Assembly (NCBI RefSeq): GCF_014203735.1
Contig: NZ_JACHJQ010000005.1
Span: 124,001 to 188,000 of the forward strand
Reading direction: 5' to 3'
DNA length: 64,000 bases
Source: Actinophytocola algeriensis
Lineage (GTDB): Bacteria > Actinomycetota > Actinomycetes > Mycobacteriales > Pseudonocardiaceae
Below, one piece after another: positions 1 through 64,000 of the stretch. The translations under genes were made by a program, and so were the position numbers. Below the pieces are notes generated by a model. The model was given only the letters and a program-made list of their open reading frames with translations, was not told the origin of the DNA and did not search any database. The stretch's first letter is position 1, and every line of letters begins with the position of its first letter.

Positions 1-210
1 CGGATCGGCGGCATCCGCGAGGGCGTGCTGTTCCTGCCGTTCCACTACGGCTACTGGGACACGGACTCGGGCGGTGACAAGGCGGGCCGTGCCGCGAACG
101 AGCTGACCATGACCGACTGGGACCCGGTGTCCAAGCAGCCGCTGTTCAAGACCGCCGCGGCCGCCGTCAGCCGCGTGCCCGACGAGGACACCAGGGGAGA
201 CGTCACATGA
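1..210 (+). CDS. Molybdopterin oxidoreductase, C-terminal end (partial)
   Basis: The frame is open from base 1, so only the last 69 residues are present. The stretch with FLPFHYG, AANELT and DPVSKQPLFK is characteristic of the C-terminal molybdopterin-dinucleotide-binding domain of the DMSO-reductase superfamily (nitrate reductase/formate dehydrogenase-like). That domain closes over the bis-MGD cofactor; the catalytic and Fe-S parts lie outside the window. The stop overlaps the next start as ATGA (207-210), so the two genes are translationally coupled. Which substrate the enzyme reduces or oxidises cannot be told from this end. Confidence 0.8.
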   Translation, partial: RIGGIREGVLFLPFHYGYWDTDSGGDKAGRAANELTMTDWDPVSKQPLFKTAAAAVSRVPDEDTRGDVT

Positions 211-686
211 AACTCGGACTGGCGCTGCGGGAACTGCACCGCGCGGAGCGCTCCCTCGCCCGCGACCTGCTCGCCGTGGCCGACCGCCACCACGTCGAGC
301 ACGAGATCCACCACGTCGCCAACGACCTCGTCCTGTGGTCGGCGGACCACCTGAGCGGCATCGCCGACGCGGCGCGGCGGTACGACCTGGACCTCGATCC
401 CGGCCTGCCCGGCCGGGGCCCAGGGGCGGCACTCCGCGCGAAGCTCAGCGACCTGACCGGACGGTTCGCGGCGCCGGGGCTGCTGTTGCTGGCCGACCTG
501 CGCAGGCTGCACCGCAAGGCCGCCGGGGTCTCGCTCGACTGGGAGCTCGTCGCCCAGGGCGCGCAGGCCGTGAAGGACACCGACCTCTTGGCCCTCACGC
601 AGAAGTGCCATCCGCAGACCCTGCGCCAGCTCACGTGGACCAACGCGATGCTCAAAACCCTGTCGCCCCAGGTGCTGGCGAGCTGA
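207..686 (+). CDS. Hypothetical protein coupled to the molybdopterin oxidoreductase
   Basis: A 159-aa predicted cytosolic protein, mostly helical, with no signal peptide or membrane segment. The N-terminal third is rich in His, Glu and Asp (RHHVEHEIHHVAND around residues 28-41), which could be a metal site, but no family was recognised with confidence. Its start lies inside the stop of the molybdopterin oxidoreductase gene (ATGA), which points to joint expression and a role as accessory protein or chaperone for that enzyme (inference from position only). It ends 12 bp before the convergent GAF-ANTAR gene. Confidence 0.7.
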   Translation: MKLGLALRELHRAERSLARDLLAVADRHHVEHEIHHVANDLVLWSADHLSGIADAARRYDLDLDPGLPGRGPGAALRAKLSDLTGRFAAPGLLLLADLRRLHRKAAGVSLDWELVAQGAQAVKDTDLLALTQKCHPQTLRQLTWTNAMLKTLSPQVLAS

Positions 687-698
687 GGCCGGGAGCGG

Positions 699-1409
699 TC
701 ACTCCGCGAACGTGTCCGGCCGGATCCGGTGTTGCAGCACCGCCTGGGCGACCTCGGTCAGCGGCAGGTGGTGGCTGAACGCGTGGGCGCGCAGGCGCAG
801 CATCGCGTCGTCGAGGCTGATGTCGAGCCGGCCCGCGAGCATGCCGGTGGCGATGTTCACCTCGTCGTAGTGGCCGGGGAGGTCCGCGCGGGCCCACGGC
901 GCCACCTCGTCGCCGCCCGCGTCGGCGAGCAGCGCCGTCGTCGTCAGTGCGGCGAGGGCGACCGCGTCGGCCAGGTGCTCCGCGTCGAGTGTGGCGGGGG
1001 TGCGGCGGTACAGGTCGAGGGTGCCGAGCCAGGTCGTGCCGGCCTGCAGGGGGAACGCGAAGGCCGCGCCGACACCCGCGCTCGCCGCCTCGCCCTCGAA
1101 ACCCGGCCACTGGTGCCTGCCCGTGCCCATGTCGCCGACCAGCACCGGCTCACCGCTGGTGAAGGCGGCGACCCCGGGGCCCTCGCCCAGCGTGTACTGC
1201 AGCTCCTCCAGCTCCTCCGCCCACGCGTCGGTGGCCGCGACCAGCTGCTGCGTCCGAACCGTGGTCCGCACGGTGACCGCGGCGGCGTCGACGCCGAGCC
1301 GCTCCACGGCGACCGCGCAGACCACGCCGGCCCAGCCCGTGCCCGCCCGCTGGTCCGGCAGCCGCTCGGTGACCAGGCGCCACAGCCGCTCGTGACGTTG
1401 ATCGCCCAC
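699..1409 (-). CDS. GAF and ANTAR domain protein
   Basis: A 236-aa predicted RNA-binding antiterminator. A GAF-like sensor domain covers about residues 20-165, with the family stretch EELQYTLGEGPG. A C-terminal ANTAR domain covers about 175-232 (NIATGMLAG, then DDAMLRLRAHA). ANTAR domains bind paired stem-loops in mRNA leaders and block termination; GAF domains sense small ligands or redox state. The GTG start at 1409 is preceded by GGAGG at a 9-nt spacing; the frame stays open far upstream but the extra residues look non-coding. It is the last gene of a three-gene minus-strand run and the most divergent of the three. The ligand is unknown. Confidence 0.83.
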   Translation of the reverse strand: MGDQRHERLWRLVTERLPDQRAGTGWAGVVCAVAVERLGVDAAAVTVRTTVRTQQLVAATDAWAEELEELQYTLGEGPGVAAFTSGEPVLVGDMGTGRHQWPGFEGEAASAGVGAAFAFPLQAGTTWLGTLDLYRRTPATLDAEHLADAVALAALTTTALLADAGGDEVAPWARADLPGHYDEVNIATGMLAGRLDISLDDAMLRLRAHAFSHHLPLTEVAQAVLQHRIRPDTFAE

Positions 1410-1510
1410 TGTCCGCCACCTCCACGCTTTCCGACGTGAACGCACCTGACCCCCGGCAGGGTGCATCATCGCGCATCCGGTGCCGGGCCGTCGCCCTGCT
1501 CGCGGCGGGG

Positions 1511-2326
1511 TCAGAGTTCGGGCACGTCGAGCTCGGTGTGCCGGTCGGCGAGGGTGCGTGCGAGTTCCGCGAGCTTGATGTTCAGGTCCTGTGAGGTGCG
1601 GCGCAGCAGGTCGAACGCCTCTTCGGCGTTGATGCCCCTGCGGTTCATCAGGATGCCCTTGGCCTGCCCGATGACGTCCCGGGTCTCGAGCGCCTTGCGC
1701 AGTTCCGCCTCGCGCAGCTCGGCCAGCCGGACCGCCTCGGTGTGCGCCAGGGCGAGCGAGGCGTGGGTGGCGAGGAGCAGGGCGCGGTCGCGGGTCGACT
1801 CGTCGCCGAGCTTGCCGGGCTTGCGGCAGAAGATGTTCATGGCCCCGGACATGCGCGGCGGCTTCGCGTCGGCCACCAGCGCGGTCGACAGCACGGAGAG
1901 GAAGCCGAGGTCGGCGGCGGCCGGCCCGAAACGCGGCCATTGGGGTGTGGCGGCGAGGTCTCCGCTGTGGGTGCAGGCGGTGCCCTCCTTTCGTGCGGCG
2001 TCCAGGCACGGCCCCTCGTTGTAGCGGTACTGCAGCTGGTCGAGCTCGGTGCCGCGCGGATCGGTCTCCAGCGGCGTGTGCAGCCGCCCGTCCGAGGAGC
2101 GCAGCGTGATGCTGATCAGGTCGGCGTCCGGGATGACCGCCTGGACGGTGTGCATCACCAGGTCCAGGGCGCCCGCCACCGTGTCGGTGTGCAGCAGCGT
2201 CCTGGTCATCAGCGCGAACTGCCTGGCGAGCGGACTGTGGTCCGGGGTACCCGACATCGGGTGCGGCGCGTCCGGCGGTTCGGCGACGAATTCCGCCTTG
2301 TCCTGGGTCCAGTCGTAGTCCTGCAC
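1511..2326 (-). CDS. GAF and ANTAR domain protein
   Basis: A 271-aa predicted regulator with a GAF domain at about residues 40-180 (ELDQLQYRYNEGPCLDAA) and a clear ANTAR domain at about 205-262 (RDVIGQAKGILM, AEEAFDLLRRTSQ). The GTG start follows GGAG by 7 nt. It is closely similar along its whole length to the next upstream gene (2436-3284), so the two look like a tandem duplication. Expected role: coupling a small-molecule or redox signal to transcription antitermination through RNA hairpin binding. The target RNAs were not identified here. Confidence 0.88.
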   Translation of the reverse strand: MQDYDWTQDKAEFVAEPPDAPHPMSGTPDHSPLARQFALMTRTLLHTDTVAGALDLVMHTVQAVIPDADLISITLRSSDGRLHTPLETDPRGTELDQLQYRYNEGPCLDAARKEGTACTHSGDLAATPQWPRFGPAAADLGFLSVLSTALVADAKPPRMSGAMNIFCRKPGKLGDESTRDRALLLATHASLALAHTEAVRLAELREAELRKALETRDVIGQAKGILMNRRGINAEEAFDLLRRTSQDLNIKLAELARTLADRHTELDVPEL

Positions 2327-2435
2327 GGTGAGGCTCCGTCCCGCCGGGCTCGTTGGTCCGTTTCTTCACGCTACGCCCGTCACGGCCTGTCCACCGGTCG
2401 TGCCACCCCTTCGGCGTCCACCGGACCGGCGGGAC

Positions 2436-3284
2436 TCACCGAGGTTGCGGGTCGTCGAGTTCGGGCAGGTCGAAGTCGGCGTGTTTGACGAGCGTCTCGG
2501 CGAGCTCGACGAGCTTGACGTTGAGGGTCTGCGAGGTGCGCCGGAGCACGGTGAACGCCTCATCGGCGTTCAGCCCGCGGCGACCCATGAGGATGCCCTT
2601 GGCCTGTCCGATGACGTCCCGCGAGTCGATCGCCCTGAGCAGCTGCTCGGCCTGCAGCTTCCCCTGGGTCACCTCGGTGGTGTGGGCCAGGGCCAGGGAG
2701 GCGTGGGTCGCCAGCAGCAGCGCCAGCGCCTGGTCGGCCTCCCGCAGCCCGCCGGGTCTCCTGGAGTAGATGTTGAGCGCCCCGGACAGGTGCGGCGGCC
2801 GCGCGTTGGGCAGCAGGGCCGTCGACAGCACCGCGAACAGGCCGCGCTCGGCCGCGGCGGGCCCGAACCGCGGCCACGCCTCGTCGGTGGCGAGGTTGTC
2901 GCTCGTCGCGACGGCGGGACCGGCCGAGTCGGCCGCGGCCAGGCACGGCCCTTCCTGCAGCTCGTACTGGAGCTGGTCCAGCTCGGCAGCGACCGGGTCG
3001 GTCTGTATCGGGGTGTGGAAGACCCCGTCCGAGGAGCGCAGGGTGACGCTCACGAGGTCGGCCCCCGGCACGACGTGCAGGGTCGCGTCGGCGACCTGCT
3101 GGAGCACGTCCCCGGTGGTGGTCGCGTCGAGCAGCGAGTAGGTGAGCGTGGCGAACTGCTGCGCCAGCGGACCCAGCGGCGCGCCGTGGTCCCGCTTCGG
3201 GGCAGGGCCGGTGGTGACGGCCGTGCGGCTGTCGGCCTGGAATCGGTCCTTGTCCCGGACCCAGTCCTCGTCACTGGGAGGCAT
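2436..3284 (-). CDS. GAF and ANTAR domain protein
   Basis: A 282-aa paralogue of the 1511-2326 gene. It has a GAF domain at about residues 50-190 (ELDQLQYELQEGPCLAAA) and an ANTAR domain at about 215-270 (RDVIGQAKGILMGRRG, ADEAFTVLRRTSQ). The ATG at 3284 sits 8 nt after AAGG and is preferred to a GTG three codons upstream. As the first gene of the run it should carry the promoter; two 13-bp direct repeats lie 31-59 bp upstream. No membrane segment is seen, so it is cytosolic. Confidence 0.88.
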   Translation of the reverse strand: MPPSDEDWVRDKDRFQADSRTAVTTGPAPKRDHGAPLGPLAQQFATLTYSLLDATTTGDVLQQVADATLHVVPGADLVSVTLRSSDGVFHTPIQTDPVAAELDQLQYELQEGPCLAAADSAGPAVATSDNLATDEAWPRFGPAAAERGLFAVLSTALLPNARPPHLSGALNIYSRRPGGLREADQALALLLATHASLALAHTTEVTQGKLQAEQLLRAIDSRDVIGQAKGILMGRRGLNADEAFTVLRRTSQTLNVKLVELAETLVKHADFDLPELDDPQPR

Positions 3285-3643
3285 CTGCGGCACCTTGGCT
3301 TCCCCTTACCACGTCGTGCACGTTGTCAGCCGTGCACGTTGTCGAAGGATCGTTGGGTGGGCGCCGACGCTACGCTGCTGAACCCCGGACGCGAGGTACG
3401 TGATCGCGCTGCTGCGCCCTGCTGGTCGGCAGGACGTGCACAGCTCGGGTCACTTTGCCAGAACTGTCCCCGGCGGGAGTCGCCGGGTTGACCTGTGTGC
3501 GGGCGGTATCGGCAGGTGGTCGCCGAGCACGCGAGGTTTCGACGCCCGGAGCGGGGGTACGCGTGCTGCGGAGCGTCAAACAGTCGGCGCGGGCACATCG
3601 GCTGTCGGGCCGGGGTCGGCCTGACGTTCATCTAGGGGTTCCC
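3285..3643. other. Divergent intergenic region
   Basis: This interval separates the minus-strand GAF-ANTAR run from the plus-strand glycosyltransferase. It holds a 13-bp direct repeat at 3315-3343. Short open frames on both strands have no recognisable protein content. AGGGG at 3634-3638 is the ribosome binding site of the glycosyltransferase. No terminator or RNA gene was seen. Confidence 0.5.
3315..3343. repeat. Two 13-bp direct repeats upstream of the ANTAR genes
   Basis: CGTGCACGTTGTC occurs at 3315-3327 and again, identical, at 3331-3343, a period of 16 bp. Each copy contains the palindrome CGTGCACG. The pair lies just upstream of the first GAF-ANTAR gene, so a regulator binding site is plausible. 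The binding protein is unknown. Confidence 0.5.
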
Positions 3644-4657
3644 TTGCGTATCGCCATGGTCGCCGACACCCCCACCCGGTCCGAACAGGACTCACCACTG
3701 CCCGCCCTCGCGCACGCGTTGTCCGTGGCGGGCCACGAGGTGGCCCTCCAGGTGCAACAGGGGCCGAACCGGTCGAAGCGCTCCGTGACGCGGTTCGCCG
3801 ACGTCCTCGCCGACCGGTGGCGCACCGAGAGACCCGATGTCGTGCACGCCTGTTCGACGTTCGCGGGCACGGCCGCGGTCAAGGCGGCGCGACGCGTCGG
3901 CGTGCCGGTCGTCTACGCCGTCGATGAGTCGCCCGTCACGGCCGACGACGCGGCGGTGCTGGCCGCCGCGGACCACGTGTTCGCGCCCTACGGCGGTCAA
4001 CGGCCCGCACTGGTCCGCGCCGGGGTGCCGCGCTGGCGCATGTCGGTCCTGCCCTACGGGCTGGACGTGAACCACTTCACCCCCGACGGCGCGGGCGCGG
4101 AGACCAGGGCGGCGCGCCGCATCGTCTCCGTGGGCTCGGTCGAACCCGGTTCCGGGTTCGGCACCCCGGTCGCCGCGCTGCCCGCACTGCGCGACACCGA
4201 GCTGGTGGTCGTCGGCGGACCCGCGCACGGCAAGCACGCCGGTGAGCTGCGCGCGTACGCACGCACCCTGGGCGTGGCGGACCGCCTGGTGCTGGCCGGG
4301 TCGGTCCCGCGCGCCGAGCTGCCCACCCTGCTGCGCTCGGCGGATCTGGTCGTCTGCACCCCGTGGACCGCGTCGTTCGGCATCGCGGCGGTGGAGGCCA
4401 TGGCCTGCGGGGTCGCCGTCGTCGCGAACGCGGTCGGCGGGCTCGCCGACACCGTCGTGCACGGCGTCACCGGCATCCAGGTGGCGCCGAGGCGTCCCCG
4501 CGAGCTCGCGGCCGCGCTGCGCGCGGTGCTGGGCAAGCGCGTGGTCCGCGAACAGCTGGGGGCGTCGGGCCGGGACCGCGCCGAGACGCGGTACTCGTGG
4601 AACTTCGTCGCCACGCAGGCGGTGCACGCCTACCAGCGCGTGCTGCGCACCCCCTGA
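3644..4657 (+). CDS. Glycosyltransferase family 4 (GT-B fold)
   Basis: A 337-aa cytosolic glycosyltransferase. The N-terminal Rossmann half begins LRIAMVADTP; the C-terminal half holds the GT4 donor-binding pattern with DLVVCTPW, then SFGIAAVEAMACGVAVVANA (about residues 235-265), where the EX7E-type glutamates bind the nucleotide sugar. The TTG start is chosen because AGGGG lies 5 nt upstream; the frame is open further but without coding character. Family members transfer a sugar from UDP- or GDP-sugar to a lipid, protein or small acceptor. Acceptor and donor are not predictable, and no other glycan genes are adjacent. Confidence 0.85.
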   Translation: MRIAMVADTPTRSEQDSPLPALAHALSVAGHEVALQVQQGPNRSKRSVTRFADVLADRWRTERPDVVHACSTFAGTAAVKAARRVGVPVVYAVDESPVTADDAAVLAAADHVFAPYGGQRPALVRAGVPRWRMSVLPYGLDVNHFTPDGAGAETRAARRIVSVGSVEPGSGFGTPVAALPALRDTELVVVGGPAHGKHAGELRAYARTLGVADRLVLAGSVPRAELPTLLRSADLVVCTPWTASFGIAAVEAMACGVAVVANAVGGLADTVVHGVTGIQVAPRRPRELAAALRAVLGKRVVREQLGASGRDRAETRYSWNFVATQAVHAYQRVLRTP

Positions 4658-4883
4658 GCCGGGTGGGCCAGGGCGTCAGCCCCGCTGTTCGGTGTGCAGG
4701 GCGAAGCCGTACTCGTCGCCGACCTTCTCCTTGCCGTAGCTGACGTTCGCGGTCTCGCCGTCGTCGACGGTGGACGAGTGCGGAAGTGCGGACGCCGGGG
4801 AGGTTGTCGCGCTCTTGACGGAATGTGGTCGGTTCGTGTTTGTTGTTGTTGGACTCCGTTCACCCCTGCGTCTGGAGTTGTTG

Positions 4884-6377
4884 ATGACGACCCTGCTCAC
4901 GCGCCTGACCGCGACCCTCGCCGCCGTGCTGGTGTGCGGCACCGTGACCCCGGCTCCCGCCGTGGCCGACGTGCCGGACTTCGACACCTCGGTGGCGGGC
5001 AACCCGATCTTCGACGGCTGGTACGCCGACCCGGACGTGGCCGTCTACGACGGCACCTACTGGGTCTTCCCGACCACCTCGAAGGTGTACGCCGAACAGA
5101 CCTACCTCGACGCGTTCTCCTCGACCGACCTGGTCAACTGGACCAAGCACGAACGCGTCCTGAGCACCGGGAGCGTCGACTGGGCGCACAAGGCGATGTG
5201 GGCGCCCGCCCCGATCGAGCGGAACGGCAGGTACTACCTGTACTTCGCCGCCAACGACATCCAGGGCGACGACGAGCTGGGCGGCATCGGCGTAGCCGTC
5301 GCCGACCGGCCGGAAGGGCCGTACGAGGACGCACTGGGGCACCCGCTGATCGGGCAGTTCCACAACGGCGCCCAGCCGATCGACCAGGACGTCTTCATCG
5401 ACGACGACGGCCAGGCGTACATGTACTACGGCGGGTGGGGTCACGCGAACGTCGTCAAGCTGGGCGAGGACATGACGAGCCTCGACACGTTCGCCGACGG
5501 CTCCACGTTCCGCGAGATCACGCCGGCGCCGGAGTACGTCGAGGGCTCGCAGATGTTCAAGCGGAACGGCAAGTACTACCTGATGTGGTCCGAGGGCGGC
5601 TGGACCGGGCCGAACTACTCGGTGTCCTACGCGATGGCCGACTCGCCGACCGGTCCGTTCACCAGGCTGGACAAGGTGCTCGCGCAGGACCCGGCGGTCG
5701 CCAGGGGTTCCGGCCACAACTCGGTGATCAACGTGCCCGGCACCGACATCTGGTACATCCTCTACCACCGCAGGCCGCTGTCGGAGACCGACGGCAACCA
5801 CCGCCAGGTCGCCTACGACCGCATGGTGTTCAACGCAGACGGCACCATCGCGCGGGTGACCATGAGGGTCAGGGACAACTTCGCCGACGGCAACGCGCTG
5901 GGGTGGAAGACCTACGGCGGTGGCTGGTCTGTCCATTCAGGACGGTATGCGGCGGCCCGCTCGTACGGCGGGAAGGCGTTGCTGGACACGAACTTCGGCG
6001 ACTTCACCCAGGACGTGAACGTCACGGTCACCGGCGGTGGTGGCGACGCGGGCACGGTCTTCCGGGTGACCCAGCTCGCCGTCGGCACCGACAGCTACCG
6101 CGGCTACTACGCGGGCATCAGCCCGAGGGGCCGGGTCCTGCTCGGCCGCGCGAACAACGGGTGGACCCTCCTGGCGGACGCGGCGCTGCCCGTTGTGCCG
6201 GGACGCGGCTACCACCTGCGCGTCACCGCGTCGGGCGCGAACCTCGCGGTGTACGTGGACGACATGACCACGCCGAAGCTGACCGCCACCGACGGCACCT
6301 TCGTCTCCGGCGCCAACGGCGTCCGCGTGTACGACACGGCGGCGTCGTTCGACGACTTCGCCGTCCGCCATCCATAA
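4884..6377 (+). CDS. Secreted glycoside hydrolase family 43 protein with C-terminal lectin-like domain
   Basis: A 497-aa exported enzyme. A signal peptide covers residues 1 to about 29, ending PAVAD. The GH43 five-bladed propeller covers about 35-330: NPIFDGWYADPDVAVYDGTY carries the catalytic base Asp near residue 49, and EYVEGSQMFKRNGKYYLMW carries the general-acid Glu near residue 219. Residues about 335-497 form a concanavalin-like/DUF1080-like beta-sandwich probably used for carbohydrate binding. GH43 enzymes remove arabinofuranosyl, xylosyl or galactosyl units from plant polysaccharides; the exact linkage is unknown. The ATG at 4884 has GGAG 6 nt upstream, and earlier in-frame starts lack a signal peptide. 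Confidence 0.9.
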   Translation: MTTLLTRLTATLAAVLVCGTVTPAPAVADVPDFDTSVAGNPIFDGWYADPDVAVYDGTYWVFPTTSKVYAEQTYLDAFSSTDLVNWTKHERVLSTGSVDWAHKAMWAPAPIERNGRYYLYFAANDIQGDDELGGIGVAVADRPEGPYEDALGHPLIGQFHNGAQPIDQDVFIDDDGQAYMYYGGWGHANVVKLGEDMTSLDTFADGSTFREITPAPEYVEGSQMFKRNGKYYLMWSEGGWTGPNYSVSYAMADSPTGPFTRLDKVLAQDPAVARGSGHNSVINVPGTDIWYILYHRRPLSETDGNHRQVAYDRMVFNADGTIARVTMRVRDNFADGNALGWKTYGGGWSVHSGRYAAARSYGGKALLDTNFGDFTQDVNVTVTGGGGDAGTVFRVTQLAVGTDSYRGYYAGISPRGRVLLGRANNGWTLLADAALPVVPGRGYHLRVTASGANLAVYVDDMTTPKLTATDGTFVSGANGVRVYDTAASFDDFAVRHP

Positions 6378-6435
6378 CGCTGTGATGGTAACGTGGTCAG
6401 GAGAGCACATCTCGCCTGGCTGAGGAGACAACCGC

Positions 6436-7854
6436 ATGCCCGCGAACTACGTCATGGGATTCGCCAGCCTCGATACCGAGACCGACATCGCGAACCTGCC
6501 GGTGCAGGGGACCGTCCCGGACTGGCTCGCGGGCACGCTGTTGCGCAACGGCCCCGCGTTGTTCGACGTCAACGGCACCACCTTCCGGCACTGGTTCGAC
6601 GGACAGGCGATGCTGCACAGGTTCGACATCGGTGGCGGCGGGGTGTCCTACCGCAACCGGTTCCTCGACACCTCCGCCCTGCGGTCGATCCGTGACCGCG
6701 GCCGCATCGGCTACATCGAGTTCGCCACCGACCCGTGCGGGTCGATCTTCAGCCGGTACCGGGCGCGGTGGCAGGGCAAGCTGACACCGAACGCGTGCGT
6801 GAACGTCGGCGACTACGGCGACGCCGCGATCGCGATGACCGAGGTGCCGCTGGCGGTCGAGTTCGACCCGGAGACGCTGGCGACCGTCGGGGTCCGGCCG
6901 TGGGCGGACGACCTCGACGGCGACACCACCACGGCCCACCCGCACGAGGACCCGACGACCGGGGAACCGGTGAACTTCCTGCTGAGCTTCGGCCGCACCT
7001 GCGAGTACCGGGTACACCGGGTGCGCACCGACAGGTTCGAACGGGTGCTGCTCGGCACGTACCGCACCGAGCAGCCGGGCTACCTGCACAGCTTCGCGAT
7101 CACGCGGCGGTACGTGGTGCTGGTGGTGTACCCGTTCGTGGCCAACGCGCTGTCGTTCCTGCTGCGGGACCGGCCGTTCATCGAGAACTTCCGGTGGCGG
7201 CCGGAGCTGGGCACCAGGATCGTGCTGATGGACCTCGCCGACGGGCGGGTGCGCGGGGAGTACCGCACCGACCCGTTCTTCGCGTTCCACCACATCAACG
7301 CCTACGACGACACCGAGACCGGCGACGTGGTGCTCGACATCTGCTCCTACGACGACGCGACCGCCGTCGACGCGCTGTACCTGAACAAGATGCGCGGCGC
7401 GATCCCGGCACCACAGGCGTTCCCCACGCGGTACCGGGTCGACCCGGGCACCGGCGCGGTGACGTCGAGCCGCCTCTCCGACCTGACCATGGAACTGCCG
7501 CGCATCAACTACGCCGCCCGCAACGGCAGGCCGTACCGCTACGCGTACGGCGTCGGCGCGCTGGACCCCGGCGGCAGGAACTTCCTCGACCAGCTCGTGA
7601 AAGTAGACACCACCACGGGGGAAACGGCGGTGTGGCGGGAAGAGGACTGTTATCCGGGCGAACCGGTCTTCGTCCCGGCCCCGGACGCGACGACCGAGGA
7701 CGACGGCGTACTCCTGTCAGTGGTCCTGGACAGTCGCGAACGCCGGTCGTGGCTGCTCGTCCTCGACGCGGCGGGTTTCACCGAACTGGCCAGGGCCACG
7801 GTGCCCCACGCCATCCCGTTCGGTTTCCACGGCCAGTTCCGCGAACAGTGGTGA
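6436..7854 (+). CDS. Carotenoid cleavage oxygenase family protein
   Basis: A 472-aa non-haem iron dioxygenase of the carotenoid oxygenase/RPE65 family. All four expected iron-ligand histidines are visible: in TTAHPHEDP (about residue 169), GYLHSFAIT (about 218), AFHHINAYDD (about 285) and near the C-terminus in FGFHGQF (about 465). The N-terminal pattern LRNGPALFDV is also typical. These enzymes split conjugated double bonds of carotenoids, apocarotenoids or stilbenoids with O2. The start has GAGGAGA upstream. No carotenoid biosynthesis genes are nearby, so the substrate may come from elsewhere in the genome or from plant material. It ends 3 bp from the convergent EEP gene. Confidence 0.92.
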   Translation: MPANYVMGFASLDTETDIANLPVQGTVPDWLAGTLLRNGPALFDVNGTTFRHWFDGQAMLHRFDIGGGGVSYRNRFLDTSALRSIRDRGRIGYIEFATDPCGSIFSRYRARWQGKLTPNACVNVGDYGDAAIAMTEVPLAVEFDPETLATVGVRPWADDLDGDTTTAHPHEDPTTGEPVNFLLSFGRTCEYRVHRVRTDRFERVLLGTYRTEQPGYLHSFAITRRYVVLVVYPFVANALSFLLRDRPFIENFRWRPELGTRIVLMDLADGRVRGEYRTDPFFAFHHINAYDDTETGDVVLDICSYDDATAVDALYLNKMRGAIPAPQAFPTRYRVDPGTGAVTSSRLSDLTMELPRINYAARNGRPYRYAYGVGALDPGGRNFLDQLVKVDTTTGETAVWREEDCYPGEPVFVPAPDATTEDDGVLLSVVLDSRERRSWLLVLDAAGFTELARATVPHAIPFGFHGQFREQW

Positions 7855-7857
7855 CCG

Positions 7858-8631
7858 TCAGGACATGGAGACGGTGACGAGCCAGCCAGGGTGGTCGGTG
7901 GTGCCCGCCATGTCGATCGTCCTGCCGCTGACGAAGGTGAGGTTCGTCGAGGCGAAGACGTGCTGGACGCTGCCGTCGCCCTTGCGGTAGAAGCCGGACC
8001 GGTTGCAGGACTGCGCGTCCGGTGATCCCTGGTACCGCAGGTTGAGGTCCCCGGAGACGACGACAGGGCCCGCGGCCGTGTACCCCGCCGCGCGCGTCAT
8101 CAGCTCCTTGCACTGCGCGAGCGCCGTGGTCCCACTGCGTGCCGAGAGGTGCGTCGTGCACGCGCTCAGCGCGCCGGCGGGCAGGCACGCCCACACCCGC
8201 ATCTCGGAGCTGCCGTCCTGCGCGGTGTAGCGCCCGGTCACCCCGGCGCCACCGGCGAGCGAGTCGACGACCATGACGGCGTTGCCGTACCGCTGGCCGT
8301 TCTGGCAGAGCACCGGAGCGCCGTCCGGCCGCTGCGCGGCGACGAACTGCGCGCGGGCGGCGCCCATCGCGGCCCGCAGGCGTTCGACATCACCCGAGCA
8401 CGCCTCGTTGACCGACAGGACCTGCGGCCTGGTCGACGAGATCACCGACACCGCCTTGGTCATCACCGCCTCGCCGGTGAAGCACCCGGCCACCCCGCTG
8501 TGACAGATGTTGAGCTGCAACACCTTCACCGTGGTGGCCGCGGAAGCCCCCGGCGGGACGACAGCGATCCCGAACAGGGCCAACGACATCACGGCGACGA
8601 GCCGGGCGAGGAAGCGCACGTGATCACACAA
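7858..8631 (-). CDS. Secreted endonuclease/exonuclease/phosphatase-fold protein
   Basis: About 257 aa with an N-terminal signal peptide ending near GASAA and an EEP-fold catalytic domain. Visible family motifs are VLQLNIC, LSVNEAC (metal-binding Glu), VVVSGDLNLR (GDLN) and TTDHPGW (the Asp-His pair). EEP proteins cleave phosphodiesters (DNA, sphingomyelin, inositol phosphates); this one should act outside the membrane. Five Cys residues in the mature part may form disulfides. The start is uncertain: a TTG at 8631 has GAGG 10 nt upstream, while GTG at 8619 or ATG at 8655 also give a usable signal peptide. The substrate is unknown. Confidence 0.82.
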   Translation of the reverse strand: MCDHVRFLARLVAVMSLALFGIAVVPPGASAATTVKVLQLNICHSGVAGCFTGEAVMTKAVSVISSTRPQVLSVNEACSGDVERLRAAMGAARAQFVAAQRPDGAPVLCQNGQRYGNAVMVVDSLAGGAGVTGRYTAQDGSSEMRVWACLPAGALSACTTHLSARSGTTALAQCKELMTRAAGYTAAGPVVVSGDLNLRYQGSPDAQSCNRSGFYRKGDGSVQHVFASTNLTFVSGRTIDMAGTTDHPGWLVTVSMS

Positions 8632-8722
8632 GCAGATCCGACCTCGAGGTGGCAAGCACGGCGGCGGCCACGGCGGCCTTCACGGAGGTGCGGCCACGCC
8701 TGTCAGCCGGGCACGCGGGCAC

Positions 8723-9049
8723 ATGACGGGGCAGCGGCGCACGCCGGCTCCCGCCGCGGCGCAGCGGGAGCCGCTGACCACGTTCGTCGCGGCCGCCCGC
8801 TCCGGTGACATGTCCGCGCTCGAGCGGCTGCTCGCCCCGGACGTCACCAGCCTGTCCGACGGCAACGGCAGGGTGCGGGTGGCACGCAGGCCGGTCGTGG
8901 GCGTGCCGGGCGTGACGCGGGGCCTGGCACTGCGCCAGGCAGGCCGCGCGGCCGCGCCGTCGCTGTGGTCGGTCCAGTCGGCCGCCGCCACGATCACCGA
9001 CCTGTGGATCGTGCTCAACCCGGCGAAACCGCGCGGCTGGCACCGCTGA
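8723..9049 (+). pseudogene. ECF sigma factor remnant (SigJ-type SnoaL domain only)
   Basis: A 108-codon open frame resembling only the C-terminal SnoaL-like domain of SigJ-type ECF sigma factors: FVAAARSGDMSALERLLAPD, then GRVRVARRPVVG, and a tail with ITDLWIVLNPAKPRGW. Sigma regions 2 and 4 are absent upstream. The middle of the SnoaL domain, between the RRPVVG segment and the C-terminal strand, is shortened and scrambled. The 3' end overlaps the convergent AfsR-like gene by 35 bp. It is most simply a decaying fragment; a short expressed protein cannot be ruled out. Confidence 0.6.
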
Positions 9050-11900
9050 CGAGCTCGCCGTCGTTCTCCTGGACAGTGTCACGCTCGACGCCGACTGCTT
9101 CGTACGTCGCCGCCAGGGCAGCGCGTTCGACCAGGGGTACCGGCGCGTCGATGGCGGTGCGGATGGCCTCGGCCTGGTGCAGCAGCAACGCCGCCCGGTC
9201 CGGCTCGCCGGTCGAGCACGCCACCGCCGCCAGGGCCTCCAGGACACTCGCCTGTCGCCAGCGGTCGCCCAGTTCGCGGTGGTGCGCCAGGCTCGTGCAC
9301 AGGAGTTCGGCCGCCCGGGCGGGTCTGCCCTCGGCGTGTTCGGACAGGCCGAGCAGGTTCAGCGCCCACGCGATGCCTTCCTTGAACTCCAGCTGCCCGA
9401 ACGTGTCCAGCGCCTCTTCCAGCAGCCGCCGCGCGGTGCCGTCGTCGCCGCGGTGGTGGGCCACGGCGCCCAGGTAGGCCAGTGACGACGCGGCGCCCTT
9501 GCTGTCGTCCAGCTCGCGCAGGCGGGTGAGGCTCACCATCAGGTGCGCGCCTGCGCTGTCCAGGTCACCGGCGAGCCACGCCGTCGCGCCGGCCAGCTGG
9601 TGGGAGTACGCGACCCCGAAGAGGTCCGCCGCGGCGCGGAAGCTCTCCCGCGAAGCCGTGTACCACCGCAGCGCCTCCGGGTAGCGGGCCTGTTCCCGCG
9701 CCACCGATCCGAGCAGCCGCTGCAACCTGCCGACCAGTCTGTGGTCACCGGCGGCGTGTGCGAGTCCGGCGGTGGCGTGCGCGGCGGCCTGGGCGTAGTC
9801 GCACTCGAACAAGGCCAGCGACGCGGCACCGGCCAGCGCCTTCGCGAGCGCCGGGTCGTCGCCGGTCCTGGACAGTGCCCTGGCCAGCCACTGCCTGCCC
9901 TCCCGGTAGTGCCCGTGCAGGTGGCAGTAGCGGCACAGCGCGGCCGCCAGCCGCAGCTCACCGGCCGGGTCGGGCCGGGAGGCGAACCAGGCCATGGCCG
10001 TGCGGAGGTTGTCGTGGTCGGCCCGCAGCTCGCGCAGCCGGTCACCGGCGGGCTCGGCGTCGGCCTCCTCGGCCAGCGCGAGGAAGTACTCGGCGTGCCC
10101 TCGGTGGGCTGGGTCGTCGGCGGGCAGCTGCTCGGCGGCGTACGCGGCGATGGTCTCCAGCATGGTGAACCGGCCGGTGCCGCCCTGACGCCGCACCAGC
10201 GACTTGGCCACCAGCCCGGTCAGGGCGTCCAGCGTGCCGCCGACCGCCTCGGCCGCGTCGACGGTGAACCCGCCCGCGAACACCGCGAGCCTGCCGAACA
10301 GCGTGGCCTCCGCCGCGGTCAGCGAGTCGTGGCTCCACGCCAGCGTCGCCCGCAGCGTGCGGTGGTGGGCGGGCCCGGCCACGCCGTAGGTCAGCAGGCC
10401 GAAGCGGTCCCGCAGCCTGCGCACGATCTGGGCCGGGGTCAGCACCGGGGTGCGCGCGGCGGCGAGCTCGATCGCCAGCGGCAGCCCGTCCAGCGCAGCG
10501 CACAGCCGGGCGATCGCCGCCGCGTCGTCGTCGCCGAAGTCCCGCACGCCCTGTTCCGCCGCGCGGTCGAGGAACAGCCGCACCGCGTCGTACACCGCCA
10601 GCTCCGGCAACGTTCTCGGCACGTCCGGGTCGGGCACCGCGAGCGGCGGCACCTCGTAGGTCACCTCGTCGGCGACCCGCAGCGCCTCCCGGCTGGTGGC
10701 GAGCACCGTCAGCCCCGGGCACGCGGCCAGCAGCCGGACCACCAGCTCGGCGCACGCCCGCACGAGGTGCTCGCAGTTGTCGAGCACCACCAGCCGTTCC
10801 CCGGACAGCGCCTCGACGACCGTGTCGACGCGTCCCAGGTCCGGCCGTTCCGGCGCGCCCAGCGCGGTGGCGACGGCGTCGGCCACCAGGCCGGGGTCGG
10901 TCACCGGGGTCAGGTCGATCACCACGGGTGCGGGGAACGCGGTCACCGCGCTCGTCGCGAGCCGGGTCTTGCCGCAGCCGCCCGGCCCGGTCAAGGTCAC
11001 CAGCCGGGCCCGGTCCAGCAACCGCCGCACGTCGGCCAGCTCCCGGTGCCGCCCGACCAGACCGGGCGCCTCTGCCATCGCGGCGACCGGTGCCGTGACC
11101 ACCGGCGCGGGGCGCGGTGGCGCGGTGACCGGGTCCACCTCGGCCGCACCGGCGAGCACCGCCGCCTCCAGCCGCCGCAGCTCCGCGCCGGGCTCGACCC
11201 CCAGCTCCGCCACCAGGACCGCTCGCGCCCGCCGGTAGGTGCGCAGCGCCTCCGCCTGCCTGCCCGCCCGGTGGTGGGCGATCATCAGCAGCTCCCACGG
11301 CCGCTCACGCAGCGGGTGGCGGGTCAGGAGCCGCTCGAGGTCGTCCACCGCGGCGGCGTGCTCGCCGCGCGCCAGGTCGGCCTCGGCGAGTGCCTCCGCC
11401 GCGCCGATCCCCGCCTCCCGCAGGCGGTCCACCTCGGCCAGGCCCCACTCCGCGACCGGGCAGTCGGCCAGCGGGTCACCGCGCCACAGCGCGACACCGG
11501 CCCGCAGCCGGGCGGCCGCGCCCGCCGCGTCACCCGCGCCGAGGGCCAGCCGCCCGGCCCGCAGGTGTTCGGCGAACCGGTCGATGTCGAGCGTGCCGGG
11601 TGGCAGCCGCAGCGCGTACCCCGGCCCCGCGGTGACGAGCAGGCTGCCGAGCCCGGCGGGCACCATGGCTTGCCGGACGCGGGCGAGGTGGCTGTGCAGC
11701 GTCTTCACCGCGGTCGGCGGTGGGGCGGTGCCCCACAGCGCGTCGACCAGCTGCGCGCGGGACACCACCGCCGGTGCGCGCAGCGCCAGCAGTGCGAGCA
11801 GCGCGCGCTGTCTGCCGCCGGACAGGCGCAGCGCGCCACCCGGACCGGTGGCCTCGAGCGGGCCGAGCAGGCGCAGGTCAACCGAGCACGCGGTGTCCAC
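9015..11900 (-). CDS. AfsR/SARP-family transcriptional regulator with NB-ARC ATPase and TPR repeats
   Basis: A 961-aa regulator. Order of domains: winged helix OmpR-type DNA-binding domain (about 8-98), bacterial transcriptional activator domain BTAD (about 105-250), NB-ARC/AAA ATPase with Walker A LTGPGGCGKTR near residue 303 and LVVLDNCEH as Walker B, then TPR-like helical repeats to the end. This is the architecture of AfsR and related STAND activators that bind direct repeats and recruit RNA polymerase when ATP binding and an input signal allow assembly. Such genes often control secondary metabolism, but no biosynthetic cluster is adjacent. An operon with the downstream sigma fragment is excluded by orientation. 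Confidence 0.92.
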   Translation of the reverse strand: MDTACSVDLRLLGPLEATGPGGALRLSGGRQRALLALLALRAPAVVSRAQLVDALWGTAPPPTAVKTLHSHLARVRQAMVPAGLGSLLVTAGPGYALRLPPGTLDIDRFAEHLRAGRLALGAGDAAGAAARLRAGVALWRGDPLADCPVAEWGLAEVDRLREAGIGAAEALAEADLARGEHAAAVDDLERLLTRHPLRERPWELLMIAHHRAGRQAEALRTYRRARAVLVAELGVEPGAELRRLEAAVLAGAAEVDPVTAPPRPAPVVTAPVAAMAEAPGLVGRHRELADVRRLLDRARLVTLTGPGGCGKTRLATSAVTAFPAPVVIDLTPVTDPGLVADAVATALGAPERPDLGRVDTVVEALSGERLVVLDNCEHLVRACAELVVRLLAACPGLTVLATSREALRVADEVTYEVPPLAVPDPDVPRTLPELAVYDAVRLFLDRAAEQGVRDFGDDDAAAIARLCAALDGLPLAIELAAARTPVLTPAQIVRRLRDRFGLLTYGVAGPAHHRTLRATLAWSHDSLTAAEATLFGRLAVFAGGFTVDAAEAVGGTLDALTGLVAKSLVRRQGGTGRFTMLETIAAYAAEQLPADDPAHRGHAEYFLALAEEADAEPAGDRLRELRADHDNLRTAMAWFASRPDPAGELRLAAALCRYCHLHGHYREGRQWLARALSRTGDDPALAKALAGAASLALFECDYAQAAAHATAGLAHAAGDHRLVGRLQRLLGSVAREQARYPEALRWYTASRESFRAAADLFGVAYSHQLAGATAWLAGDLDSAGAHLMVSLTRLRELDDSKGAASSLAYLGAVAHHRGDDGTARRLLEEALDTFGQLEFKEGIAWALNLLGLSEHAEGRPARAAELLCTSLAHHRELGDRWRQASVLEALAAVACSTGEPDRAALLLHQAEAIRTAIDAPVPLVERAALAATYEAVGVERDTVQENDGELVSGASRAVSPG

Positions 11901-11939
11901 CCATTAGGAGAGGATCACACCGGCCGCCAGATACAGACC

Positions 11940-12926
11940 TCAGCAGCCGGAGATGGACTCGCCGCCGCAGGAGTCGACCCCGCCGCCGCCGATGATGGAG
12001 TCGAAGCTGAGGTTGCCCTGCAGGTTGTTGTTGTTCTCGTCGCCGGTGATCGTGTCGTCGCCCGACCCGCCGTGGACGTCCTCGACGTGGCTGATCAGGT
12101 CGGTCTCGCCAACCTCGCCGCCCTTCCCGGCCGCCAGGTCCACCGCGACGGGCGCCGTGCGGGCCGTGTAGACGATGATGTCCCGCATCGCCTCCTCCGA
12201 GCCGATGATCACGTCGTCGCCCTGGCCGCCGTCGAAGTCGCCCCCACCCTTGTCGGTCGGCGGTTCCACCAGCGCGTCGTCGCCGGGACCGCCCGAGTAG
12301 GCGTCCCGCCACTCGCCACCGGACAGCCTGTCGTCCCCGTCGTCGCCGTACAGGCGGTCGGCGCAGAAGGAGCAGGTGCTCAGGGGCGTGGTCAGGTCGC
12401 CGTAGACGGTGTCGGCGCCGGGTCCGCCGTAGAGGTGGTCCTCGCCGACGCCACCGACCAGCACGTCACCGCCTTCGCCGCCGGACAGCTTGTCCTTCCC
12501 GGCGCCACCGAGCAGGCGGTCCGGTCCGAGACCACCCGTGAGCAGGTCGTCGCCGTCCCCACCGGACGCGGTGAGCGGCAGCGCACCCCGGTAGGCCAAC
12601 GTGTCCGCCAGCGCGCCCAGGATCACCTCGACGGACGCGACCGCCTGCTCCTGGCACCAGACCGCGACCTCGGAGACGAGCTTGCAGCCCGGACCCGCGG
12701 TGAGCGGAACCGTGTCGGTGACCACGAGATACCCGTCGCTGTGCTTGACCCGGATCTGGTGGGCCTGCCCGGCGGACACCTGCACGACCAGCTCCTTGTC
12801 CACCACCTGGACCGACAGCGTGCCCGCGTCGGCGGGACCCGCCACCAGCACGCCGTGCGCGAGTACCGCCACACCGAGCGCGGCGCACCGCCGCGCGGAA
12901 GTTCCCCATCTGGACAACAGCTTCAC
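11940..12926 (-). CDS. Secreted RTX-type calcium-binding repeat protein
   Basis: About 328 aa. A signal peptide (RCAALGVAVLAHGVLVAGPA region) is followed by a beta-rich N-terminal part (about 35-110), then glycine/aspartate nonapeptide repeats such as GGDGDDLLTGG, GGAGKDKLSGG and GGSGDDTITGD. These match the hemolysin-type GGxGxDxUx pattern that winds into a Ca2+-binding parallel beta-roll. Paired Cys near SFCAD and at the C-terminus (ESISGC) may form disulfides. RTX proteins of Gram-negative bacteria usually leave by type I secretion; this one carries a Sec-type signal instead. GTG at 12926 is taken as start; TTG nine bases further in is also possible. Function beyond calcium binding is not predictable. 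Confidence 0.8.
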   Translation of the reverse strand: MKLLSRWGTSARRCAALGVAVLAHGVLVAGPADAGTLSVQVVDKELVVQVSAGQAHQIRVKHSDGYLVVTDTVPLTAGPGCKLVSEVAVWCQEQAVASVEVILGALADTLAYRGALPLTASGGDGDDLLTGGLGPDRLLGGAGKDKLSGGEGGDVLVGGVGEDHLYGGPGADTVYGDLTTPLSTCSFCADRLYGDDGDDRLSGGEWRDAYSGGPGDDALVEPPTDKGGGDFDGGQGDDVIIGSEEAMRDIIVYTARTAPVAVDLAAGKGGEVGETDLISHVEDVHGGSGDDTITGDENNNNLQGNLSFDSIIGGGGVDSCGGESISGC

Positions 12927-13509
12927 CCTCTCAGCCGGATCTACGGCACATGGTCGCCGGAGAGCGGCTGTGTCTCGGTTGTGGCGCGGTTGTGGCCGTC
13001 GGAGGTGTCTGTGTTGTCGTCGGAGGTTCTGGTCGACGGGGTTCGTTGGCGGGTGGTGGTTTGTTCGGTGGTGTGGTTTGTCCTCGCCGGACGGGCAGGT
13101 CTCCGGGGTGGCGGGGGTGGTTTGGTTGCGTTGGGTGCGGGTCTGCCTGCCATCCCGTCGACCGCCCTTCGGGCTATCACACCGGCTCAAGGGGGCGGTT
13201 CCGAGTTTTGCTGCCGGTTTGGGTTGTTGGTGCCCCCTTGATCCGGTGTGATCGGGCTTCGCCAGGTCGACGGGATGGCAGGGAGCCCCTTTGTGGTCGG
13301 CTTCCACCCTATGCTCGGTTGGCCTTCGTGCCGTGAAAGGCGCTTTCAGGACGTGGACCGGTTGAATCCGCCGTGTCATGAAGGGCCCCTTCATCACGGT
13401 GAGCGCAACGAAGGGGTCCTTCGTCACACCGGGTCTTACGAAGGGGTCCTTCATCGCAGCGGGTGTTGCGAAGGGGCCATCGGGGCGTCGAGTGTCCCGA
13501 AGGCGTCTT
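12927..13509. other. Repeat-rich intergenic region
   Basis: No protein gene is recognisable in this 583-bp gap. It contains a G/T-rich segment around 13073-13111 similar to the left part of the two MITE-like elements elsewhere in the window, a 50-bp imperfect inverted repeat (13147-13281), one GTGAAAGGCGCTTTCA hairpin (13333-13348) and a tandem array of 30-bp hairpin units (13378 to about 13515). Apparent decapeptide repeats in frames through the array are a by-product of the 30-bp period. Confidence 0.6.
13147..13281. repeat. 50-bp imperfect inverted repeat with 35-nt loop
   Basis: The left arm (13147-13196) begins CTGCCATCCCGTCGACC and ends TCAAGGGGGC. The right arm (13232-13281) is its reverse complement at about 40 of 50 positions, mismatches being clustered in the centre of the arm. 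The two outer blocks of 17 and 9-10 bp are perfect. It may be a degenerate mobile-element relic or a transcription terminator-like structure for the flanking minus-strand genes. Confidence 0.65.
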
Positions 13510-13515
13510 TCAGGG
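13378..13515. repeat. Tandem array of 30-bp palindromic units
   Basis: Units start at 13378, 13408, 13438, 13468 and 13498, an exact 30-bp spacing. Each begins with a near-palindrome: ATGAAGGGCCCCTTCAT, ACGAAGGGGTCCTTCGT, ACGAAGGGGTCCTTCAT, then two decayed copies. The remaining 13 bp of each unit are less conserved. The last unit runs into the stop codon (13510-13512) of the minus-strand hypothetical gene. The hairpins could terminate that transcript or act as a REP-like protein-binding array. Confidence 0.7.
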
Positions 13516-14517
13516 CATTGGGCGCAGCTCGTGGACGTTGCGGGGGAGGAGCTTGAGTTCGCGTCTGTACTGCGGGGTGCGAACTGCCGCGCGTACGCGG
13601 TCGAGGGTCGCCTGGTTGCCGAAGGCGGGCCACAGGCCGAACAGTTCCGCGTCCCGCCACCGCATCGTGGCCTTGTCGGTGGTCGGGTCGACGGCGATGA
13701 TGCGATCGACGATCTCGGCCAGGTGGGGGTGGTCGTGGCCGGGGTTGTGGCCGGACGCGATCCGGACCGCGTTGGCGAGGACGGTGAGTTCGTCCGTCTC
13801 GGACAGCACGCCTGCGGCCTCACCGGTCAGCACTCGTCGCAGGTCTTCGATGTCCAGGGTGCATAAGGCGAACCTGGCGAAGCCCGGACCGACCCGCGGG
13901 TCCTCGCTGGCCGCCAGTGCTGCGCGCCATCCGGCGGCGCGGGCCGTTCCGGTGACCAACCGGCGCCGGAGTTCCGCTATGCCGTGCCGGTCCCGGGTTG
14001 CCGCGTAGCGCTTCCAGTCGCGGAAGAACTCCGTGGTGTCACCCCGGTCGGCCAGTGCGGCGCCGATGTCGCGGTAGCCCACCCACGACAGGCCGTCGCC
14101 GATCCGTTCCGCCGCCGCGCGCGCCCCGGCGAGGTCATCGTCCGCGAGGCGGTTCAGCACCTGCTGCCGTCGCGCGCCGCTGTAGGACGGCAGGAACCCG
14201 GCGAGCGCGTCGACGTCGTGCAGTGCGCCCACCGCGATGAGCGCACAGGCGGCGTCGGCGAAGTCGAAGCGGCCAGGACGGCCCAGCGAGGCCACCACGT
14301 CGCGGTAGCGGACAGGTGTCCCCTTGATCCTGGTCACCGTCCTCGGACCGTCCCCTTCGGACGGGAGCCGGGAGGTCAGCTCACCGAGCAGCCGCGCCCG
14401 AGGCCCGACCCGCGCCGCCGGCACCGGGTAGGGCGGCTTGCTGGCTGCCACACGCTCGTCCTCGGTGACGGGCGCGGTGAGTCCCGCCACGACGAGATCC
14501 GTCAACGCGACCACCAC
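13510..14517 (-). CDS. Hypothetical protein
   Basis: A 335-aa predicted cytosolic protein, mostly alpha-helical, without signal peptide or membrane span. Segments such as DFADAACALIAVGALHDVDA and ARRQQVLNRLADDDLAGARA suggest paired-helix repeats, but no family was recognised. Codon use is ordinary for the window, so it is probably a real gene. It is isolated between repeat blocks: a MITE-like element lies 63 bp upstream of its start and the 30-bp hairpin array touches its stop. No function is proposed. Confidence 0.6.
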   Translation of the reverse strand: MVVALTDLVVAGLTAPVTEDERVAASKPPYPVPAARVGPRARLLGELTSRLPSEGDGPRTVTRIKGTPVRYRDVVASLGRPGRFDFADAACALIAVGALHDVDALAGFLPSYSGARRQQVLNRLADDDLAGARAAAERIGDGLSWVGYRDIGAALADRGDTTEFFRDWKRYAATRDRHGIAELRRRLVTGTARAAGWRAALAASEDPRVGPGFARFALCTLDIEDLRRVLTGEAAGVLSETDELTVLANAVRIASGHNPGHDHPHLAEIVDRIIAVDPTTDKATMRWRDAELFGLWPAFGNQATLDRVRAAVRTPQYRRELKLLPRNVHELRPMP

Positions 14518-14580
14518 GCGGCGATTATGCCGGTGGCGTCAGGGATCCTGGCACCCGGCACCCGCCGCGGGCAGGTGGAC

Positions 14581-14959
14581 CTAGTGCTGTGTCCACTTGC
14601 GTTGGCCGGGTTCGTGGTTTGTTCTCGCCGGACGGGGTTTGCCTCCGGCGGCTCCTCGCCGGAGGGGTAGGTCTCTGGGATGGCAGGCAGCCTCGGGTGT
14701 GGTGTGGGGCTTGCGCCCCCCGGCGCCCGCGCGCCCTCGTGACGTCCCGTTGTGCCGTGAAAGGCGCTTTCACAGCACTGGCCATGCTGTGAAAGGCGCG
14801 TTTAGGGCACTCACCGCCCTCAACGCGCCTTTCACAGCGTCGGCGATGTCCTGAACGCGCCTTTCACGGCAAACCAGCCCACCCCGGCACAGCCATCACC
14901 GCCGGCTTGGCCGGACCGCCGGGGGACCCGGCAAAGGTTGGTGGACACAGCACAACTAG
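14581..14959. mobile_element. MITE-like element 1 with terminal inverted repeats
   Basis: A 379-bp non-coding element. The left end is CTAGTGCTGTGTCCAC (14581-14596); the right end is GTGGACACAGCAC followed by AACTAG (14941-14959), an inverted copy. The interior shares long stretches with a second element at 42424-42738, e.g. GTTTGTTCTCGCCGG, CTCTGGGATGGCAGGCAGCC, CACCGCCGGCTTGGCCGGAC. Both ends carry CTAG; Tc1/IS630-type elements use TA-containing targets, so a passively mobilised relative is a reasonable guess. It has no transposase. The right CTAG contains the TAG stop of the adjoining minus-strand gene. Confidence 0.72.
14786..14838. repeat. Long hairpin inside MITE-like element 1
   Basis: GCTGTGAAAGGCGCGTT (14786-14802) pairs perfectly with its inverted copy at 14822-14838, with a further AGGGC/GCCCT pairing inside and a 7-nt loop. 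It is preceded by the shorter hairpin GTGAAAGGCGCTTTCAC (about 14757-14773). The same GTGAAAGGC...GCTTTCAC core appears at 13333-13348 and 42622-42642. Confidence 0.7.
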
Positions 14960-17919
14960 AGCCGCTCGATCCAGATGTTGCGGAACCTCGGGTTCGCGCC
15001 GGGGTCACCGTGGTCCTGCAGCCGGAGGTGGCCCGGTGCCGGGCCCTCCGCCTGACCGTTCCCGGTCTTGCCGTCGATGGCCACGTCGTTGTGCACCACC
15101 TTGCCGTTCCACACGACCGTCACCCGGGCGTCGGCGATCTTGACGCCCGCGTTGTCGAAACGGGCCGCGCGGAAGACGATGTCGTAGGTCTGCCACTGTC
15201 CCGACGGCTTCGCCGCGTTCACGTCCGGCGCCTTCTTCGTGTAGATCGCGCCTGCCGTGTTGTTCGCCGGGGGCAGCCCGTAGGACTCCAGGACCTGGAT
15301 CTCGTAGCGTTCCTGGATGTAGACCCCGCTGTTGCCACGGGCCTGCCCGGTGACCTCCGGCGGGTACTCCGGCTGGTACCACTCGGCGTGCAACCGGAAG
15401 TCGCCGAACTTCTCCTTCGTGCGGATGTCGCCGCCGAGCGACTCGACGCTGCCGCCTTCGACCGGCCACGTCGCCGCGCCGCCGGACGTCTTCTCCCACG
15501 CGTCGAGGTTCTTCCCGTCGAACAGGGTGATGCGTTTCGTCGGCGTGACGGTGATCTTGTCGAGGTTGACGTGGCCGATGTCGGTCTCCTCGTAGACGTA
15601 GGAGATCGTGTTCGCACCCTTCCGCAGCGGCACCGTCTCCACGTGGTTCGCCCACCTGTTCCACGCGACCGTGCTGGCCAGCCAGACCTGCTTCACCTTC
15701 ACACCGTTGACGTACAGGCTCATCGACCGGGGAGTGGGGCTCGGGTCGGAGTTCTGCCCGTTCGCGTACCGCAGTGCGATGTCGTGGCGGCCTGCCCGGT
15801 CCGCGTCGACCGCGAACGTGGTGCTGCTGCCCGGCTCCCAGTTGCGGTCCACGAAGCCCGCGCCGGAGTAGCCGGTGTGGTTGGTGTTCCACCCGGTGCC
15901 ACCGGCCAGCTGCGCCGACTCCGCCTCGTACTCCGGCGGCGCGGTCGTGCCGTCGGGCAGCCGGTTGAGGGTGTACCACGCCTCGGTGCTCCACAGCTCC
16001 GCACCGGAGGCCGATTCGAACGGACGCGGCGAGTGCACGTACACCACGTGGCCCGGCTTGAGCCCGGCCAGCTTCAGCGTGACCTTCTTGCGGTCGCGTG
16101 ACAGCGTCGCCGAGGTCACCTCGACGTCCTCCTGGTCGATCTTCGGCCCGCCGTACTGCGGCGTCGCCACGTACCGCCACTGCTCGGCCCGGTACTTCGT
16201 GACGAGGTCGGCGGCGGTCTCGTCGGACAGCGGCTGGGTGTAGGTCAGCTCGAACCCGCCGCGGATCGCCTTCATGGAGTGGATGTCGAACGTGCGGGCC
16301 TGGTCGAAGGACAGCTTCTGCAGGCCGTGCTTGAGCTTGCCCGCCTGGCCCCAGTTGCCTTCCCAGCCGATGCCGCCGGTGTAGATGGCGCCGTCGGGGC
16401 CGAGGCTGATCCGGCTCACCCCGGACTCCAGGCCCTGCGTCATCCGGAACACCGCGCCCTGGTACTCGCCGCCGACCTTCTCCAGGTACGCGCGCTGCAG
16501 ACCGCCGTAGGTGACGTCGCCGAACACCATCTGGCCCTTGAACGTCCCGTTCGGCAGCATGAGCGGGTTGCTCGGCGAGTTCGAGATCTCGCCGTGCGGC
16601 AGCCACAGCACCGGCTCGGTCACCGGCTGGTCGTCGTACGGGCCGTCCGGGTTCGTGTGGTGGTTGTAGAACGCGCCCTGCTTGATGCGCACCAGCTTCG
16701 ACGTCGGCACGTACATGCCCTGGTTGTCGGTGACGAACAGGTCGCCGCCCGGCCCCCAGCCCAGACCGTTCGGCGTGCGCAGCCCGCCAGCCACATAGGA
16801 CACCTCGCCGGTGTCCTTGTTGATCTTCAAGGTGGAGCCGCGGTTGGGCACCGGCTGCGGGTCGGCGGTCGCGCCGCCGGGCACCATCGCGATGCCCGTG
16901 GTGACGTAGAAGTACCCCTTCTCGTACAGCAGGCCGAACGCGAACTCGTGGTAGTTCCCGCCGAACGGCCACGTCGCGACCTTGCGGTAGGTGTCGGTGA
17001 CCTCGTCGCCGTTCGTGTCGACGAGCGCGGTGAGACCGTCCTTCTCGGACACGTAGATCGTGCCGTCCACGTACTTGAGCCCCATCGGCTCGGTGAGCGT
17101 CTCGGCGATCCTCTTGTAGGTCACCTTGGACGGGTCGGTGTTGCCGCTGACGCCGTCGACCAGGTACACCTCGCCGAGGACGGACTCGCGATCACCGCCC
17201 CAGGTGCTGATGGCCAGCCTGCCGTCCGGCAGCCAGTCCATGCCGGTCACCTGCGGCTCGAACCCGTCCGGACGCAGGTTCGTCAGCGTGTAGTCGGGGT
17301 GCACCGCGTTCAGCGGCAACCCGTCGCCGGGGGAGTCGGTGACGCCCTCGCACTCCTTGCGCCCGGGGGAGGTGACCCGGGTGACGTCGGCGTCGGTGCT
17401 CAGCACCGAGTTCGGCACGAGCGTGAAGCCGTCCGCGCCGGGCGGTTGCCACTCCAGCTTCAGCCGCTGGTCGAAGTCGCCGTCGAAGTGGTCGATGCGC
17501 AACGCGCGGAGACCGGTGTCCAGCTGGACGGCGCCGTCCTTCGGGGTGGCGCCGTGTCTGCCGGGGTGGTCGACCACGGTCGTGCCGTCGAGCAGCAGCC
17601 GGGCACCGTCGTCGCTGGTGAGCCGGAAGTGGTACTGGCCGGCCGTGGATATGTTGAGGTAACCGCTTACCTCGGTGACGAACCGGTCCGCCATGCCGAA
17701 GTCGGCTGAGGTGGTCCAGTCGATCGTGGGCATGAGCTTGTCGACGTTGGGGGTCTGGCCGGTCTTGAGCGTGCAGTAGTCGTCCAGGACCACCTGCACG
17801 TCGAACACCCGCATCGTCACGCCGGGTTCCTGCGGCGGGATGTCGGGTTGCGCGGAGGCTTGGACGGGTAAGAGCGGGATCATGGTGACCGCAGCGAGCA
17901 GAGCGAGTGACTGCCGCAT
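14956..17919 (-). CDS. Secreted multidomain PQQ-type sugar dehydrogenase-like protein (PA14, propeller, CBM, DUF1080)
   Basis: A 987-aa exported protein. Order: signal peptide (1 to about 24, ending QASAQ); PA14-like domain (about 45-150, YHFRLTSDDGARLLLDG) for glycan binding; a six-bladed glucose/sorbosone-dehydrogenase-like propeller (about 195-560, with GGNYHEFAFG, TPNGLGWGPGGDLFVTDNQG); a linker domain; a CBM6/35-like domain (about 680-790, YEAESAQLAGG); and a C-terminal DUF1080/3-keto-glycoside hydrolase-like domain (about 800-987, ITLFDGKNLDAWEK, RGNSGVYIQ). This suggests binding and oxidising or cleaving extracellular sugars. The start is followed by a normal signal peptide. A LacI-type palindrome lies about 145 bp upstream. 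Its TAG stop lies in the end of MITE-like element 1. Confidence 0.87.
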   Translation of the reverse strand: MRQSLALLAAVTMIPLLPVQASAQPDIPPQEPGVTMRVFDVQVVLDDYCTLKTGQTPNVDKLMPTIDWTTSADFGMADRFVTEVSGYLNISTAGQYHFRLTSDDGARLLLDGTTVVDHPGRHGATPKDGAVQLDTGLRALRIDHFDGDFDQRLKLEWQPPGADGFTLVPNSVLSTDADVTRVTSPGRKECEGVTDSPGDGLPLNAVHPDYTLTNLRPDGFEPQVTGMDWLPDGRLAISTWGGDRESVLGEVYLVDGVSGNTDPSKVTYKRIAETLTEPMGLKYVDGTIYVSEKDGLTALVDTNGDEVTDTYRKVATWPFGGNYHEFAFGLLYEKGYFYVTTGIAMVPGGATADPQPVPNRGSTLKINKDTGEVSYVAGGLRTPNGLGWGPGGDLFVTDNQGMYVPTSKLVRIKQGAFYNHHTNPDGPYDDQPVTEPVLWLPHGEISNSPSNPLMLPNGTFKGQMVFGDVTYGGLQRAYLEKVGGEYQGAVFRMTQGLESGVSRISLGPDGAIYTGGIGWEGNWGQAGKLKHGLQKLSFDQARTFDIHSMKAIRGGFELTYTQPLSDETAADLVTKYRAEQWRYVATPQYGGPKIDQEDVEVTSATLSRDRKKVTLKLAGLKPGHVVYVHSPRPFESASGAELWSTEAWYTLNRLPDGTTAPPEYEAESAQLAGGTGWNTNHTGYSGAGFVDRNWEPGSSTTFAVDADRAGRHDIALRYANGQNSDPSPTPRSMSLYVNGVKVKQVWLASTVAWNRWANHVETVPLRKGANTISYVYEETDIGHVNLDKITVTPTKRITLFDGKNLDAWEKTSGGAATWPVEGGSVESLGGDIRTKEKFGDFRLHAEWYQPEYPPEVTGQARGNSGVYIQERYEIQVLESYGLPPANNTAGAIYTKKAPDVNAAKPSGQWQTYDIVFRAARFDNAGVKIADARVTVVWNGKVVHNDVAIDGKTGNGQAEGPAPGHLRLQDHGDPGANPRFRNIWIERL

Positions 17920-17971
17920 GGAGGCCTACCTCCTTGGTGGCTGACGTCTATGTCCCACACAGAAGAAGACA

Positions 17972-18003
17972 ACTTCCGCCGGAAGTCAACAAAAGACTGT
18001 TGA
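17972..18003. promoter_or_regulatory. Two adjoining inverted repeats in the leader of the sugar-dehydrogenase-like gene
   Basis: ACTTCCGCCGGAAGT (17972-17986) is a perfect 7+1+7 palindrome, immediately followed by TCAACA...TGTTGA (17986-18003), a 6-bp stem with a 6-nt spacer. Both lie 53-84 bp upstream of the minus-strand start, in the likely promoter or 5' leader. They may be operators or leader hairpins. Confidence 0.4.
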
Positions 18004-18062
18004 GCACCTGCGAAAGTGCATCCGATTGGAGCAGGTTTACAACCGAAGCTAAGCCAGATAGC

Positions 18063-18082
18063 CTAGGTAAGCGTTTTCCTAG
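18063..18082. promoter_or_regulatory. LacI-family-type operator candidate
   Basis: CTAGGTAAGCGTTTTCCTAG is palindromic at 16 of 20 positions with a central CG, and its reverse complement GGAAAACGCTTACC core resembles operators of LacI/GalR repressors that control actinobacterial glycoside-utilisation genes. It lies about 145 bp upstream of the secreted sugar-dehydrogenase-like gene. No LacI gene is in the window, so the repressor is unknown. Confidence 0.5.
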
Positions 18083-18219
18083 CGTCGACAGTGTTCGGCG
18101 ACCGGCAGGAATGGTGGTGTCAAAGGATCTGCGTGTGCCCGGGGTCGGCCTTCAGCGTGCCCGCGCTCGTCGGCACGGCTGGTCGATGTGCCGGGCCGGG
18201 ACTGTCGGTGGTCTGTGCG

Positions 18220-18534
18220 ATGCTGCGGTCCGTGGTCATCGACTTCGACGCCGAGCTGTGGGTGTGGGACGCCCGGCGCACCGAGACGTGGACGTTCGTG
18301 CGGCTGCCCGCCGACGCGTCCGAGGACATCCGCGAACTGTTCGCGGGCAACACCAGGGGGTTCGGTTCTGTGCGGGTGCGGGTGGTGCTCGGCGGCAGTG
18401 TCTGGAAGACGTCGATCTTCCCGGAGAGTGGGAGCGGGTGCTACGTGCTGCCGGTGAAACGCGCCGTCCGCACGGCCGAGTCCCTCGAACCGGGGGACGT
18501 GGCGAGGGTGTCGGTCGAGCTCATCGAGCTCTGA
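18220..18534 (+). CDS. DUF1905 domain protein
   Basis: A 104-aa predicted cytosolic beta-barrel protein. The patterns AELWVWDARRTETWTFVRLP and VRVRVVLGGSVWKTSIFP match the DUF1905 family, whose function is unknown; members are often single small proteins in actinobacteria. The ATG at 18220 is chosen because the homologous region begins there; the frame stays open upstream to about 18091, but those Cys- and Trp-rich residues look non-coding. It converges with the DUF1479 gene, 15 bp away. Confidence 0.75.
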   Translation: MLRSVVIDFDAELWVWDARRTETWTFVRLPADASEDIRELFAGNTRGFGSVRVRVVLGGSVWKTSIFPESGSGCYVLPVKRAVRTAESLEPGDVARVSVELIEL

Positions 18535-18549
18535 GCCGGTGCGCCAGGC

Positions 18550-19818
18550 TCAGGCGAACCCCATACCGCGGCGGCCGGTCTCGTTCAGCTCCTCGACGGT
18601 GAAGCGGCCTTCCCAGTCCCGTTCGTAGTGCTCGGCGGGGAAGTCGGACGGGCTGGCGCCGGTCAGGAAGGCGCCGCGCACCCGCTCCGCGTACCGCTCG
18701 TTGCGAGGGCACCACGGTGCGGCGGGGATGTACATGACGTTGCCCCAGCCCTCCTGGTCGGTGACCGGGGCGACGCTGTGGATCATGTCGCAGTGCCACC
18801 AGACGGAGTCGCCTGCGCGCACGTCGGGGATGCCCGCCTGTGTGCCCACCAGTTCCGGGTGCCACTTCTCGCCTGCCGGGAAGACCTGGTTGACGGTCAC
18901 CCCGCACATGTCGTCGTCGGGCACGTCGCGCAGCAGGGGTCGCAGCATCAGGTAGGCCATCGCCTCCGGGATGGGCACCGTGTGCAGGACGCCCTGGTCG
19001 TGGTCCATGTCGGACAGTGCCGTCCAGCCCTGGAAGGTGCGGAACGCCGAGCACATGGTCGACCCGGGGTACTGCGGCCCGGTCGTGCGGTGGGCGGCGT
19101 CCCACGGGTCGTAGGCCTCGACGTCGCCGTCGAACAGCCTGCGGAACGCGGTCTGGTACTCGCGGGTCATCCACAGGTCGAGCGTGCCGGGGTCGAGGTG
19201 GGTGCCGAGACCGCCGGAGTTCGCGCCGGGCGGGCGGCGGCGGATGCGGTCCGGGTAGAGCGCGTCGCGAGCCGGGTCGAACCACTGGACGCCGTCGGAC
19301 TCGTGGCGCCACAACGAGTTCAGGAAGAACTGGACGCGGGCCATCCGGTCGCTCTGGCGGGCCTGCATCTGCGGGCGGGACCAGTAGACCGGGAAGATCT
19401 CTGGCTTCGAGTCCACGCTGCCGAAGAAGTCGTCGCCGGGGCCGCGGTAGTTCTCGAAGAAGTGGTTGCGTTCGACGTAGTCGAGGATGTCGGCATCCCA
19501 GCCGAGGGCCTGGTCGCGGTCGAAGTGGCCGCGCACGACGAGGCAGCCGCGCCGCTTCAGCTTGTCCAGCTGTGCCGAGGTGACGGTGCCGTTCTCGATG
19601 TCGGTGTAGTCGATCACCGGCCACACGCTCTCCCCGGCCGCGCGGTCCGCGTCGATCTCGGCCACCCGCGTCGCGACCCGGCGCCGCACCGCGGCGAACA
19701 CCTCGTCGATGCCGCGCCCGGACGCCTCGATGCGGGCCCGCAGCGCGGGTTTGACCTCCCGGATCGCGGCGGCCAGATCGGTCGGCGTGGTCTGCCAGTT
19801 CGGCACGGTCGCGGTCAT
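18550..19818 (-). CDS. DUF1479 family Fe(II)/2-oxoglutarate-type dioxygenase
   Basis: A 422-aa protein matching the DUF1479 (YbiU-like) family within the cupin/phytanoyl-CoA dioxygenase fold. GLGTHLDPGTLDLW gives the HxD pair (about residues 215-217) and SVWWHCDMIHSV the distal His, the expected iron triad; the C-terminal R-rich part probably binds the 2-oxo acid. It is predicted to hydroxylate a small metabolite, unknown here. It is divergent from the ROK regulator gene (start-to-start 88 bp), with operator-like repeats between, so it is probably that regulator's target and may handle a sugar-derived compound. Confidence 0.85.
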   Translation of the reverse strand: MTATVPNWQTTPTDLAAAIREVKPALRARIEASGRGIDEVFAAVRRRVATRVAEIDADRAAGESVWPVIDYTDIENGTVTSAQLDKLKRRGCLVVRGHFDRDQALGWDADILDYVERNHFFENYRGPGDDFFGSVDSKPEIFPVYWSRPQMQARQSDRMARVQFFLNSLWRHESDGVQWFDPARDALYPDRIRRRPPGANSGGLGTHLDPGTLDLWMTREYQTAFRRLFDGDVEAYDPWDAAHRTTGPQYPGSTMCSAFRTFQGWTALSDMDHDQGVLHTVPIPEAMAYLMLRPLLRDVPDDDMCGVTVNQVFPAGEKWHPELVGTQAGIPDVRAGDSVWWHCDMIHSVAPVTDQEGWGNVMYIPAAPWCPRNERYAERVRGAFLTGASPSDFPAEHYERDWEGRFTVEELNETGRRGMGFA

Positions 19819-19830
19819 GTGGCCACCTTT

Positions 19831-19899
19831 GGTGAGGACTCCTTACCAGAGATGAACGTAACCCGAGGGGCGGCATTTAGGCAACACTCCTTACTAGGA
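19831..19899. promoter_or_regulatory. Operator candidates between DUF1479 and ROK genes
   Basis: GGTGAGGACTCCTTACC (19831-19847) is palindromic at all but one pair around a central C. Its right half recurs: ACTCCTTACCAG (19838-19849) and ACTCCTTACTAG (19886-19897) are 48 bp apart. The second copy also forms TCCTTACTAGGA with TACTAGGAT-like -10 sequence just 6-14 bp before the ROK start, implying a leaderless or nearly leaderless mRNA. A shared site for autoregulation by the ROK protein is the simplest reading. Confidence 0.55.
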
Positions 19900-19906
19900 T
19901 GGTGGG

Positions 19907-21049
19907 GTGGATACCGCGAAGCCGCGCCTCGCCCTGCTCCGGTCGATGACCGACGAGCACGTGCTCCGCACGCTGATGCGGCGCGAGCGCGCGACGCGTG
20001 CCGAGATCGCCGCGGCCACCGGCATCTCCAAGCCGACCATCTCCGACAGCGTCCGCCGGCTCACCGAGTCCGGGCTGCTGGTGGACACCGGCGAGCGGAC
20101 GACCGGCCGGGGGCGGATCGGCTCGTACTACTCCCTGGCCACCGACATCGGTGCCGCGCTCGTGGTGGAGATCGCCCCGCACGGGGTGGCAGGCGAGGCG
20201 GTGGACGCCTTCGGCGCGGTGCTCGCGCGTACGTCCACGCCACTCGACCGCGACGCGGGCGAGGCAAGGACCGCGCAGGTGCTCGCCGAGGTCGCCGGCA
20301 CACTGGCAGGCCAGGTCACCGGCGGACTGCGCACGGCGGTCGTCAGCGCCGCGGACCCGGTCGACCGCCGCACGGGCGCACTCGTCCACCTGCCGGACGC
20401 CCCGTTCCTGGTGGGCGAACTCGCCCCGGTCCCGCTCCTCGCACCACACGTCGACGGCCCGGTCCTGGTGGACAACGACGTGAACTGGGCAGCACGGGCC
20501 GAGATGGCCGGCGGCCGCGCGACGGGCGTGCGCGACTTCGTCTACCTCCACCTTGGCGAGGGGCTGGGCTGCGCGGTCGTCAGCGACGGCGAGGTCCGCC
20601 GCGGCCACGGCGGCCTGGCAGGCGAGATCGCCCACCTGTACACGGCTGGCCCGGGCGGAAGAGCCATGCCGTTCACGGAGGTGTTCGCCGGTCTCGGCCT
20701 GCGCCGCCCGTCGTCCACCGCCATCGACGTCGCCGCACTGCGCACCGCTGTCACCGGTGCCGCCGCCGCGTCGCCGCGCGCGGTGCTCGCGACGGCCGTG
20801 TGCGGTGCCCTGCTGGCCGCGATCTCCCTGGTGGACCCGGAAATCGCGGTACTCGGCGGCGACTGGGGCCCGGACCTGGTGCCCGACGTGGCGGCACGGT
20901 TGGCCGGGGAAGCGCGCCACGTGCCGGTGGTCGCGGCCCGCGTCACCGACCCCCACCTGACCGGCGCCCGCGCCACTGCCGTCGAACGCCTCCGAGCCGC
21001 GATCGTCGCTACGACGGCGGTTTCGGCGACGGCGACCCCGGCACGCTGA
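19907..21049 (+). CDS. ROK family transcriptional regulator
   Basis: A 380-aa regulator. The N-terminal winged helix-turn-helix (about 12-65; TRAEIAAATGISKPTISDSV) is followed by the ROK sugar-kinase-like domain with VLVDNDVNWAARAEMAGG and LGEGLGCAVVSDG. The usual ExGH and CxCGxxGCxE zinc/sugar signature is only partly present: GGLAGEIAHLY is there but the Cys cluster is not, which suggests a regulator rather than an active kinase. It probably binds a sugar or derivative and represses the divergent DUF1479 gene. The GTG start follows a -10-like element closely, so little or no 5' leader is expected. Confidence 0.87.
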   Translation: MDTAKPRLALLRSMTDEHVLRTLMRRERATRAEIAAATGISKPTISDSVRRLTESGLLVDTGERTTGRGRIGSYYSLATDIGAALVVEIAPHGVAGEAVDAFGAVLARTSTPLDRDAGEARTAQVLAEVAGTLAGQVTGGLRTAVVSAADPVDRRTGALVHLPDAPFLVGELAPVPLLAPHVDGPVLVDNDVNWAARAEMAGGRATGVRDFVYLHLGEGLGCAVVSDGEVRRGHGGLAGEIAHLYTAGPGGRAMPFTEVFAGLGLRRPSSTAIDVAALRTAVTGAAAASPRAVLATAVCGALLAAISLVDPEIAVLGGDWGPDLVPDVAARLAGEARHVPVVAARVTDPHLTGARATAVERLRAAIVATTAVSATATPAR

Positions 21050-21124
21050 ATCGCCGTGAGGCCGGGACGGCGGTCCGGACCGAACGGGTGGCCGTCGCAG
21101 GAGGAGCGTGCCCCCGTCCTGGGC

Positions 21125-22384
21125 TCACCACCACCCGAACGCGAGCCACGCGATCGGGGGCGCGACCACGATCGAGATGAGGCCGTAGGTCAACAGCTGG
21201 CGGAACAGCCGAGGCCGGGCCGACGGTTCCGCGGCACCGAGGATGAGGCCGCCGGTGATGCCGAGCGGGTTGATGTCGACGAGGATCGAGGCCAGCGCGA
21301 GGGCGAGGACGGCGCCGACGGGGGAGACGCCGTCGGCGACCAGTGTTGGCAGCAGGGGCATGGTGGTGACGAAGACCGCGATGGAGCTGGCGGCGAACGA
21401 CGTGACACCCGCGATGTAGCACAGCACCAGCAGGCTGAGGCTCGGCGAGCCCTCGATCCGCAGCAGGTCGCTGATCTTCTCGAAGGCACCCAGGTGCTGC
21501 ATCAGCCCCACATAGGTCAGCAGTCCGCCGATCAGCAGGACCACGCCCCACGGGATCTTCGACACGACCGCGCCGGGCGCCAGTTTCAGCACCAGTTGCA
21601 GCAACACGGCCGCGGTCAGGCCGAGGTAGCCCACGTTCATGTCGAAGCCGACCGACAGGACGACGACGGCGAGCATGCACGCGAGGGTGAGCGCGCGGGC
21701 ACCCATGCCCGCGGCCGGTGTCTCGGAGTCCACATCGGACAGTCCGCGGCCTGCCGCCGGAGTGGTGACGCGGCCGCGCGGCACGGCACCGGTGCCTACG
21801 CCGATCACCAGGCACACCACGCACACGACCACACCGGTCAGCAGGCCGCCGAGCAGGAACGACACCGGCGCCGACGACGGCAGGCCGAGACCGAGCTTGT
21901 CACCCTGCCCGCGTGCGGACACGCCGTAGACGGCGAGCGGTGAGAGCAGGCCGCTGATGATGCCGGTGACGCCCAGGACCGCGGCGACGAGCGGCGAGTA
22001 CCGGTAGCGCGCGGCGAGCCCGAGCGCGATGGGCGCGACGATCGCGGTCGCGGCGGCGGGCAGCGTGCCGACCGCGGTCAGCACCGCGCCGATGACGAAC
22101 GGGACCAGCGGCACCAGCACCGCGCGTCCACCGACCAGCCGCAACAGCAGGTCGAGCAGCCAGTCGAGCGTCCCGTTGAGGTGGGCGACCGCGAACAACG
22201 CCGTGACGCCGACGATGAGCACGAAGAAGTCGGCCGGGAAGAACCCGGTCACCTCGTCCGTCGGCACCCCGGCCGCCAGACCGAGCAGGAACGCCGCCGC
22301 GAGCGCGGCGCTGCCGAGGTCGAACCTCGGCAGCAGCGTCGCCGCGAACAGGGCGACCAGCACGATGATGGACGCGACTGCCAT
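21125..22384 (-). CDS. MatC-like dicarboxylate carrier (SLC13/CitM-type permease)
   Basis: A 419-aa integral membrane protein with about 11-12 hydrophobic segments across its whole length. The N-terminal part, with FFPADFFVLIVGVTALFAVA and LPAAATAIVAPIALGL, resembles the dicarboxylate carrier MatC, and the C-terminal half repeats the ion-transporter fold. Expected substrates are malonate or another small dicarboxylate. The ATG is 1 nt downstream of the stop of the CoA-transferase gene, so the two are co-transcribed and the CoA-transferase may activate what this carrier imports. Confidence 0.82.
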   Translation of the reverse strand: MAVASIIVLVALFAATLLPRFDLGSAALAAAFLLGLAAGVPTDEVTGFFPADFFVLIVGVTALFAVAHLNGTLDWLLDLLLRLVGGRAVLVPLVPFVIGAVLTAVGTLPAAATAIVAPIALGLAARYRYSPLVAAVLGVTGIISGLLSPLAVYGVSARGQGDKLGLGLPSSAPVSFLLGGLLTGVVVCVVCLVIGVGTGAVPRGRVTTPAAGRGLSDVDSETPAAGMGARALTLACMLAVVVLSVGFDMNVGYLGLTAAVLLQLVLKLAPGAVVSKIPWGVVLLIGGLLTYVGLMQHLGAFEKISDLLRIEGSPSLSLLVLCYIAGVTSFAASSIAVFVTTMPLLPTLVADGVSPVGAVLALALASILVDINPLGITGGLILGAAEPSARPRLFRQLLTYGLISIVVAPPIAWLAFGWW

Positions 22385-22385
22385 G

Positions 22386-23558
22386 TCAGACCACTCCCTT
22401 GTGGCGCAACTCGTCGATCTCCGGTCCGGCCAGCCCGGCGAGGTCCCGCAGCACGTCCGCGGTGTGCTCGCCGAGGGCCGGGGCACCGGCGCCGACGACA
22501 CCGTCGAAGCCGGAGAAGCGCCCGGCGGGCGCCTGCATGAGCCGGCCCGCCACGGCCGTCACGGAACCGCGCGCGCGGATGTGCGGGTCGGCGCACAGGT
22601 CCGCCGCCGAGTTCACCGGGCCCGCGGCCACCCCGGCGGCGACGAGCGTGTCCATCAGTGGTTCGAGGTCGCGGGCGGCGACGAACCCGGCGACCCGCGC
22701 CTCGATCTCCTCGCGGTGCTCGAGCCGGGCGGTCATCGAGTCGTGCACGGCGAGGTCCGGCGCGTCCATGACCGCGACCAGCCGCCGCCACATCTGCTCG
22801 GTCGACGCGGGCAGCGCGAGCCACCGGCCGTCGCGGGTCCGGTAGAGGCTGTTGGGGCTGATGTGCGGGTTCTGGTTGCCCTGTCGCTCGCGGGAGTTGC
22901 CCGTGGCGCCGTACTCGACGACGAAGTCCTCCATCATCCGCAGCAGCGGTTCGTACAGCGGGATGTCGGCCAGCTGGGCCTCGCCGGTGCGGTCGCGCTG
23001 GCGCAGCGCCAGCATCGCGGCGAACGCGGCGTACATGCCGGTGACGCCGTCGGCGACGGGGTAGCCGGCGAACACCGGCGGCCCGTCGGGGTCACCGGTG
23101 CGGTAGGTGAGCCCGGCGAACGCCTCCGCGACCCGGGCGAACCCGGGGCGCTCGGCGTAGGGCCCGGTGCGGCCGAAGGCGCTCACGTGCACCATCACGA
23201 GGTCGGGCCGGTAGGCGCGGAGGTCGTCGAAGTCCACGCGGAACCGGCGCAGCGTCGTCGGGCGGAAGTTGGTCACCACCACGTCCGCGCCCTCGGCGAG
23301 ACGCCCGACCAGCCGCGCCGCCTCCGGGTGGTGCAGGTCGACCGTCACGCTGCGCTTGCCGCGGCCGACCATCGCCCACGCGGCCGAGAGCCCGTCCTCG
23401 AGCGGTGGGTAGTGCCGCGCCGGGTCACCGCCGTCGGGGTGCTCGATCTTGATCACCTCGGCGCCGAACTCGCCGAGCAGCGACGACGCCAGCGGGCCGG
23501 CGAGGATCGTCGACATGTCCAGGACGCGCACACCGCTCAGTGGTCCGTTGCTCGCCAC
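22386..23558 (-). CDS. Class III CoA-transferase (CaiB/BaiF family)
   Basis: A 390-aa enzyme of the formyl-CoA transferase type. LSGVRVLDMSTILAGPLASSLLGEFGAEVIKIEHPDGGDPAR holds the expected N-terminal motif, and the catalytic Asp is expected near the LADIPLYEPLLRMMEDF segment. Class III enzymes pass CoA between carboxylic acids through a mixed-anhydride mechanism and usually act as dimers with interlocked chains. The GTG at 23558 has AAAGGA 7 nt upstream. It is first in an operon with the MatC-like carrier and divergent from a LysR gene, suggesting uptake and activation of an organic acid whose identity is unknown. Confidence 0.88.
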   Translation of the reverse strand: MASNGPLSGVRVLDMSTILAGPLASSLLGEFGAEVIKIEHPDGGDPARHYPPLEDGLSAAWAMVGRGKRSVTVDLHHPEAARLVGRLAEGADVVVTNFRPTTLRRFRVDFDDLRAYRPDLVMVHVSAFGRTGPYAERPGFARVAEAFAGLTYRTGDPDGPPVFAGYPVADGVTGMYAAFAAMLALRQRDRTGEAQLADIPLYEPLLRMMEDFVVEYGATGNSRERQGNQNPHISPNSLYRTRDGRWLALPASTEQMWRRLVAVMDAPDLAVHDSMTARLEHREEIEARVAGFVAARDLEPLMDTLVAAGVAAGPVNSAADLCADPHIRARGSVTAVAGRLMQAPAGRFSGFDGVVGAGAPALGEHTADVLRDLAGLAGPEIDELRHKGVV

Positions 23559-23647
23559 GCATATTCCTTTCACACGGTCGTGAGGGTCTCCGCAGGTCAC
23601 CACACCATGCCGGGGCAACGCCCGCCCCGGGAACACGGCTTCGTCAC

Positions 23648-23676
23648 TCACCGGTGAAAGGTTCCGGCTTTATAGT
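23648..23676 (+). promoter_or_regulatory. LysR gene promoter and operator candidate
   Basis: The palindrome TCACCGGTGA (23648-23657) is followed by TATAGT (23671-23676), a good -10 hexamer. The ATG at 23683 falls where transcription should start, so the LysR mRNA is probably leaderless. The palindrome lies at the expected -35 region and could mediate autorepression and divergent control of the CoA-transferase operon. Confidence 0.55.
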
Positions 23677-23682
23677 GTCGGG

Positions 23683-24588
23683 ATGCGGGTCGAGCGGGCG
23701 CGGTACTTCCTGGCCGCCGTGGAGACCGGGTCGTTGCGTTCGGCGGCGGCCCGGTGCGGGGTGAGCCAGCCGACCGTCGGCCAGCAGATCGCGCTCCTCG
23801 AGGAGGAGCTCGACGTGGTCCTGATGACCCGCAGCCGCCGCGGGGTCCGCCCGACCGCGGCAGGCCAGGCGCTGCTGGAGCCGCTGCGCAGGCTGGTGGC
23901 GGCTGAGGAGGCGGTGCGCGAGTCGGCCACGGAGTCGGGCGGCGCCTACGCGGGCGGGGTGCACATCGGCGGGGTGTCGGTGACCGCGGAGACGATCATC
24001 GCGCCGGTCGTCGGCCACCTGCGCGCGCACCGGCCCGGCCTGCGGTTCACCGTCCGCGAGGGCGCCTCGGCCGACATCGAGGCCGCCGTGCTGGCGGGCG
24101 ACCTGGACTTCGGGGTGATCACGACGCCATCGCACCCGGCGCGGGCCGGCCTGCACCGGGTACCGCTCATCTCGGCGCCGGTCGGCGTCCTCGCCCCCGC
24201 CGACCACCCCCTGGCCGGGCGCGACCACGTCGACTGGGCGGACCTGGCGAGCTGGCCGATCGTCACCATGCGCGCGGGGACGGTGCTGTGGGACGTGCTG
24301 CACCGGCACGTGCCCCGCCCGGACGTCGTCGTCCAGGCCATGTCCGCCCGCACCCTGAAGGTGATGGTCGCGCAGGGTGCCGGGCTCGGGCTGCTCGGCG
24401 GCTTCGACACGTCGGCGGACATCCCCGACGTGGTCTGGCTGCCCGTGCGCGACGCGGCCCCGATCCGGTTGTGCCTGGTGCAGCGCAAGGACAGCCAGCC
24501 CTCCAGGGCCGCGCTCATCGTCCGCAGGCTCATCAAGGCCAGGGCGGACGAGCTGGCCGACCGTGCGGCGTCAGTCGAGCATCCGTGA
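23683..24588 (+). CDS. LysR family transcriptional regulator
   Basis: A 301-aa regulator with the N-terminal LysR helix-turn-helix (about 1-60; LRSAAARCGVSQPTVGQQIA) and a periplasmic-binding-like effector domain (about 90-295). It is divergent from the CoA-transferase/carrier operon, the classical arrangement for a LysR activator of the neighbouring catabolic genes; the co-inducer would then be the imported acid or its CoA ester. The 3' end overlaps a broken minus-strand gene by 18 bp. Confidence 0.9.
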   Translation: MRVERARYFLAAVETGSLRSAAARCGVSQPTVGQQIALLEEELDVVLMTRSRRGVRPTAAGQALLEPLRRLVAAEEAVRESATESGGAYAGGVHIGGVSVTAETIIAPVVGHLRAHRPGLRFTVREGASADIEAAVLAGDLDFGVITTPSHPARAGLHRVPLISAPVGVLAPADHPLAGRDHVDWADLASWPIVTMRAGTVLWDVLHRHVPRPDVVVQAMSARTLKVMVAQGAGLGLLGGFDTSADIPDVVWLPVRDAAPIRLCLVQRKDSQPSRAALIVRRLIKARADELADRAASVEHP

Positions 24589-24915
24589 CGGCGGCTCGCC
24601 GAGCCCGGGTGCCACGCCGTGGCGCACCGCTTCCTTCGGTGAGCCGAGGTAGCGGTCGTCCGCGTCGAAGATCACGGCCACCGTAAGCGGACACCGCCCT
24701 CTGGCGCGTCGACCTCGCCACCGCCCGGCACGACCCGGCCGTCCTCGATCACCGTGCCCTGGACGACTGCCTGGCGCCACGCACCGGCCCGGTCCCGCGG
24801 CTGCCAGACCTGCTGTTCGCGGATCACCCCGCCCGCACCGAGGTCGGTCAGCCGCAGCAGGTAGTACACCTCGCCGGCCGCGGGCCCGGTCCCGGTCGGC
24901 GTGCTCGCGACGGGC
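24571..24915 (-). pseudogene. C-terminal remnant of an unrecognised protein, frameshifted
   Basis: Two minus-strand frames together read as one protein tail: VYYLLRLTDLGAGG through EVDAPEGGVRLRWP in one frame, then VIFDADDRYLGSPKEAVRHG to the stop in another. The switch falls near 24672-24682. Neither half has a start. The protein family was not recognised. It lies directly after a broken sigma-factor fragment on the same strand. Confidence 0.5.
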
Positions 24916-24929
24916 GGCGACGTCGTCCC

Positions 24930-25127
24930 CCGACGGCCGCGGTCTCCACTTCGGACAGACCGCAGTAGTAGCGGAGCAACCGGGACCCCGGTTGATGACG
25001 GCCCTGCGCAGGTACGCGACGAGGTGTTCGGTGTCGGTGATCCCTGGCCGCAGCCGCCACACCGCCTCGTAGCAGTCCTGCACGATGTCCGGGGCCGTGT
25101 GGACATTGTCCGTTAGCAGCGCGGCGG
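24930..25127 (-). pseudogene. ECF sigma factor remnant
   Basis: The minus strand encodes LLTDNVHTAPDIVQDCYEAV and LVAYLRRAVINRG, typical of sigma region 2 in ECF factors. After a frameshift it continues with LLRYYCGLSEVETAAV, typical of region 4, but most of the intervening sequence and the recognition helix are missing. The upstream end is cut at about 25122-25127, the same place where the plus-strand DinB-like fragment begins, so a deletion or rearrangement joined two genes here. Confidence 0.6.
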
Positions 25128-25448
25128 TCGGGCACGAACCTGCTCGGCCTGGTCAAGCACCTCACCCACGTGGAGCGGCACTGGCTGCTGGGCCACAGGG
25201 TGACCGACTGGCAGGCCACCTTCCACCCCTCGGCCGACGACACCACCGGCACGATCCTTGCCACGTACCGGAAAACCGTCGCCGAGGCGAACGCGGCGAT
25301 CGCGTCCTGGGAAGACCTCACGGCACCGGGCCCGCGCCGGTCCGCGTCCCGGCGCTGGACGCTCACCCACCTGATCGAGGAAACCGCGCGGCACGCGGGG
25401 CACGCCGACATCCTCCGCGAGCTGATCGACGGCGGCACCGGCCGCTGA
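25122..25448 (+). pseudogene. DUF664/DinB-like protein, 5'-truncated
   Basis: The frame reads GTNLLGLVKHLTHVERHWLL, then RWTLTHLIEETARHAGHADI and LRELIDG, which matches the central and C-terminal parts of DUF664/DinB four-helix proteins, including the His residues used for metal binding. The first 50-60 residues of the family are missing and no upstream start restores them. A GTG at 25170 could start a 92-aa product, but it would lack helix 1. Likely a remnant. Confidence 0.6.
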
Positions 25449-25514
25449 CACGTCAGAGCTCGGCGATGGTGAGCAGCCACTCCATCGTCGGACCTCGGGG
25501 TCGGGCGCCTCGCG

Positions 25515-26573
25515 TCAGCGGGGGAGGCCGCGGTAGTCGCAGTCGTAGCCGAAGTAACGCGGGCCGACGAGCTCCAGACCCGCCGGTGTGGTCCACCTCG
25601 GGTCGCAGGGCAGGCCCAGCACCGTCACGCGGTTGCCGTACCGCAGCGCCTCGGTGGTGACCGGTTCGCCGGTGTCGGTCTCCAGCACGCAGATCAGGTC
25701 CGGGGTCGTCGCCAGCACCTCGTCGTGGCGCGTCGCCAGGAGGTACTCGTTCTGGAACGACAGGCGCAGCTCCGCGTCCGTGCCCACGATGGTGGCGCCC
25801 CCGCGGCCGAAGCCGCCGGTGGTGGTGCGGTGCACGTCGGTGACCTTGCCGGTGATCAGGTGGACGCCGCCTGCGAGGTCGGTGACCGCCGTGATCGGGT
25901 TCGCGTGGTCGGCGCGTGCGGTGCGGACCGCGGCGCCGAGGCGGGCGGCGAGGGTGAGGGTGCCCGCGACCAGCCCGTCGGGCAGCTGCGCGCCGGTCAT
26001 CACGGTGTCGGCGGTGTACACCGAGCACCCGGTGGCGACGCAGGCGGCGCGCGCGATCCGCTCGGCCCACAGGTTGGAGACCGCGTTCACCGTGAGCGTG
26101 TTGCCCTTGTCGTCGGCGACGGCCATGGGGCTCGCCGGGATGCCGGCGAGCGTCGGCAGCACCATCTGCGCTTCGGGGAACGCCCTGCCCATCGCGTCGC
26201 CGTCGACGACGGGCAGCCCGGTCTCGGCGGCGAGGGCCAGTGGCACCAACGAGTTCATGCCGCCGATCTCGATCGCCACCAGGTGGGTCGCCGAGATGCC
26301 CCTCGCCTGTTCCAGCGCACGCAGCGCGGCGAGCGTCTCGGTGCCGTTCGGCAGTTTCTCGGTGCCGACCGTCGGCGCGCCGAGCATCGACACGGGCACG
26401 ACCACCGCGTCGGCCGGGACCTCGTCGACCGCGACCAGCGTGACCGGGCCGTGCCGGGTGATCGCCGCCTCGGCGAGGAGCCTGCCGAGGTAGGGGTCGC
26501 CGCCGCCACCCGTGCCGAGGATCCCGGCGCCACGGGCGATGTCGTCGAGGTCGGCGACGTCGATCTCACGCAC
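25515..26573 (-). CDS. DUF917 family protein (S-methyl thiohydantoin desulfurase-like)
   Basis: A 352-aa cytosolic protein of the DUF917 family, now linked to S-methyl thiohydantoin desulfurase-type hydrolases. The N-terminus ARGAGILGTGGGGDPYLGRL is diagnostic, followed by IEIGGMNSLVPLALAAETGLPVVDGDAMGRAFPE. It probably works on a hydantoin-like ring together with the HyuA protein encoded upstream; its start overlaps that gene's end by 8 nt, implying translational coupling. A second, divergent DUF917 gene (31158-32261) lies at the other end of the same cluster. Ring substrate unknown. Confidence 0.85.
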   Translation of the reverse strand: MREIDVADLDDIARGAGILGTGGGGDPYLGRLLAEAAITRHGPVTLVAVDEVPADAVVVPVSMLGAPTVGTEKLPNGTETLAALRALEQARGISATHLVAIEIGGMNSLVPLALAAETGLPVVDGDAMGRAFPEAQMVLPTLAGIPASPMAVADDKGNTLTVNAVSNLWAERIARAACVATGCSVYTADTVMTGAQLPDGLVAGTLTLAARLGAAVRTARADHANPITAVTDLAGGVHLITGKVTDVHRTTTGGFGRGGATIVGTDAELRLSFQNEYLLATRHDEVLATTPDLICVLETDTGEPVTTEALRYGNRVTVLGLPCDPRWTTPAGLELVGPRYFGYDCDYRGLPR

Positions 26574-28188
26574 AGGACACCCCGACCTGCCGGGACACCG
26601 GCGCCTGGACGCGGTCGAGGTCCAGGTCGCCGACCGCCTTCACCCGCACCCGCGTGGCGCCGCCGGGCAGGTAGGCGAGCGGCACCTCGTCGATCTCGAC
26701 GATCTCGACGCTGCCAGGACGGGCCCCGGCGGCCTCGGCCCGCGCGACCGCCTCTGCCTTCAGTTCGGTGAGCACCCGCACGCGGGTGCCGTCGGCGATC
26801 GGGACGACCCGGTCGAGCTCACCGCCCACCTTGGCGATCGCCGCGCCGATCGCGTTGGCCACGTCGGCGTGCTCCGGCCGCCGCACGTCGGGCAGTCCGG
26901 GGAGCGTGTCCGGCAGCACCACGCTGCCGCCGCCGACGAGGACCACCGGGAGCGGGCCGGGGGAGGTGCGCATCCGGTCCACCGCGTCGGCGATCCGTTC
27001 GGCGGTGGCCGCCAGCACCGCCCGCGCCCTGGCCTGGTCGAAGCGGCGGACCAGTGCGGTCGTCGTCCCGACCCTGGTCAGTCCCGCGGCGACGGCCACA
27101 TCGGTCAGCGTGAGCGTGTCACCGCCGAACACCAGGCCCCTGCTGGGCAGCGCGAAGCCGACGCTGTCCGGTCCGACCGTGGTCTTCTCGCCGTCGGAGA
27201 AGTGCCGGACGAGGCTGCCGCCGCCGATGCCGAGCGACAGCACGTCGGGCATCCGCCAGTTCGTGCGGATGCCCGCCACGTCGGTGGTCGAGGTGGTCTC
27301 GCGGGGGAAGCCGCCGACGAGCACGCCAATGTCGGTGGTGGTGCCGCCGACATCGATCACGGCGCAGTCCGCGACACCGGAGAGGAAGCCGGCGCCACGC
27401 ATGGAGTTCGTCGGCCCGGACGCGAACGTCGCCGCGGGGATTCGCCTGCCGTACTCCACGTCCATGAGCGTGCCGTCGTTCTGGCTGAGCAGCAGCGGTG
27501 CGGTGATGCCCGCGTCGGCGAGCGCGCCGGTCAGCGCGTCCACGAGCTCGTCGGCCAGGTCGACCAGCGCCGCGTTGAGCACGGTCGCGTTCTCCCGCTC
27601 CAGCAACCCGATCCGGCCGAACTCGTGCGAGCAGGACACCCGCAGCTCCGGCACCTCGTCGCGCAGGAGCTCCGCCGCCTCGTCCTCCATGGTCCCGTTC
27701 ACCGGCGCGAACACCGACGAGACGGCGACCGAGCGCACCCCGGCCGCCGCGAGGTCGGCCGCGGCCCGCCGCAGCTCGTCGGGGTCCAAAGTGGACAGTT
27801 GGCTGCCGTCGTACTCGTAGCCGCCGTGGCACAGGTACCACCGGTCGCCGACGGCCGTGCGCAGCCGCGCCGGCCAGCCGGTCAGTGGTGGGAGCGCGGT
27901 GGTCGCGGGCAGCCCGAGGCGGACGACCGCGGTCGGGGTGAGGCGGCGGGCCTCCACCACCGCGTTGGTGAAGTGCGTCGTGCCGATCATGACCGCGGTG
28001 ATCTCAGCGCGCTCGAACCCGTCCGGTGCGTCCGCGAGCAGCTCGCCGATCGCGGTGAGCACTCCGGTCGTGACGTCTTCTGTCGTCGGGGTCTTCACCG
28101 CCGCCACGACCCGCACGTCCTCGTCGTGGCGGCCCGCGATCAGCACCGCGTCCGTGTTGGTGCCCCCGACGTCGATGCCGATGCGCAC
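26566..28188 (-). CDS. Hydantoinase/oxoprolinase family protein (HyuA-like)
   Basis: A 540-aa ATP-dependent ring-opening enzyme subunit. Both ATPase phosphate motifs of the ASKHA-type fold are intact: IGIDVGGTNTDAV at residues 3-15 and VIDVGGTTTDIGVLVGG at about 277-293. GTTHFTNAVVE and GLLERENATVLNAAL are also family-typical. HyuA proteins phosphorylate the amide of hydantoins or 5-oxoproline to drive hydrolysis. The GTG at 28188 has GGGGAGG about 7 nt upstream, and a 147-bp gap to the permease gene leaves room for a separate promoter. Coupled to the downstream DUF917 gene by an 8-nt overlap. Confidence 0.9.
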   Translation of the reverse strand: MRIGIDVGGTNTDAVLIAGRHDEDVRVVAAVKTPTTEDVTTGVLTAIGELLADAPDGFERAEITAVMIGTTHFTNAVVEARRLTPTAVVRLGLPATTALPPLTGWPARLRTAVGDRWYLCHGGYEYDGSQLSTLDPDELRRAAADLAAAGVRSVAVSSVFAPVNGTMEDEAAELLRDEVPELRVSCSHEFGRIGLLERENATVLNAALVDLADELVDALTGALADAGITAPLLLSQNDGTLMDVEYGRRIPAATFASGPTNSMRGAGFLSGVADCAVIDVGGTTTDIGVLVGGFPRETTSTTDVAGIRTNWRMPDVLSLGIGGGSLVRHFSDGEKTTVGPDSVGFALPSRGLVFGGDTLTLTDVAVAAGLTRVGTTTALVRRFDQARARAVLAATAERIADAVDRMRTSPGPLPVVLVGGGSVVLPDTLPGLPDVRRPEHADVANAIGAAIAKVGGELDRVVPIADGTRVRVLTELKAEAVARAEAAGARPGSVEIVEIDEVPLAYLPGGATRVRVKAVGDLDLDRVQAPVSRQVGVSCA

Positions 28189-28335
28189 TGTTCCGCCTCC
28201 CCGAACTTCAAAGTGTTGGTCCCGACCCAGCGAACCCGGCGGACCGCAGGCGGTTGGTGGCTGAGCGCCGTCACGTTCCCCTGAGGTAACTGCCGATCAG
28301 GCCAAGACTGTGCACAAAGATCCATAGGGCACGCT

Positions 28336-29649
28336 CTACTCGGCGCCCTTCTCGACTGCCAGCTCTTTGGTGCCGCGCACCAGCCCGGCCTTGCCCGCGG
28401 CCAGGTACACGACACCCGCCACCACGAGGGAGTTGAGCGCGGGGATGCCGATCTGCTCCTGCTCGGTCCACCAGCCCAGCAGCGCGGCACCGGCCCAGAT
28501 CACCAGCGTGGCAGGCACCCAGCCCGGTTCGGTCGCCGGGAGTCTGCCGTGCTCGCGGGACTCGTCGAGCGCGGGACGCCAGCGGCGCACCAGGAAGTAC
28601 TCGGCCACCATGATGCCCGCGATCGGCGGCAGCGTGACACCGAGGACGGTGAGGAAGTCGGCGAACCGGTCGAGGATGCCCAACGCTGACAGCGCCGTGC
28701 CGAGCACGCCGATCGCGATCGTCGCCACGACCCGGTTCACCCGCACACCGAACACTGTGGACAGTGTGTTGACGAACCCGAGCGAGGAGCTGTACAGGTT
28801 CCAGTCGTTGATCTTCACGGTCGCCGACACGAGGATGATCACGCCGATGGTCCCGGACGTCGCCGCGAAGATCGTGACCACGTCGGCCGACCGGATCGCG
28901 TACGCGAGGATGACACCGACCAGGCCGAGCACGTACTGGCCCAGCGTGATCGAGACGACGGTCTGCTTCACGACGTCCCCGGTGGACCGGTTGAACCGCG
29001 TCATGTCCGGGGTGAGCACCGCGCCCGCGATGTAGGAGCCCGCCACGATCGTGGCGCCGGTCGCGATGGACATCGGCTCGCCGAAACCCGCGGTGCCGAG
29101 CAGGTCGCCGAGGCTGTGGTCGGACAGCTCGCCGATGACCGACCAGCCGGCCAGCAACAGGAACGCGGGCACCGTGAGGTAGGCGATCCACGCCATCCAC
29201 CGGAACCCGAACACCACGAGCGCGGTCACCGCGAGCCCGGTCACGATCGACCACAGCCACACGGGCACGCCGTCGACCAGCGCGTGCAGCCCCTCGGCGA
29301 AGATCGCGTTCTGGATGCCGAACCAGCCGATCAGGCTCGTCGCGACGACCAGCCCGATCAACGCGGACCCGGACCTCCCGAACCCGGTCCACCGCGCGAG
29401 GACCGATGTGGACAGTCCTTCCCGGACACCGGCGATGCCCGCGAAGATCGCGACCACCTCGAGGATCACCGAGCCGAGGGTGAGCGACCAGAACGCGCCC
29501 CAGAAGCCCATCCCGGCGCCGAGCGTGGCGCCGAGCAGGAACACGGTCAGGTCGGACAGCTGTCCGAAACGTTGCACGGCAACGGTCCACCACGGGTAGC
29601 GGCCCGTCGCGGGCACGCGGTCCAGGGCGTGGTCGTCGGCACCCAGCAT
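28336..29649 (-). CDS. NCS1 family nucleobase/hydantoin permease
   Basis: A 437-aa membrane protein with about 12 transmembrane segments. The N-terminal region (GATLGAGMGFWGAFWSLTLGS) and central SLIGWFGIQNAIF match NCS1 cytosine/purine/hydantoin symporters related to CodB and Mhp1, which use Na+ or H+ gradients. Its place between two HyuA-like genes makes a hydantoin, purine breakdown product or similar ring the likely cargo. The ATG lies 4 nt after the stop of the upstream HyuA paralogue, so they share one mRNA. Confidence 0.87.
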   Translation of the reverse strand: MLGADDHALDRVPATGRYPWWTVAVQRFGQLSDLTVFLLGATLGAGMGFWGAFWSLTLGSVILEVVAIFAGIAGVREGLSTSVLARWTGFGRSGSALIGLVVATSLIGWFGIQNAIFAEGLHALVDGVPVWLWSIVTGLAVTALVVFGFRWMAWIAYLTVPAFLLLAGWSVIGELSDHSLGDLLGTAGFGEPMSIATGATIVAGSYIAGAVLTPDMTRFNRSTGDVVKQTVVSITLGQYVLGLVGVILAYAIRSADVVTIFAATSGTIGVIILVSATVKINDWNLYSSSLGFVNTLSTVFGVRVNRVVATIAIGVLGTALSALGILDRFADFLTVLGVTLPPIAGIMVAEYFLVRRWRPALDESREHGRLPATEPGWVPATLVIWAGAALLGWWTEQEQIGIPALNSLVVAGVVYLAAGKAGLVRGTKELAVEKGAE

Positions 29650-29653
29650 CGGG

Positions 29654-31165
29654 TCAGATCCCGTTCTCTTCGAGCGGCACGGTCGTCGGTCGGGGGCGGC
29701 CCGCCGGGACCGCGGATCTCGGTGGTCCCTCGGCGCGGGCGAGGAGCGCGACGGCGGGTTCGGCGAGGTAGCTCAACGGCGTCTCCTCGCGCAGCTTCGC
29801 CCTGGCGCGCTGCGGATCCGCCCCGGCGCGGACCGCGGCGACGCGGGCCGCCTCGTCCACGGTTTCCCGCACCACGGAGGCATCGTCGTCGCTCAACGCC
29901 AGGATGCGTCTCGCCTCGCCACCGACCGGCGCGGTGGCGACCCCGACCGCCGCCGCGGCCGCCGCCCACGGCGGACACCGGACGCTGACGGTGCCCGCGA
30001 GGTGGGGTGGCAGGGTAGCCGCGAGTTCTTCCGCGCCCGGGCCGCCGAGCAGCAGGGGCAGGTCTGTCGGCGCGACCTTCGCCCGGTCGATCGCCTCGGT
30101 CAGCGCACGGGTGTCGCAGCGCGCGCCGTCGGGCCGGACCGGGACCTGCGCGACCATGCGCAGACTGGTCGGCACCCCGGCGATCGTCGTGTGCCCCGAG
30201 GTCAGCCTCGGCAGGCCCGCCGTGACCGCGCCGATCGAGGGGGCGGTGCCGTCCGCGCGGGTCAGCGCCACGAGCGTGTCCTGTTCACCGGCGAGCAGCG
30301 CCGTGCCGCGGACCGTCGCCGCCGCCGCGCCGCCGTACAGCGCCAGCGGGTGCGTCGCGGCGTAGTCGATCGCCATGATCGTGCCGTCGTTGCGAGCGAA
30401 GAAGACCTCCGCGTGCCCGAGGCCGTGCGCCACCAGGACCTGCTGCAACCGCTCGGCGTCCCGGCAGGCCGGTGGTGTCATCACGGCCTGCAGCACCGTC
30501 GCGTTCTCGCGTTCGAGCAGGCCGCTGCCGCCGATCTCGTGCGACAGCACGATCCGCACGCGGCCGCCGAGCTCCCGTTCCAGCACCGCGGCCGCGGCCA
30601 GCTCGTGGTCGGGGGTGAGGGTGGCGAACACCCCGGTGACCGCGACGGCCTCGACCTTGCCCGCCACCGTCCGCGCGAACGCGGCGAGACCGGCCTCGTC
30701 CAACGGTTCCAGCTCGGTGCCGTCCAGCCGCGCGCCACCGCTCACACACGTGCTGGCGAGCACCACCCGGTCCCGGAACTCCGGCGGCCACAGTGCGAGC
30801 GGGGGCACGGCGGTCGTGGCCGCGCCCAGCCGGACCGCCGCGACCGGCCCGTGCCCGCCGGTCCACGTCTCCTGCGGCGCCGAGCCATCGGTGTCGGGCT
30901 CCACCACGACGTCGTCCAGCTCGCTGATCGCGAACAGGACCCGGTCGATGTCGCCTGCCGTACCGCCGCCGTCCACCTCGGCGTGCGCGAGCAACGGTGC
31001 CAGCGCCGCGTGCAGCGCGTCGTCGGGGGTCGGCTTCCCGGTCAGCCGCCGCGTCGTGACGGCGACGACCGTGCCGTGGACGTCCACCAGCGCGCCCGCG
31101 ACTTCGTCGCCGTCCAACGCGATCCCGAGCCGGTAGCCGCCCGTGTGGTGTGCGAGGTCAGACAT
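29654..31165 (-). CDS. HyuA-like paralogue with degenerate ATPase motifs
   Basis: A 503-aa protein clearly homologous to the intact HyuA-like protein at 26566-28188: shared blocks are HEIGGSGLLERENATVLQAV and NDGTIMAIDYAATHPLALYG. However the two glycine-rich phosphate loops are lost: the N-terminal GIDVGGTNTD is replaced by GIALDGDEVAG, and the second loop by VALTRADGTAPSIGAVTAG. It is therefore probably not an ATPase and may be a regulatory or scaffold subunit. The frame is intact over its full length with normal codon use, so it is not an obvious pseudogene. Coupled by 8 nt to DUF917 upstream and 4 nt from the permease gene downstream. Confidence 0.83.
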   Translation of the reverse strand: MSDLAHHTGGYRLGIALDGDEVAGALVDVHGTVVAVTTRRLTGKPTPDDALHAALAPLLAHAEVDGGGTAGDIDRVLFAISELDDVVVEPDTDGSAPQETWTGGHGPVAAVRLGAATTAVPPLALWPPEFRDRVVLASTCVSGGARLDGTELEPLDEAGLAAFARTVAGKVEAVAVTGVFATLTPDHELAAAAVLERELGGRVRIVLSHEIGGSGLLERENATVLQAVMTPPACRDAERLQQVLVAHGLGHAEVFFARNDGTIMAIDYAATHPLALYGGAAAATVRGTALLAGEQDTLVALTRADGTAPSIGAVTAGLPRLTSGHTTIAGVPTSLRMVAQVPVRPDGARCDTRALTEAIDRAKVAPTDLPLLLGGPGAEELAATLPPHLAGTVSVRCPPWAAAAAAVGVATAPVGGEARRILALSDDDASVVRETVDEAARVAAVRAGADPQRARAKLREETPLSYLAEPAVALLARAEGPPRSAVPAGRPRPTTVPLEENGI

Positions 31166-32261
31166 CGTCGGCCGCCAGTGGGGAGTAGTCGAGGGACAGG
31201 CCGAACGCGCGCGGCCCGACGAGCGCCAGGCCTTCCGGCCGCTGCCACGAAGGCGGGCTCGGCAGCGCGAGCACCACGACCCGCAGCCCGTACCGCAGCT
31301 CCGGCACCGGTACGGGCTCGCCGCCGTGGATGTCGAACAGGGTGATGACGTCCGGTGTCGCCGCCAGCAGCTCGCCGTCCTCGAGCACCGCGTGGTACTC
31401 GTGCCCGGCCTCGAGGCGCAGCCAGCGGCCGTCGTCGCGGTTGACGCCCTCCAGCAGGATCGTCCGGCGGGTGTTGGTGGCGAGCGCGGCGGTGGCCTTG
31501 TTCTTGATCGGGTGCACGCCGGTCACCCGGCACTCGGCCAGCCGGGCGCCGCCGAACTCCTCGGCGAGCCGCGCGACGGCGGACCTCGTCGAGTGCCCGT
31601 CGCGCACGGCCTCCTCGAGCACGGTCCCGATCCGGAGCGCCTTGGTCATCGAGCCGTCGACGACGGCGCCGTCGGCCTGGTCGACGGTCATCACGTACTC
31701 GCTGCTCACCCCTCGGTTGCCGAACGCCGTCGCGACGTTGCGCGCGAGCCGTTCCAGCCACTCGCCGGACTCGGCCCGCACCAGGACCACGCGGTCGTGC
31801 TCGTCCGCGAGCACCGACGGGCTGGCGGGGATCCCGGCGACCTGCATGGCGACCTGCTCGATGCCGGGGAACGCGCGGCCCATGCCGTCGGCGTCCAGCA
31901 GGGGCAGGCCGGCGTGGGCCGCGAACGCGACCGACATGGGGCCGTTGCTGCCGCCGACCTCGGTGCACATCAGTGCCGCGACGCGGCGGTCGAAGTGGGC
32001 CTCGACCTGGCGGCGGATGACGACCGACTCACGGCCGGTGCCGATGCGCTCCACGTACACGTCCGGCGCGCCGAGTAACGCGCACGGCATCACCAGTTCG
32101 TCGTCGGGGAGCTCGGTTAGCTCGACCACGCGTACCGGTCCGTGTTCGGCGACCGCGTGCAGCGCCGCGGGTAACGTCTGGCCTGCCGGCCCGCCCCCGC
32201 CGGCGCCGAGGACGTCGCACCCCTTGGCGAACGCGGCAAGGTTGCCCTTGTCGAAATCCAC
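31158..32261 (-). CDS. DUF917 family protein (S-methyl thiohydantoin desulfurase-like)
   Basis: A 367-aa DUF917 protein, first gene of the minus-strand hydantoin-type operon. FAKGCDVLGAGGGGPAGQTL and TEVGGSNGPMSVAFAAHAGLPLLDADGMGRAFP parallel the other DUF917 protein here but the two are well diverged. GTG at 32261 is taken as start; a TTG sits one codon upstream. No clear ribosome binding site is seen and a TACTAG-like -10 (32271-32276, minus strand) lies about 10 bp away, so the mRNA may be leaderless. Divergent from a PucR regulator gene. Confidence 0.83.
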   Translation of the reverse strand: MDFDKGNLAAFAKGCDVLGAGGGGPAGQTLPAALHAVAEHGPVRVVELTELPDDELVMPCALLGAPDVYVERIGTGRESVVIRRQVEAHFDRRVAALMCTEVGGSNGPMSVAFAAHAGLPLLDADGMGRAFPGIEQVAMQVAGIPASPSVLADEHDRVVLVRAESGEWLERLARNVATAFGNRGVSSEYVMTVDQADGAVVDGSMTKALRIGTVLEEAVRDGHSTRSAVARLAEEFGGARLAECRVTGVHPIKNKATAALATNTRRTILLEGVNRDDGRWLRLEAGHEYHAVLEDGELLAATPDVITLFDIHGGEPVPVPELRYGLRVVVLALPSPPSWQRPEGLALVGPRAFGLSLDYSPLAADDV

Positions 32262-32321
32262 CAAGCCATGCTAGTAGCCTGTCACGCAGCGTGTTTAGTT
32301 TCGTACGACAGGAATTCGGTC

Positions 32322-33863
32322 GTGTTTGTCGCGCAACCACAAATCGAGGAGCTGGCCGGCGGGTCCAGCGTGGGTGAGCTCCTGTCCGCGCCGGAGCTCA
32401 CGTCGCTGACGCTGCTCGCCGGCGACGCGGCCAGGGTCGTGCGTTCGGTGCGGGTGATCGCCGACCTGCGGGAACTGCGCGCACTCGACGCCGACGAGGT
32501 GGCGGTCGTGGCCCCCGCGGTGTCCGCGCTGGCACAGGGCCACCAGTTCGACGTCGTACTCCGGGACACGGCCGCCACCGGTGCGGCGGCCGTGGTCCTC
32601 ACCGGTGTCGACGCCGACACGGTCGAGCCGACCGCGCGGCGCATCGCCGACCGGTGCGCGCTCGCGCTCCTCGTGGCACCGCCCGGCGCCGAGCCGACCC
32701 GGCTCGTGGTCGCCGTCGCGCGGGTGCTCAGCGGGGACACCGCCGCCGCCCTGGCCAGGGTCGACGCCGCGCGCAGGCTCATCGCCACGGCGGACACGGC
32801 CGAGGCGGTACTCGCCGCCGCGGCCGAGGCCCTCGCCACCGAGGTCGCGGTCCGCGCGCCCGGCCACGCAGAACCCGCCGCACTCGTCGAGGTGGACGGC
32901 GTCGCCGACGGTTACGTCACGGCCACGGTGCCCGAGCAGGCCCGTGCCGCCTGGGTGGTGGCGGCCCGAACCGTGGTGCAGCTCGCCGCGGACGCGTACG
33001 CGCGGGCGGTCGCGCGGAGCAGGCGGACCGACCTCGCGCCGATCCACGACCGGGGCAGGCTGCTCGGCGAACTGCTCCTCGCGCCGGAGCCGGAACGCGC
33101 GCCGCTCGTGGCCAGGGCCAGGGCGCTCGGTCTCGCCGTGGACGGCTGGCACCAGGTGCTGAGGTTCGAGCTGTCCTCGTCGCGGACCGACGCCGCCGCG
33201 GCGGACGGCGCCCCGGACCGGTCCGAGGCCGTCGGCAACAGCGCACTGGACACGGTGCTGGCCGACGGCGGGCCTGATGCCGCCGACAGCTGGCACGGCA
33301 CCCGCATCGGCGGCGACGTGCTCCTGGTGCGCACCACCGGCACCAGGCCCGGCCCGTCGGCGGCCCGTGTCGCGCACCGCGCCGCGACCGCCGCGCTGGC
33401 CGCGGCCAGGGACCGGTTCCCCGGGCTGGTGATCCGGTGCGGCATCGGTGGCGTGTACCGCAGGGCGGAAGGCCTGCGCACGTCCGCGACCGACGCGCGG
33501 GCGGCGCTCGCGGCCACCCGCCAGTCCACGCCGCCGCGCGACATCATCGCGATCGACGCCCTCGGCCTGAACCGCATGCTGGTCGAGTGGTACGCCTCCG
33601 ACACCACCCGCGCCTCCGTGGACGACATGCTCGCCCCGCTCGCCGAACTGGGGGCGCAGGCCGCGGAGGACGCCATCCGGACCCTGCAGTCCTATTTGGA
33701 CCACCAGAGCTCGCCGGCCAAGGCGGCGAAGGACCTCAACGTGCACCCGCAGACGATCGCCTACCGGCTGCGCAAGATCACCGCCATGCTGCACCTCGAC
33801 CTCAACGACGCCGAGCAGCGGCTGGCGTTGCAGCTCGCTTGCCGTGCCTGGCTGATGCGCTGA
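32322..33863 (+). CDS. PucR family transcriptional regulator
   Basis: A 513-aa regulator: N-terminal PucR-like sensory domain (about 5-130; SVGELLSAPELTSLTLLAGD), a GGDEF-like central region, and a C-terminal PucR/CdaR helix-turn-helix (about 455-510; LQSYLDHQSSPAKAAKDLNV, NVHPQTIAYRLRKI). PucR regulators commonly control purine, hydantoin or amino-acid catabolism in response to the substrate. Divergent placement beside the DUF917-HyuA-NCS1 operon strongly suggests it regulates it. GTG at 32322 is chosen because AGGAA lies 7 nt upstream. Confidence 0.87.
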   Translation: MFVAQPQIEELAGGSSVGELLSAPELTSLTLLAGDAARVVRSVRVIADLRELRALDADEVAVVAPAVSALAQGHQFDVVLRDTAATGAAAVVLTGVDADTVEPTARRIADRCALALLVAPPGAEPTRLVVAVARVLSGDTAAALARVDAARRLIATADTAEAVLAAAAEALATEVAVRAPGHAEPAALVEVDGVADGYVTATVPEQARAAWVVAARTVVQLAADAYARAVARSRRTDLAPIHDRGRLLGELLLAPEPERAPLVARARALGLAVDGWHQVLRFELSSSRTDAAAADGAPDRSEAVGNSALDTVLADGGPDAADSWHGTRIGGDVLLVRTTGTRPGPSAARVAHRAATAALAAARDRFPGLVIRCGIGGVYRRAEGLRTSATDARAALAATRQSTPPRDIIAIDALGLNRMLVEWYASDTTRASVDDMLAPLAELGAQAAEDAIRTLQSYLDHQSSPAKAAKDLNVHPQTIAYRLRKITAMLHLDLNDAEQRLALQLACRAWLMR

Positions 33864-33950
33864 CCCACCCCTTCCCTCCGCGTCCTCGCGCTTGGCGGGT
33901 GGTGGGCGTCACCCGCGGTGTTCGGATCGCGTAAACGTCGGCCTTCACGG

Positions 33951-33966
33951 CGTCAAGGTCCCGTCA
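33951..33966 (+). promoter_or_regulatory. Tandem CGTCA repeat upstream of kdp (KdpE-type site candidate)
   Basis: CGTCAAGG at 33951-33958 and CGTCAGG at 33962-33968 form a direct repeat with an 11-bp period, one helical turn, the layout expected for an OmpR-family response regulator dimer. It lies 85-100 bp before the first kdp-operon gene. KdpE is the natural candidate but no kdpDE genes are in the window. No riboswitch fold was recognised in the leader. Confidence 0.4.
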
Positions 33967-34050
33967 GGTGTGGGTCACGGTCGGCCGGGTGGGCACACAC
34001 TTCCCTCGCCTGCCGCCATCGGGGCGGCTCACGTGGAGGGAGCCTGGCCG

Positions 34051-34134
34051 ATGGCCGATCTGGCCTACGCCTTGCTGCTGGTCGCCGGATTCCTCGCGCT
34101 CGTCATGACGTTGCGGGGGCTGGAGAAGCTGTGA
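34051..34134 (+). CDS. Small membrane peptide preceding kdpF
   Basis: A 27-residue peptide: MADLAYALLLVAGFLALV followed by MTLRGLEKL, a single predicted transmembrane helix with a short positively charged tail. The ATG is preceded by GGAGGGAG. Its stop overlaps the kdpF start as GTGA. It resembles KdpF in size and placement but not in the C-terminal RPEKF pattern, so the operon appears to encode two tiny membrane peptides. It may stabilise the Kdp complex or be a leader peptide coupling translation; the function is unknown. Confidence 0.7.
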   Translation: MADLAYALLLVAGFLALVMTLRGLEKL

Positions 34135-34226
34135 CCGGTGTACTGGCGAACGTTGTCGGTGGTGTCCTCGCGCTGCTGCTGATCAGCTACCTGTTCGTGG
34201 CCCTCATCCGGCCGGAGAAGTTCTGA
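34131..34226 (+). CDS. kdpF: Potassium-transporting ATPase subunit KdpF
   Basis: A 31-residue single-span peptide (VLALLLISYLFVALIRPEKF at the C-terminus), matching KdpF, which stabilises the KdpABC complex in the membrane. The GTG start overlaps the previous stop (GTGA) and its stop overlaps the kdpA ATG (TGATG), so expression is tightly coupled. Order kdpF-A-B-C is the standard one. Confidence 0.88.
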   Translation: MTGVLANVVGGVLALLLISYLFVALIRPEKF

Positions 34227-35887
34227 TGTCGTCCACTGTGGCCGGTCTCGTGCAGGTCGGCGTGCTGCTGGTGGTGCTGGCGGCCGTGTACAAGCCGCTC
34301 GGCGACTACATGGCGCGGGTGTTCACCGACCGCGGGCACCTCGCGGTCGAGCGGGTGATCTACCGGCTCGGGCGGGTCGACGCGGAGAGCCAGCAGCGTT
34401 GGCCCGTGTACGCGGCGGGGGTGCTCGGGTTCTCGTTCGTGTCGGTCGTGCTGCTGTACCTCGTCCAGCGGCTGCAACCGTTCCTGCCCTTCGACTTCGG
34501 CCGTGGCGCGGTCGGCTCCGGGATCGCGTTCAACACGGCGATCAGCTTCGTGACGAACACGAACTGGCAGTCGTACGTGCCCGAGGTCGTCATGGGGCAC
34601 TCGGTGCAGATGCTGGGTCTCACCGTGCAGAACTTCGTGTCCGCCGGTGCCGGGCTCGCCGTGGCGATCGCACTGGTCCGCGGCTTCACCCGGTCGCGGA
34701 CCGACTGGCTCGGCAACTTCTGGGTGGACCTCACCCGCGGCATCGTGCGGATCCTGCTGCCGATGTCGTTCGTGTTCGCGATCGTGCTGATCGCGCTCGG
34801 GGTGGTGCAGAGCCTGAGGTCCGGTGTGGACGTGACGAACCCGGACGGCTCGGCGAGCACGATCGCGCTGGCCCCCGCCGCGTCGCAGGAGGCCATCAAG
34901 GAGCTGGGTACCAACGGTGGCGGCATCTTCAGCGCGAACTCCGCGCACCCGTTCGAGAACCCGAACGGCTGGACGAACCTGGTCGAGATCTTCCTGATCA
35001 TGGTGATCCCGGTCTGTCTCACGAGGACGTTCGGCACACTGGTCGGCAACCGTAGGCAGGGGTACGCGCTGCTGTCGGCGATGGGGGTGCTGTGGACGGG
35101 CATGCTCGCGGTGATCTGGTGGGCCGAGGCGCACCCGAACGGTCCCGCGGCGCTGCTGGCGGGTTCCGCCATGGAGGGCAAGGAAACCCGCTTCGGCATC
35201 CCCGGCTCCGCGTTGTTCGCCGACGCGACCACCGGCACCTCGACGGGCGCGGTCAACTCGATGCACGACAGCTACACCGGTCTCGGTGGCGGCGGCACGA
35301 TGCTGAACATGCTGTTCGGTGAGATGACGCCCGGCGGTGTCGGCACCGGGCTGTACTCGATCCTGGTGACGGCGATCATCGCGGTGTTCCTCGCCGGGCT
35401 CATGGTCGGCCGCACACCGGAGTACCTGGGCAAGAAGCTGGGGCGCCGCGAGGTCACGGCGGCGGCGGTCGCGATCCTCTCGATGCCCACGCTGGTGCTG
35501 CTCGGCGCGGGCATCGCCATCATGCTGCCCGGCACTCCGGGCTACCTGGCGAACTCCGGCAGCCACGGCTGGTCCGAGGTGCTCTACGCGTACACCTCCG
35601 CGTCGAACAACAACGGCAGCGCGTTCGCGGGCATCACCGTGACGAGCCCGTGGTTCCAGTCCTCGCTCGGCATCTGCATGCTGCTCGGCAGGCTGATCCC
35701 GATCCTCGCGGTGCTGTGCCTCGCCGGTTCGCTCGCCGCGCAGAAGAAGGTGCCCGCCACCGCGGGCACGCTGCCGACACACGGCCCGCTGTTCAGCTCC
35801 CTGCTGACCGGCACCGTCGTGCTCGTCGCGGCGCTCACGTTCATCCCCGCACTCGCTCTCGGCCCCATCGCGGAGGCACTCGCATGA
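34226..35887 (+). CDS. kdpA: Potassium-transporting ATPase potassium-binding subunit KdpA
   Basis: A 553-aa membrane protein with about 10 transmembrane spans and four pore-loop repeats. Selectivity-filter regions are visible: [14 protein letters not shown] (about residues 108-121) and [22 protein letters not shown] (about 225-245), with later repeats near [15 protein letters not shown] and [12 protein letters not shown]. KdpA binds and admits K+ with high affinity before KdpB drives its pumping. Length is normal for the family. Its stop overlaps kdpB by ATGA. Confidence 0.96.
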
Positions 35888-37911
35888 CCACCACCGAGCG
35901 ACCCGCCGCCGAACAGCGGCGGCACCACGTGGAGCGGACCGGCAGGCCCGGCGCCGGGGTGTTCAACCCCCGGCAGTTGCTCGTGTCCTTCCCCGACGCG
36001 CTGCGCAAACTCGGCCCCCGCCACCAGCTCCGCAACCCGGTCATGTTCGTCGTCTGGGCGGGTTCCGTGCTCAGCACGGTGCTCGCGATCGGCGACCCTG
36101 ACGTGTTCACGATCCTCGTCACCGGGTGGCTGTGGTGCACGGTCCTGTTCGCGAACCTGGCCGAGGCGGTCGCCGAGGGCCGGGGCAAGGCGCAGGCGGA
36201 AACCTTGCGCCGCACCAGGAAGGAGACCACGGCGCGCAGGCTCCGCGCCGACGGCACCGAGGAACACGTGCCGGGTGCCGAGCTGCGGGCCGGTGACCGG
36301 GTGGTGGTCGAGGCCGGGCAGGTGATCCCCGGCGACGGCGAGGTCGTCGAGGGCATCGCGACGGTCGACGAGTCGGCGATCACCGGTGAGTCGGCACCCG
36401 TCATCAGGGAGTCCGGCGGTGACTTCTCGTCGGTCACCGGCGGCACCACCGTGCTGTCCGACCGGATCGTCGTGCGGATCACCACGAAACCGGGCGAGTC
36501 CTTCGTGGACCGGATGATCGCGCTCGTGGAGGGCGCGCGGCGGCAGAAGACGCCGAACGAGATCGCGCTGACGATCCTGCTCGCCACCCTGACGATCATC
36601 TTCCTGCTCGCGGTGGTCGCGTTGCAGCCGGTCGCCCGCTACGCGGGCAGCGTCCAGCCGGTGATCGTGCTGACCGCGTTGCTGGTCTGCCTGATCCCGA
36701 CCACCATCGGCGCGCTGCTGAGCGCCATCGGCATCGCGGGCATGGACCGGCTGGTGCGGCGCAACGTGCTCGCCACGTCCGGCCGCGCGGTCGAGGCCGC
36801 AGGCGACGTGTCCACGTTGCTGCTCGACAAGACCGGCACCATCACCTTCGGCAACCGGCGGGCCACGGAGCTGATCCCGGTCGACGGGACGGCGATGGCG
36901 ACGCTGCGGGAGGCGGCCCGCCTCGCGAGCATCGCCGACACCACCCCCGAGGGGCGGTCCGTGCTCGACCTCTGCGGTGGCCCCGTCGAGGTGGCGGAGC
37001 CGCACGAGTTCGTGCCGTTCACCGCGCGGTCCAGGATGAGCGGCGTCGATATCGGCGACCGCCACCTCCGCAAGGGCGCGGCGAGCGCGTTCGCCGCCAC
37101 CGAGGAGTCCCGCCGGGTCGTCGACGAGATCGCCGCGGGTGGCGGCACCCCGTTGGTGGTGGCCGAGAACGAGCGGGTGCTGGGCGTCATCCGGCTGTCC
37201 GACGTGGTGAAACCCGCGATGAAGGAGCGGTTCGCCGAGCTGCGCGCAATGGGCATCCGGACCGTCATGATCACGGGTGACAACCCGTTGACGGCGAAGG
37301 CGATCGCCGAGGAGTCCGGTGTGGACGACTACCTGGCGGAGGCGCGGCCGGAGGACAAGATGGCGCTGATCCGCAGGGAACAGGAGGGCGGGCGGCTCGT
37401 CGCGATGACCGGCGACGGCACCAACGACGCCCCCGCGCTCGCGCAGTCCGACGTCGGTGTCGCGATGAACTCGGGGACCATGGCGGCCAAGGAGGCCGGG
37501 AACATGGTCGACCTGGACTCCGACCCGACCAAGCTGATCGAGATCGTGGAGATCGGCAAGCAGCTGCTGATCACCCGCGGCGCGCTCACGACGTTCAGCG
37601 TGGCCAACGACCTCGCGAAGTACTTCGCGATCCTGCCTGCCATGTTCGCGGGGATCTTCCCGCAGCTGGACAAGCTCAACGTCATGGGCCTGCACTCGCC
37701 CGCGTCGGCGATCACGTCGGCGGTGGTGTTCAACGCGCTGGTCATCGTCGGCCTGATCCCGCTCGCGCTGCGCGGTGTCCGCTACCGCCCGGCCACGGCG
37801 ACGGCGTTGCTGCGCCGCAACCTCCTCGTCTACGGGGTCGGTGGTGTCGTCACGCCGTTCGCCGGCATCTGGCTCATCGACCTCGTGGTCCGACTCATCC
37901 CGGGAATGTGA
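35884..37911 (+). CDS. kdpB: Potassium-transporting P-type ATPase subunit KdpB
   Basis: A 675-aa P-type ATPase. Present are the actuator motif TGES ([11 protein letters not shown]), the phosphorylation site DKTGTIT ([12 protein letters not shown], about residue 316) and the hinge [12 protein letters not shown]; about seven membrane spans. It hydrolyses ATP to power K+ uptake through KdpA under K+ limitation or osmotic stress. The ATG overlaps the kdpA stop; the frame extends upstream inside kdpA but only as a shadow. Followed by kdpC after 1 nt. Confidence 0.97.
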
Positions 37912-37912
37912 C

Positions 37913-38548
37913 ATGAACTCGCTCGCCAGACAGGCACTCGCGGGCCTGCGGGTCCTCGTGGTGCTGACCGTGCTGCTCGGCATCCTCTACCCGCTCGGCG
38001 TGTGGGCGGTCAGCAGGCTCCCCGGGCTGGCCGCCAACGCCGAGGGCTCCGTGGTCACCGAGAACGGGCAGGCCGTCGGTTCGGACCTGATCGGCATCGA
38101 CCCGGTCGCGGAGGACCCGGCGCACGACCCGTGGTTCCACACCCGGCCCTCCGCGGTCGCCCGTGACCTCGACGGCGACGGCGCCCCCGACCTGCTCGGC
38201 CCCGCGGACCCGTCGGTCTCGGCCGGGTCCAACAAGGGTGGTTTCGACGCGGACCTCGTGGCGGCGGTCCGGGCCCGCAAGGAGATCGTCGCGGCACGCG
38301 AGGGGGTCGACCCGGCTGAGGTGCCCGCCGACGCGGTGACCGCGTCGGCGTCCGGGCTCGACCCGGCCATCAGCCCGGCCTACGCCGAGTTGCAGGTGCC
38401 GAGGGTGGCACGGGAGAACGGGCTGTCCGAGGAACAGGTCCGCGCCCTGGTCGGTGCCCACACCACCGGCCGCGGCATGGGTGTCCTCGGTGAGCCCGGC
38501 GTGCGCGTGCTGACGCTCAACCTGGCCGTCCAGGCCGCCCGGCGGTGA
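37913..38548 (+). CDS. kdpC: Potassium-transporting ATPase subunit KdpC
   Basis: A 211-aa subunit with one N-terminal transmembrane helix (VLVVLTVLLGILYPLGVWAV) and an extracytoplasmic domain containing SNKGGFDADLVAAV and SASGLDPAISPAYAELQVPR, the KdpC signature. It probably acts as an assembly or catalytic chaperone for KdpB. Last gene of the operon; no kdpD/kdpE follows, so control must come from genes elsewhere. Converges with the CDF exporter gene 36 bp away. Confidence 0.95.
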   Translation: MNSLARQALAGLRVLVVLTVLLGILYPLGVWAVSRLPGLAANAEGSVVTENGQAVGSDLIGIDPVAEDPAHDPWFHTRPSAVARDLDGDGAPDLLGPADPSVSAGSNKGGFDADLVAAVRARKEIVAAREGVDPAEVPADAVTASASGLDPAISPAYAELQVPRVARENGLSEEQVRALVGAHTTGRGMGVLGEPGVRVLTLNLAVQAARR

Positions 38549-38584
38549 GTCCTCGCGCCCGCGGCGTCGGCCGGTGCGGCCCGG

Positions 38585-39562
38585 TCACGAACCGCCGCGG
38601 TGGTGGGCGATCAGCTCGTGGTGCTTCTCGCCCAGCGGCCCGGCGGGGTGCGTGTGGACGGTCGCGCGGTCGAGCCGGGGGAGCGCGTGGATGAGCCGGT
38701 GCTCGACGTCGTGGGCGATGGCGTGCGCGTCGACCACGCTGAGGTCCTGGTCGACCGCCACGTCGACCTCGGCGGCCAGGCTGTGCCCGTGCCACCGCAG
38801 CCGCACCCAGCCGGTGTCGCGAACCCCGGTCGTGTCGCGCACGACCCGTTCGGCCTGGTCGGTCATGGCGGGGTCCACGGCGTCCAGCACGCGGCCGAAC
38901 ACCTCTTTCGCCGCGCTCCAGAGGACGGTGACGATGGCGGCGGAGATCGCGAGCCCGACGACCGGGTCCGTCCACTGCCAGCCGAGAGCCGCACCGCCCG
39001 CCGCGAGCAGCACCGCGAGGCTGGTGAACCCGTCGGTGCGCGCGTGCAGGCCGTCGGCGACCAGCGCGGCGGACCCGATCTGCCTGCCGACGGTGATGCG
39101 GTAGCGCGCGACCACCTCGTTGCCGACGAACCCGATCACCCCGGCCGCGGCGACCCACCAGATGTGCGTCATCTCCCTCGGGTTGACGAGCCGGTCCACG
39201 GCCTGCCACGCCGCCAGTACTGCGGACGAGGCGATCACCACGATGATCACCAGCCCGGCCAGGTCCTCCGCGCGGCCGAGCCCGTAGGTGAACCGGCGGG
39301 TCGCGGCGCGCCTGCCGAGCAGGAACGCGATGGCCAGCGGCACGGCGGTCAGCGCGTCGGCGACGTTGTGCAGCGTGTCGCCCAGCAGCGCGACCGAGCC
39401 GGTGAACGCGACCAGCACCGCCTGCGCCACCGCGGTCACCGCCAGCGCGCCGAACGAGATCCACAACGCGCGCATGCCGCGCTTGCTCGCCGTGAGCGCG
39501 TCGTCGGCCATGTGGTGACCGTGACCGTGCCCATGTCCGTGTCCGTGCCCATGTCCGCGCAT
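38585..39562 (-). CDS. Cation diffusion facilitator metal exporter with His-rich N-terminus
   Basis: A 325-aa CDF transporter with six predicted transmembrane helices. The start is followed by a run of GH repeats (residues 3-16, seven Gly-His pairs), a probable metal-binding tail. SVALLGDTLHNVADALTAVP and ADGLHARTDGFTSLAVLLAA hold the HxxxD zinc-site motifs of helices 2 and 5. The C-terminal cytosolic domain covers about 215-310. It should export Zn2+, Co2+ or similar in exchange for H+. ATG at 39562 is chosen as the His run begins there. Divergent from an ArsR repressor gene. Confidence 0.92.
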   Translation of the reverse strand: MRGHGHGHGHGHGHGHHMADDALTASKRGMRALWISFGALAVTAVAQAVLVAFTGSVALLGDTLHNVADALTAVPLAIAFLLGRRAATRRFTYGLGRAEDLAGLVIIVVIASSAVLAAWQAVDRLVNPREMTHIWWVAAAGVIGFVGNEVVARYRITVGRQIGSAALVADGLHARTDGFTSLAVLLAAGGAALGWQWTDPVVGLAISAAIVTVLWSAAKEVFGRVLDAVDPAMTDQAERVVRDTTGVRDTGWVRLRWHGHSLAAEVDVAVDQDLSVVDAHAIAHDVEHRLIHALPRLDRATVHTHPAGPLGEKHHELIAHHRGGS

Positions 39563-39576
39563 GCGGGCAGGGTATG

Positions 39577-39666
39577 TGCTCACTTGCGCACGCGACAACG
39601 CTGCAACTGCCAGCCATGGGCAACGGCCGACAGCTGTCAGAATGTCTGCTCATGTACGCACGCGAC
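39577..39666. promoter_or_regulatory. Duplicated 20-bp operator candidate for the ArsR repressor
   Basis: TGCTCACTTGCGCACGCGAC (39577-39596) and TGCTCATGTACGCACGCGAC (39647-39666) match at 17 of 20 positions, 70 bp apart. The first copy lies just before the CDF gene start; the second spans the ArsR-type gene's own ATG (39652). One repressor could block both divergent genes, the second site acting as a roadblock over the start codon. Confidence 0.55.
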
Positions 39667-40008
39667 GCCGGACCGGACGCCCCGCACTGGCGCGACCTGC
39701 CGCCGGGGGACCAGGTCGGCGTCGCCGTCGAGTCGTTCCGGATGCTCGCGGACCCGACCCGCCTGCGGATCATGTGGCTGCTGTCGGGCGGCGAGTACGA
39801 CGTGACGACCCTGGCGGCCGCCGTCGGCATCGCCCGCCCGGCGGTCTCCCAGCACCTGGCCAAGCTGCGGCTCGCGGGCCTGGTCAGCACCCGCCGCGAC
39901 GGCAGGCGCGCGCTCTACCGGGTGCGCGGTGGGCACGTGCGCCGCATGCTCAGCGAGGCGATGGAGACCGCCCACCACCAGGTCTCCGGCATGCCGGACC
40001 ACGACTGA
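39652..40008 (+). CDS. ArsR/SmtB family metal-responsive repressor
   Basis: A 118-aa winged-helix regulator. VAVESFRMLADPTRLRIMWL and VGIARPAVSQHLAKLRLAG (about 65-85) give the ArsR HTH; the C-terminus has ETAHHQVSGMPDHD with His/Asp residues placed like the alpha-5 zinc site of CzrA/NmtR-type sensors. It is expected to repress the divergent CDF exporter until Zn2+, Co2+ or Ni2+ binds. An upstream in-frame GTG region exists, but the ATG at 39652 gives the usual length. The second operator copy overlaps this start. Confidence 0.9.
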   Translation: MYARDAGPDAPHWRDLPPGDQVGVAVESFRMLADPTRLRIMWLLSGGEYDVTTLAAAVGIARPAVSQHLAKLRLAGLVSTRRDGRRALYRVRGGHVRRMLSEAMETAHHQVSGMPDHD

Positions 40009-40015
40009 GGCGCGG

Positions 40016-41047
40016 TCAGCGCGTGGCCAGGTAGACCCAGGCGCCGGTGCCGGACACGAGCCGGACGTGGGTGCGGCGGTGGTCGTCGACCTCGTACAGG
40101 TCGGCGGCGGCCAGCTCCGCGGTCGTGAGCGTGAGGACCGTGCCCTCTGTGGTGTCGGCGGGGTCGCCGGTGGGGCGGACGATGGGGTGGCGGCCGGTGC
40201 CACTCGCGGCCACGACCGAGGGGTCGGTGATCGTGACCCAGTCCTGCCGGTGGCCGGGCAGGGCGTCCGGGTCGCCGGTGAGGACGCGGCCGAAGTGCTC
40301 GACCTGGACGCCGGGCAGCTGCAGGGTGCCGTAGGAGAACAGGCGCACCGCCGCACCGTCCTGGCCGCCGATCCGGTGCAGCACGGGCCGGGAGACGTCG
40401 TCGTTGCCGACCACGATCGTCGCGCCGGACCGAGGGCGCACCTCGGCGAGGTAGCGGCGGCTCGCGGCGTGGTAGCGCTGCTCGAAGGCGCGGGCGGCGT
40501 GCTCGACCCCGCCGAACGCGCCGGCGTCCCGCCGGGTGCCGCGTCCCAGCGCGACCTCGAGCGCGGTGTCGACGAACACCACCTCGTCCCACCGCCCGGC
40601 CAGGTCGCGCTGGAGGAAGCTGCCGTCGACGACCAGCACCGCGTCCTCGGCCGCGGTCACCGGCGGCTCGTCGACGGCCGTGTCGGACGCGAGGTCGATG
40701 ACCCGCTCCCGGTAGCGGCGGTCGCCGCCGGGCCCGAGCGGGTCGAGCACGGTGCCCGCGAACGTGGGGAAGTCGTAGGCGTCGGCGTAGTAACCGGCCG
40801 CGGAGTCACGACCCTGGCGGTGCCGGTGGGCGCGGGGGTGGTGGAAGCCGTCCATCGAGAGGTGGATCGCGGTCCGCCCCCGTGCGGTGAGCGCCGCCGC
40901 GAGCTCGCGTGCGAACGTCGTCTTGCCCGCGGCGGTGACACCGTCCACCGCGACCCGCAGCGGGTGCCCGGCCTGCCGGGCGACGAGGTGGTCGGCGATG
41001 CGGCCCAGCACCCGCGCCCGTGGCGCGCCAGGCGGTTCGGTGATCAC
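40016..41047 (-). CDS. Uridine-kinase-like P-loop domain fused to AIG2/gamma-glutamylcyclotransferase-like domain
   Basis: A 343-aa apparent fusion. Residues about 15-215 form a uridine-kinase-like P-loop NTPase: Walker A VAVDGVTAAGKTTFA (about 32-46), the acceptor loop HLSMDGFHHPRAHRHRQGRD and a lid-type Arg-rich segment. Residues about 233-343 read RLFSYGTLQLPGVQ, the YGTL signature of AIG2/GGCT folds, ending with DLYEVDDHRRTHVRL. The join is in one open frame with no stop or frameshift visible. The kinase half probably phosphorylates a small hydroxyl substrate; the second half may cyclise or bind gamma-glutamyl-type amines. GTG at 41047 is tentative: no strong ribosome site. Confidence 0.8.
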   Translation of the reverse strand: MITEPPGAPRARVLGRIADHLVARQAGHPLRVAVDGVTAAGKTTFARELAAALTARGRTAIHLSMDGFHHPRAHRHRQGRDSAAGYYADAYDFPTFAGTVLDPLGPGGDRRYRERVIDLASDTAVDEPPVTAAEDAVLVVDGSFLQRDLAGRWDEVVFVDTALEVALGRGTRRDAGAFGGVEHAARAFEQRYHAASRRYLAEVRPRSGATIVVGNDDVSRPVLHRIGGQDGAAVRLFSYGTLQLPGVQVEHFGRVLTGDPDALPGHRQDWVTITDPSVVAASGTGRHPIVRPTGDPADTTEGTVLTLTTAELAAADLYEVDDHRRTHVRLVSGTGAWVYLATR

Positions 41048-41061
41048 GGCGGGATCGTAGG

Positions 41062-41502
41062 TCAGTGCCGCCGCTTGATCGTCTTCATGGTGAGGTGCGA
41101 GTCGACGCGGCCGATACCGGGCGTGTCCTCGAGGTGGTCGGTGACGAAGCGCTCGAACGACTCGAGGTCGGCGGTGGCGATGCGCAGGTAGTAGTCGGGC
41201 AGACCGAACATGCGGCGGAACTCGACGACCTCGGGGTAGGCGGCGACCTGCTCCTCGAACCGGGCGACGGTGGCACGGTCCTTGGCGGCGAGGTCGACGT
41301 TGACGATCACCTCGAACGCCCGGCCGGTCCGCACCGGGTCGACGGCGGCGTGGTAGCCGGTGATCACGCCGTCCTGTTCGAGCCTGCGGACCCGCCGCAG
41401 GCAGGGAGCCGGGGTGAGGCCGACCCGGTCCGCGAGTTCGGTGTTGGTGAGCCGGGCATCCGCCATCAGCTGCTCGACTATTGCTCGATCGACGTTGTCC
41501 AC
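41062..41502 (-). CDS. Lrp/AsnC family transcriptional regulator
   Basis: A 146-aa regulator (161 aa if the TTG at 41547 is used). The N-terminal HTH (about 3-55; ARLTNTELADRVGLTPAPCL) is followed by the RAM ligand-binding domain (about 65-140; FGLPDYYLRIATADLESFER). Family members form octamers and respond to amino acids. GTG at 41502 is preferred because the protein then begins as usual for the family (VDNVDRAIVEQL). It is divergent from the MOSC gene with GCAAT...ATTGC palindromes between, which are typical of this family's sites; autoregulation is likely. Confidence 0.9.
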   Translation of the reverse strand: MDNVDRAIVEQLMADARLTNTELADRVGLTPAPCLRRVRRLEQDGVITGYHAAVDPVRTGRAFEVIVNVDLAAKDRATVARFEEQVAAYPEVVEFRRMFGLPDYYLRIATADLESFERFVTDHLEDTPGIGRVDSHLTMKTIKRRH

Positions 41503-41533
41503 GCACGAATGGTGCGCCACAGCGCCCGAGCGG

Positions 41534-41556
41534 GCAATGATTGGCAATCGAATTGC
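41534..41556. promoter_or_regulatory. Lrp/AsnC-type operator candidate
   Basis: GCAATCGAATTGC (41544-41556) is a perfect 5-3-5 inverted repeat; next to it GCAATGATTGG (41534-41544) forms a weaker partner with a 10-bp offset. The pair lies between the divergent Lrp-type and MOSC genes, matching the tandem, helically phased sites expected for an octameric Lrp/AsnC protein. Confidence 0.6.
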
Positions 41557-41582
41557 GCGATGTTCCGGCTAATGTTGCCGCT

Positions 41583-42422
41583 GTGACTGTGATCTCCGAG
41601 CTGTACCACTACCCGGTGAAGAGCTGTGCGGGCGTGCGCGTGGCGGCGGGGTTCCTCGGCCCGGCCGGGCTCGAGCACGACCGGCGGTTCCTGGTGACCG
41701 ACCTCGCCGGCACCTTCCGGTCCCAGCGCCGCGATCCGCTGCTGGCCACCATCCAGCCCGCCGTCCACGGTGACCGGCTCACCCTCGCCGCCCCGCGGGT
41801 GGGCACGATCGAGGTGCCCGTCGACGTGTCGGTGCCGCGGCGGCCGGTCACGTTGCACGGCACCCCCTTCACCGGCGCGGACCAGGGTGCGGAGGTCGCG
41901 GCGTGGCTGAGCGAGGTCCTCGGCGCGCCGAGCAGGCTGGTGTGCGTGCCGCCGGAGCACCAGCGGGTCACCGACGGCCGCACGCCCGGCACCTCCTCGT
42001 ACGCCGACAGCTGCCCCGTGCACGTGCTGTCGGCGGCCGCGGTGCGCGAGCTGAACGACCGGATCGCCGCCCGCGGCGGCAAGCCGGTGCCGATGAGCCG
42101 GTTCCGCCCGAACATCGTGGTCGACGACTGCCCGGCACACGAGGAGGACCACGCGCTGCGGATCACCGCGGGCGGTGCCGAACTCGGCTACGCGAAGGCC
42201 GCGATCCGCTGCGTCATCACGATGACGGACCAGCGCACCGGCGCCCGGTCGGGCCCGGAACCCCTGCGCACGCTGGCGTCCTACCGCCGCGCCGACGGCG
42301 GCGTCGCGTTCGGCGCGAAGTACGCCGTGCTCCGTCCTGGCCCGATCGCCACCGGTGCCGTGCTCGCGGTCGAACGGTCCGCAGTGGACCTGTCCGGTGT
42401 GGACGCGGTGCCGGTCTCCTGA
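41583..42422 (+). CDS. MOSC domain protein
   Basis: A 279-aa protein with an N-terminal MOSC beta-barrel (about 1-110; ISELYHYPVKSCAGVRVAAG) and a C-terminal MOSC domain (about 130-270; SYADSCPVHVLSAAAVREL, SRFRPNIVVDDCPAHEED). MOSC proteins carry sulfur on a conserved Cys or reduce N-hydroxylated compounds with molybdenum cofactor (mARC/YcbX-like); the Cys in AIRCVITMTDQRTG is the expected Moco ligand. The GTG at 41583 is tentative, a second GTG follows two codons later. Its 3' end touches MITE-like element 2. Control by the divergent Lrp-type gene is likely. Confidence 0.88.
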   Translation: MTVISELYHYPVKSCAGVRVAAGFLGPAGLEHDRRFLVTDLAGTFRSQRRDPLLATIQPAVHGDRLTLAAPRVGTIEVPVDVSVPRRPVTLHGTPFTGADQGAEVAAWLSEVLGAPSRLVCVPPEHQRVTDGRTPGTSSYADSCPVHVLSAAAVRELNDRIAARGGKPVPMSRFRPNIVVDDCPAHEEDHALRITAGGAELGYAKAAIRCVITMTDQRTGARSGPEPLRTLASYRRADGGVAFGAKYAVLRPGPIATGAVLAVERSAVDLSGVDAVPVS

Positions 42423-42423
42423 G

Positions 42424-42738
42424 CTGGTGGGGTGTCCACCTACGTCGGCCGGGCCACCCGCCACCGCACACAAGCTCCGCGTCGTTTGTTCTCGCCGGGC
42501 GGGTTTGCCTCCGGCGGCTCCTCGCCGGAGGGGCAGGTCTCTGGGATGGCAGGCAGCCTCGGGTGTGGTGTGGGGCTTGCGCCCCCCGACGCCCTGCGCA
42601 CCCTCACGACGTCCGGTGTGCCGTGAAAGGCGGGCGCTTTCACGGCATTTCAGCCCCATCCCGGTACGGCGCTCACCGCCGGCTTGGCCGGACCCGCGCC
42701 GCAGGACCCGGCAAACGTTGGTGGACACACAGCACTAG
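42424..42738. mobile_element. MITE-like element 2 with terminal inverted repeats
   Basis: A 315-bp relative of element 1. The left end is CTGGTGGGGTGTCCAC (42424-42439), matching the element-1 end at 13 of 16 positions; the right end is GTGGACACACAGCACTAG (42721-42738). The shared interior includes GCCTCCGGCGGCTCCTCGCC and GGGATGGCAGGCAGCCTCGG. Near the middle is one hairpin, TGCCGTGAAAGGCGGGCGC then TTTCACGGCA (42620-42647). No transposase is encoded. The left end starts 2 bp after the MOSC stop, and the right CTAG holds the TAG stop of a minus-strand SDR fragment. Confidence 0.7.
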
Positions 42739-42872
42739 CGCACCTGGTCGGTGGGCCGCAGCAGGATCTCGTTCACCGAAGCGTGGTCGGGCTGGCCGAC
42801 CGCGTACAGCACGGCGGCGGCGACGTCCTCGGCGCCCAGTGTGCGCATCGCACCCGCCATGTTCCTGGCCAT
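42735..42872 (-). pseudogene. SDR family oxidoreductase, C-terminal fragment
   Basis: About 45 codons matching only the end of classical short-chain dehydrogenases: LGAEDVAAAVLYAVGQPDHA followed by SVNEILLRPTDQ and a stop. The Rossmann NAD(P) site and catalytic Tyr-Lys are absent; upstream sequence on this strand instead faces a broken TetR gene. The stop codon TAG is provided by the terminal CTAG of the MITE-like element. Confidence 0.65.
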
Positions 42873-42874
42873 GG

Positions 42875-43186
42875 CGCGTGCGCACCCGCAAGCAACTGCT
42901 GGACGCCGCCGCCGCGATGCTCGCGGACCGGGCCGGCATCGGCAAGGGCACCGTGTTCCGGCACTTCGCGACCAAGGAGGACCTGATCGCCGCGATCGTC
43001 GGGGACCTGCTCGACGACCTGGTTGCGGCGGCGCGAGCCAGGCAGGACGTGGTGTTGCTGATGACCGGCGTGCACCAGGCCGCCGCGCCGCTGCGGGACA
43101 CCGAGCCCGACCTGTGGCGGCGCTACTTGGGCGTTCTCTTCGACGGCCTGCTCGACGCGACCTCGGCGCGGCCCGGCCGGACCTGA
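42875..43186 (+). pseudogene. TetR family regulator, internally deleted
   Basis: The frame reads RVRTRKQLLDAAAAMLADRA, then directly GIGKGTVFRHFATKEDLIAA. In an intact TetR the segment between these blocks (the first HTH helix, about 12-15 residues) must be present. After LLDDLVAAARA another in-frame loss is likely before LLMTGVHQAAAPLRD and the short tail. There is no start codon at the expected place. It abuts the SDR fragment head to head, so both were probably cut by the same event. Confidence 0.6.
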
Positions 43187-43203
43187 CTCCGTAAGGTTCC
43201 CGC

Positions 43204-44376
43204 GTGCTCACTCTTCGGCGGGTCCCGGAGTTGTGGCGCCGGTTCGACGGCGCGCGTCTGTACCTCCCGCTCGGGCTCCTGCTCTTCGCTGGTTCGCTGG
43301 TGCCCGCGCTCCACAGCCACGGCACGCGGTTCGGCGGCATGCCCGACCGCCCGTTCGACACACTCGCCGTGGTGGCGGTCGCCCTCCAATGCCTGCCGCT
43401 CGCGGCGAGCAAGCGCTGGCCTGCCGCCTGTCTCGCGCTGGTGTCGATCGGCTTCGCCGTCGACCAGCTCCGCGGCTACCACTCGTTCGCGGGGACCGCG
43501 CTGGCCCTGTGCGTGCTGAACGCGGGGTTCCGGCTGGAACGTCACCGCCGCGCCACCATGCTGGCCTTCTCCGTCGCGTACATCCCGTTGGTGGCCGCGT
43601 TCCACCTGCTCGGCGCAGGGGAGCCGCCAGGCGAGTTCGTGACGTTCTACCTCGCGCTGGCCCTCGTGTGGAGCTTCGGCGCGTGGCTGCGGTCGGCCCG
43701 CGCCGCGGAGGCCGAACGCCGCCGGCGCGTCGCCGAGGACACCCGCGCCGCCGAACGCACCCGTCTCGCCCGCGAGCTGCACGACGTCGTGACCCACCAC
43801 GTGACGGCGATGGTCCTGCAGGCCGAGGCGGCCAGGTACCTGACCGCGAGACCGGACCGCCTCGACGAGACCCTCACCGTCGTCACCGACACGGGCCGCC
43901 GGGCCATCGCGGACCTGCGGGAACTGCTCGACGTGCTCAACCCCGACTACGGCACCACGGCCGGCGGCACGATCGACACCGTGACCGGCACGCCGTCCGC
44001 GGCGCGGCTTCGCACGCTCGTGGAACAGACGCGCAAGGCCGGGCAGCCGGTGGAGTTCACCGAGCAGGGCACACCCGCCGAGTCGGCGGGCAGCCCCGTG
44101 GCCTACCGCGTCGTGCAGGAGGCACTGACCAACGCGCTCAAGTACGCCCACGGCAGCCGCACCGCGGTACAGGTGCACCACGGCGAAGGGGAGATCACCG
44201 TGGAGGTCAGCACCGACGGCACCGGGGCGCGGTCCGGCTCGCAGGGCGGGAGCGGGCGGGGTCTCGCCGGTCTGCGCGAACGGGTCGACGTCCTCGGCGG
44301 CGACTTCAGCGCGGGCAGCCGAACCGGCGGCGGGTTCTACGTGCGGGCACGGATTCCCGCGGGGAGCCCGTCGTGA
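43204..44376 (+). CDS. NarL-type sensor histidine kinase
   Basis: A 390-aa membrane kinase. About four hydrophobic segments occupy residues 18-150, then HisKA_3 with ERTRLARELHDVVTHHVTAM carrying the phospho-accepting His (about residue 197), and an HATPase domain (about 295-388) with NALKYAHGS as N-box and GSGRGLAGLRERVDVLGG as G-box. It should sense a membrane or external signal and phosphorylate the response regulator encoded next, which overlaps by GTGA. The signal is unknown. No third gene in the operon hints at its target. Confidence 0.92.
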   Translation: MLTLRRVPELWRRFDGARLYLPLGLLLFAGSLVPALHSHGTRFGGMPDRPFDTLAVVAVALQCLPLAASKRWPAACLALVSIGFAVDQLRGYHSFAGTALALCVLNAGFRLERHRRATMLAFSVAYIPLVAAFHLLGAGEPPGEFVTFYLALALVWSFGAWLRSARAAEAERRRRVAEDTRAAERTRLARELHDVVTHHVTAMVLQAEAARYLTARPDRLDETLTVVTDTGRRAIADLRELLDVLNPDYGTTAGGTIDTVTGTPSAARLRTLVEQTRKAGQPVEFTEQGTPAESAGSPVAYRVVQEALTNALKYAHGSRTAVQVHHGEGEITVEVSTDGTGARSGSQGGSGRGLAGLRERVDVLGGDFSAGSRTGGGFYVRARIPAGSPS

Positions 44377-45032
44377 CCGCGCCGATCCGCGTCCTGATCG
44401 CCGACGACCAGGTGCTGGTCCGCACCGGGCTGGTGACGATCGTCGACGCCCAACCCGACATGGCGGTGGCCGGCGAGTGCGGGGACGGGCGGGCGGCGGT
44501 CGACCTCGCGGACCGGCTGCGGCCCGACGTCGTGGTGATGGACGTCCGCATGCCGGTCCTCGACGGCATCGAGGCCACCAGCCTGCTGGCCGGTGCCGGG
44601 GTGCCGCAGCCGGTGAAGGTGCTCGTGGTGACCACGTTCAACCTGGACGAGTACGTCTACCGGGCGCTGCGAGCCGGAGCGAGCGGGTTCCTGCTGAAGG
44701 ACGCGCCACCCGACCGGCTGCTGCACGGGATCCGCACCGTGGCGGCCGGCGCGGCACTGCTGGACCCCGAGGTGACCCGCGCACTCGTGGGTGCCTACGC
44801 CACCCGGATCCGGCCCTCGGACGACGACCGGCCCGACGTCCCCCTGACGCCCCGCGAGCTGGAGGTGCTCCGCCTCATCGCCGACGGGCTGTCCAACAGC
44901 GAGATCGCCGGGACCCTCGTGCTCAGCCAGGAGACCGTCAAGACCTACGTGTCCCGCATCCTCGCCAAGCTCGGGCTCCGCGACCGGGTCCAGGCGGTCG
45001 TCCACGCCTACCGCCACGGCCTGGTCACCTGA
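44373..45032 (+). CDS. NarL/LuxR-type response regulator
   Basis: A 219-aa regulator. The receiver domain (about 5-122) has the acidic pair in LIADDQVLVRTGL, the phospho-acceptor Asp in DVVVMDVRMPVLDG (about residue 55) and Lys in LKDAPPD. The C-terminal LuxR helix-turn-helix (about 150-212) reads LTPRELEVLRLIADGLSNSE and VKTYVSRILAKLGLRDR. GTG at 44373 overlaps the kinase stop. Ends just before a 22-bp tandem repeat that separates it from the convergent lipoprotein gene. Confidence 0.93.
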   Translation: MTAPIRVLIADDQVLVRTGLVTIVDAQPDMAVAGECGDGRAAVDLADRLRPDVVVMDVRMPVLDGIEATSLLAGAGVPQPVKVLVVTTFNLDEYVYRALRAGASGFLLKDAPPDRLLHGIRTVAAGAALLDPEVTRALVGAYATRIRPSDDDRPDVPLTPRELEVLRLIADGLSNSEIAGTLVLSQETVKTYVSRILAKLGLRDRVQAVVHAYRHGLVT

Positions 45033-45040
45033 CGGCCCGG

Positions 45041-45106
45041 TTACCCGACGGCCGCCGCCTCCTCACCCGGCGGCCGCCGCCCCATCACCCGGCGGCCGTC
45101 GCCTCC
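45041..45106. repeat. Three tandem 22-bp units
   Basis: Units at 45041-45062, 45063-45084 and 45085-45106 share the pattern TYACCCGRCGGCCGYCGCC plus three variable bases. The inverted pair ACGGCCGCCG/CGGCGGCCGT between units 1 and 3 could fold as a terminator between the convergent genes. Unit 3 begins with the stop codon of the minus-strand hydrolase and so encodes its last residues. Confidence 0.65.
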
Positions 45107-45990
45107 ACGGCGACGCGCTGGATCGCCCGCACGACGAGCTCGGGCTCGTCGACGTAGATGTAGTGCTCGCTGTTCGCCGCGATGCTCAGGTTGCCGCGGC
45201 TGGACACCGTGAGCCACTTGCGCTGGCCCTCGGCCCACGCCCGCTCCAGATCCGGCCCGTACTCGGGAACGGCTTCCAGGTAGGGCTTTCCGTGCTGGAT
45301 CACCTCGACCGGGAGGTCGCCGGCGGACCGGACCTCCCCGTCGGGGACCGCCAGCTGCTCGGGGTTCTGTCCCTGCACGGCGGCCAGCGTCTCGTCCCGC
45401 AGCTGGACCGCCATGCCGGTGGCGGACTCGGGGATGCTCGCGGTGAGGTCGGCGCTCTGCGTCGGTGAGGTGGCGTCCATGAGGACCAGCCCCTTGACCG
45501 TGTCCTGGTGGTCGGGGGCGTACCTGGCGGCGATGAGCCCGCCGAGCGAATGTCCGGCCAGGACGACAGGAGCGCCACCGGCGACCTGGTCGATCACCGC
45601 GGTCAGCACGGTCCCCGCGTCGTCGAGGGTCTGCGGTCCGCCGGGCTGGTCGCTGGCGCCCGCACCGAGCCGGTCGTAGGAACAGACCCGGTTCTCCGCA
45701 CCGAGGGTCTCCTGGATGTCGGCGAACTTCTTCAGCTCGTCACCGGCCCCCGCCAGCAGCACGACGACCGGTTCACCGTCCTCCGGCTGCCCGGAACAGG
45801 ACACGGTCACCGAACGGCCGTCGACCGTGATCTTCTTGGCGCCGGTGAACGCCGGTTCCTTCGCCTCGGTGGTCGTCGTGGCGCCGCCGCCCGGCTCCGC
45901 CGCCGGGGCCTCGTCGCACCCCGAAAGCCCGATACCCGCCGCCGAGCAGCACAGCGCGAGCAGAGCGGCTGCCCTGACATTGCGGTTCAT
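45085..45990 (-). CDS. Alpha/beta hydrolase lipoprotein
   Basis: A 301-aa predicted lipoprotein: signal with lipobox LSGC, Cys25 as lipidation site, followed by a flexible Pro/Gly/Thr linker to about residue 50. The alpha/beta-hydrolase domain has VVLAGHSLGGLIAA with the nucleophile Ser (about residue 148), MDATSP with the likely acid and NSEHYIYVDEPE with the catalytic His. It should sit outside the membrane and cleave an ester, amide or lactone; the substrate is unknown. The protein ends AVEATAAG inside the 22-bp tandem repeat, suggesting the 3' end has been modified by the repeat. Confidence 0.86.
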   Translation of the reverse strand: MNRNVRAAALLALCCSAAGIGLSGCDEAPAAEPGGGATTTTEAKEPAFTGAKKITVDGRSVTVSCSGQPEDGEPVVVLLAGAGDELKKFADIQETLGAENRVCSYDRLGAGASDQPGGPQTLDDAGTVLTAVIDQVAGGAPVVLAGHSLGGLIAARYAPDHQDTVKGLVLMDATSPTQSADLTASIPESATGMAVQLRDETLAAVQGQNPEQLAVPDGEVRSAGDLPVEVIQHGKPYLEAVPEYGPDLERAWAEGQRKWLTVSSRGNLSIAANSEHYIYVDEPELVVRAIQRVAVEATAAG

Positions 45991-46155
45991 GAAAATGCCC
46001 TCCCGATAAGAGAATCCGCGCGGTGCCCTCGACGCCGCGGCTGTCCCGGGACGCTACGGAGCCGGTGCGCCGGAATCGTCACCTCACGGTGGACACCTTC
46101 GGGTAGCTCTTCCGGGGGACATGTATCAGGGACCGTGTCCGGTCCTCTGGGGAGC

Positions 46156-46794
46156 ATGAGAATCACGAGACGCGTGCCGTGGTGGGCCGCGCTGATGGGT
46201 CTGCTCGTCGTGGTGGCCGGCTGCGATCCGCTCGACGCCGGTGTGCCGGGAGCACCACCGGGTGTCGGCGGTGGCGGTGTCGACAGTGGCGGTGGCGGCA
46301 GTGGTGGCGGTGGGTGTGGCTCGCCCGGTGAGAACGTCCGGCAGCGGCTGCCCGCCGTCGACGACTCCATCGCGACGTTTCCCAACCCCTGCCTGCCTTA
46401 CAGCGACCTCGTCGGCACCGTGACCGGCTACATCCCCGAGACCGACCGGGCCACGTACGCCGCCACGAGGTTCGCGTTCAAGGTCGGGCTGGTGGCCAAC
46501 CAGTTCGCGACCGCGGCGAGCCTGGCCGAGTGCCTGTACCGGGCCGACCAGCTCGCGATCCAGGTCTACCAGGAGCGGGACCGGCCGCTGTCGGTCGGTG
46601 TCGTGGTGGTCGTGGGGATCAGCCCGGAGGCCGTGGCGGACATCGCGTCCTGCTACCTGTTCGACGAGCCGCCCGCGCAGGACCCCGGCTTCGCCGAGGA
46701 GTTCGACCCGTGCCTCGACGTCGAGGCCGACGGCGGGTTCGTCGTGTTCAAGGTCGGTTCGACCGAGACCATGTGCGGCGCCATCGGCGCCTAG
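46156..46794 (+). CDS. Hypothetical lipoprotein
   Basis: A 212-aa protein with a lipoprotein signal (lipobox VAGC, Cys23) and a Gly/Ser-rich linker (about 32-55), then an alpha-helical domain with several Cys (CLPYSD, AECLYRAD, ASCYLFDE, DPCLDVEA, ETMCGAIGA) that could form disulfides. No family was recognised. The ATG is preceded by GGGGAGC. It precedes the LodA-like gene by 174 bp on the same strand but the gap makes co-transcription uncertain. Confidence 0.72.
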   Translation: MRITRRVPWWAALMGLLVVVAGCDPLDAGVPGAPPGVGGGGVDSGGGGSGGGGCGSPGENVRQRLPAVDDSIATFPNPCLPYSDLVGTVTGYIPETDRATYAATRFAFKVGLVANQFATAASLAECLYRADQLAIQVYQERDRPLSVGVVVVVGISPEAVADIASCYLFDEPPAQDPGFAEEFDPCLDVEADGGFVVFKVGSTETMCGAIGA

Positions 46795-46968
46795 CGCGAC
46801 AGGGGTCTCCTCGGTCACGATCGGAGGGTTTCCGCATCCGCGGACCACCCGGACGCTCTGCACCAACGAGTACGGATGGTGGTGGCGATGAAGGTCGGTT
46901 CGGATCCGGCCGAATCCACGACGAAGAACTCGGCCACGCGGTGGCCGAGAAGACCTGTGGAGTCCGAC

Positions 46969-48342
46969 ATGACGATCACCGCCGTCACAGTGCACCCGGC
47001 CATCGGGATCGCGCGGGTCGGGAACAGTCCGGACGAGTTCTTCATCGGGCCGGAACGGTTGTGGGCGCCGCCGGATCCGGTCGGCGGGTTCAAGGACGCG
47101 CGGTCCCGGGTGAAACGGCAGGCGGCGCGGTTCCGGCTCTACGCCCACCACGACGACGGCACCGTCACCGAGCTCACCGCCGCCGACGCGGACATCGCGT
47201 GGACGGTCCACGTGGCCAACAGGAAGGCGATCATCCGCAATCCCGGTGCCGAGGGCATGCTGATCGACCCCGGCGCGCGCACGCTCGCCGGGCCAGGGCA
47301 GCGGGCGACGTTCGACGGCGGGAAGATCCGCTTCCCCGGGCACTCCGAAGTGGACGTACCGCTGGGGGAGGCCCGCACCGACGAGGACGGGCACCTCGTC
47401 GTGCTGGGCGGCTTCGGCACGTCCGCCTCGCCCGGCAACGCCCCCATCACCAACTTCCTCGACAACGAGGGCTGGTTCGACGACGTGTCCGACGGTCCCG
47501 TCACCGCCCACCTGACCGTCCGGGCGAGCGGCGAGGAGTTCGACGCGACCGGCGCCTGGGTGATCGTGGCGCCACCGAAGTTCGCGCCGCAGATCGACAG
47601 CGTGATCACCCTCTACGACCTGCTGTTCCAGCTGGGCGCGTCGCAGGCCTGGCTCTCCGGCCCCGCGACGCCGTCCTACACCCACGACATCCACCCGATC
47701 CTCGAACGCGCGCGCACCACCAGCGCGGTGACGAACACCGGGTCCGCACATGCCTGGCCGGAACCCGTCTACGCGCCGGAAGCGCGCAGGCGGATCTTCG
47801 GCCGGCTCAGGGATCCCGCGGGCCGTGGTCGTGGCACCATGCCCCTGCTCGTGGCAGGAGAACTGACCGGGATCCAGTACGCGGTGATGAAGGCGTGGCG
47901 GGACGACGACTTCGTCCGGGACTGGGCGGGGCCGCCGGTGCCGAGCGCGCGACTGACGCCAGGGGAGCTGGACCGGGCCGCGCTCGCCGCGTGCGTCGGC
48001 GACACGCTCTTCCCCGGCGTCGAGGCGGGCGGCATCCTGGGTGCCCCGATCGCGGATCCGCTGAACTACGTCGGCGCCGCGGACCCCATGCGACTGGACC
48101 ACACCCGCCTCGTACCGGGTGCGGTCACCGAGTTCATGCCGCTCCCGTGGCAGGCGGACTACGTGCACTGCGGCCACGAGTGGTGGCCGGTGCCGCGCCC
48201 GAACAAGGTCGTCCAGCCGGGCACGAACGCACGACTGGACTGGGACCGGGACGCGCGCGACTTCGTCGCGATGACCACCGCGTGGCACACGCTCGGTTTC
48301 GTGGTCCGGCGGGGGAACACCTACGTCGAGGTGCGAGGGTGA
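46969..48342 (+). CDS. LodA/GoxA-like quinoprotein amino-acid oxidase
   Basis: A 457-aa protein of the LodA family (L-lysine 6-oxidase, glycine oxidase), which uses a cysteine tryptophylquinone made from its own side chains to oxidise amino acids with release of H2O2 and ammonia. The N-terminus HPAIGIARVGNSPDEFFIGP is diagnostic. PWQADYVHC places Asp397 four residues before Cys401, as in LodA (D512/C516); Trp439 in TTAWHTLGF is the likely second cofactor residue (alignment by eye). Shorter than LodA (726 aa). The ATG has GGAG upstream. Coupled by GTGA to a flavoprotein gene. Substrate unknown. Confidence 0.85.
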   Translation: MTITAVTVHPAIGIARVGNSPDEFFIGPERLWAPPDPVGGFKDARSRVKRQAARFRLYAHHDDGTVTELTAADADIAWTVHVANRKAIIRNPGAEGMLIDPGARTLAGPGQRATFDGGKIRFPGHSEVDVPLGEARTDEDGHLVVLGGFGTSASPGNAPITNFLDNEGWFDDVSDGPVTAHLTVRASGEEFDATGAWVIVAPPKFAPQIDSVITLYDLLFQLGASQAWLSGPATPSYTHDIHPILERARTTSAVTNTGSAHAWPEPVYAPEARRRIFGRLRDPAGRGRGTMPLLVAGELTGIQYAVMKAWRDDDFVRDWAGPPVPSARLTPGELDRAALAACVGDTLFPGVEAGGILGAPIADPLNYVGAADPMRLDHTRLVPGAVTEFMPLPWQADYVHCGHEWWPVPRPNKVVQPGTNARLDWDRDARDFVAMTTAWHTLGFVVRRGNTYVEVRG

Positions 48343-49433
48343 CGTTCGACGTCGCGATCGTCGGCGGCGGCCCGGCCGGGGTGGCCGCGGCGGTCGCGCT
48401 CCGCCGCGTCGGCCTCGGGACCGTGCTCGTCGAAGCCTCCCGCCACGAGACACCCCGGGTCGGCGAGACGCTGTCGCCCGGGGTGCGGCCCGCGCTCGCC
48501 CGGCTCGGCCTCCCCGTCGCGGGTGCCGTGCCGGAGGCGGCGACCGAGAGCGCCTGGGGCACCCCCGACCTGACGACCCGGCCGGCCGTGCTCAACCCGT
48601 ACGGCGGCGGCGCGCACGTGGACCGGGCCGCCTTCGACGCCGCGCTCGCCGACCGCGCCGAGACGCACGGGGCCACCGTGCTGCGCGGCTGCCGGGTGCG
48701 CCGGTGCGAGCCGACGGGCGCCCGGTCGTGGCGGCTCACCACCGAGCACGGCCAGGTCACCGCCGCCGCGGTCATCTGCGCGACGGGCCGGGGCGCCGGG
48801 CTGGTCCGCGCGGTGGGCGCCCGGCGGCAGGCCGCGGACCGGCTGGTGGGGGTGGCGGTCGAGTACGCGGACCCGGCGGGTGACCAGGTGACGCTCGTCG
48901 AAGCCGCGCGGGACGGCTGGTGGTACTCGGTGTCGCTGCCGCCCGCGCACCGCGTGGTCGTGTTCATGACCGACTCCGACCTCTGCCGCGCCGGGCGGTA
49001 CCCGGACCCCGCCCGGTGGGCCGACGCGATCGGCGGGACCCGGCACCTCGGTGAGCGGGTGCGGGGGCTGCGGCCACGCACCCGCCCCCGTGTCGTGTCC
49101 GCGGTCAGCCACCGGCTCGTCCGCCCGCACACGGTGCGCCCGTGGCTCGCGACCGGTGACGCCGCGATGAGCGTCGACCCCCTCACCGGCCGGGGAGTGC
49201 TGACCGCGCTGCTGGCGGGTGAGGCGGCGGGCACCGCGATGGCCCACTGGCTGCTGGGTGACCGGCGGCCGGCAGCCGACTACGAGCGCGGGCTGGACGC
49301 CCGGTACGCCGAGTACCTGGCGGAGCGGGCCGAGGTCTACGGCCGGGAGACGAGGTGGCCGCACGCGCCGTTCTGGCGGCGCCGTGCGGCCTCGTCTCTC
49401 GCAGCCTCCCTCACAGCGTCGTCCACACCGTGA
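48339..49433 (+). CDS. LodB-like FAD-dependent maturase
   Basis: A 364-aa flavoprotein of the tryptophan-halogenase/geranylgeranyl-reductase-like group. DVAIVGGGPAGVAAAVALRR gives the FAD-binding Rossmann motif, GETLSPGVRPAL the next family block, and WLATGDAAMSVDPLTGRGVL the C-terminal FAD site. LodB-type proteins are needed to hydroxylate the tryptophan during quinone cofactor formation in their LodA partner. The GTG start overlaps the LodA-like stop, supporting that role. The 3' end overlaps the convergent 154-aa gene by 23 bp. Confidence 0.85.
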   Translation: MTFDVAIVGGGPAGVAAAVALRRVGLGTVLVEASRHETPRVGETLSPGVRPALARLGLPVAGAVPEAATESAWGTPDLTTRPAVLNPYGGGAHVDRAAFDAALADRAETHGATVLRGCRVRRCEPTGARSWRLTTEHGQVTAAAVICATGRGAGLVRAVGARRQAADRLVGVAVEYADPAGDQVTLVEAARDGWWYSVSLPPAHRVVVFMTDSDLCRAGRYPDPARWADAIGGTRHLGERVRGLRPRTRPRVVSAVSHRLVRPHTVRPWLATGDAAMSVDPLTGRGVLTALLAGEAAGTAMAHWLLGDRRPAADYERGLDARYAEYLAERAEVYGRETRWPHAPFWRRRAASSLAASLTASSTP

Positions 49434-49875
49434 TGACCGGCTGGTCGTCCTCCCGCCGCAAGCGCAGCCGGACGAACCCGGCGGGACAGGGCCGCACCAC
49501 GAACCAGCCGTCGTCGTCCACCGGAACCGTCCGCGTGCCGTCCTCGCGGTGCTGGATGTCGATCTCCCCGGCCCGGGGCGGGATCACCTGACCGCGCAGC
49601 GCGTCCGGGGTCAGCTCCACCTCGATCGTGGTGGGGCCGACGGAGAACGACAGCGTGCGCACGGCCGTGGCCCCGGCCCGGGTACTGGCGAGGGCCGCGT
49701 TCACGTCGGCGACCGCCGAGTCGTGGACCAGTTCGGCCAGTTCGGCGTCGACGTCGTGCCACGTGAACGCGGCCTTGCCGATCTCAAGGAACCTGGCGGG
49801 TACGGCGTACTGATCCCGCAGGGCGTCATGCAGGTCGGCGAGCAGTTGCTGGTCGTCGTGCCAGTCGCGGATCAT
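49411..49875 (-). CDS. Hypothetical 154-aa protein of the sigma/S8/CHAT cassette
   Basis: A 154-aa cytosolic protein. The N-terminal part (about 1-75; [20 protein letters not shown]) is helical and the rest is beta-rich (TLSFSVGPTTIEVELTPDAL, VPVDDDGWFVVRPCPAGFVR), reminiscent of a small immunoglobulin-like fold. No family was recognised. It follows the sigma-factor gene by 4 nt on the same strand, so it could be its anti-sigma partner or the substrate of the neighbouring proteases (inference from position). Confidence 0.72.
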   Translation of the reverse strand: MIRDWHDDQQLLADLHDALRDQYAVPARFLEIGKAAFTWHDVDAELAELVHDSAVADVNAALASTRAGATAVRTLSFSVGPTTIEVELTPDALRGQVIPPRAGEIDIQHREDGTRTVPVDDDGWFVVRPCPAGFVRLRLRREDDQPVITVWTTL

Positions 49876-49879
49876 GTCC

Positions 49880-50464
49880 TCACCTCCTGCTGCGTCCGGG
49901 CTGCCTGTCGTCCAGCAGCGGGGCGATGAGGGCGGTGCGGCGCAACGTCTCGAGGCACCGCATGCGGTTCGGTCCGATGCCGCCCACGGCCATGCCCAGC
50001 ATGCCGGAGATCTCCGAGTAGGGCATGGGCGGCTCGGTGAACAGCAGCGACAGCAGGCGCCGGCACTTCTCCGACAGCTGCGTGAACGCCTGGCGCAACG
50101 CGATGAACCGCTCCTCGCGCACGAGCCAGTCGTCGGCGGTGGGTGCGTCGTCGACGACGTCGTCGCCGTCCATCGGCACGTTGCGGTTGCGGGTGCGCAG
50201 CAACTGCAGGCACTCGTTGCGGGTGGTGGTCGCGAGCCAGCCGGGCAGCGCGGCCGGCTCGCGGATCGTGCCGAGCCGCTCGACGAGCCGCAGCCACACG
50301 GTGGCGGCGACGTCATCGGTGTCGGCCGCGGACAGCCGGTGCCGCGCGCACACCGCCCGGAGCAGCGGTGCGTGCAGTTCCACGATCCGGTCCCACGCCG
50401 CCTGGTCGCCGGCCCTGGCGCGCGCCACCAGGGCCGGGACCGTGCCGTCGTCAGCGTTGGTCAC
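49880..50464 (-). CDS. ECF-type RNA polymerase sigma factor
   Basis: A 194-aa sigma-70 family protein. Region 2 (about 15-90) includes LSAADTDDVAATVWLRLVER and LPGWLATTTRNECLQLLRTR, and region 4 (about 120-175) includes LSEKCRRLLSLLFTEPPMPY and EISGMLGMAVGGIGPNRMRC. It should redirect RNA polymerase to a small regulon. Its ATG overlaps the stop of the S8 protease gene (ATGA), so protease and sigma factor are made together; no classical membrane anti-sigma gene is next to it. The regulon is unknown. Confidence 0.88.
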   Translation of the reverse strand: MTNADDGTVPALVARARAGDQAAWDRIVELHAPLLRAVCARHRLSAADTDDVAATVWLRLVERLGTIREPAALPGWLATTTRNECLQLLRTRNRNVPMDGDDVVDDAPTADDWLVREERFIALRQAFTQLSEKCRRLLSLLFTEPPMPYSEISGMLGMAVGGIGPNRMRCLETLRRTALIAPLLDDRQPGRSRR

Positions 50465-51582
50465 GGCGTCGGCTGCCGGACGGGGTCCTGGCCGTTGTCG
50501 GCCAGCAGGACCGCGAACGCCTCACGTGCCGTCATCCCGGGCGTGCGGCTCATCCGCGCGGCGACCGCACCGGTGACCGTGCCCGCCGCGAACGACGTGC
50601 CGCTCCACTTCGCGAGACCGTTGCCGAACGTGATCACGTCCTGGGACGACAGCGTCACCGGAAAGGCGGGGAACGTGCTCGTGACGAACACCCCGGCCGC
50701 CGAGCAGTCCACCCAGGGGCCGGTCATGCTGAAGATCGCGTTGGTCGCGCCGACCGCGACGACGTCGGTCATGGCGGCGGGCCAGACCTGCTTCGGTTCG
50801 TCCTGGTCACCCTTGCGGTTGCCCGCGGCGGCGATGACGAGCACCCGGGGGTCGAGCCGGTCGATGGCGCGCCGGAGCGCCATCGGGGGCGCTTCGTGGT
50901 CACCGGTGACCCCGAACGACAGGTTGAGGATGTCGAGGTGCTGGTCCTGGAGGTCCGCGATCTCGCGCGCGACCTGCCACACGGAGGAGCGGTCGCGGTC
51001 GGCGTCGAGGCCCGCGCGGACCACGATCCCGGCCGCGGGCGCCTCGTGGCGGATCAGCCCGACCAGGAACGCGCTGTGCATGGCGAGCACCGGCAGCGGC
51101 TCCGCGCCCGAGGGGGTGAGCTGCGTGCCGGACACCAGGTTCGCCGGGAACGTCGGGTGCGGCACGAGGGCCGTGTCCACGACGCCGACCTTCACGTGCT
51201 CGCCGTCGGTGGCCGCGGCGGGCGACTGGATCACCGCGCCCACCGGGACCGGGTCGGCGATCGCCTTGTGCTGTGGCAGCCCGATCACGCTGTCGGAGTT
51301 CCGCTCCATCACGGGCGTGAATCCGAATTCCCGTTCGAACCGGACGCGCAGGTCGTACATCAGCACGTCGAGATCGTTTGGCGGAGTGGCGAGCGCGGTG
51401 AACTCGTTGATGTACCGGCGGCGCACCCGGGCCGCGTACGAGTCGAGCGCGGAGAATTTCCCGAGCAGCATCAGCCCGAGTTTGTGGTTGTCCTCTCTGG
51501 TGCCAGGGCGTAGTTCCGGTTCGTTGTCCAACAGCTTCATGATCTCTATCTGGTGCCGCAGGTCCACGATCAACTCGTCCAT
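50461..51582 (-). CDS. S8 (subtilisin) family serine protease, cytosolic
   Basis: A 373-aa subtilase with the full catalytic set: Asp136 in VGVVDTALVPHP, His169 in MHSAFLVGLI, oxyanion Asn255 in AAAGN and Ser330 in SGTSFAAG. There is no signal peptide or pro-peptide pattern; instead residues 1-115 form a charged helical domain (DELIVDLRHQIEIMKLLDNE) that may regulate or recruit. So it probably acts inside the cell. It heads an operon with the ECF sigma factor and is divergent from a TPR-CHAT protease. Strong ribosome site GGGAGGAAAGGGG. Substrates unknown. Confidence 0.9.
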   Translation of the reverse strand: MDELIVDLRHQIEIMKLLDNEPELRPGTREDNHKLGLMLLGKFSALDSYAARVRRRYINEFTALATPPNDLDVLMYDLRVRFEREFGFTPVMERNSDSVIGLPQHKAIADPVPVGAVIQSPAAATDGEHVKVGVVDTALVPHPTFPANLVSGTQLTPSGAEPLPVLAMHSAFLVGLIRHEAPAAGIVVRAGLDADRDRSSVWQVAREIADLQDQHLDILNLSFGVTGDHEAPPMALRRAIDRLDPRVLVIAAAGNRKGDQDEPKQVWPAAMTDVVAVGATNAIFSMTGPWVDCSAAGVFVTSTFPAFPVTLSSQDVITFGNGLAKWSGTSFAAGTVTGAVAARMSRTPGMTAREAFAVLLADNGQDPVRQPTP

Positions 51583-51701
51583 GGCGGTGCCCCTTTCCTC
51601 CCAGGAATTCTGTCCGTTCCTTCCGATGCGCGGGTCGCTGGTTTGATACCCGACACCTAAATCGAATTTCGCCGGGCGGATGTGTCAGGCATTCTGGTCC
51701 G
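51583..51701. promoter_or_regulatory. Divergent promoter region of the S8/sigma and CHAT genes
   Basis: A 119-bp gap that must hold both promoters. It is less GC-rich than the genes on each side, with ACACCTAAATCGAATTTCGC near 51653-51672 and CAGGAATTCTG near 51602-51612. No clear palindrome or standard -35/-10 pair was identified; a promoter read by the cassette's own sigma factor is possible. Confidence 0.4.
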
Positions 51702-54335
51702 GTGCTCACGCGTTCGGTGGCGGACGAAGCTCGGGAGGCCATGCGCCTCGCCGATTTCGCTGCCGGGCGCGCGGCGCCGGTCGCCGAGCGGGCGACCAGG
51801 CGGGCCGCGCGGGCGGGGGACCCGGCGGCCGGGTCGATCGCAGAGCGGGCGTGGGGCCGGTCGCTGCTGCAGACCGGGGACGTGCACGCCGCGATCCGGC
51901 ACCTGCGGCGGGCCATCACGCTCGCCGACGAGGCGGCGTCCCCGTCGCTCGCCGGCGAGGCCCGCATCCCGCTGGCCGCGGCACTCGTGCAGCGGGGGCG
52001 GCCGCACCCGGCGCTGGTGGAGATCGACATCGCGGTCGCGGACCTCACCGCGGCGGGCCACGCCAGGGCCAGGGCGCAGCGGGCGGACATCCTCCACCAG
52101 ATCGGCAGGCTCGACGAGGCGATCGCCGAGTACCAGGCGGCGATCCCGCTGCTGCGGCGCGTCGGCGACCTCCTCAACACCCAGCGCACGCTGGTGAACC
52201 GGGGCATCCTGCACACCGAGCGGCACGCGTTCGCCGCCGCGGCGGCCGACCTGTGCGAGGCCGACCGGCTGGCCCGGGACCTGGGCCGCCACCTCGCGGT
52301 CGGGATCATCGCGGAGAACCTCGGGTTCCTCGAGACGCTGCGCGGCGACGTACCTGCCGCGCTCGGGCACCTCACCAGGGCCGAGGCGACGATCGGTGCG
52401 CACGGCGGTCAGCTCGGCCCGGTCTTCCTCGACCGCAGCGAGCTGCTGCTGTCGGTCGGCATCGGCCGGGAGGCGGCCGAGTACGCCGAGCGCGCGGTGG
52501 CGGCCTTCGAACGGGAGCGGCGGGGGATCCTGCTGCCGGGTGCGCGGCTGGTGCTGGCACAGGCCGCGTACCTCGACGGCGACTGGGCCCGGTCGCTGCA
52601 CCAGGCGGGCCGGGCGCGCCGCGAGCTGGCGAGGCAGCGGCGGACCGAGTGGTCCGCGCTCGCCGCGCTGACCGTGTTGCGTGCGCGGCTCGCCATGGGT
52701 GAGCGGGTGGCGGTGCGGGAGGTCGAACCGGTGGTGGCGACACTGTCCACATCGGGCTGGCCCGCCGCCGTGCTTGAGGCCCGGCTGATGGCGGCGCGGG
52801 TGTCGGACCGGCCTGCGGAGTACCTGGCCGCCGCGAGCGAGACGCGGCTGCGCGGGCCCGCGGTGCTGCGGGCGCGTGGCTGGTACGCCGAGGCGCTGCG
52901 CCGCCAGGCGTGCGGTGACACCCGGGGTACCGGCGCCGCGGTCCGCGCGGGCCTGCGGATCCTGGACGAGCACGCCACCGCGCTGGGGGCGACCGACCTG
53001 CGGGTGCACTCGGCGGTGCACCGGACGGAGCTGATCGAGCTGGGGCTGCGCACGGCGTTGCGCGATGGCCGGGCGCGGCGGGTGCTGGAGTGGGCGGAAC
53101 GTGGCCGCGCGAGCCGGTTCGCGCACCGCTCGGTGCTGCCGCCCGCCGATCCCGAGCTGGCTGACCTCCTCGCCCAGCTGCGGTCCACGGCGCGGGAGCT
53201 GGACCGGGGTCGCGACGACGACCGCCGGGCCGGGCCGCTGGTGGCACGGCAGATGGCATTGGAGCGGCGGATCCGGGACCGCAGCCGCCTTGGCGGCAAC
53301 GGCGGGGCGGCTGCGTCCATGGCGGGGCCGGTCGGCAGGCCGGTGCCGGCGGACCGGCTCGCGGCGGCGCTCGGCGACCTCGCGCTCGTCGAGTACGTGC
53401 GGCTCGGCGGCGCGCTGCACGCGCTGACCGTCACCGGTGGCCGGGTGCGGCTGCACGCGCTGGGGTCGCTGGCCCCGGTCGCGGATCTGGTCGACCGGGT
53501 GCATTTCGCGCTGCGCAGGCTGGCCAGGACGGGGCCCGCGCGGACCCAGGACGCGGCGACCGTGCTGATGACCGGGGCGGCGCGCAGGCTGGACGAGGCG
53601 CTGCTCGCCGGGCTGCCGGAGGTGCGGGACCGCGACCTCGTCATCGTGCCGACCGGGCGGCTGCACGGCGTTCCGTGGTCGGTCCTGCCGTCGTGTGCCG
53701 GCCGTCCCCTGGTCGTGGCGCCGTCGGCGACGCTGTGGCACGCGGCGTCCTCGCGCCCTGCCGTCCCCCTGGGACCGGCGGTGGTCGCGGCCGGTCCTGG
53801 GCTCGCCGGTGCGCGCGAGGAAGCGGCCGCGATCGCCGAGATCCACGGGTGTGCGCCGCTGCTCGACGACGCCGCGACCGCCGACGCGGTGCTCGCCGCG
53901 CTCCCCGCCGCGGACCTGGCGCACCTCGCCGCGCACGGGCGCCTCGTGCCCGACAACCCGCTGTTCTCCAGCCTGCGCTTCGCCGACGGCCCGGTGGTCG
54001 TGCACGACCTGGAGCGCCTGCGCACCGTGCCCCGCACCGTGGTGCTCGCCGCCTGCGACGGCGGGCGGTCCGTCGTGCACACCGGCGACGAGCTGCTCGG
54101 CCTCGCCGCGACGTTCCTGGCGTGCGGCAGCGCCCAGCTCGTCGCGTCGGTCCTGCCCATCCCGGACGTCGAGACCGCCCCGCTCATGGTCGCGCTCCAC
54201 CGCCGCCTCGTCGCCGGTGAGCCGTGCGCCACGGCGCTCGCCGACGCGCAGCAGGCCATGCGCGATGCCGGGCCTGCCGCCCTCGCCGCCGCGGCCGGGT
54301 TCGTCTGCCTCGGCGCGGGCTACTCGCACGTGTGA
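51702..54335 (+). CDS. TPR-repeat protein with C-terminal CHAT protease domain
   Basis: An 877-aa protein. Residues about 10-480 are TPR-like helical pairs (e.g. AERAWGRSLLQTGDVHAAIR, ARADILHQIGRLDEAIAE-like units) for protein binding. The C-terminal CHAT caspase-like domain (about 610-875) has the His of LAHLAAHGRLVPDNPLF (about residue 744) and the Cys of VLAACDGGR (about 783), so the His-Cys dyad is intact. CHAT proteases cut partner proteins after a trigger, as in eukaryotic separase and the CRISPR-linked Craspase. No signal peptide. GTG at 51702 is the tentative start (ATG at 51741 possible). Divergent from the S8/sigma operon, 119 bp away. Confidence 0.88.
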   Translation: MLTRSVADEAREAMRLADFAAGRAAPVAERATRRAARAGDPAAGSIAERAWGRSLLQTGDVHAAIRHLRRAITLADEAASPSLAGEARIPLAAALVQRGRPHPALVEIDIAVADLTAAGHARARAQRADILHQIGRLDEAIAEYQAAIPLLRRVGDLLNTQRTLVNRGILHTERHAFAAAAADLCEADRLARDLGRHLAVGIIAENLGFLETLRGDVPAALGHLTRAEATIGAHGGQLGPVFLDRSELLLSVGIGREAAEYAERAVAAFERERRGILLPGARLVLAQAAYLDGDWARSLHQAGRARRELARQRRTEWSALAALTVLRARLAMGERVAVREVEPVVATLSTSGWPAAVLEARLMAARVSDRPAEYLAAASETRLRGPAVLRARGWYAEALRRQACGDTRGTGAAVRAGLRILDEHATALGATDLRVHSAVHRTELIELGLRTALRDGRARRVLEWAERGRASRFAHRSVLPPADPELADLLAQLRSTARELDRGRDDDRRAGPLVARQMALERRIRDRSRLGGNGGAAASMAGPVGRPVPADRLAAALGDLALVEYVRLGGALHALTVTGGRVRLHALGSLAPVADLVDRVHFALRRLARTGPARTQDAATVLMTGAARRLDEALLAGLPEVRDRDLVIVPTGRLHGVPWSVLPSCAGRPLVVAPSATLWHAASSRPAVPLGPAVVAAGPGLAGAREEAAAIAEIHGCAPLLDDAATADAVLAALPAADLAHLAAHGRLVPDNPLFSSLRFADGPVVVHDLERLRTVPRTVVLAACDGGRSVVHTGDELLGLAATFLACGSAQLVASVLPIPDVETAPLMVALHRRLVAGEPCATALADAQQAMRDAGPAALAAAAGFVCLGAGYSHV

Positions 54336-54403
54336 CTTCGTATTTTCCGCGCGACTGCCTCCTCTGAGGGACACCAGCAGGCGCACGGAAGGGGGGAGCC
54401 GCG

Positions 54404-55024
54404 ATGACGCAGCTCGCGGTGGACGAACACCTGCCGGTGACCGGGTTCTCCGGCACCGCCGAGGTCGAGGTCCGCCAACTGAACGACACGGAATGGGTGA
54501 CGCTGTCCAGGCTGGACTACAGCACCGGCGGCATGAGGTTCACGGTGCCGCGGGGGCAGCACACGGATTTCGCCTCCGTGCCGAGGGTGTTCGTGTGGTT
54601 CCTCCCGCGCTACGGGCGCTACACGAAGGCCGCGATCCTGCACGACTACCTGTGCCGGGTCCCGGTCGCGAACGGCACCCTGCCGCGCGGTGCGGCCGAC
54701 CGGATCTTCCTGCAGTCGATGCGGGAGCTGGAGGTGGCGTTCCTGCGCCGGTGGATCATGTGGGCGGCGGTCCGGCTGGGCGCGCTGGCGAACGCACGCG
54801 GGCGCCAGGGCTGGCTGCGGGCCTGCTGGCAGGTGTTCCCGATCCTGTTCGTCGCGCTGCCCGTGGTCGCGCCGCCCGCGGTCGTGATCGTGGCCGCGCT
54901 CCTGGTCTTCTACCTCGTCGAGACGATCGCGCGGGCGGCCCTGGCGGTGGGCAACCTCGTGCGCAGGACGCGGGGCAGGGCACAGAAACCGGTCAGCACT
55001 CCGAAGTTCTCACTCAGGCTCTGA
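54404..55024 (+). CDS. DUF1353 family protein with C-terminal membrane segment
   Basis: A 206-aa protein. Residues about 15-110 match DUF1353, with HTDFASVPRVFVWFLPRYG and KAAILHDYLCR giving the conserved D-F-A-S-P and H-D residues; the family is common in phages and of unknown function. Residues about 142-180 are hydrophobic (FPILFVALPVVAPPAVVIVA) and should cross the membrane, followed by a basic tail. It lies 68 bp after the CHAT gene on the same strand, so it may belong to that operon and anchor or deliver the system at the membrane (inference). Confidence 0.75.
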   Translation: MTQLAVDEHLPVTGFSGTAEVEVRQLNDTEWVTLSRLDYSTGGMRFTVPRGQHTDFASVPRVFVWFLPRYGRYTKAAILHDYLCRVPVANGTLPRGAADRIFLQSMRELEVAFLRRWIMWAAVRLGALANARGRQGWLRACWQVFPILFVALPVVAPPAVVIVAALLVFYLVETIARAALAVGNLVRRTRGRAQKPVSTPKFSLRL

Positions 55025-55047
55025 CCGCGAGGCGCGGACACACCGAA

Positions 55048-55080
55048 GCCGGACGGCCTCGGCTACCGAGTCCGTCCGGC
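55048..55080 (+). terminator. Strong hairpin after the DUF1353 gene
   Basis: GCCGGACGG (55048-55056) pairs perfectly with CCGTCCGGC (55072-55080); inside, CTCGG pairs with CCGAG around a 3-nt loop. There is no U-run, as is usual in high-GC actinobacteria. It lies 23 bp after the DUF1353 stop and probably ends the CHAT transcript. Confidence 0.65.
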
Positions 55081-55203
55081 GGTCGGCTCCCTAGGCTGAA
55101 AGGTGCTGTTCGTCGTCTGCGGTGATCGTAGGATTCCTGGTGGGTCGGGGTTTTCTCGTTCGATGACTCGAAATCGCCTCATGTTCATGAGTGGAGCTCG
55201 CCC

Positions 55204-55812
55204 ATGTTTCGATCCGGTTTACGCCGTGGTCTCGTCGTCCTCGCCACCGTGGTGGTCGGTCTGCTCGCCGTGACCGTGCCCGCGCACGCTGGTCCCGCTG
55301 TGCTCAGTTCCATGAAACCGTTGGCAGTCAAGGAAGTCTCCACCGCCGAACTGCGGGCTTTGATCGCGCGTGGTGGCGGGCAGTCGCTGACGCTCGGCAC
55401 CCAGGCGGTCATGGACGTCACCTGTTACCTGCTCGTCGGCACTCCGTACGGAGGTGGTGCGCCGGACGCGGACGTCCTCGTCGACGGTGCGGTGTACTGC
55501 GACGACTACGTCGATGTCGCCACGTTGCAGGTGCAGTTGTACCGCGGTGACTCGCTCGTCGCCTCCGACTCCGCTACTTTCCCCTACACCTACGGGGTCT
55601 ACGGGACCGTCGGTATCGCCGACTGCGTCGCCGGGAGCTATTTCGGTGCCGCCACCGCGGTTGTCGCCAGGTACGACCTCTATCCGCCGGTCATCGGGGC
55701 CACCAAGCGGAGCGTCGACGTGTCCATCGGTTGTGGTTCGCCGCCCGTCGGGATTCCCACCCCGCCCAACTGCTCGGAGAACCCGCAGTTGTGCGCCCGT
55801 ATCGGGGACTGA
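55204..55812 (+). CDS. Secreted hypothetical protein
   Basis: A 202-aa protein with a clear Sec signal (RRGLVVLATVVVGLLAVTVP, cleavage after AHA, about residue 28). The mature part is beta-rich with Cys pairs (MDVTCYLLVG, GAVYCDDYVD, IADCVAGSYFG, IGCGSPPVG, NCSENPQLCAR) likely to form disulfides. No family was recognised. The ATG has GGAG 7 nt upstream. It is preceded by a terminator hairpin, so it has its own promoter, and is followed by a GT2 gene after 24 bp. Confidence 0.75.
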   Translation: MFRSGLRRGLVVLATVVVGLLAVTVPAHAGPAVLSSMKPLAVKEVSTAELRALIARGGGQSLTLGTQAVMDVTCYLLVGTPYGGGAPDADVLVDGAVYCDDYVDVATLQVQLYRGDSLVASDSATFPYTYGVYGTVGIADCVAGSYFGAATAVVARYDLYPPVIGATKRSVDVSIGCGSPPVGIPTPPNCSENPQLCARIGD

Positions 55813-55836
55813 CCGTCCACGTGGCAGAGTGGGCGG

Positions 55837-56583
55837 GTGCCGTTGGTATCGATCATCACGCCCACGCAGGCGCACAACGCCGACTTCATCGGTGAGCTGT
55901 GGCTCTCGCTGGAAGGTCAGGCGCTGCCGCCGGGCTGGGAGTTCGAGTGGCTGGTCCAGGAGGACGGGGTGGCCCCCGCCGTGCTGGACCGGCTGCCCGA
56001 CGATCCCCGGGTCCGCTACGAGGCGCTCGGCGTGCAGATCGGCGGCGCGGCCACCCGCAACACGGCGGTGGCCCGCGCCGCAGGTGACCTGGTCGCGGGC
56101 ATGGACCACGACGACTTCTACGAGCCGGGTGGGTTGGCCGCACTGGTGTCGCCGTTCGCCTCTCCCGAGGTGGCGTGGTCGTGTGCGCGGATGCGGTGGA
56201 TGAATCCGGACGGGGCGACCTGGGTCAAGCCGGATGTCTTCCCGGCCGGTCTCGTCCCGACCGGTGTCATCGCCGAGACGTTCGTCCGCACCGACGACTT
56301 TCCGTTTCCGGCGTCCATCGTCACCTACCGGCGGCAGCACTTGCTCGCGCACGGCGGATGGCCTGCGGTGGCCCGGTCCACTGACGCGGTTCTGCTGGCG
56401 GCGTTCTCCTCTCGCTGGGCCGGGGTGTGGGTGGCTCAGGTCGCCGCCACGTACCGGCGTTGGCCGCGGCAGCACACCGTGCAGTCGGCTGACATCGCTA
56501 TCCGCGATGTCCCGCACGTCCGGGGCGCGATCGCGCAGCGCCTGGCCGCCGAACGTGCACTCGCCGCGTCCGGCGACGGGTGA
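55837..56583 (+). CDS. Glycosyltransferase family 2 protein
   Basis: A 248-aa GT-A enzyme without membrane spans. PLVSIITPTQAHNADFIGEL is the N-terminal nucleotide-sugar fold, and GDLVAGMDHDDFYEPGGLAA carries the metal-binding DxD (DHDD). It transfers a sugar from an activated donor; acceptor unknown. The GTG start lacks a strong ribosome site. It stands 24 bp after the secreted protein gene, perhaps in one operon, and converges with the CoA-binding protein gene 7 bp away. Confidence 0.85.
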   Translation: MPLVSIITPTQAHNADFIGELWLSLEGQALPPGWEFEWLVQEDGVAPAVLDRLPDDPRVRYEALGVQIGGAATRNTAVARAAGDLVAGMDHDDFYEPGGLAALVSPFASPEVAWSCARMRWMNPDGATWVKPDVFPAGLVPTGVIAETFVRTDDFPFPASIVTYRRQHLLAHGGWPAVARSTDAVLLAAFSSRWAGVWVAQVAATYRRWPRQHTVQSADIAIRDVPHVRGAIAQRLAAERALAASGDG

Positions 56584-56590
56584 TCGCCTC

Positions 56591-57073
56591 CTACTGCAGC
56601 CCTGCCCGGACCGAGGTGATGCGCTGGGTGTTGAAGCCCAGCCAGTGCATGCGGCCTACGTAACGCGCGTGTTCCACCTTGATGCAGCGGTCCATGATCA
56701 CGCTCACGCCACCGTCCGCCGCGACCTGTCCGCCCGTCTCGTTGATCACGCCGAACTGGCACCAGAGCGCGCCCGCGCCGATCCGCACCGCCTGCTCGGC
56801 GATCTCGGGTAGTGCGTCCGGTGCGCGGAAGACGTTGACGATGTCCACTGTGTCCGGCACCTCGTCCAGGCTCGGATAGCTTGTCTCGCCCAGGATTTCC
56901 GTCGCGCGCGGGTTCACCGGGATCACGTGGTAGCCGTGGCGTTTGAGGTAGTAGCCGACGAAGTAGCTCGCCCGCAGCTCGTTGTTCGACAGGCCGACGA
57001 TCGCGATCGTCTTCGCGGTGTTCAGTACTCGCTGGATCTCCAGGGGATCCTGGTAGCGCTCCGGCACGGTCAT
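56591..57073 (-). CDS. CoA-binding domain protein
   Basis: A 160-aa Rossmann-like protein of the YccU/CoA_binding family: KTIAIVGLSNNELRASYFVG, HVIPVNPRATEILGE and GALWCQFGVINETGG are the family blocks. Members bind CoA; function is poorly known. Its ATG overlaps the stop of the metY gene (ATGA), so it is the third gene of the metX-metY operon and may support methionine or sulfur metabolism. Confidence 0.87.
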   Translation of the reverse strand: MTVPERYQDPLEIQRVLNTAKTIAIVGLSNNELRASYFVGYYLKRHGYHVIPVNPRATEILGETSYPSLDEVPDTVDIVNVFRAPDALPEIAEQAVRIGAGALWCQFGVINETGGQVAADGGVSVIMDRCIKVEHARYVGRMHWLGFNTQRITSVRAGLQ

Positions 57074-58407
57074 GCGGTCGCCACCTCCTCTCGCACGGTG
57101 GCGGCCACGTGCGCGAAACCCTGTTCCAGGTCCCAGATCAGGTCGTCCACCGACTCGGTGCCCACCGACAGGCGCACGGTGCCGGGACCCACCCCGGCCG
57201 CCGCCAGTTCCTCATCCGACAGCTGGCGGTGCGTGGTGCTCGCCGGGTGGATGATCAGGCTCTTCGCGTCGCCCACGTTGGCCAGGTGGGACCACAGGGT
57301 CACGCCGCGGATCAGTGCCTGCCCGCCGTCGCGGCCGCCCGCCACGTCGAAGGAGAAGACGGCGCCCGCGCCGCCCGGCAGGTACTTCTCCGTCAGCGGG
57401 CGGTACTTGCTGTCCGCCAGCCCCGGGTACGTCACCCGCGACGCCAGGTCGTGGCCGGCCAGGAACTCCGCGACCCTCCTCGCGTTCGCCACGTGGCGTT
57501 CCATGCGCAGCGACAGCGTTTCCAGTCCCTGCAGGAAAAGGAACGCGTTGAACGGGGACAGCGCACCGCCCAGGTCGCGCAGGGTCTCCGCCCTGAGCTT
57601 CATCAGGTAGCCGTAGGTGCCGAACGTCTCGTGGAACTGCAGGCCGTGGTAGGCGGGGGACGGGGCCGCGACCACCGGGAACCGCCCGTTGGACCAGTTG
57701 AAGGTCCCGGCTTCCGCGACCACACCGCCGATGCTCGTGCCGTGGCCGCCGATGAACTTGGTCGCCGAGTGGACCACGATGTCGGCGCCCCACTCGATCG
57801 GGCGGCACAGGTAGGGCGTGGCGAACGTGTTGTCGACCACCAGCGGCACCTCGTGCTCGTGGGCGACCGTCGCCACCCCTTCGATGTCGAGCACGTTGCC
57901 CGCGGGGTTGCCGATGGTCTCCGCGAAGAACGCCTTCGTCTCCGGTCGCACCGCGGCCCGCCACGCGTCGAGGTCGTCCGGGTCCACCCAGGTCAGCGCC
58001 ACGTTCATCTTGCGCAGCAGGTGTTTGAGCTGGTTCACCGTGCCGCCGTAGAGCGCTTGGGAGGAGACCACGTGGTCGCCCGGTTGCAGCAGCGTGAACA
58101 GCGCGGCCGCCTGCGCGGCGATGCCGCTGGCGAACGCCACCGCACCGGCCGCGCCCTCCAGGTTCGCGACGCGCTCCTCGAACACCGCGACGGTCGGGTT
58201 CATGATGCGGGAGTAGGTGTTCCCGTACTCCTGCAGGTTGAAGTAGGCGGCCGCGGACTCGGGGTCCTCGAACACGTAGCTGGTGGTCTGGAAGATCGGC
58301 ACCGCGCGTGCGCCCGTGTTCGGGTCCGGCCGCTGCCCGGCGTGCAGTTGCCGGGTCTCGAACCCGAACGCGTGCTCCTGCTCGACACGGGGGGAGTCGT
58401 CGGTCAC
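57070..58407 (-). CDS. metY: O-acetylhomoserine sulfhydrylase/aminocarboxypropyltransferase
   Basis: A 445-aa PLP enzyme of the Cys/Met metabolism family. FGFETRQLHAGQRPDPNTGA is the typical start; VVHSATKFIGGHG holds the PLP-binding Lys (about residue 210), and QEYGNTYSRIMNPT and TLWSHLANVGDAKSLIIHPA match the MetY (not MetB) subfamily. It makes homocysteine from O-acetylhomoserine and sulfide, following the MetX step encoded just upstream (23 bp). GTG at 58407 is chosen for the GAGG 5 nt upstream. Confidence 0.93.
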   Translation of the reverse strand: MTDDSPRVEQEHAFGFETRQLHAGQRPDPNTGARAVPIFQTTSYVFEDPESAAAYFNLQEYGNTYSRIMNPTVAVFEERVANLEGAAGAVAFASGIAAQAAALFTLLQPGDHVVSSQALYGGTVNQLKHLLRKMNVALTWVDPDDLDAWRAAVRPETKAFFAETIGNPAGNVLDIEGVATVAHEHEVPLVVDNTFATPYLCRPIEWGADIVVHSATKFIGGHGTSIGGVVAEAGTFNWSNGRFPVVAAPSPAYHGLQFHETFGTYGYLMKLRAETLRDLGGALSPFNAFLFLQGLETLSLRMERHVANARRVAEFLAGHDLASRVTYPGLADSKYRPLTEKYLPGGAGAVFSFDVAGGRDGGQALIRGVTLWSHLANVGDAKSLIIHPASTTHRQLSDEELAAAGVGPGTVRLSVGTESVDDLIWDLEQGFAHVAATVREEVATA

Positions 58408-58430
58408 CAATACCTCTTTCCAGTCGCCGG

Positions 58431-59636
58431 TCAGGCTGGTGTTCCTGACAGGAAGCGGCGGACGATCGGTGTCTGCCGTGCTTCCTCCAGCAGGAAGCAG
58501 TCGTGGCCGTACGGGGCGTCGATGAGGTGCAGCTCGACGTCCTTGCCGAGGGTGCTCAGCGCTTCGTGGATCTCCTCGGACGCCACCGGCGGGTAGAGCC
58601 AGTCGGAGCTGAACGTGATCAGGAGCGTGCGTGCCAGCACGCCTTCCAGCGCCTTGGCGAGGGAGCCGTCGCCGTACTGCCGCGCCAGGTCGAAGTACGT
58701 CAGCGCGCGCGACATCGTCAGGTACGTGTTGGCGTCGAACCGCCTGACGAACGAGTCGGCCTGGTGGCGCAGGTAGCTCTCCACCTCGAACTCGGGTTCG
58801 GTGATGGTGTACCGGATGTCGTCGGCGAACTGCAGCCTGCGGCCGAACTTGTCGTGCAGCGCCGGTGCGGACAGGTAGGTGACGTGGCCGACCATCCGAG
58901 CCACGCCCATGCCCGCGGCGGGGATGCGGCCCGTGCCGTAGTAGCGGCCGCCCTGCCAGTCCGGGTCGCGCATGATCGACTCGCGCGCGATCGCGTTCCA
59001 CGCCATCCCCTGCGGGTGCAGGGCGTGGGTGCTGGCGATCACCACGATGTCGTCGACCTGGTCGGGGTACCGGACCGCCCACTCGAGGGCCTGCATGCCG
59101 CCGAGCGAGCCGCCTGCCACCGCCGCGAGCCGTTCGATGCCCAGCTCGTCGAGGAACGCGCGCTGGGTTTCGACCATGTCCGCGACCGTGAGCACCGGGA
59201 AGTCCGGGCCGTACGGCTCGCCGGTCGCCGGGTCGGTCGACGAGGGTCCCGTCGTGCCGCGGCAGCCGCCGAGCAGGTTGGTCGACACCACGAAGAAGTG
59301 GTCGGTGTCGAACGCCTTGCCGGGGCCGATCATCCCGTCCCACCAGCCGAGCGCCTTGCCCGCCGAGCCGTCGCGGTCGTCGGCCCCGAACCCGTCGCGG
59401 GTGCTCGCCGCCGTGCCCGTGGCCGAGAACCCGGCCGCGTGGGCGTCGCCGCTGAGCGCGTGGCACACCAGGATGACGTTGTCGCGCCGGGGAGAAAGGG
59501 TGCCGTAGGTCTCGTACGCGACGCGGACCGGGTGCAGTTCCCGTCCACTCTCGAGCCGCACCGGCCGCGGCAGATCCAGGTGTCGCGTCTCCACGGTGCC
59601 GACCGAACCGGCCGCGAGCGTCGACGCGGTAGCCAT
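58431..59636 (-). CDS. metX: Homoserine O-acetyltransferase
   Basis: A 401-aa alpha/beta-hydrolase-fold acyltransferase. The nucleophile Ser lies in AAVAGGSLGGMQALEWAVRY (about residue 165), the catalytic Asp and His in FSSDWLYPP and IDAPYGHDCFLLE. LVCHALSGDAHAAG and NLLGGCRGTTGPSS are family hallmarks. It acetylates homoserine with acetyl-CoA, the first committed step of methionine synthesis; MetY then uses the product. A TATGAT element ends 7 bp before the ATG, so the mRNA is probably leaderless and no SAM riboswitch can fit. Confidence 0.94.
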   Translation of the reverse strand: MATASTLAAGSVGTVETRHLDLPRPVRLESGRELHPVRVAYETYGTLSPRRDNVILVCHALSGDAHAAGFSATGTAASTRDGFGADDRDGSAGKALGWWDGMIGPGKAFDTDHFFVVSTNLLGGCRGTTGPSSTDPATGEPYGPDFPVLTVADMVETQRAFLDELGIERLAAVAGGSLGGMQALEWAVRYPDQVDDIVVIASTHALHPQGMAWNAIARESIMRDPDWQGGRYYGTGRIPAAGMGVARMVGHVTYLSAPALHDKFGRRLQFADDIRYTITEPEFEVESYLRHQADSFVRRFDANTYLTMSRALTYFDLARQYGDGSLAKALEGVLARTLLITFSSDWLYPPVASEEIHEALSTLGKDVELHLIDAPYGHDCFLLEEARQTPIVRRFLSGTPA

Positions 59637-59642
59637 GCGCGC

Positions 59643-59704
59643 ATCATAGCCAGCACAGCCGTTCCCGCGACCGGTGCTCGACCGCGTCTCGGACTATGAG
59701 ACGC
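59643..59704 (-). promoter_or_regulatory. metX promoter and operator candidate
   Basis: On the minus strand TATGAT (complement of 59643-59648) is a near-consensus -10, placed 7 bp before the metX ATG. Upstream, GCGTCTC (59684-59690) and GAGACGC (59698-59704) form a perfect 7-bp inverted repeat with a 7-nt spacer, in the -35 to -60 region, where a methionine or sulfur regulator could bind. The same region must also serve the divergent OsmC-family gene. Confidence 0.55.
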
Positions 59705-59732
59705 AGGTCAGGCCCGGTGTACGGTCCGTCAC

Positions 59733-60290
59733 ATGACGACGATCGACAGCATCGACAACGGGGTCAACGTCCAGGCCCTTCTCGACGCCAGGGAAGCGCT
59801 CAAGGCCTCGCCGGAGGCCGCCCAGTTCACGTGGCGGTCGACCACGCGGTGGGAGAACGGCGTGCACACCACCTCGACCGTGAAGGACTTCGCCGGTCTC
59901 GGTGCCGAGCAGACCCACAAGGCCGAGGCGACGTTCACCGCCGACCACCCGGAGGTCTTCGCGGCCGAGGACCACGGCATCACGCCGATCGAGTACCTGC
60001 TCGTCGGTCTCGGCAGCTGCCTGACCGCCGGTGTCGCGTCCGTCGCGCAGAACCGCGGCATCCAGCTGCGCTCGGTCGAGGCGACCATCGAGGGCGCGCA
60101 CGACATCCGCGGCATCCTCGGCGCCGACAGCGACGTCCGCAACGGCTACAACGGCATCAAGGTCACGTTCGCCATCGACGCGGACGCGTCCAAAGAGGAC
60201 ATCGAGGCGCTGGTCGCCCAGTCGCAGAAGCGTTCCGCGGTGTTCGACGCGCTGACGAACCCGACCGACGTCACCGTCGAAGTCTCCTGA
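59733..60290 (+). CDS. OsmC family protein
   Basis: A 185-aa OsmC/Ohr-fold protein. GITPIEYLLVGLGSCLTAGV carries the conserved peroxidatic-type Cys (about residue 97); the usual first-domain Cys partner of Ohr is not seen, so it belongs to the wider OsmC group. Likely roles are removal of organic peroxides or reactive sulfur species. It is divergent from metX with an inverted repeat between, hinting at shared sulfur or redox control. Followed after 5 nt by a flavin oxidoreductase gene. Confidence 0.88.
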   Translation: MTTIDSIDNGVNVQALLDAREALKASPEAAQFTWRSTTRWENGVHTTSTVKDFAGLGAEQTHKAEATFTADHPEVFAAEDHGITPIEYLLVGLGSCLTAGVASVAQNRGIQLRSVEATIEGAHDIRGILGADSDVRNGYNGIKVTFAIDADASKEDIEALVAQSQKRSAVFDALTNPTDVTVEVS

Positions 60291-60295
60291 GCCCC

Positions 60296-61534
60296 TTGGA
60301 GAACACCACCACGGTCGTCATCGGTGCCGGCCACGCGGGCCTGGCCGCCAGCCACTTCCTCACCGCGCGCGGGCTCGACCACGTCGTGCTCGAGCGCGGT
60401 GAGGTGGCGAACTCCTGGCGCACCGAACGCTGGGACTCGCTGCGGCTGCTCACCCCCAACTGGCAGAGCCGGTTGCCGGGCCACCACTACGGCGGCCAGG
60501 ATCCCGACGGCTACATGACGATGGGCGAGGTGGTCGAGTTCATCGACCGCTTCGCCGCACGCACGCGTGCGCCCGTGCGCACCGGCACGACCGTCACATC
60601 GTTGCGGCGCACCGATGACGGCTACCACGTGACCACCGACCGCGGCGAGCTCGCCTGCCGCACGGTGGTCATCGCCAGCGGTGCGTGCAACCTGCCCGCC
60701 GTGCCGAAACTCGCCGGGGCGGTGCCCGGCACGGTCGAGCAGCTCACGCCGTTCGACTACCGCGGCCCCGAGGCCCTGCCCGACGGCGGCGTGCTCGTCG
60801 TCGGCGCGTCCGCGACCGGTGTGCAACTGGCGGCCGAGCTCCACCGGTCCGGCAGGCCGGTCACGCTGTCCACCGGGGAGCACGTGCGGATGCCCCGCAC
60901 CTACCGCGCCCGGGACGTGCTGTGGTGGATGGACGCGGCGGGTGTCTGGGACCAGCGCTACGACGAGCTGCCCGACCTCACCCGCGCCCGGCGGCTCGGC
61001 TCACCGCAGCTGGCGGGCACCCCGGACCGGACGTCGCTCGACATCAACGCGCTCACCGACATGGGCGTGGAGCTGGTCGGCCGCGCCGCGACCGTGCGGG
61101 ACGGCGAGGTGCTGTTCTCCGGCGGCCTGCGCAACGTGGTCGCGCTCGCCGACCTCAAGATGGACCGGTTGCTGAACACCTTCGACGAGTGGGCGGTCGT
61201 GTCCGGCATCGACGGCGACGTCAAGCCGCCGGAACGGTTCGAGGCCACGCGCGTGCCAGAGCGCACCCGGCTGCGGCTGGACCTGCGGGGCGGCGAGATC
61301 CGGACCATCGTGTGGGCCACGGGTTTCCGCCCCGACTACACGTGGCTCGACGTGCCCGTGGTCGACGGGAAGGGCCACCTGAACCACGACGGCGGTGTCC
61401 TCGACAGCCCCGGGCTGTACGCACTGGGCCTGCCCGTGCTGCGACGGCGCAGGTCCACGTTCATCCACGGCATCGAGGACGACGCGCGGGACGTGGTCGA
61501 CCACCTCTCGGGGTACCTGGCCGCAGGCCGGTGA
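60296..61534 (+). CDS. Flavin-containing monooxygenase-like NAD(P)-binding oxidoreductase
   Basis: A 412-aa FAD/NAD(P) enzyme. VVIGAGHAGLAASHFLTARG (about 6-25) is the FAD fold; VLVVGASATGVQLAAELHRS (about 165-185) is the NADPH fold; WATGFRPDYTWLDVP is the C-terminal ATG-type motif. The pattern LLTPNWQSRLPG resembles CzcO/YpgS-type monooxygenases. TTG at 60296 is taken as start since the protein otherwise lacks its N-terminal strand; no strong ribosome site is visible, so coupling to the OsmC stop 5 nt upstream is likely. Substrate unknown. Confidence 0.87.
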   Translation: MENTTTVVIGAGHAGLAASHFLTARGLDHVVLERGEVANSWRTERWDSLRLLTPNWQSRLPGHHYGGQDPDGYMTMGEVVEFIDRFAARTRAPVRTGTTVTSLRRTDDGYHVTTDRGELACRTVVIASGACNLPAVPKLAGAVPGTVEQLTPFDYRGPEALPDGGVLVVGASATGVQLAAELHRSGRPVTLSTGEHVRMPRTYRARDVLWWMDAAGVWDQRYDELPDLTRARRLGSPQLAGTPDRTSLDINALTDMGVELVGRAATVRDGEVLFSGGLRNVVALADLKMDRLLNTFDEWAVVSGIDGDVKPPERFEATRVPERTRLRLDLRGGEIRTIVWATGFRPDYTWLDVPVVDGKGHLNHDGGVLDSPGLYALGLPVLRRRRSTFIHGIEDDARDVVDHLSGYLAAGR

Positions 61535-61616
61535 CCCGGGGACCAGGTCGGCGGTGACGGCGGCGCCGTCGACCAGGTCCTGAGGTGTCCCACCACCGAG
61601 ACCGGAGCGGACGGGC

Positions 61617-63158
61617 TCAGTCGTCCAGTGTGGCCAGCTCGATCATCATCGCCAGACGTTTGTTGTCGTCGTGGAGGTCGAGGGGGGTCAGCTCCGCCAT
61701 CTTGCGCAGGCGGTAGCGGATCGTGTTCTCGTGGACGTCGAGCAGGCGGCCCGCCGCCGCGGGGTCGCCTTGTGCGGTGAGCCAGGCCCGCAGCGTGGCG
61801 ACGTACTTGGTCGCGTTGTCGTGGTCGTGCCTGCGCAGTTCCGCGACGGGGCCGCGGGTCGGTGTGCGGCCCACTCGTGCCGCGGCCCGCAGGCGCTGGA
61901 GCAGGATGTCGTCCCACGACTCCTCGTAGGCGGGCACGTCGGTGTCCGGGTCGCGGGTTTCGTGCAGTGCCAGGCATTCGTCGGCCTCGCGGCGTGCCAC
62001 GGGCAGCTCCTCGGCGGCGCTCACCCCGCTGACGCCCGCGGACAGAGTGAGCGTGGCGGGCAGCGCGGCACGCAGCGACGTCACCCAGGTGCGTGCCGCG
62101 GCCACGTCGTCGCCGGGCAGCACCGTGTACAGGGTGTTGGCGGTCAGCGCGCTGCGCCCGGGCCGTGACCACCCGAAGCCCGTCGTCGCGCGGTCGAAGG
62201 CCAGCAGCAGCGCCGCGTGGCGCTCGTCCTGTCCGACGTGCGCGCGCAGTGCGACCACGCGCACCGGGCCCTGCGGCAGGCCCAGCCTGCTCATCACCGT
62301 CGCCGCGTCCGCGGTGCCCTCCAGCAGCTGGAGGACCAGGTCGGTCTCCACCTGGCGCTCGAGGTCCGCGCTCGCCCTGGAGCGCAGCAGGTGCAGGGCC
62401 ACCGTGCGCGCGCCGTCCACGAGGGCGCGGCGGCGCGGCCCGTCCAACGGGGCCGGGCAGGCCACCCACACCGACCCGAGCAGGTCGCGGCCGGTGCGCA
62501 CCGCCGCGACCATGCGCCCGGTGAGCCCGTGCCCGGGTTCCGGCTCGACGAACAGCGGTTCGTCGGAGGAGCCGAGGTGGGTGAGCACCCCGCGGTCGGT
62601 GAACACCGCGCGGAGGGGTTCCGGCGCCTGCCTGCCCAGGATCGTCTCCGCCCTGGCCCGGTCCGCGTGCTGCTGCAGGCTGGAGTAGGCGAGCACCCGG
62701 GAGAGCCGGTCCTCGATCGTGACCGCGCCACCGACCGCCGCGGCGAGGCTGTCGGCCAGCGCGAACAGGTCGGTCGGGCCGCGGCCGGACTCGGTCTCCC
62801 TGCCCTCGAGGACCAGGCCGTAGACGACCGCCGCCAGCTCGCTCCACGACACCGACGGTTCGACGGTCATCACGGCGACGGGCTGTTCGTCCTCGGCCGC
62901 GCCCTCCTCTGACGCGCCCTCCTCGGCCGCACTGTCGCGGACCAGCACCACCGACGCACGTGCGGCCGCCGCCCACCGCACGGCCTCGCCGACCGACGCC
63001 GCGCCGATCGCGAGCAGCACGTCACCGACGACCGGGCGGCCGTTCGCCTGCTCGTGGAGGACCACGCTGCGCAGCTCGGTCGACCGCGGCACCGGGCAGC
63101 GCGACAGCCGGAGGCCGTAACCACCGAGCACGTTCACGAGCCGGTCCAACCTGACCAT
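61617..63158 (-). CDS. PucR family transcriptional regulator
   Basis: A 513-aa regulator, the same length as the PucR protein at 32322-33863 but of a different subgroup. Residues about 15-125 form a PucR_1-like sensor, 130-300 a GAF-like region, about 300-420 a GGDEF-like linker, and 450-510 the CdaR/PucR helix-turn-helix (TAQGDPAAAGRLLDVHENTI, RYRLRKMAELTPLD). It is divergent from a DadA-like D-amino-acid dehydrogenase gene and is its likely regulator, responding to an amino-acid signal. The ATG at 63158 starts the recognisable protein; upstream frame is non-coding. Confidence 0.87.
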   Translation of the reverse strand: MVRLDRLVNVLGGYGLRLSRCPVPRSTELRSVVLHEQANGRPVVGDVLLAIGAASVGEAVRWAAAARASVVLVRDSAAEEGASEEGAAEDEQPVAVMTVEPSVSWSELAAVVYGLVLEGRETESGRGPTDLFALADSLAAAVGGAVTIEDRLSRVLAYSSLQQHADRARAETILGRQAPEPLRAVFTDRGVLTHLGSSDEPLFVEPEPGHGLTGRMVAAVRTGRDLLGSVWVACPAPLDGPRRRALVDGARTVALHLLRSRASADLERQVETDLVLQLLEGTADAATVMSRLGLPQGPVRVVALRAHVGQDERHAALLLAFDRATTGFGWSRPGRSALTANTLYTVLPGDDVAAARTWVTSLRAALPATLTLSAGVSGVSAAEELPVARREADECLALHETRDPDTDVPAYEESWDDILLQRLRAAARVGRTPTRGPVAELRRHDHDNATKYVATLRAWLTAQGDPAAAGRLLDVHENTIRYRLRKMAELTPLDLHDDNKRLAMMIELATLDD

Positions 63159-63279
63159 GAGAGCCACACTAGCTGTCGAGGCCCGACAGCTCCGGCGGCC
63201 GCGTTTGTCGGCGCAGGACAACAGCCTCGGCCTGGGGCTCGGCCATCCTGGCCGGGAGAGCTGAGTGTGGAGGTGGGGC

Positions 63280-64000
63280 ATGGCCGCCATCGGACGTGGC
63301 GACGGACCGCGGTCCGCCGTCGTGGTGGGTGCGGGGATCGTCGGGTTGTCGACCGCGTGGTTCCTGCAGGAGCGCGGGGTGTCGGTGACGGTGGTCGACC
63401 GCACCGGGGTCGCCGCGGGTGCGTCCTGGGGCAACGCGGGCTGGGTGGCGCCGGGGCTGGCGATCCCGCTGAACGAGCCCTCGGTGCTCCGGTACGGCCT
63501 GCGGTCGCTGGCCAGCCCGGCCGCGCCGCTGCACGTGCCGCTGTCCGCCGACCCCGGCCTGTGGGCGTTCATGGCGCGGTTCGCCGTCAACTGCCGGTGG
63601 TCGTCCTGGTCGCGGGCGGTGCAGGCGAACCTGCCGCTGAACGACGAGGCCATCGAGGCCTACGACGTGCTCACCGCGAACGGGGTCGCGGCCGCCACGG
63701 TCGACGCGCCGATCACCGCCGCCTTCGAGACGTCGAAGCAGGCGAAGGGGCTGCTGCGTGAGCTGGCGCGGATGAACGCCGAGGGGCAGCACGTCGAGCA
63801 CGCCGTGCTGACCGGCGGCGAACTGCGTGAGCTGGTGCCGCTCGCCGGTCCCGCGCTCACCACGGGCGTGCGCGTCGACGGGCAGCGCTACGTCGACCCG
63901 GGTGCGTTCGTCCAGGCGCTCGGCCGTGCCGTCGTCGCCCGCGGCGCCACCGTGCACACCTTCGACGTCGCCGACATCCGCACCGATGCGGGTGGTGTCA
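63280..64000 (+). CDS. DadA-like FAD-dependent amino-acid oxidoreductase (partial)
   Basis: The first 240 residues of a flavoprotein; the gene runs off the window. AVVVGAGIVGLSTAWFLQER is the FAD-binding motif and GVAAGASWGNAGWVAPG is the signature of D-amino-acid dehydrogenase/glycine-oxidase-like proteins. DadA removes electrons from D-amino acids at the membrane to give 2-oxo acids. The ATG at 63280 has GGAGGTGGGG just upstream. Divergent from a PucR-family gene, which probably controls it. Confidence 0.87.
   Translation, partial: MAAIGRGDGPRSAVVVGAGIVGLSTAWFLQERGVSVTVVDRTGVAAGASWGNAGWVAPGLAIPLNEPSVLRYGLRSLASPAAPLHVPLSADPGLWAFMARFAVNCRWSSWSRAVQANLPLNDEAIEAYDVLTANGVAAATVDAPITAAFETSKQAKGLLRELARMNAEGQHVEHAVLTGGELRELVPLAGPALTTGVRVDGQRYVDPGAFVQALGRAVVARGATVHTFDVADIRTDAGGV

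Follow-up and report, generated by a model that had tools for sequence, protein, structure and literature searches.

A mirrored DUF917/HyuA cluster in Actinophytocola algeriensis combines a permease-linked pair with a conserved pair whose HyuA lacks the ATP-site motifs

In the HyuA family, the motifs PHOSPHATE 1 (P1), PHOSPHATE 2 (P2) and ADENOSINE have been defined from published structures (PMC5214803). Work on the caprolactamase CapA shows that mutating two aspartates of the phosphate site, one each in P1 and P2, cuts product formation strongly (PMC8453981). Clusters of the cyclodipeptide-oxidase type also contain DUF917 genes, with a putative role (PMC11055893). A literature search covering DUF917 with HyuA or PucR, as well as pseudo-hydantoinases, did not find the mirrored arrangement analysed here, and the literature searched holds no account of the NCS1-HyuA-DUF917-(DUF917)-DUF917'-PucR operon that it resembles in part.

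The window, a stretch of 64,000 nucleotides from A. algeriensis contig NZ_JACHJQ010000005.1, carries the order DUF917_2-HyuA_2-NCS1-HyuA_1-DUF917_1 on the reverse strand with a divergent PucR gene (Table 1), and both open reading frames and Pfam agree with this mirrored layout, as described in the first-pass annotation. Gene spacing and a conserved -10-like box suggest that the cluster forms one operon plus a divergent regulator. The two pairs share only 33% (HyuA) and 38% (DUF917) identity and fall into separate clades, which excludes a recent duplication and agrees with the earlier view that the paralogues are diverged. The same annotation stressed that both pairs overlap by exactly 8 nt. 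This is true within the window, but the equality is a coincidence, because the DUF917_2/HyuA_2 overlap is unconserved among relatives, measuring 8 nt in two Actinophytocola genomes only and 1-4 nt in nearly all others; a shared 8-nt signature is thereby ruled out. Directly beyond PucR lies an apparent kdp potassium-transport operon (window 34226-38548), and genes for a MatC/CitMHS transporter and a CoA-transferase III with a divergent LysR regulator make up an organic-acid type cluster at 21125-24588.

Table 1. Features of the mirrored cluster, in window positions.
Feature	Position	Strand	Basis
DUF917_1, S-Me-THD-like, partner of HyuA_1	25515-26573	-	ORF, Pfam, motif comparison
HyuA_1, intact ASKHA phosphate motifs	26566-28188	-	ORF, Pfam, motif comparison
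HyuA_1/DUF917_1 overlap, 8 nt, kept in all mirrored clusters	26566-26573	-	overlap comparison
NCS1 family permease	28336-29649	-	ORF, Pfam, sequence comparison
HyuA_2, pseudo-HyuA, predicted ASKHA fold	29654-31165	-	ORF, motif comparison, model
DUF917_2/HyuA_2 overlap, 8 nt, unconserved	31158-31165	-	overlap comparison
DUF917_2, C-domain QNE replaced by GHE; likely start GTG 32261	31158-32264	-	Pfam, motifs, alignment of relatives
Intergenic region, -10-like TAGCAT	32262-32321	.	alignment with 10 relatives
PucR-family regulator, divergent; likely start GTG 32322 (ORF listed from 32268)	32322-33863	+	Pfam, alignment of relatives

The two HyuA proteins differ sharply at the ATP site. HyuA_1 matches Hydant_A_N (E 3e-35) and Hydantoinase_A (E 3e-30) and carries both phosphate motifs, DVGGTNTD at residue 6 and DVGGTTTD at residue 279, with P1 and P2 kept in all mirrored-cluster HyuA_1 proteins. 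It is a putative ATPase that is shorter than CapA and lacks the canonical GxxPGP of the ADENOSINE motif, where alignment to N-methylhydantoinase (7hk5) places GFALPSRG. HyuA_2 matches the same Pfam families weakly (Hydant_A_N E 1e-7; Hydantoinase_A E 9e-5, the latter below the curated cut-off) and lacks both phosphate motifs together with a 69-residue block equivalent to HyuA_1 residues 328-396, the adenosine region. In all 18 genomes with an ortholog, P1, P2 and the adenosine region are missing. Structural modelling of HyuA_2 (pLDDT 80.7) indicates that the ASKHA fold of HyuA/CapA/Apc type is retained, with Z scores of 22.3 against the Apc subunit 5l9w_b (435 residues aligned) and 21.2 against 6yra_A. 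HyuA_1 and HyuA_2 are most alike in the alpha/beta insert (44% identity), against 26-28% in the phosphate loops, a pattern that would fit retention of the insert as a docking or substrate face. The HyuA proteins paired with DUF917 form a series from intact to fully degenerate (DVGGTNTD, DVGSTNTD, DVGPTNTD, none). Automatic annotation as an ATP-dependent hydantoinase is thus misleading for a conserved HyuA subfamily without an ATP site, and this series, in DUF917/HyuA pairs without an adjoining HyuB, could reveal which role HyuA plays for DUF917 apart from using ATP.

The DUF917 proteins differ as well. S-Me-THD_N and S-Me-THD_C domains are found in both, and DUF917_1 keeps D246, R249, F255 and Q274-N275-E276. 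DUF917_2 keeps the N-domain residues and has lost D246, R249, F255, Q274 and N275 of the C-domain, all of them invariant or nearly so in the reference set of 67 DUF917s from other pair types. All 12 mirrored-type loci have GHE in place of QNE, and the G recurs in six of six Kutzneria-type loci; QNE itself is present in 66-67 of the 67 reference proteins. Having lost residues that are invariant in other DUF917s, DUF917_2 may be non-enzymatic. Its model matches the solved structure 2o3i with a Z score of 37, and besides 2o3i the fold search returned no DUF917 relative standing clear of background.

The permease matches PF02133 (Transp_cyt_pur, E 5e-22) and resembles the cytosine permease 7qoa in sequence more than it does the hydantoin permease Mhp1; PucR combines HTH_30 (E 5e-21) with GGDEF_2 (E 9e-10). 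The likely DUF917_2 start is leaderless, with the -10-like box six bases upstream and a similar box in relatives. Alignment of the intergenic region with 10 relatives yielded no conserved palindrome that could serve as a PucR operator.

Genome comparison shows that the arrangement is a recurrent unit. The five-gene order is present in 12 genomes counting the window, 11 of them with PucR, and this recurrence supports the view of the cluster as a conserved unit of catabolic type that includes a permease and is regulated by a PucR protein. The complete six-gene order occurs in Actinophytocola oryzae, Actinocrispum wychmicini and two Kibdelosporangium species, and a scan with DUF917_2 gave seven named relatives, all Pseudonocardiaceae; one mirrored cluster, L115 (genome G751), comes from a different family within the class. 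HyuA_2 orthologs above 500 bits are found in 18 of 390 Pseudonocardiaceae genomes, and no other genome reaches 300 bits in the class-wide and phylum-wide samples. All 12 mirrored-cluster HyuA_1 proteins form one clade (SH-aLRT 95; 98/99 in another tree for the members included), in trees of which two out of three come from quick searches and all contain some long branches. The possibility that other genomes place the two pairs in unrelated operons is half borne out: each half also stands alone, yet the unit itself is conserved. Downstream of DUF917_1, a GGDEF (diguanylate cyclase) gene follows directly in a Kibdelosporangium genome (L038 16472-17125, 4-nt overlap), another lies at 22 nt in a different genus (L106 4229-5581), and a similar open reading frame takes the same place in L037.

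Pair 2 (DUF917_2 and HyuA_2) also persists without the remaining genes. In six Kutzneria-type loci it stands alone, without NCS1, HyuA_1, DUF917_1 or PucR. These loci share flanking genes with the mirrored cluster of genome G226, namely a reductase, behind which pair 2 lies, and TetR in five of six and an S11 peptidase in six of six, so the other cluster genes were probably deleted in place. Lone pairs as the ancestral state are disfavoured by the flanks and the clade held in common with the mirrored cluster. Since Kutzneria retained pair 2 after losing the permease, HyuA_1, DUF917_1 and PucR, pair 2 works without them. A remnant cluster (L036/L092) has lost NCS1 and HyuA_1 and has a broken DUF917_1, with PucR and pair 2 whole. 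HyuA_2 has a dN/dS ratio of about 0.18 in each of two groups, and for the pair-2 genes the ratio lies at 0.14-0.23 in Kibdelosporangium-type and Kutzneria-type genomes and at 0.38 between two Actinophytocola genomes. These low ratios indicate that pair 2 is maintained by selection, and the HyuA_2 value together with conservation across genera excludes a decaying pseudogene. In Kutzneria sp. 744, HyuA_2 (L040 11038-12418; L040/L107) is split into two overlapping frames and is likely a broken copy.

As judged from its sequence, pair 2 is a neofunctionalised pseudo-pair and no second ATP-driven ring opener. The favoured explanation is a two-module cluster in which pair 2 acts as an ATP-independent complex of DUF917 and pseudo-HyuA, a reading for which we consider the chances evenly balanced. 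Module A (NCS1-HyuA_1-DUF917_1) is a widespread actinobacterial operon, presumably for uptake and ring opening. By analogy with CapAB, HyuA_1 probably activates the ring carbonyl of a cyclic amide or ureide with ATP, and DUF917_1 would replace HyuB in hydrolysing the activated ring. Module B (PucR-DUF917_2-HyuA_2) derives from a different lineage, one in which the genes run in the opposite order. Its pseudo-HyuA may serve as a scaffold or allosteric subunit of DUF917_2, and the complex would then act on a related compound for which activation by ATP is unnecessary.

The relation between the modules emerges from pair order in 81 loci, a non-random sample picked from search hits. Pairs in the order HyuA-then-DUF917 have an intact HyuA in 42 loci, with two diverged exceptions (L164 and L167) that break any rule of invariable intactness. 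The order DUF917-then-HyuA comes with an intact HyuA in 15 loci and a degenerate one in 40, among which L153 is doubtful. In 39 sampled loci where a HyuA-DUF917 pair is joined by a further module, 22 have DUF917'-PucR, at the end of the NCS1-HyuA-DUF917 operon, 17 have DUF917-pseudoHyuA, and none has both. The window PucR groups with the PucRs of DUF917-HyuA modules, apart from those of DUF917'-PucR modules. Because the modules are mutually exclusive and PucR groups in this way, module A seems to have acquired module B in place of its usual 3' end. In L131-L150, NCS1-HyuA-DUF917 operons end in a diverged DUF917' that overlaps PucR by about 4 nt. A recurrent DUF917-pseudo-HyuA-PucR cassette, variably with genes for an M20 peptidase, DUF1028, a luciferase-like monooxygenase and a second PucR, is present in other actinobacteria (L118, L119, L122, L126, L127 and L129). 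Pseudo-HyuA cassettes elsewhere adjoin genes for an M20 peptidase, DUF1028, a luciferase-like monooxygenase and transporters, and the pairs beside M20 peptidase and DUF1028 genes retain QNE in their DUF917.

This exchange also fits a sensor role, since module B lies beside PucR in most genomes and seems to substitute for DUF917'-PucR, which weighs against the favoured explanation. Pair 2 could then be an enzyme-derived ligand sensor or co-regulator that cooperates with PucR in governing the NCS1-HyuA_1-DUF917_1 operon, a reading we regard as possible though rather unlikely. The mutual exclusivity and the PucR grouping both speak for it, as do the changed C-domain residues in the DUF917 of both module types and the 4-nt overlap of pseudo-HyuA with PucR in many lone cassettes. 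It is weakened by the loci where no PucR gene turned up next to pair 2, namely G226, the one mirrored cluster without it, and the Kutzneria-type loci (mostly with TetR instead), where purifying selection persists. PucR also accompanies DUF917-HyuA pairs with an intact HyuA, which excludes a linkage specific to the pseudo-pair. That the whole enzyme pair of DUF917 and pseudo-HyuA was converted into a ligand-sensing module for PucR, exchangeable with DUF917'-PucR, is likewise rather unlikely; if true, cells would sense the ring compound through an inactive copy of the very pair that breaks it down.

A single heteromeric complex of all four proteins, with HyuA_2 as the inactive partner of HyuA_1 in the manner of Apc, is improbable. 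It accords with the single operon of the mirrored cluster and with acetophenone carboxylase (Apc; PMC5214803), in which HyuA-like subunits are paired, but both Apc subunits retain their ATP motifs, HyuA_2 is the only HyuA match in five Kutzneria-type genomes, and many loci carry module A and no pair 2. That both pairs are functional ATP-dependent ring openers differing in specificity, as implied at first, would suit the family domains found in both, but this reading is highly improbable, and ATP use by both HyuAs is unsupported, as every HyuA_2 ortholog lacks the site.

For the two-module explanation, the most likely substrate class is a cyclic ureide, lactam or cyclic-dipeptide-like ring. A sulfur-containing substrate such as a thiohydantoin, one of the options raised at first, finds no support in the NCBIfam scores, which fall well short of the curated cut-offs for S-methyl thiohydantoin desulfurase (DUF917_1 117 bits, DUF917_2 63 bits; cut-off 450) and for thiohydantoin desulfurase (89 and 67 bits; cut-off 440). 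Of the complete uptake and ring-opening route envisaged with it, the conserved unit of permease, HyuA and regulator stands, but completeness is unproven and the cluster has no HyuB to go with HyuA_1; the genome encodes a single HyuB, roughly 100 kb distant (C5:47962-49521).

Compared with described systems, the cluster resembles the HyuA/CapA/Apc family in the PHOSPHATE 1 and PHOSPHATE 2 motifs of HyuA_1 and in the modelled fold of HyuA_2, but differs in the missing HyuB, the shorter C-terminus and the absence of ATP-binding features from HyuA_2. Its DUF917 proteins share both domains (PF06032 and PF20906) and the fold with the S-methyl thiohydantoin and thiohydantoin desulfurases, and are set apart by their low scores, their pairing with HyuA and the loss of QNE in DUF917_2. 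The Pseudonocardiaceae operon NCS1-HyuA-DUF917-(DUF917)-DUF917'-PucR corresponds to module A except at the operon's 3' end; unlike that operon, the mirrored cluster has no DUF917'-PucR and instead carries PucR-DUF917_2-pseudoHyuA upstream.

Follow-up and report, generated by a model that had tools for sequence, protein, structure and literature searches.

The question raised by this locus of Actinophytocola algeriensis is whether one gene really encodes a P-loop kinase and a GGCT-type domain on a single chain and, if it does, whether the two halves serve one reaction. In the window, which is the whole stretch of 64,000 nucleotides that was analysed, the gene lies on the reverse strand (41047..40016, (-)), where an uninterrupted frame of 343 amino acids runs from a GTG start at 41047 to a stop codon ending at 40016. 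Divided into 12 blocks of at most 30 codons, the gene keeps a third-position GC of 0.90-1.00 throughout, the junction included. The length of the frame alone is no proof of a gene, since the GC-rich 64-kb window contains 81 stop-to-stop frames of 343 codons or more. One scan of genome contigs with short peptide patterns found both halves encoded in one frame at 12 other loci, most of which start at the same MIT residues and so support the GTG start at 41047. Because these loci share the one-frame pair and, mostly, the same start, a missed stop or a wrong start is excluded as the cause of the fusion, and the recurrence likewise rules out a chance open frame or a sequencing error. The fusion of kinase and GGCT domain is real and no assembly error.

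The original prediction had described one frame that joins a P-loop kinase, similar to uridine and pantothenate kinases, to an AIG2/GGCT fold, and had named two ways in which it could fail: a missed stop, or a C-terminal half of another fold. The frame is open and the fusion recurs in relatives, and the predicted structure of the C-terminal half does match the AIG2/GGCT fold, so that motifs, predicted folds and homologues all bear the description out. The window protein contains a GVTAAGKT P-loop, an MDGFHHP motif, a YGTL motif and the GGCT glutamate, roughly 6-7 residues link its two halves, and its full-length predicted structure has a mean pLDDT of 81.1.

The kinase half (residues ~10-227; 40367..41020, (-)), delimited by structure comparison, Foldseek and NCBIfam, belongs to the PRK/uridine kinase/pantothenate kinase (PanK) superfamily, as it combines the P-loop kinase fold with a GxxxxGKT signature followed by an Asp. 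The P-loop occupies residues 36-43 (40919..40942, (-)), as read from sequence and alignment, and the MDGFHHP motif, placed by alignment, residues 65-71 (40835..40855, (-)). K42 and D66 are invariant in all 20 rows of alignment A1, and D66 is the likely catalytic Asp. The kinase motifs are intact in the window and in each of the 12 fused relatives of the contig scan. The best structural match of the predicted kinase half is PDB 1rz3 (Z 21.2 over 183 residues; Foldseek E 1e-10), the RBSTP0775 protein of Bacillus stearothermophilus, which has the same kinase fold at 24% identity over the aligned residues, but which differs in having no GGCT half and in being titled only 'possible uridine kinase'. 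Pantothenate kinases match at Z 19.0-20.8, and human uridine-cytidine kinase 2 (UCK2) follows behind 1rz3 and the pantothenate kinases at Z 15.6-17.2; the pantothenate kinase CoaA and UCK2 share the superfamily fold with the kinase half at an identity of only 16-20%.

Among the family models, Pfam PRK gives the window protein 20.1 bits, just below the curated cut-off of 22, which a relative from the same clade (L058) exceeds with 24.5 bits, and the NCBIfam model PRK07667, named 'kinase', matches with an E value of 7.6e-14, yet with 51.7 bits against a cut-off of 221. Neither model of uridine kinase proper reaches its cut-off, the udk model TIGR00235 giving 18.4 bits against 220.3 and PRK05480 25 bits against 180. 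With such a udk score, and with 1rz3 and the pantothenate kinases outscoring UCK2, uridine is not supported as the substrate. A zeta toxin was also considered and rejected, as the Pfam Zeta_toxin match (19.9 bits against a cut-off of 22.3) covers residues 24-87 only; the related anti-phage reading was set aside, PADLOC matches being confined to the P-loop region with E values of 0.009 or worse. The phage records searched contained no match, and no relative was found in the viral contigs scanned with the GGCT half.

The GGCT/AIG2 half (residues ~234-343; 40019..40348, (-)) was delimited by structure comparison and by Pfam GGACT matches of relatives. In passages of two papers, a YGTL/YGSL loop and an acid/base Glu are defined for GGCT-fold enzymes (PMC2954230; PMC7022552). 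The YGTL motif, aligned at residues 239-242 (40322..40333, (-)), corresponds to the gamma-glutamyl-binding loop, and E319 (40091..40093, (-)), judging by motif and fold, would be the equivalent of the GGCT acid/base Glu (Glu82 of GGACT). E319 is invariant in the 13 fused rows of alignment A2, and both YGTL and Glu are kept in nearly all aligned fused and free-standing rows. The motifs of this half are intact in the window and in 11 of the 12 fused relatives, the exception (L009) reading YGTS in a domain that is partly deleted. Four residues after the Glu, the window has a His where all 12 fused relatives of the contig scan have a Tyr, a position that may be equivalent to Tyr88 of GGACT (PMC2954230). 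The Pfam GGACT model scores the window protein at 20.5 bits, just under its curated cut-off of 22.8; in A1, where 13 of the 20 rows are fused, it matches 13 rows at E values of 0.01 or better (best 5.5e-9), and all six free-standing relatives tested pass the cut-off. No GGCT-type match was obtained from NCBIfam for the GGCT half of the window, two relatives and two free-standing genes.

The full-length model is weak over the GGCT half, with block means mostly of 54-83, and what it matches among known structures is the kinase part. A separate prediction was therefore made for the GGCT half, which gave five models with pLDDT values of 87.8, 85.0, 56.0, 55.3 and 49.9. The best model matches Arabidopsis AIG2-like proteins (Z 13.4 and 13.2), human GGCT (Z 12.2) and GGACT (Z 10.9). 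The first 23 entries in the VIA-align ranking, which reaches Z 7.1 at that point, are proteins of the GGCT fold or GGCT-like ones, and Foldseek also supports the fold. Human GGCT (3cry), GGACT (3jub), mouse 1vkb and Arabidopsis At5g39720 (2g0q) have the fold, the YGTL motif and the Glu in common with the GGCT half, which differs from GGCT, GGACT and AIG2-like proteins in being shorter (~110 aa), only 14-24% identical and fused to a kinase. Closer in sequence, at 49-61% identity, are free-standing actinobacterial and proteobacterial genes annotated as 'gamma-glutamylcyclotransferase family protein', which differ from the C-terminal half in being separate genes (114-121 aa in three plasmid genes) with a kinase nearby at none of 19 loci. 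A sequence profile of the GGCT half searched against sequences of solved structures puts the protease HtrA2 at the top (E 3e-4), while an AIG2-like protein reaches only E 0.11. At the level of sequence profiles, this ranking counts against a simple assignment to GGCT; the HtrA2 match is taken as chance, because the predicted fold is that of GGCT proteins and HtrA2 is absent among the structure matches listed.

Both halves come from widespread bacterial families, whose members are called, in the records examined, 'hypothetical protein', 'uridine kinase' or 'gamma-glutamylcyclotransferase family protein', and their pairing is a rare fusion of two known enzyme kinds. In the family, 28 of 390 genomes carry the GGCT subfamily at an E value of 1e-6 or better, and in 18 of the 390 the kinase is immediately followed by the GGCT half: the genome of the window, 12 of the genus Lentzea (g25), and G278, G215, G014, G017 and G020. 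The other 10 of the 28 have the subfamily elsewhere than behind the kinase, some of the copies being truncated and one joined to a GDSL hydrolase. The genus of the window has the subfamily in one genome of six, that of the window alone. A nineteenth fusion belongs to an Acidimicrobiaceae MAG (L011), and wider sampling of the class (394 genomes) and the phylum (396), at thresholds of 1e-20 and 1e-40, gave no further intact fusion among the matches listed. Several low-identity matches extend beyond residue 240 solely through stop codons (for example in G397, G457, G497, G663, G688, G042 and G043). Plasmid records with a match number 29, in none of which one place covers 80% of the query, each best place corresponding to one half. 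Two Streptomyces linear plasmids (L089, L090) carry kinase-only copies that are 71-73% identical to the window kinase and have transposase genes nearby; L090 has a GrpB-family gene next upstream, and the annotation splits its kinase in two.

The trees suggest how the pair arose. In the GGCT tree (46 rows, four bad rows having been dropped), the GGCT halves of the 19 fusions lie on one side of a single branch, with a support of 91/69 and presence in 92% of 200 bootstrap trees. Because the 19 halves group together, one fusion event fits, though a support of 91/69 is not strong, and the pair was probably joined once, in a small group of actinobacteria. The kinase tree was built from 62 rows, without L033 and L042. 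A single supported clade (100/99), of uncertain deeper order, unites 17 fused rows with nine kinase-only ones, and at least seven changes of fused status are needed on the tree.

Either half can be missing or damaged in close relatives. Five kinase-only Lentzea branch at four separate points within the fused Lentzea clade of the kinase tree. All five have the same antiporter gene upstream of the kinase, as do nine of the 12 fused loci of the Lentzea clade (L001-L006, L009, L010, L012), the gene being absent beside L007 and L008 and not seen in the short flank of L033; because of this common neighbour, the kinase-only copies are the same locus without its GGCT half. No GGCT remnant better than E 0.5 was found in the 1.2 kb downstream of them (~0.25 kb for L017), and a match in L016 that runs to residue 242 through stop codons is possibly such a remnant. 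In three genomes of genus g4 (L043, L047, L037) the GGCT half is kept, at 59-81% pairwise identity and with YGTL and Glu retained, and the kinase half is shortened, its Asp motif gone in all three and its P-loop broken in two; it may serve there as a pseudoenzyme scaffold. The kinase half is also frame-broken in two of the 18 genomes with the pair (G238, G215), so that the 17 besides that of the window include two frame-broken cases and three with a decayed kinase half.

Where both halves are intact in the Lentzea clade, both are under purifying selection: dN/dS is 0.164 in the kinase half and 0.238 in the GGCT half, calculated over 45 pairs from 10 fused rows (L001-L008, L010 and L012; L009, L011 and the window were computed apart, and the other fusions were not used). 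From the low dN/dS together with the independent losses, both halves seem to matter where intact, neither depending absolutely on the other. The reading we favour, with fair but far from full confidence, is that of two separable enzyme modules on one chain, probably joined once and without an obligatory relay. Such a protein would presumably be soluble: its N-terminal module, from fold and motifs, would phosphorylate a hydroxyl of a small molecule with the gamma-phosphate of an NTP, and its C-terminal module, from fold, YGTL and Glu, would release an amine from a gamma-glutamyl group by cyclising that group to 5-oxoproline. The tie between the two would be their shared expression or substrates that are loosely related. 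Separability is favoured over an obligatory relay because either half is lost or disabled without the other. The decayed cases could, on the other side, be local losses, with the intact members still needing coupling.

Separable modules are also favoured over one special pathway because both domain kinds occur in other fusions, each seen in a single genome, in which domains of the same kinds have different partners (L058, L063, L119). At L058:874-1986 a kinase of the same clade, the one above the PRK cut-off, has a nucleotidyltransferase domain at its N-terminus (NTP_transf_2, E 5.5e-7). At L063:1465-2577 the frame of a related kinase continues into a SnoaL-like domain (SnoaL_2, E 2.3e-9), and the gene at L119:1501-2394 combines a GDSL-type hydrolase (Lipase_GDSL_2, E 2e-20) with a GGCT domain of the same subfamily.

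A truly coupled enzyme, whose halves act in turn on one compound, is unlikely but keeps an appreciable chance. An amino alcohol or amino-nucleoside might, for example, be freed from a gamma-glutamyl adduct and then phosphorylated on its hydroxyl. This would agree with the single in-frame fusion, its short linker, the purifying selection on both halves and the position of the GGCT subfamily behind the kinase in 18 genomes of the family as against 10 without this arrangement. The independent loss of each half argues against it, and the linked bifunctional reaction of the original prediction is weakened by the five Lentzea that lack the GGCT half and the three g4 genomes that lack kinase motifs. 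The free-standing genes are not neighbours either: the separate adjacent genes that had been suggested for a check in relatives were sought, and a kinase stands beside a free-standing GGCT gene at none of 19 loci with fetched flanks of ~2 kb, and in the five genomes of one scan for which both genes are listed (G537, G605, G663, G755 and G776) they are on separate contigs or at least 1 Mb distant from each other. A more specific form of coupling is doubtful, namely a bifunctional enzyme of salvage or deprotection whose GGCT half would release an amino alcohol or aminated nucleoside from its gamma-glutamyl adduct for the kinase half to trap by phosphorylation, one half being lost secondarily where the compound is not met; if true, it would be an undescribed link from gamma-glutamyl chemistry to small-molecule phosphorylation.

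It is improbable, too, that the GGCT-fold half is an accessory domain with another role, like the GGCT-like domain at the C-terminus of allophanate hydrolase or the transit-peptide domains of Paulinella. Structures of these kinds are among its matches (4iss, Z 10.2; 9i09, Z 10.9) and are presumably without GGCT activity, and the sub-threshold GGACT score and the His in place of Tyr near the Glu in the window point the same way. Against this stand the retention of YGTL and Glu across nearly all fused and free rows aligned and the presence of human GGCT among the close structures. A neutral accident, with one half mattering in each lineage and the other decaying, would account for the g4 kinases, the G238 and G215 frame breaks and the partial GGCT deletion of L009, but is very improbable given the low dN/dS of both halves in 10 intact Lentzea-clade fusions and the intact motifs in 11 of 12 fused relatives of the contig scan.

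Titles and the starts of abstracts in the open-licence PMC literature yielded no description of the kinase-GGCT pairing. The reading as two separable modules has a practical side, in that relatives offer kinase-only, kinase-decayed and intact forms, with single-half variants at the same locus, as a ready comparison for finding the substrates. A conserved operon was considered and rejected: nine neighbour genes of the window (AsnC/Lrp, MOSC, ArsR and CDF among them) were sought in 51 fetched loci, many with flanks of 1.5 kb, some duplicates and not all fusions, and the only positive, L020, is the window's own place. In the window itself, an Lrp/AsnC-type regulator gene (41062-41547, (-)) precedes the fused gene on the same strand, 14 bases separating the two. 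Beyond the regulator lies a divergent MOSC gene, and the downstream side of the fusion has ArsR and CDF genes.
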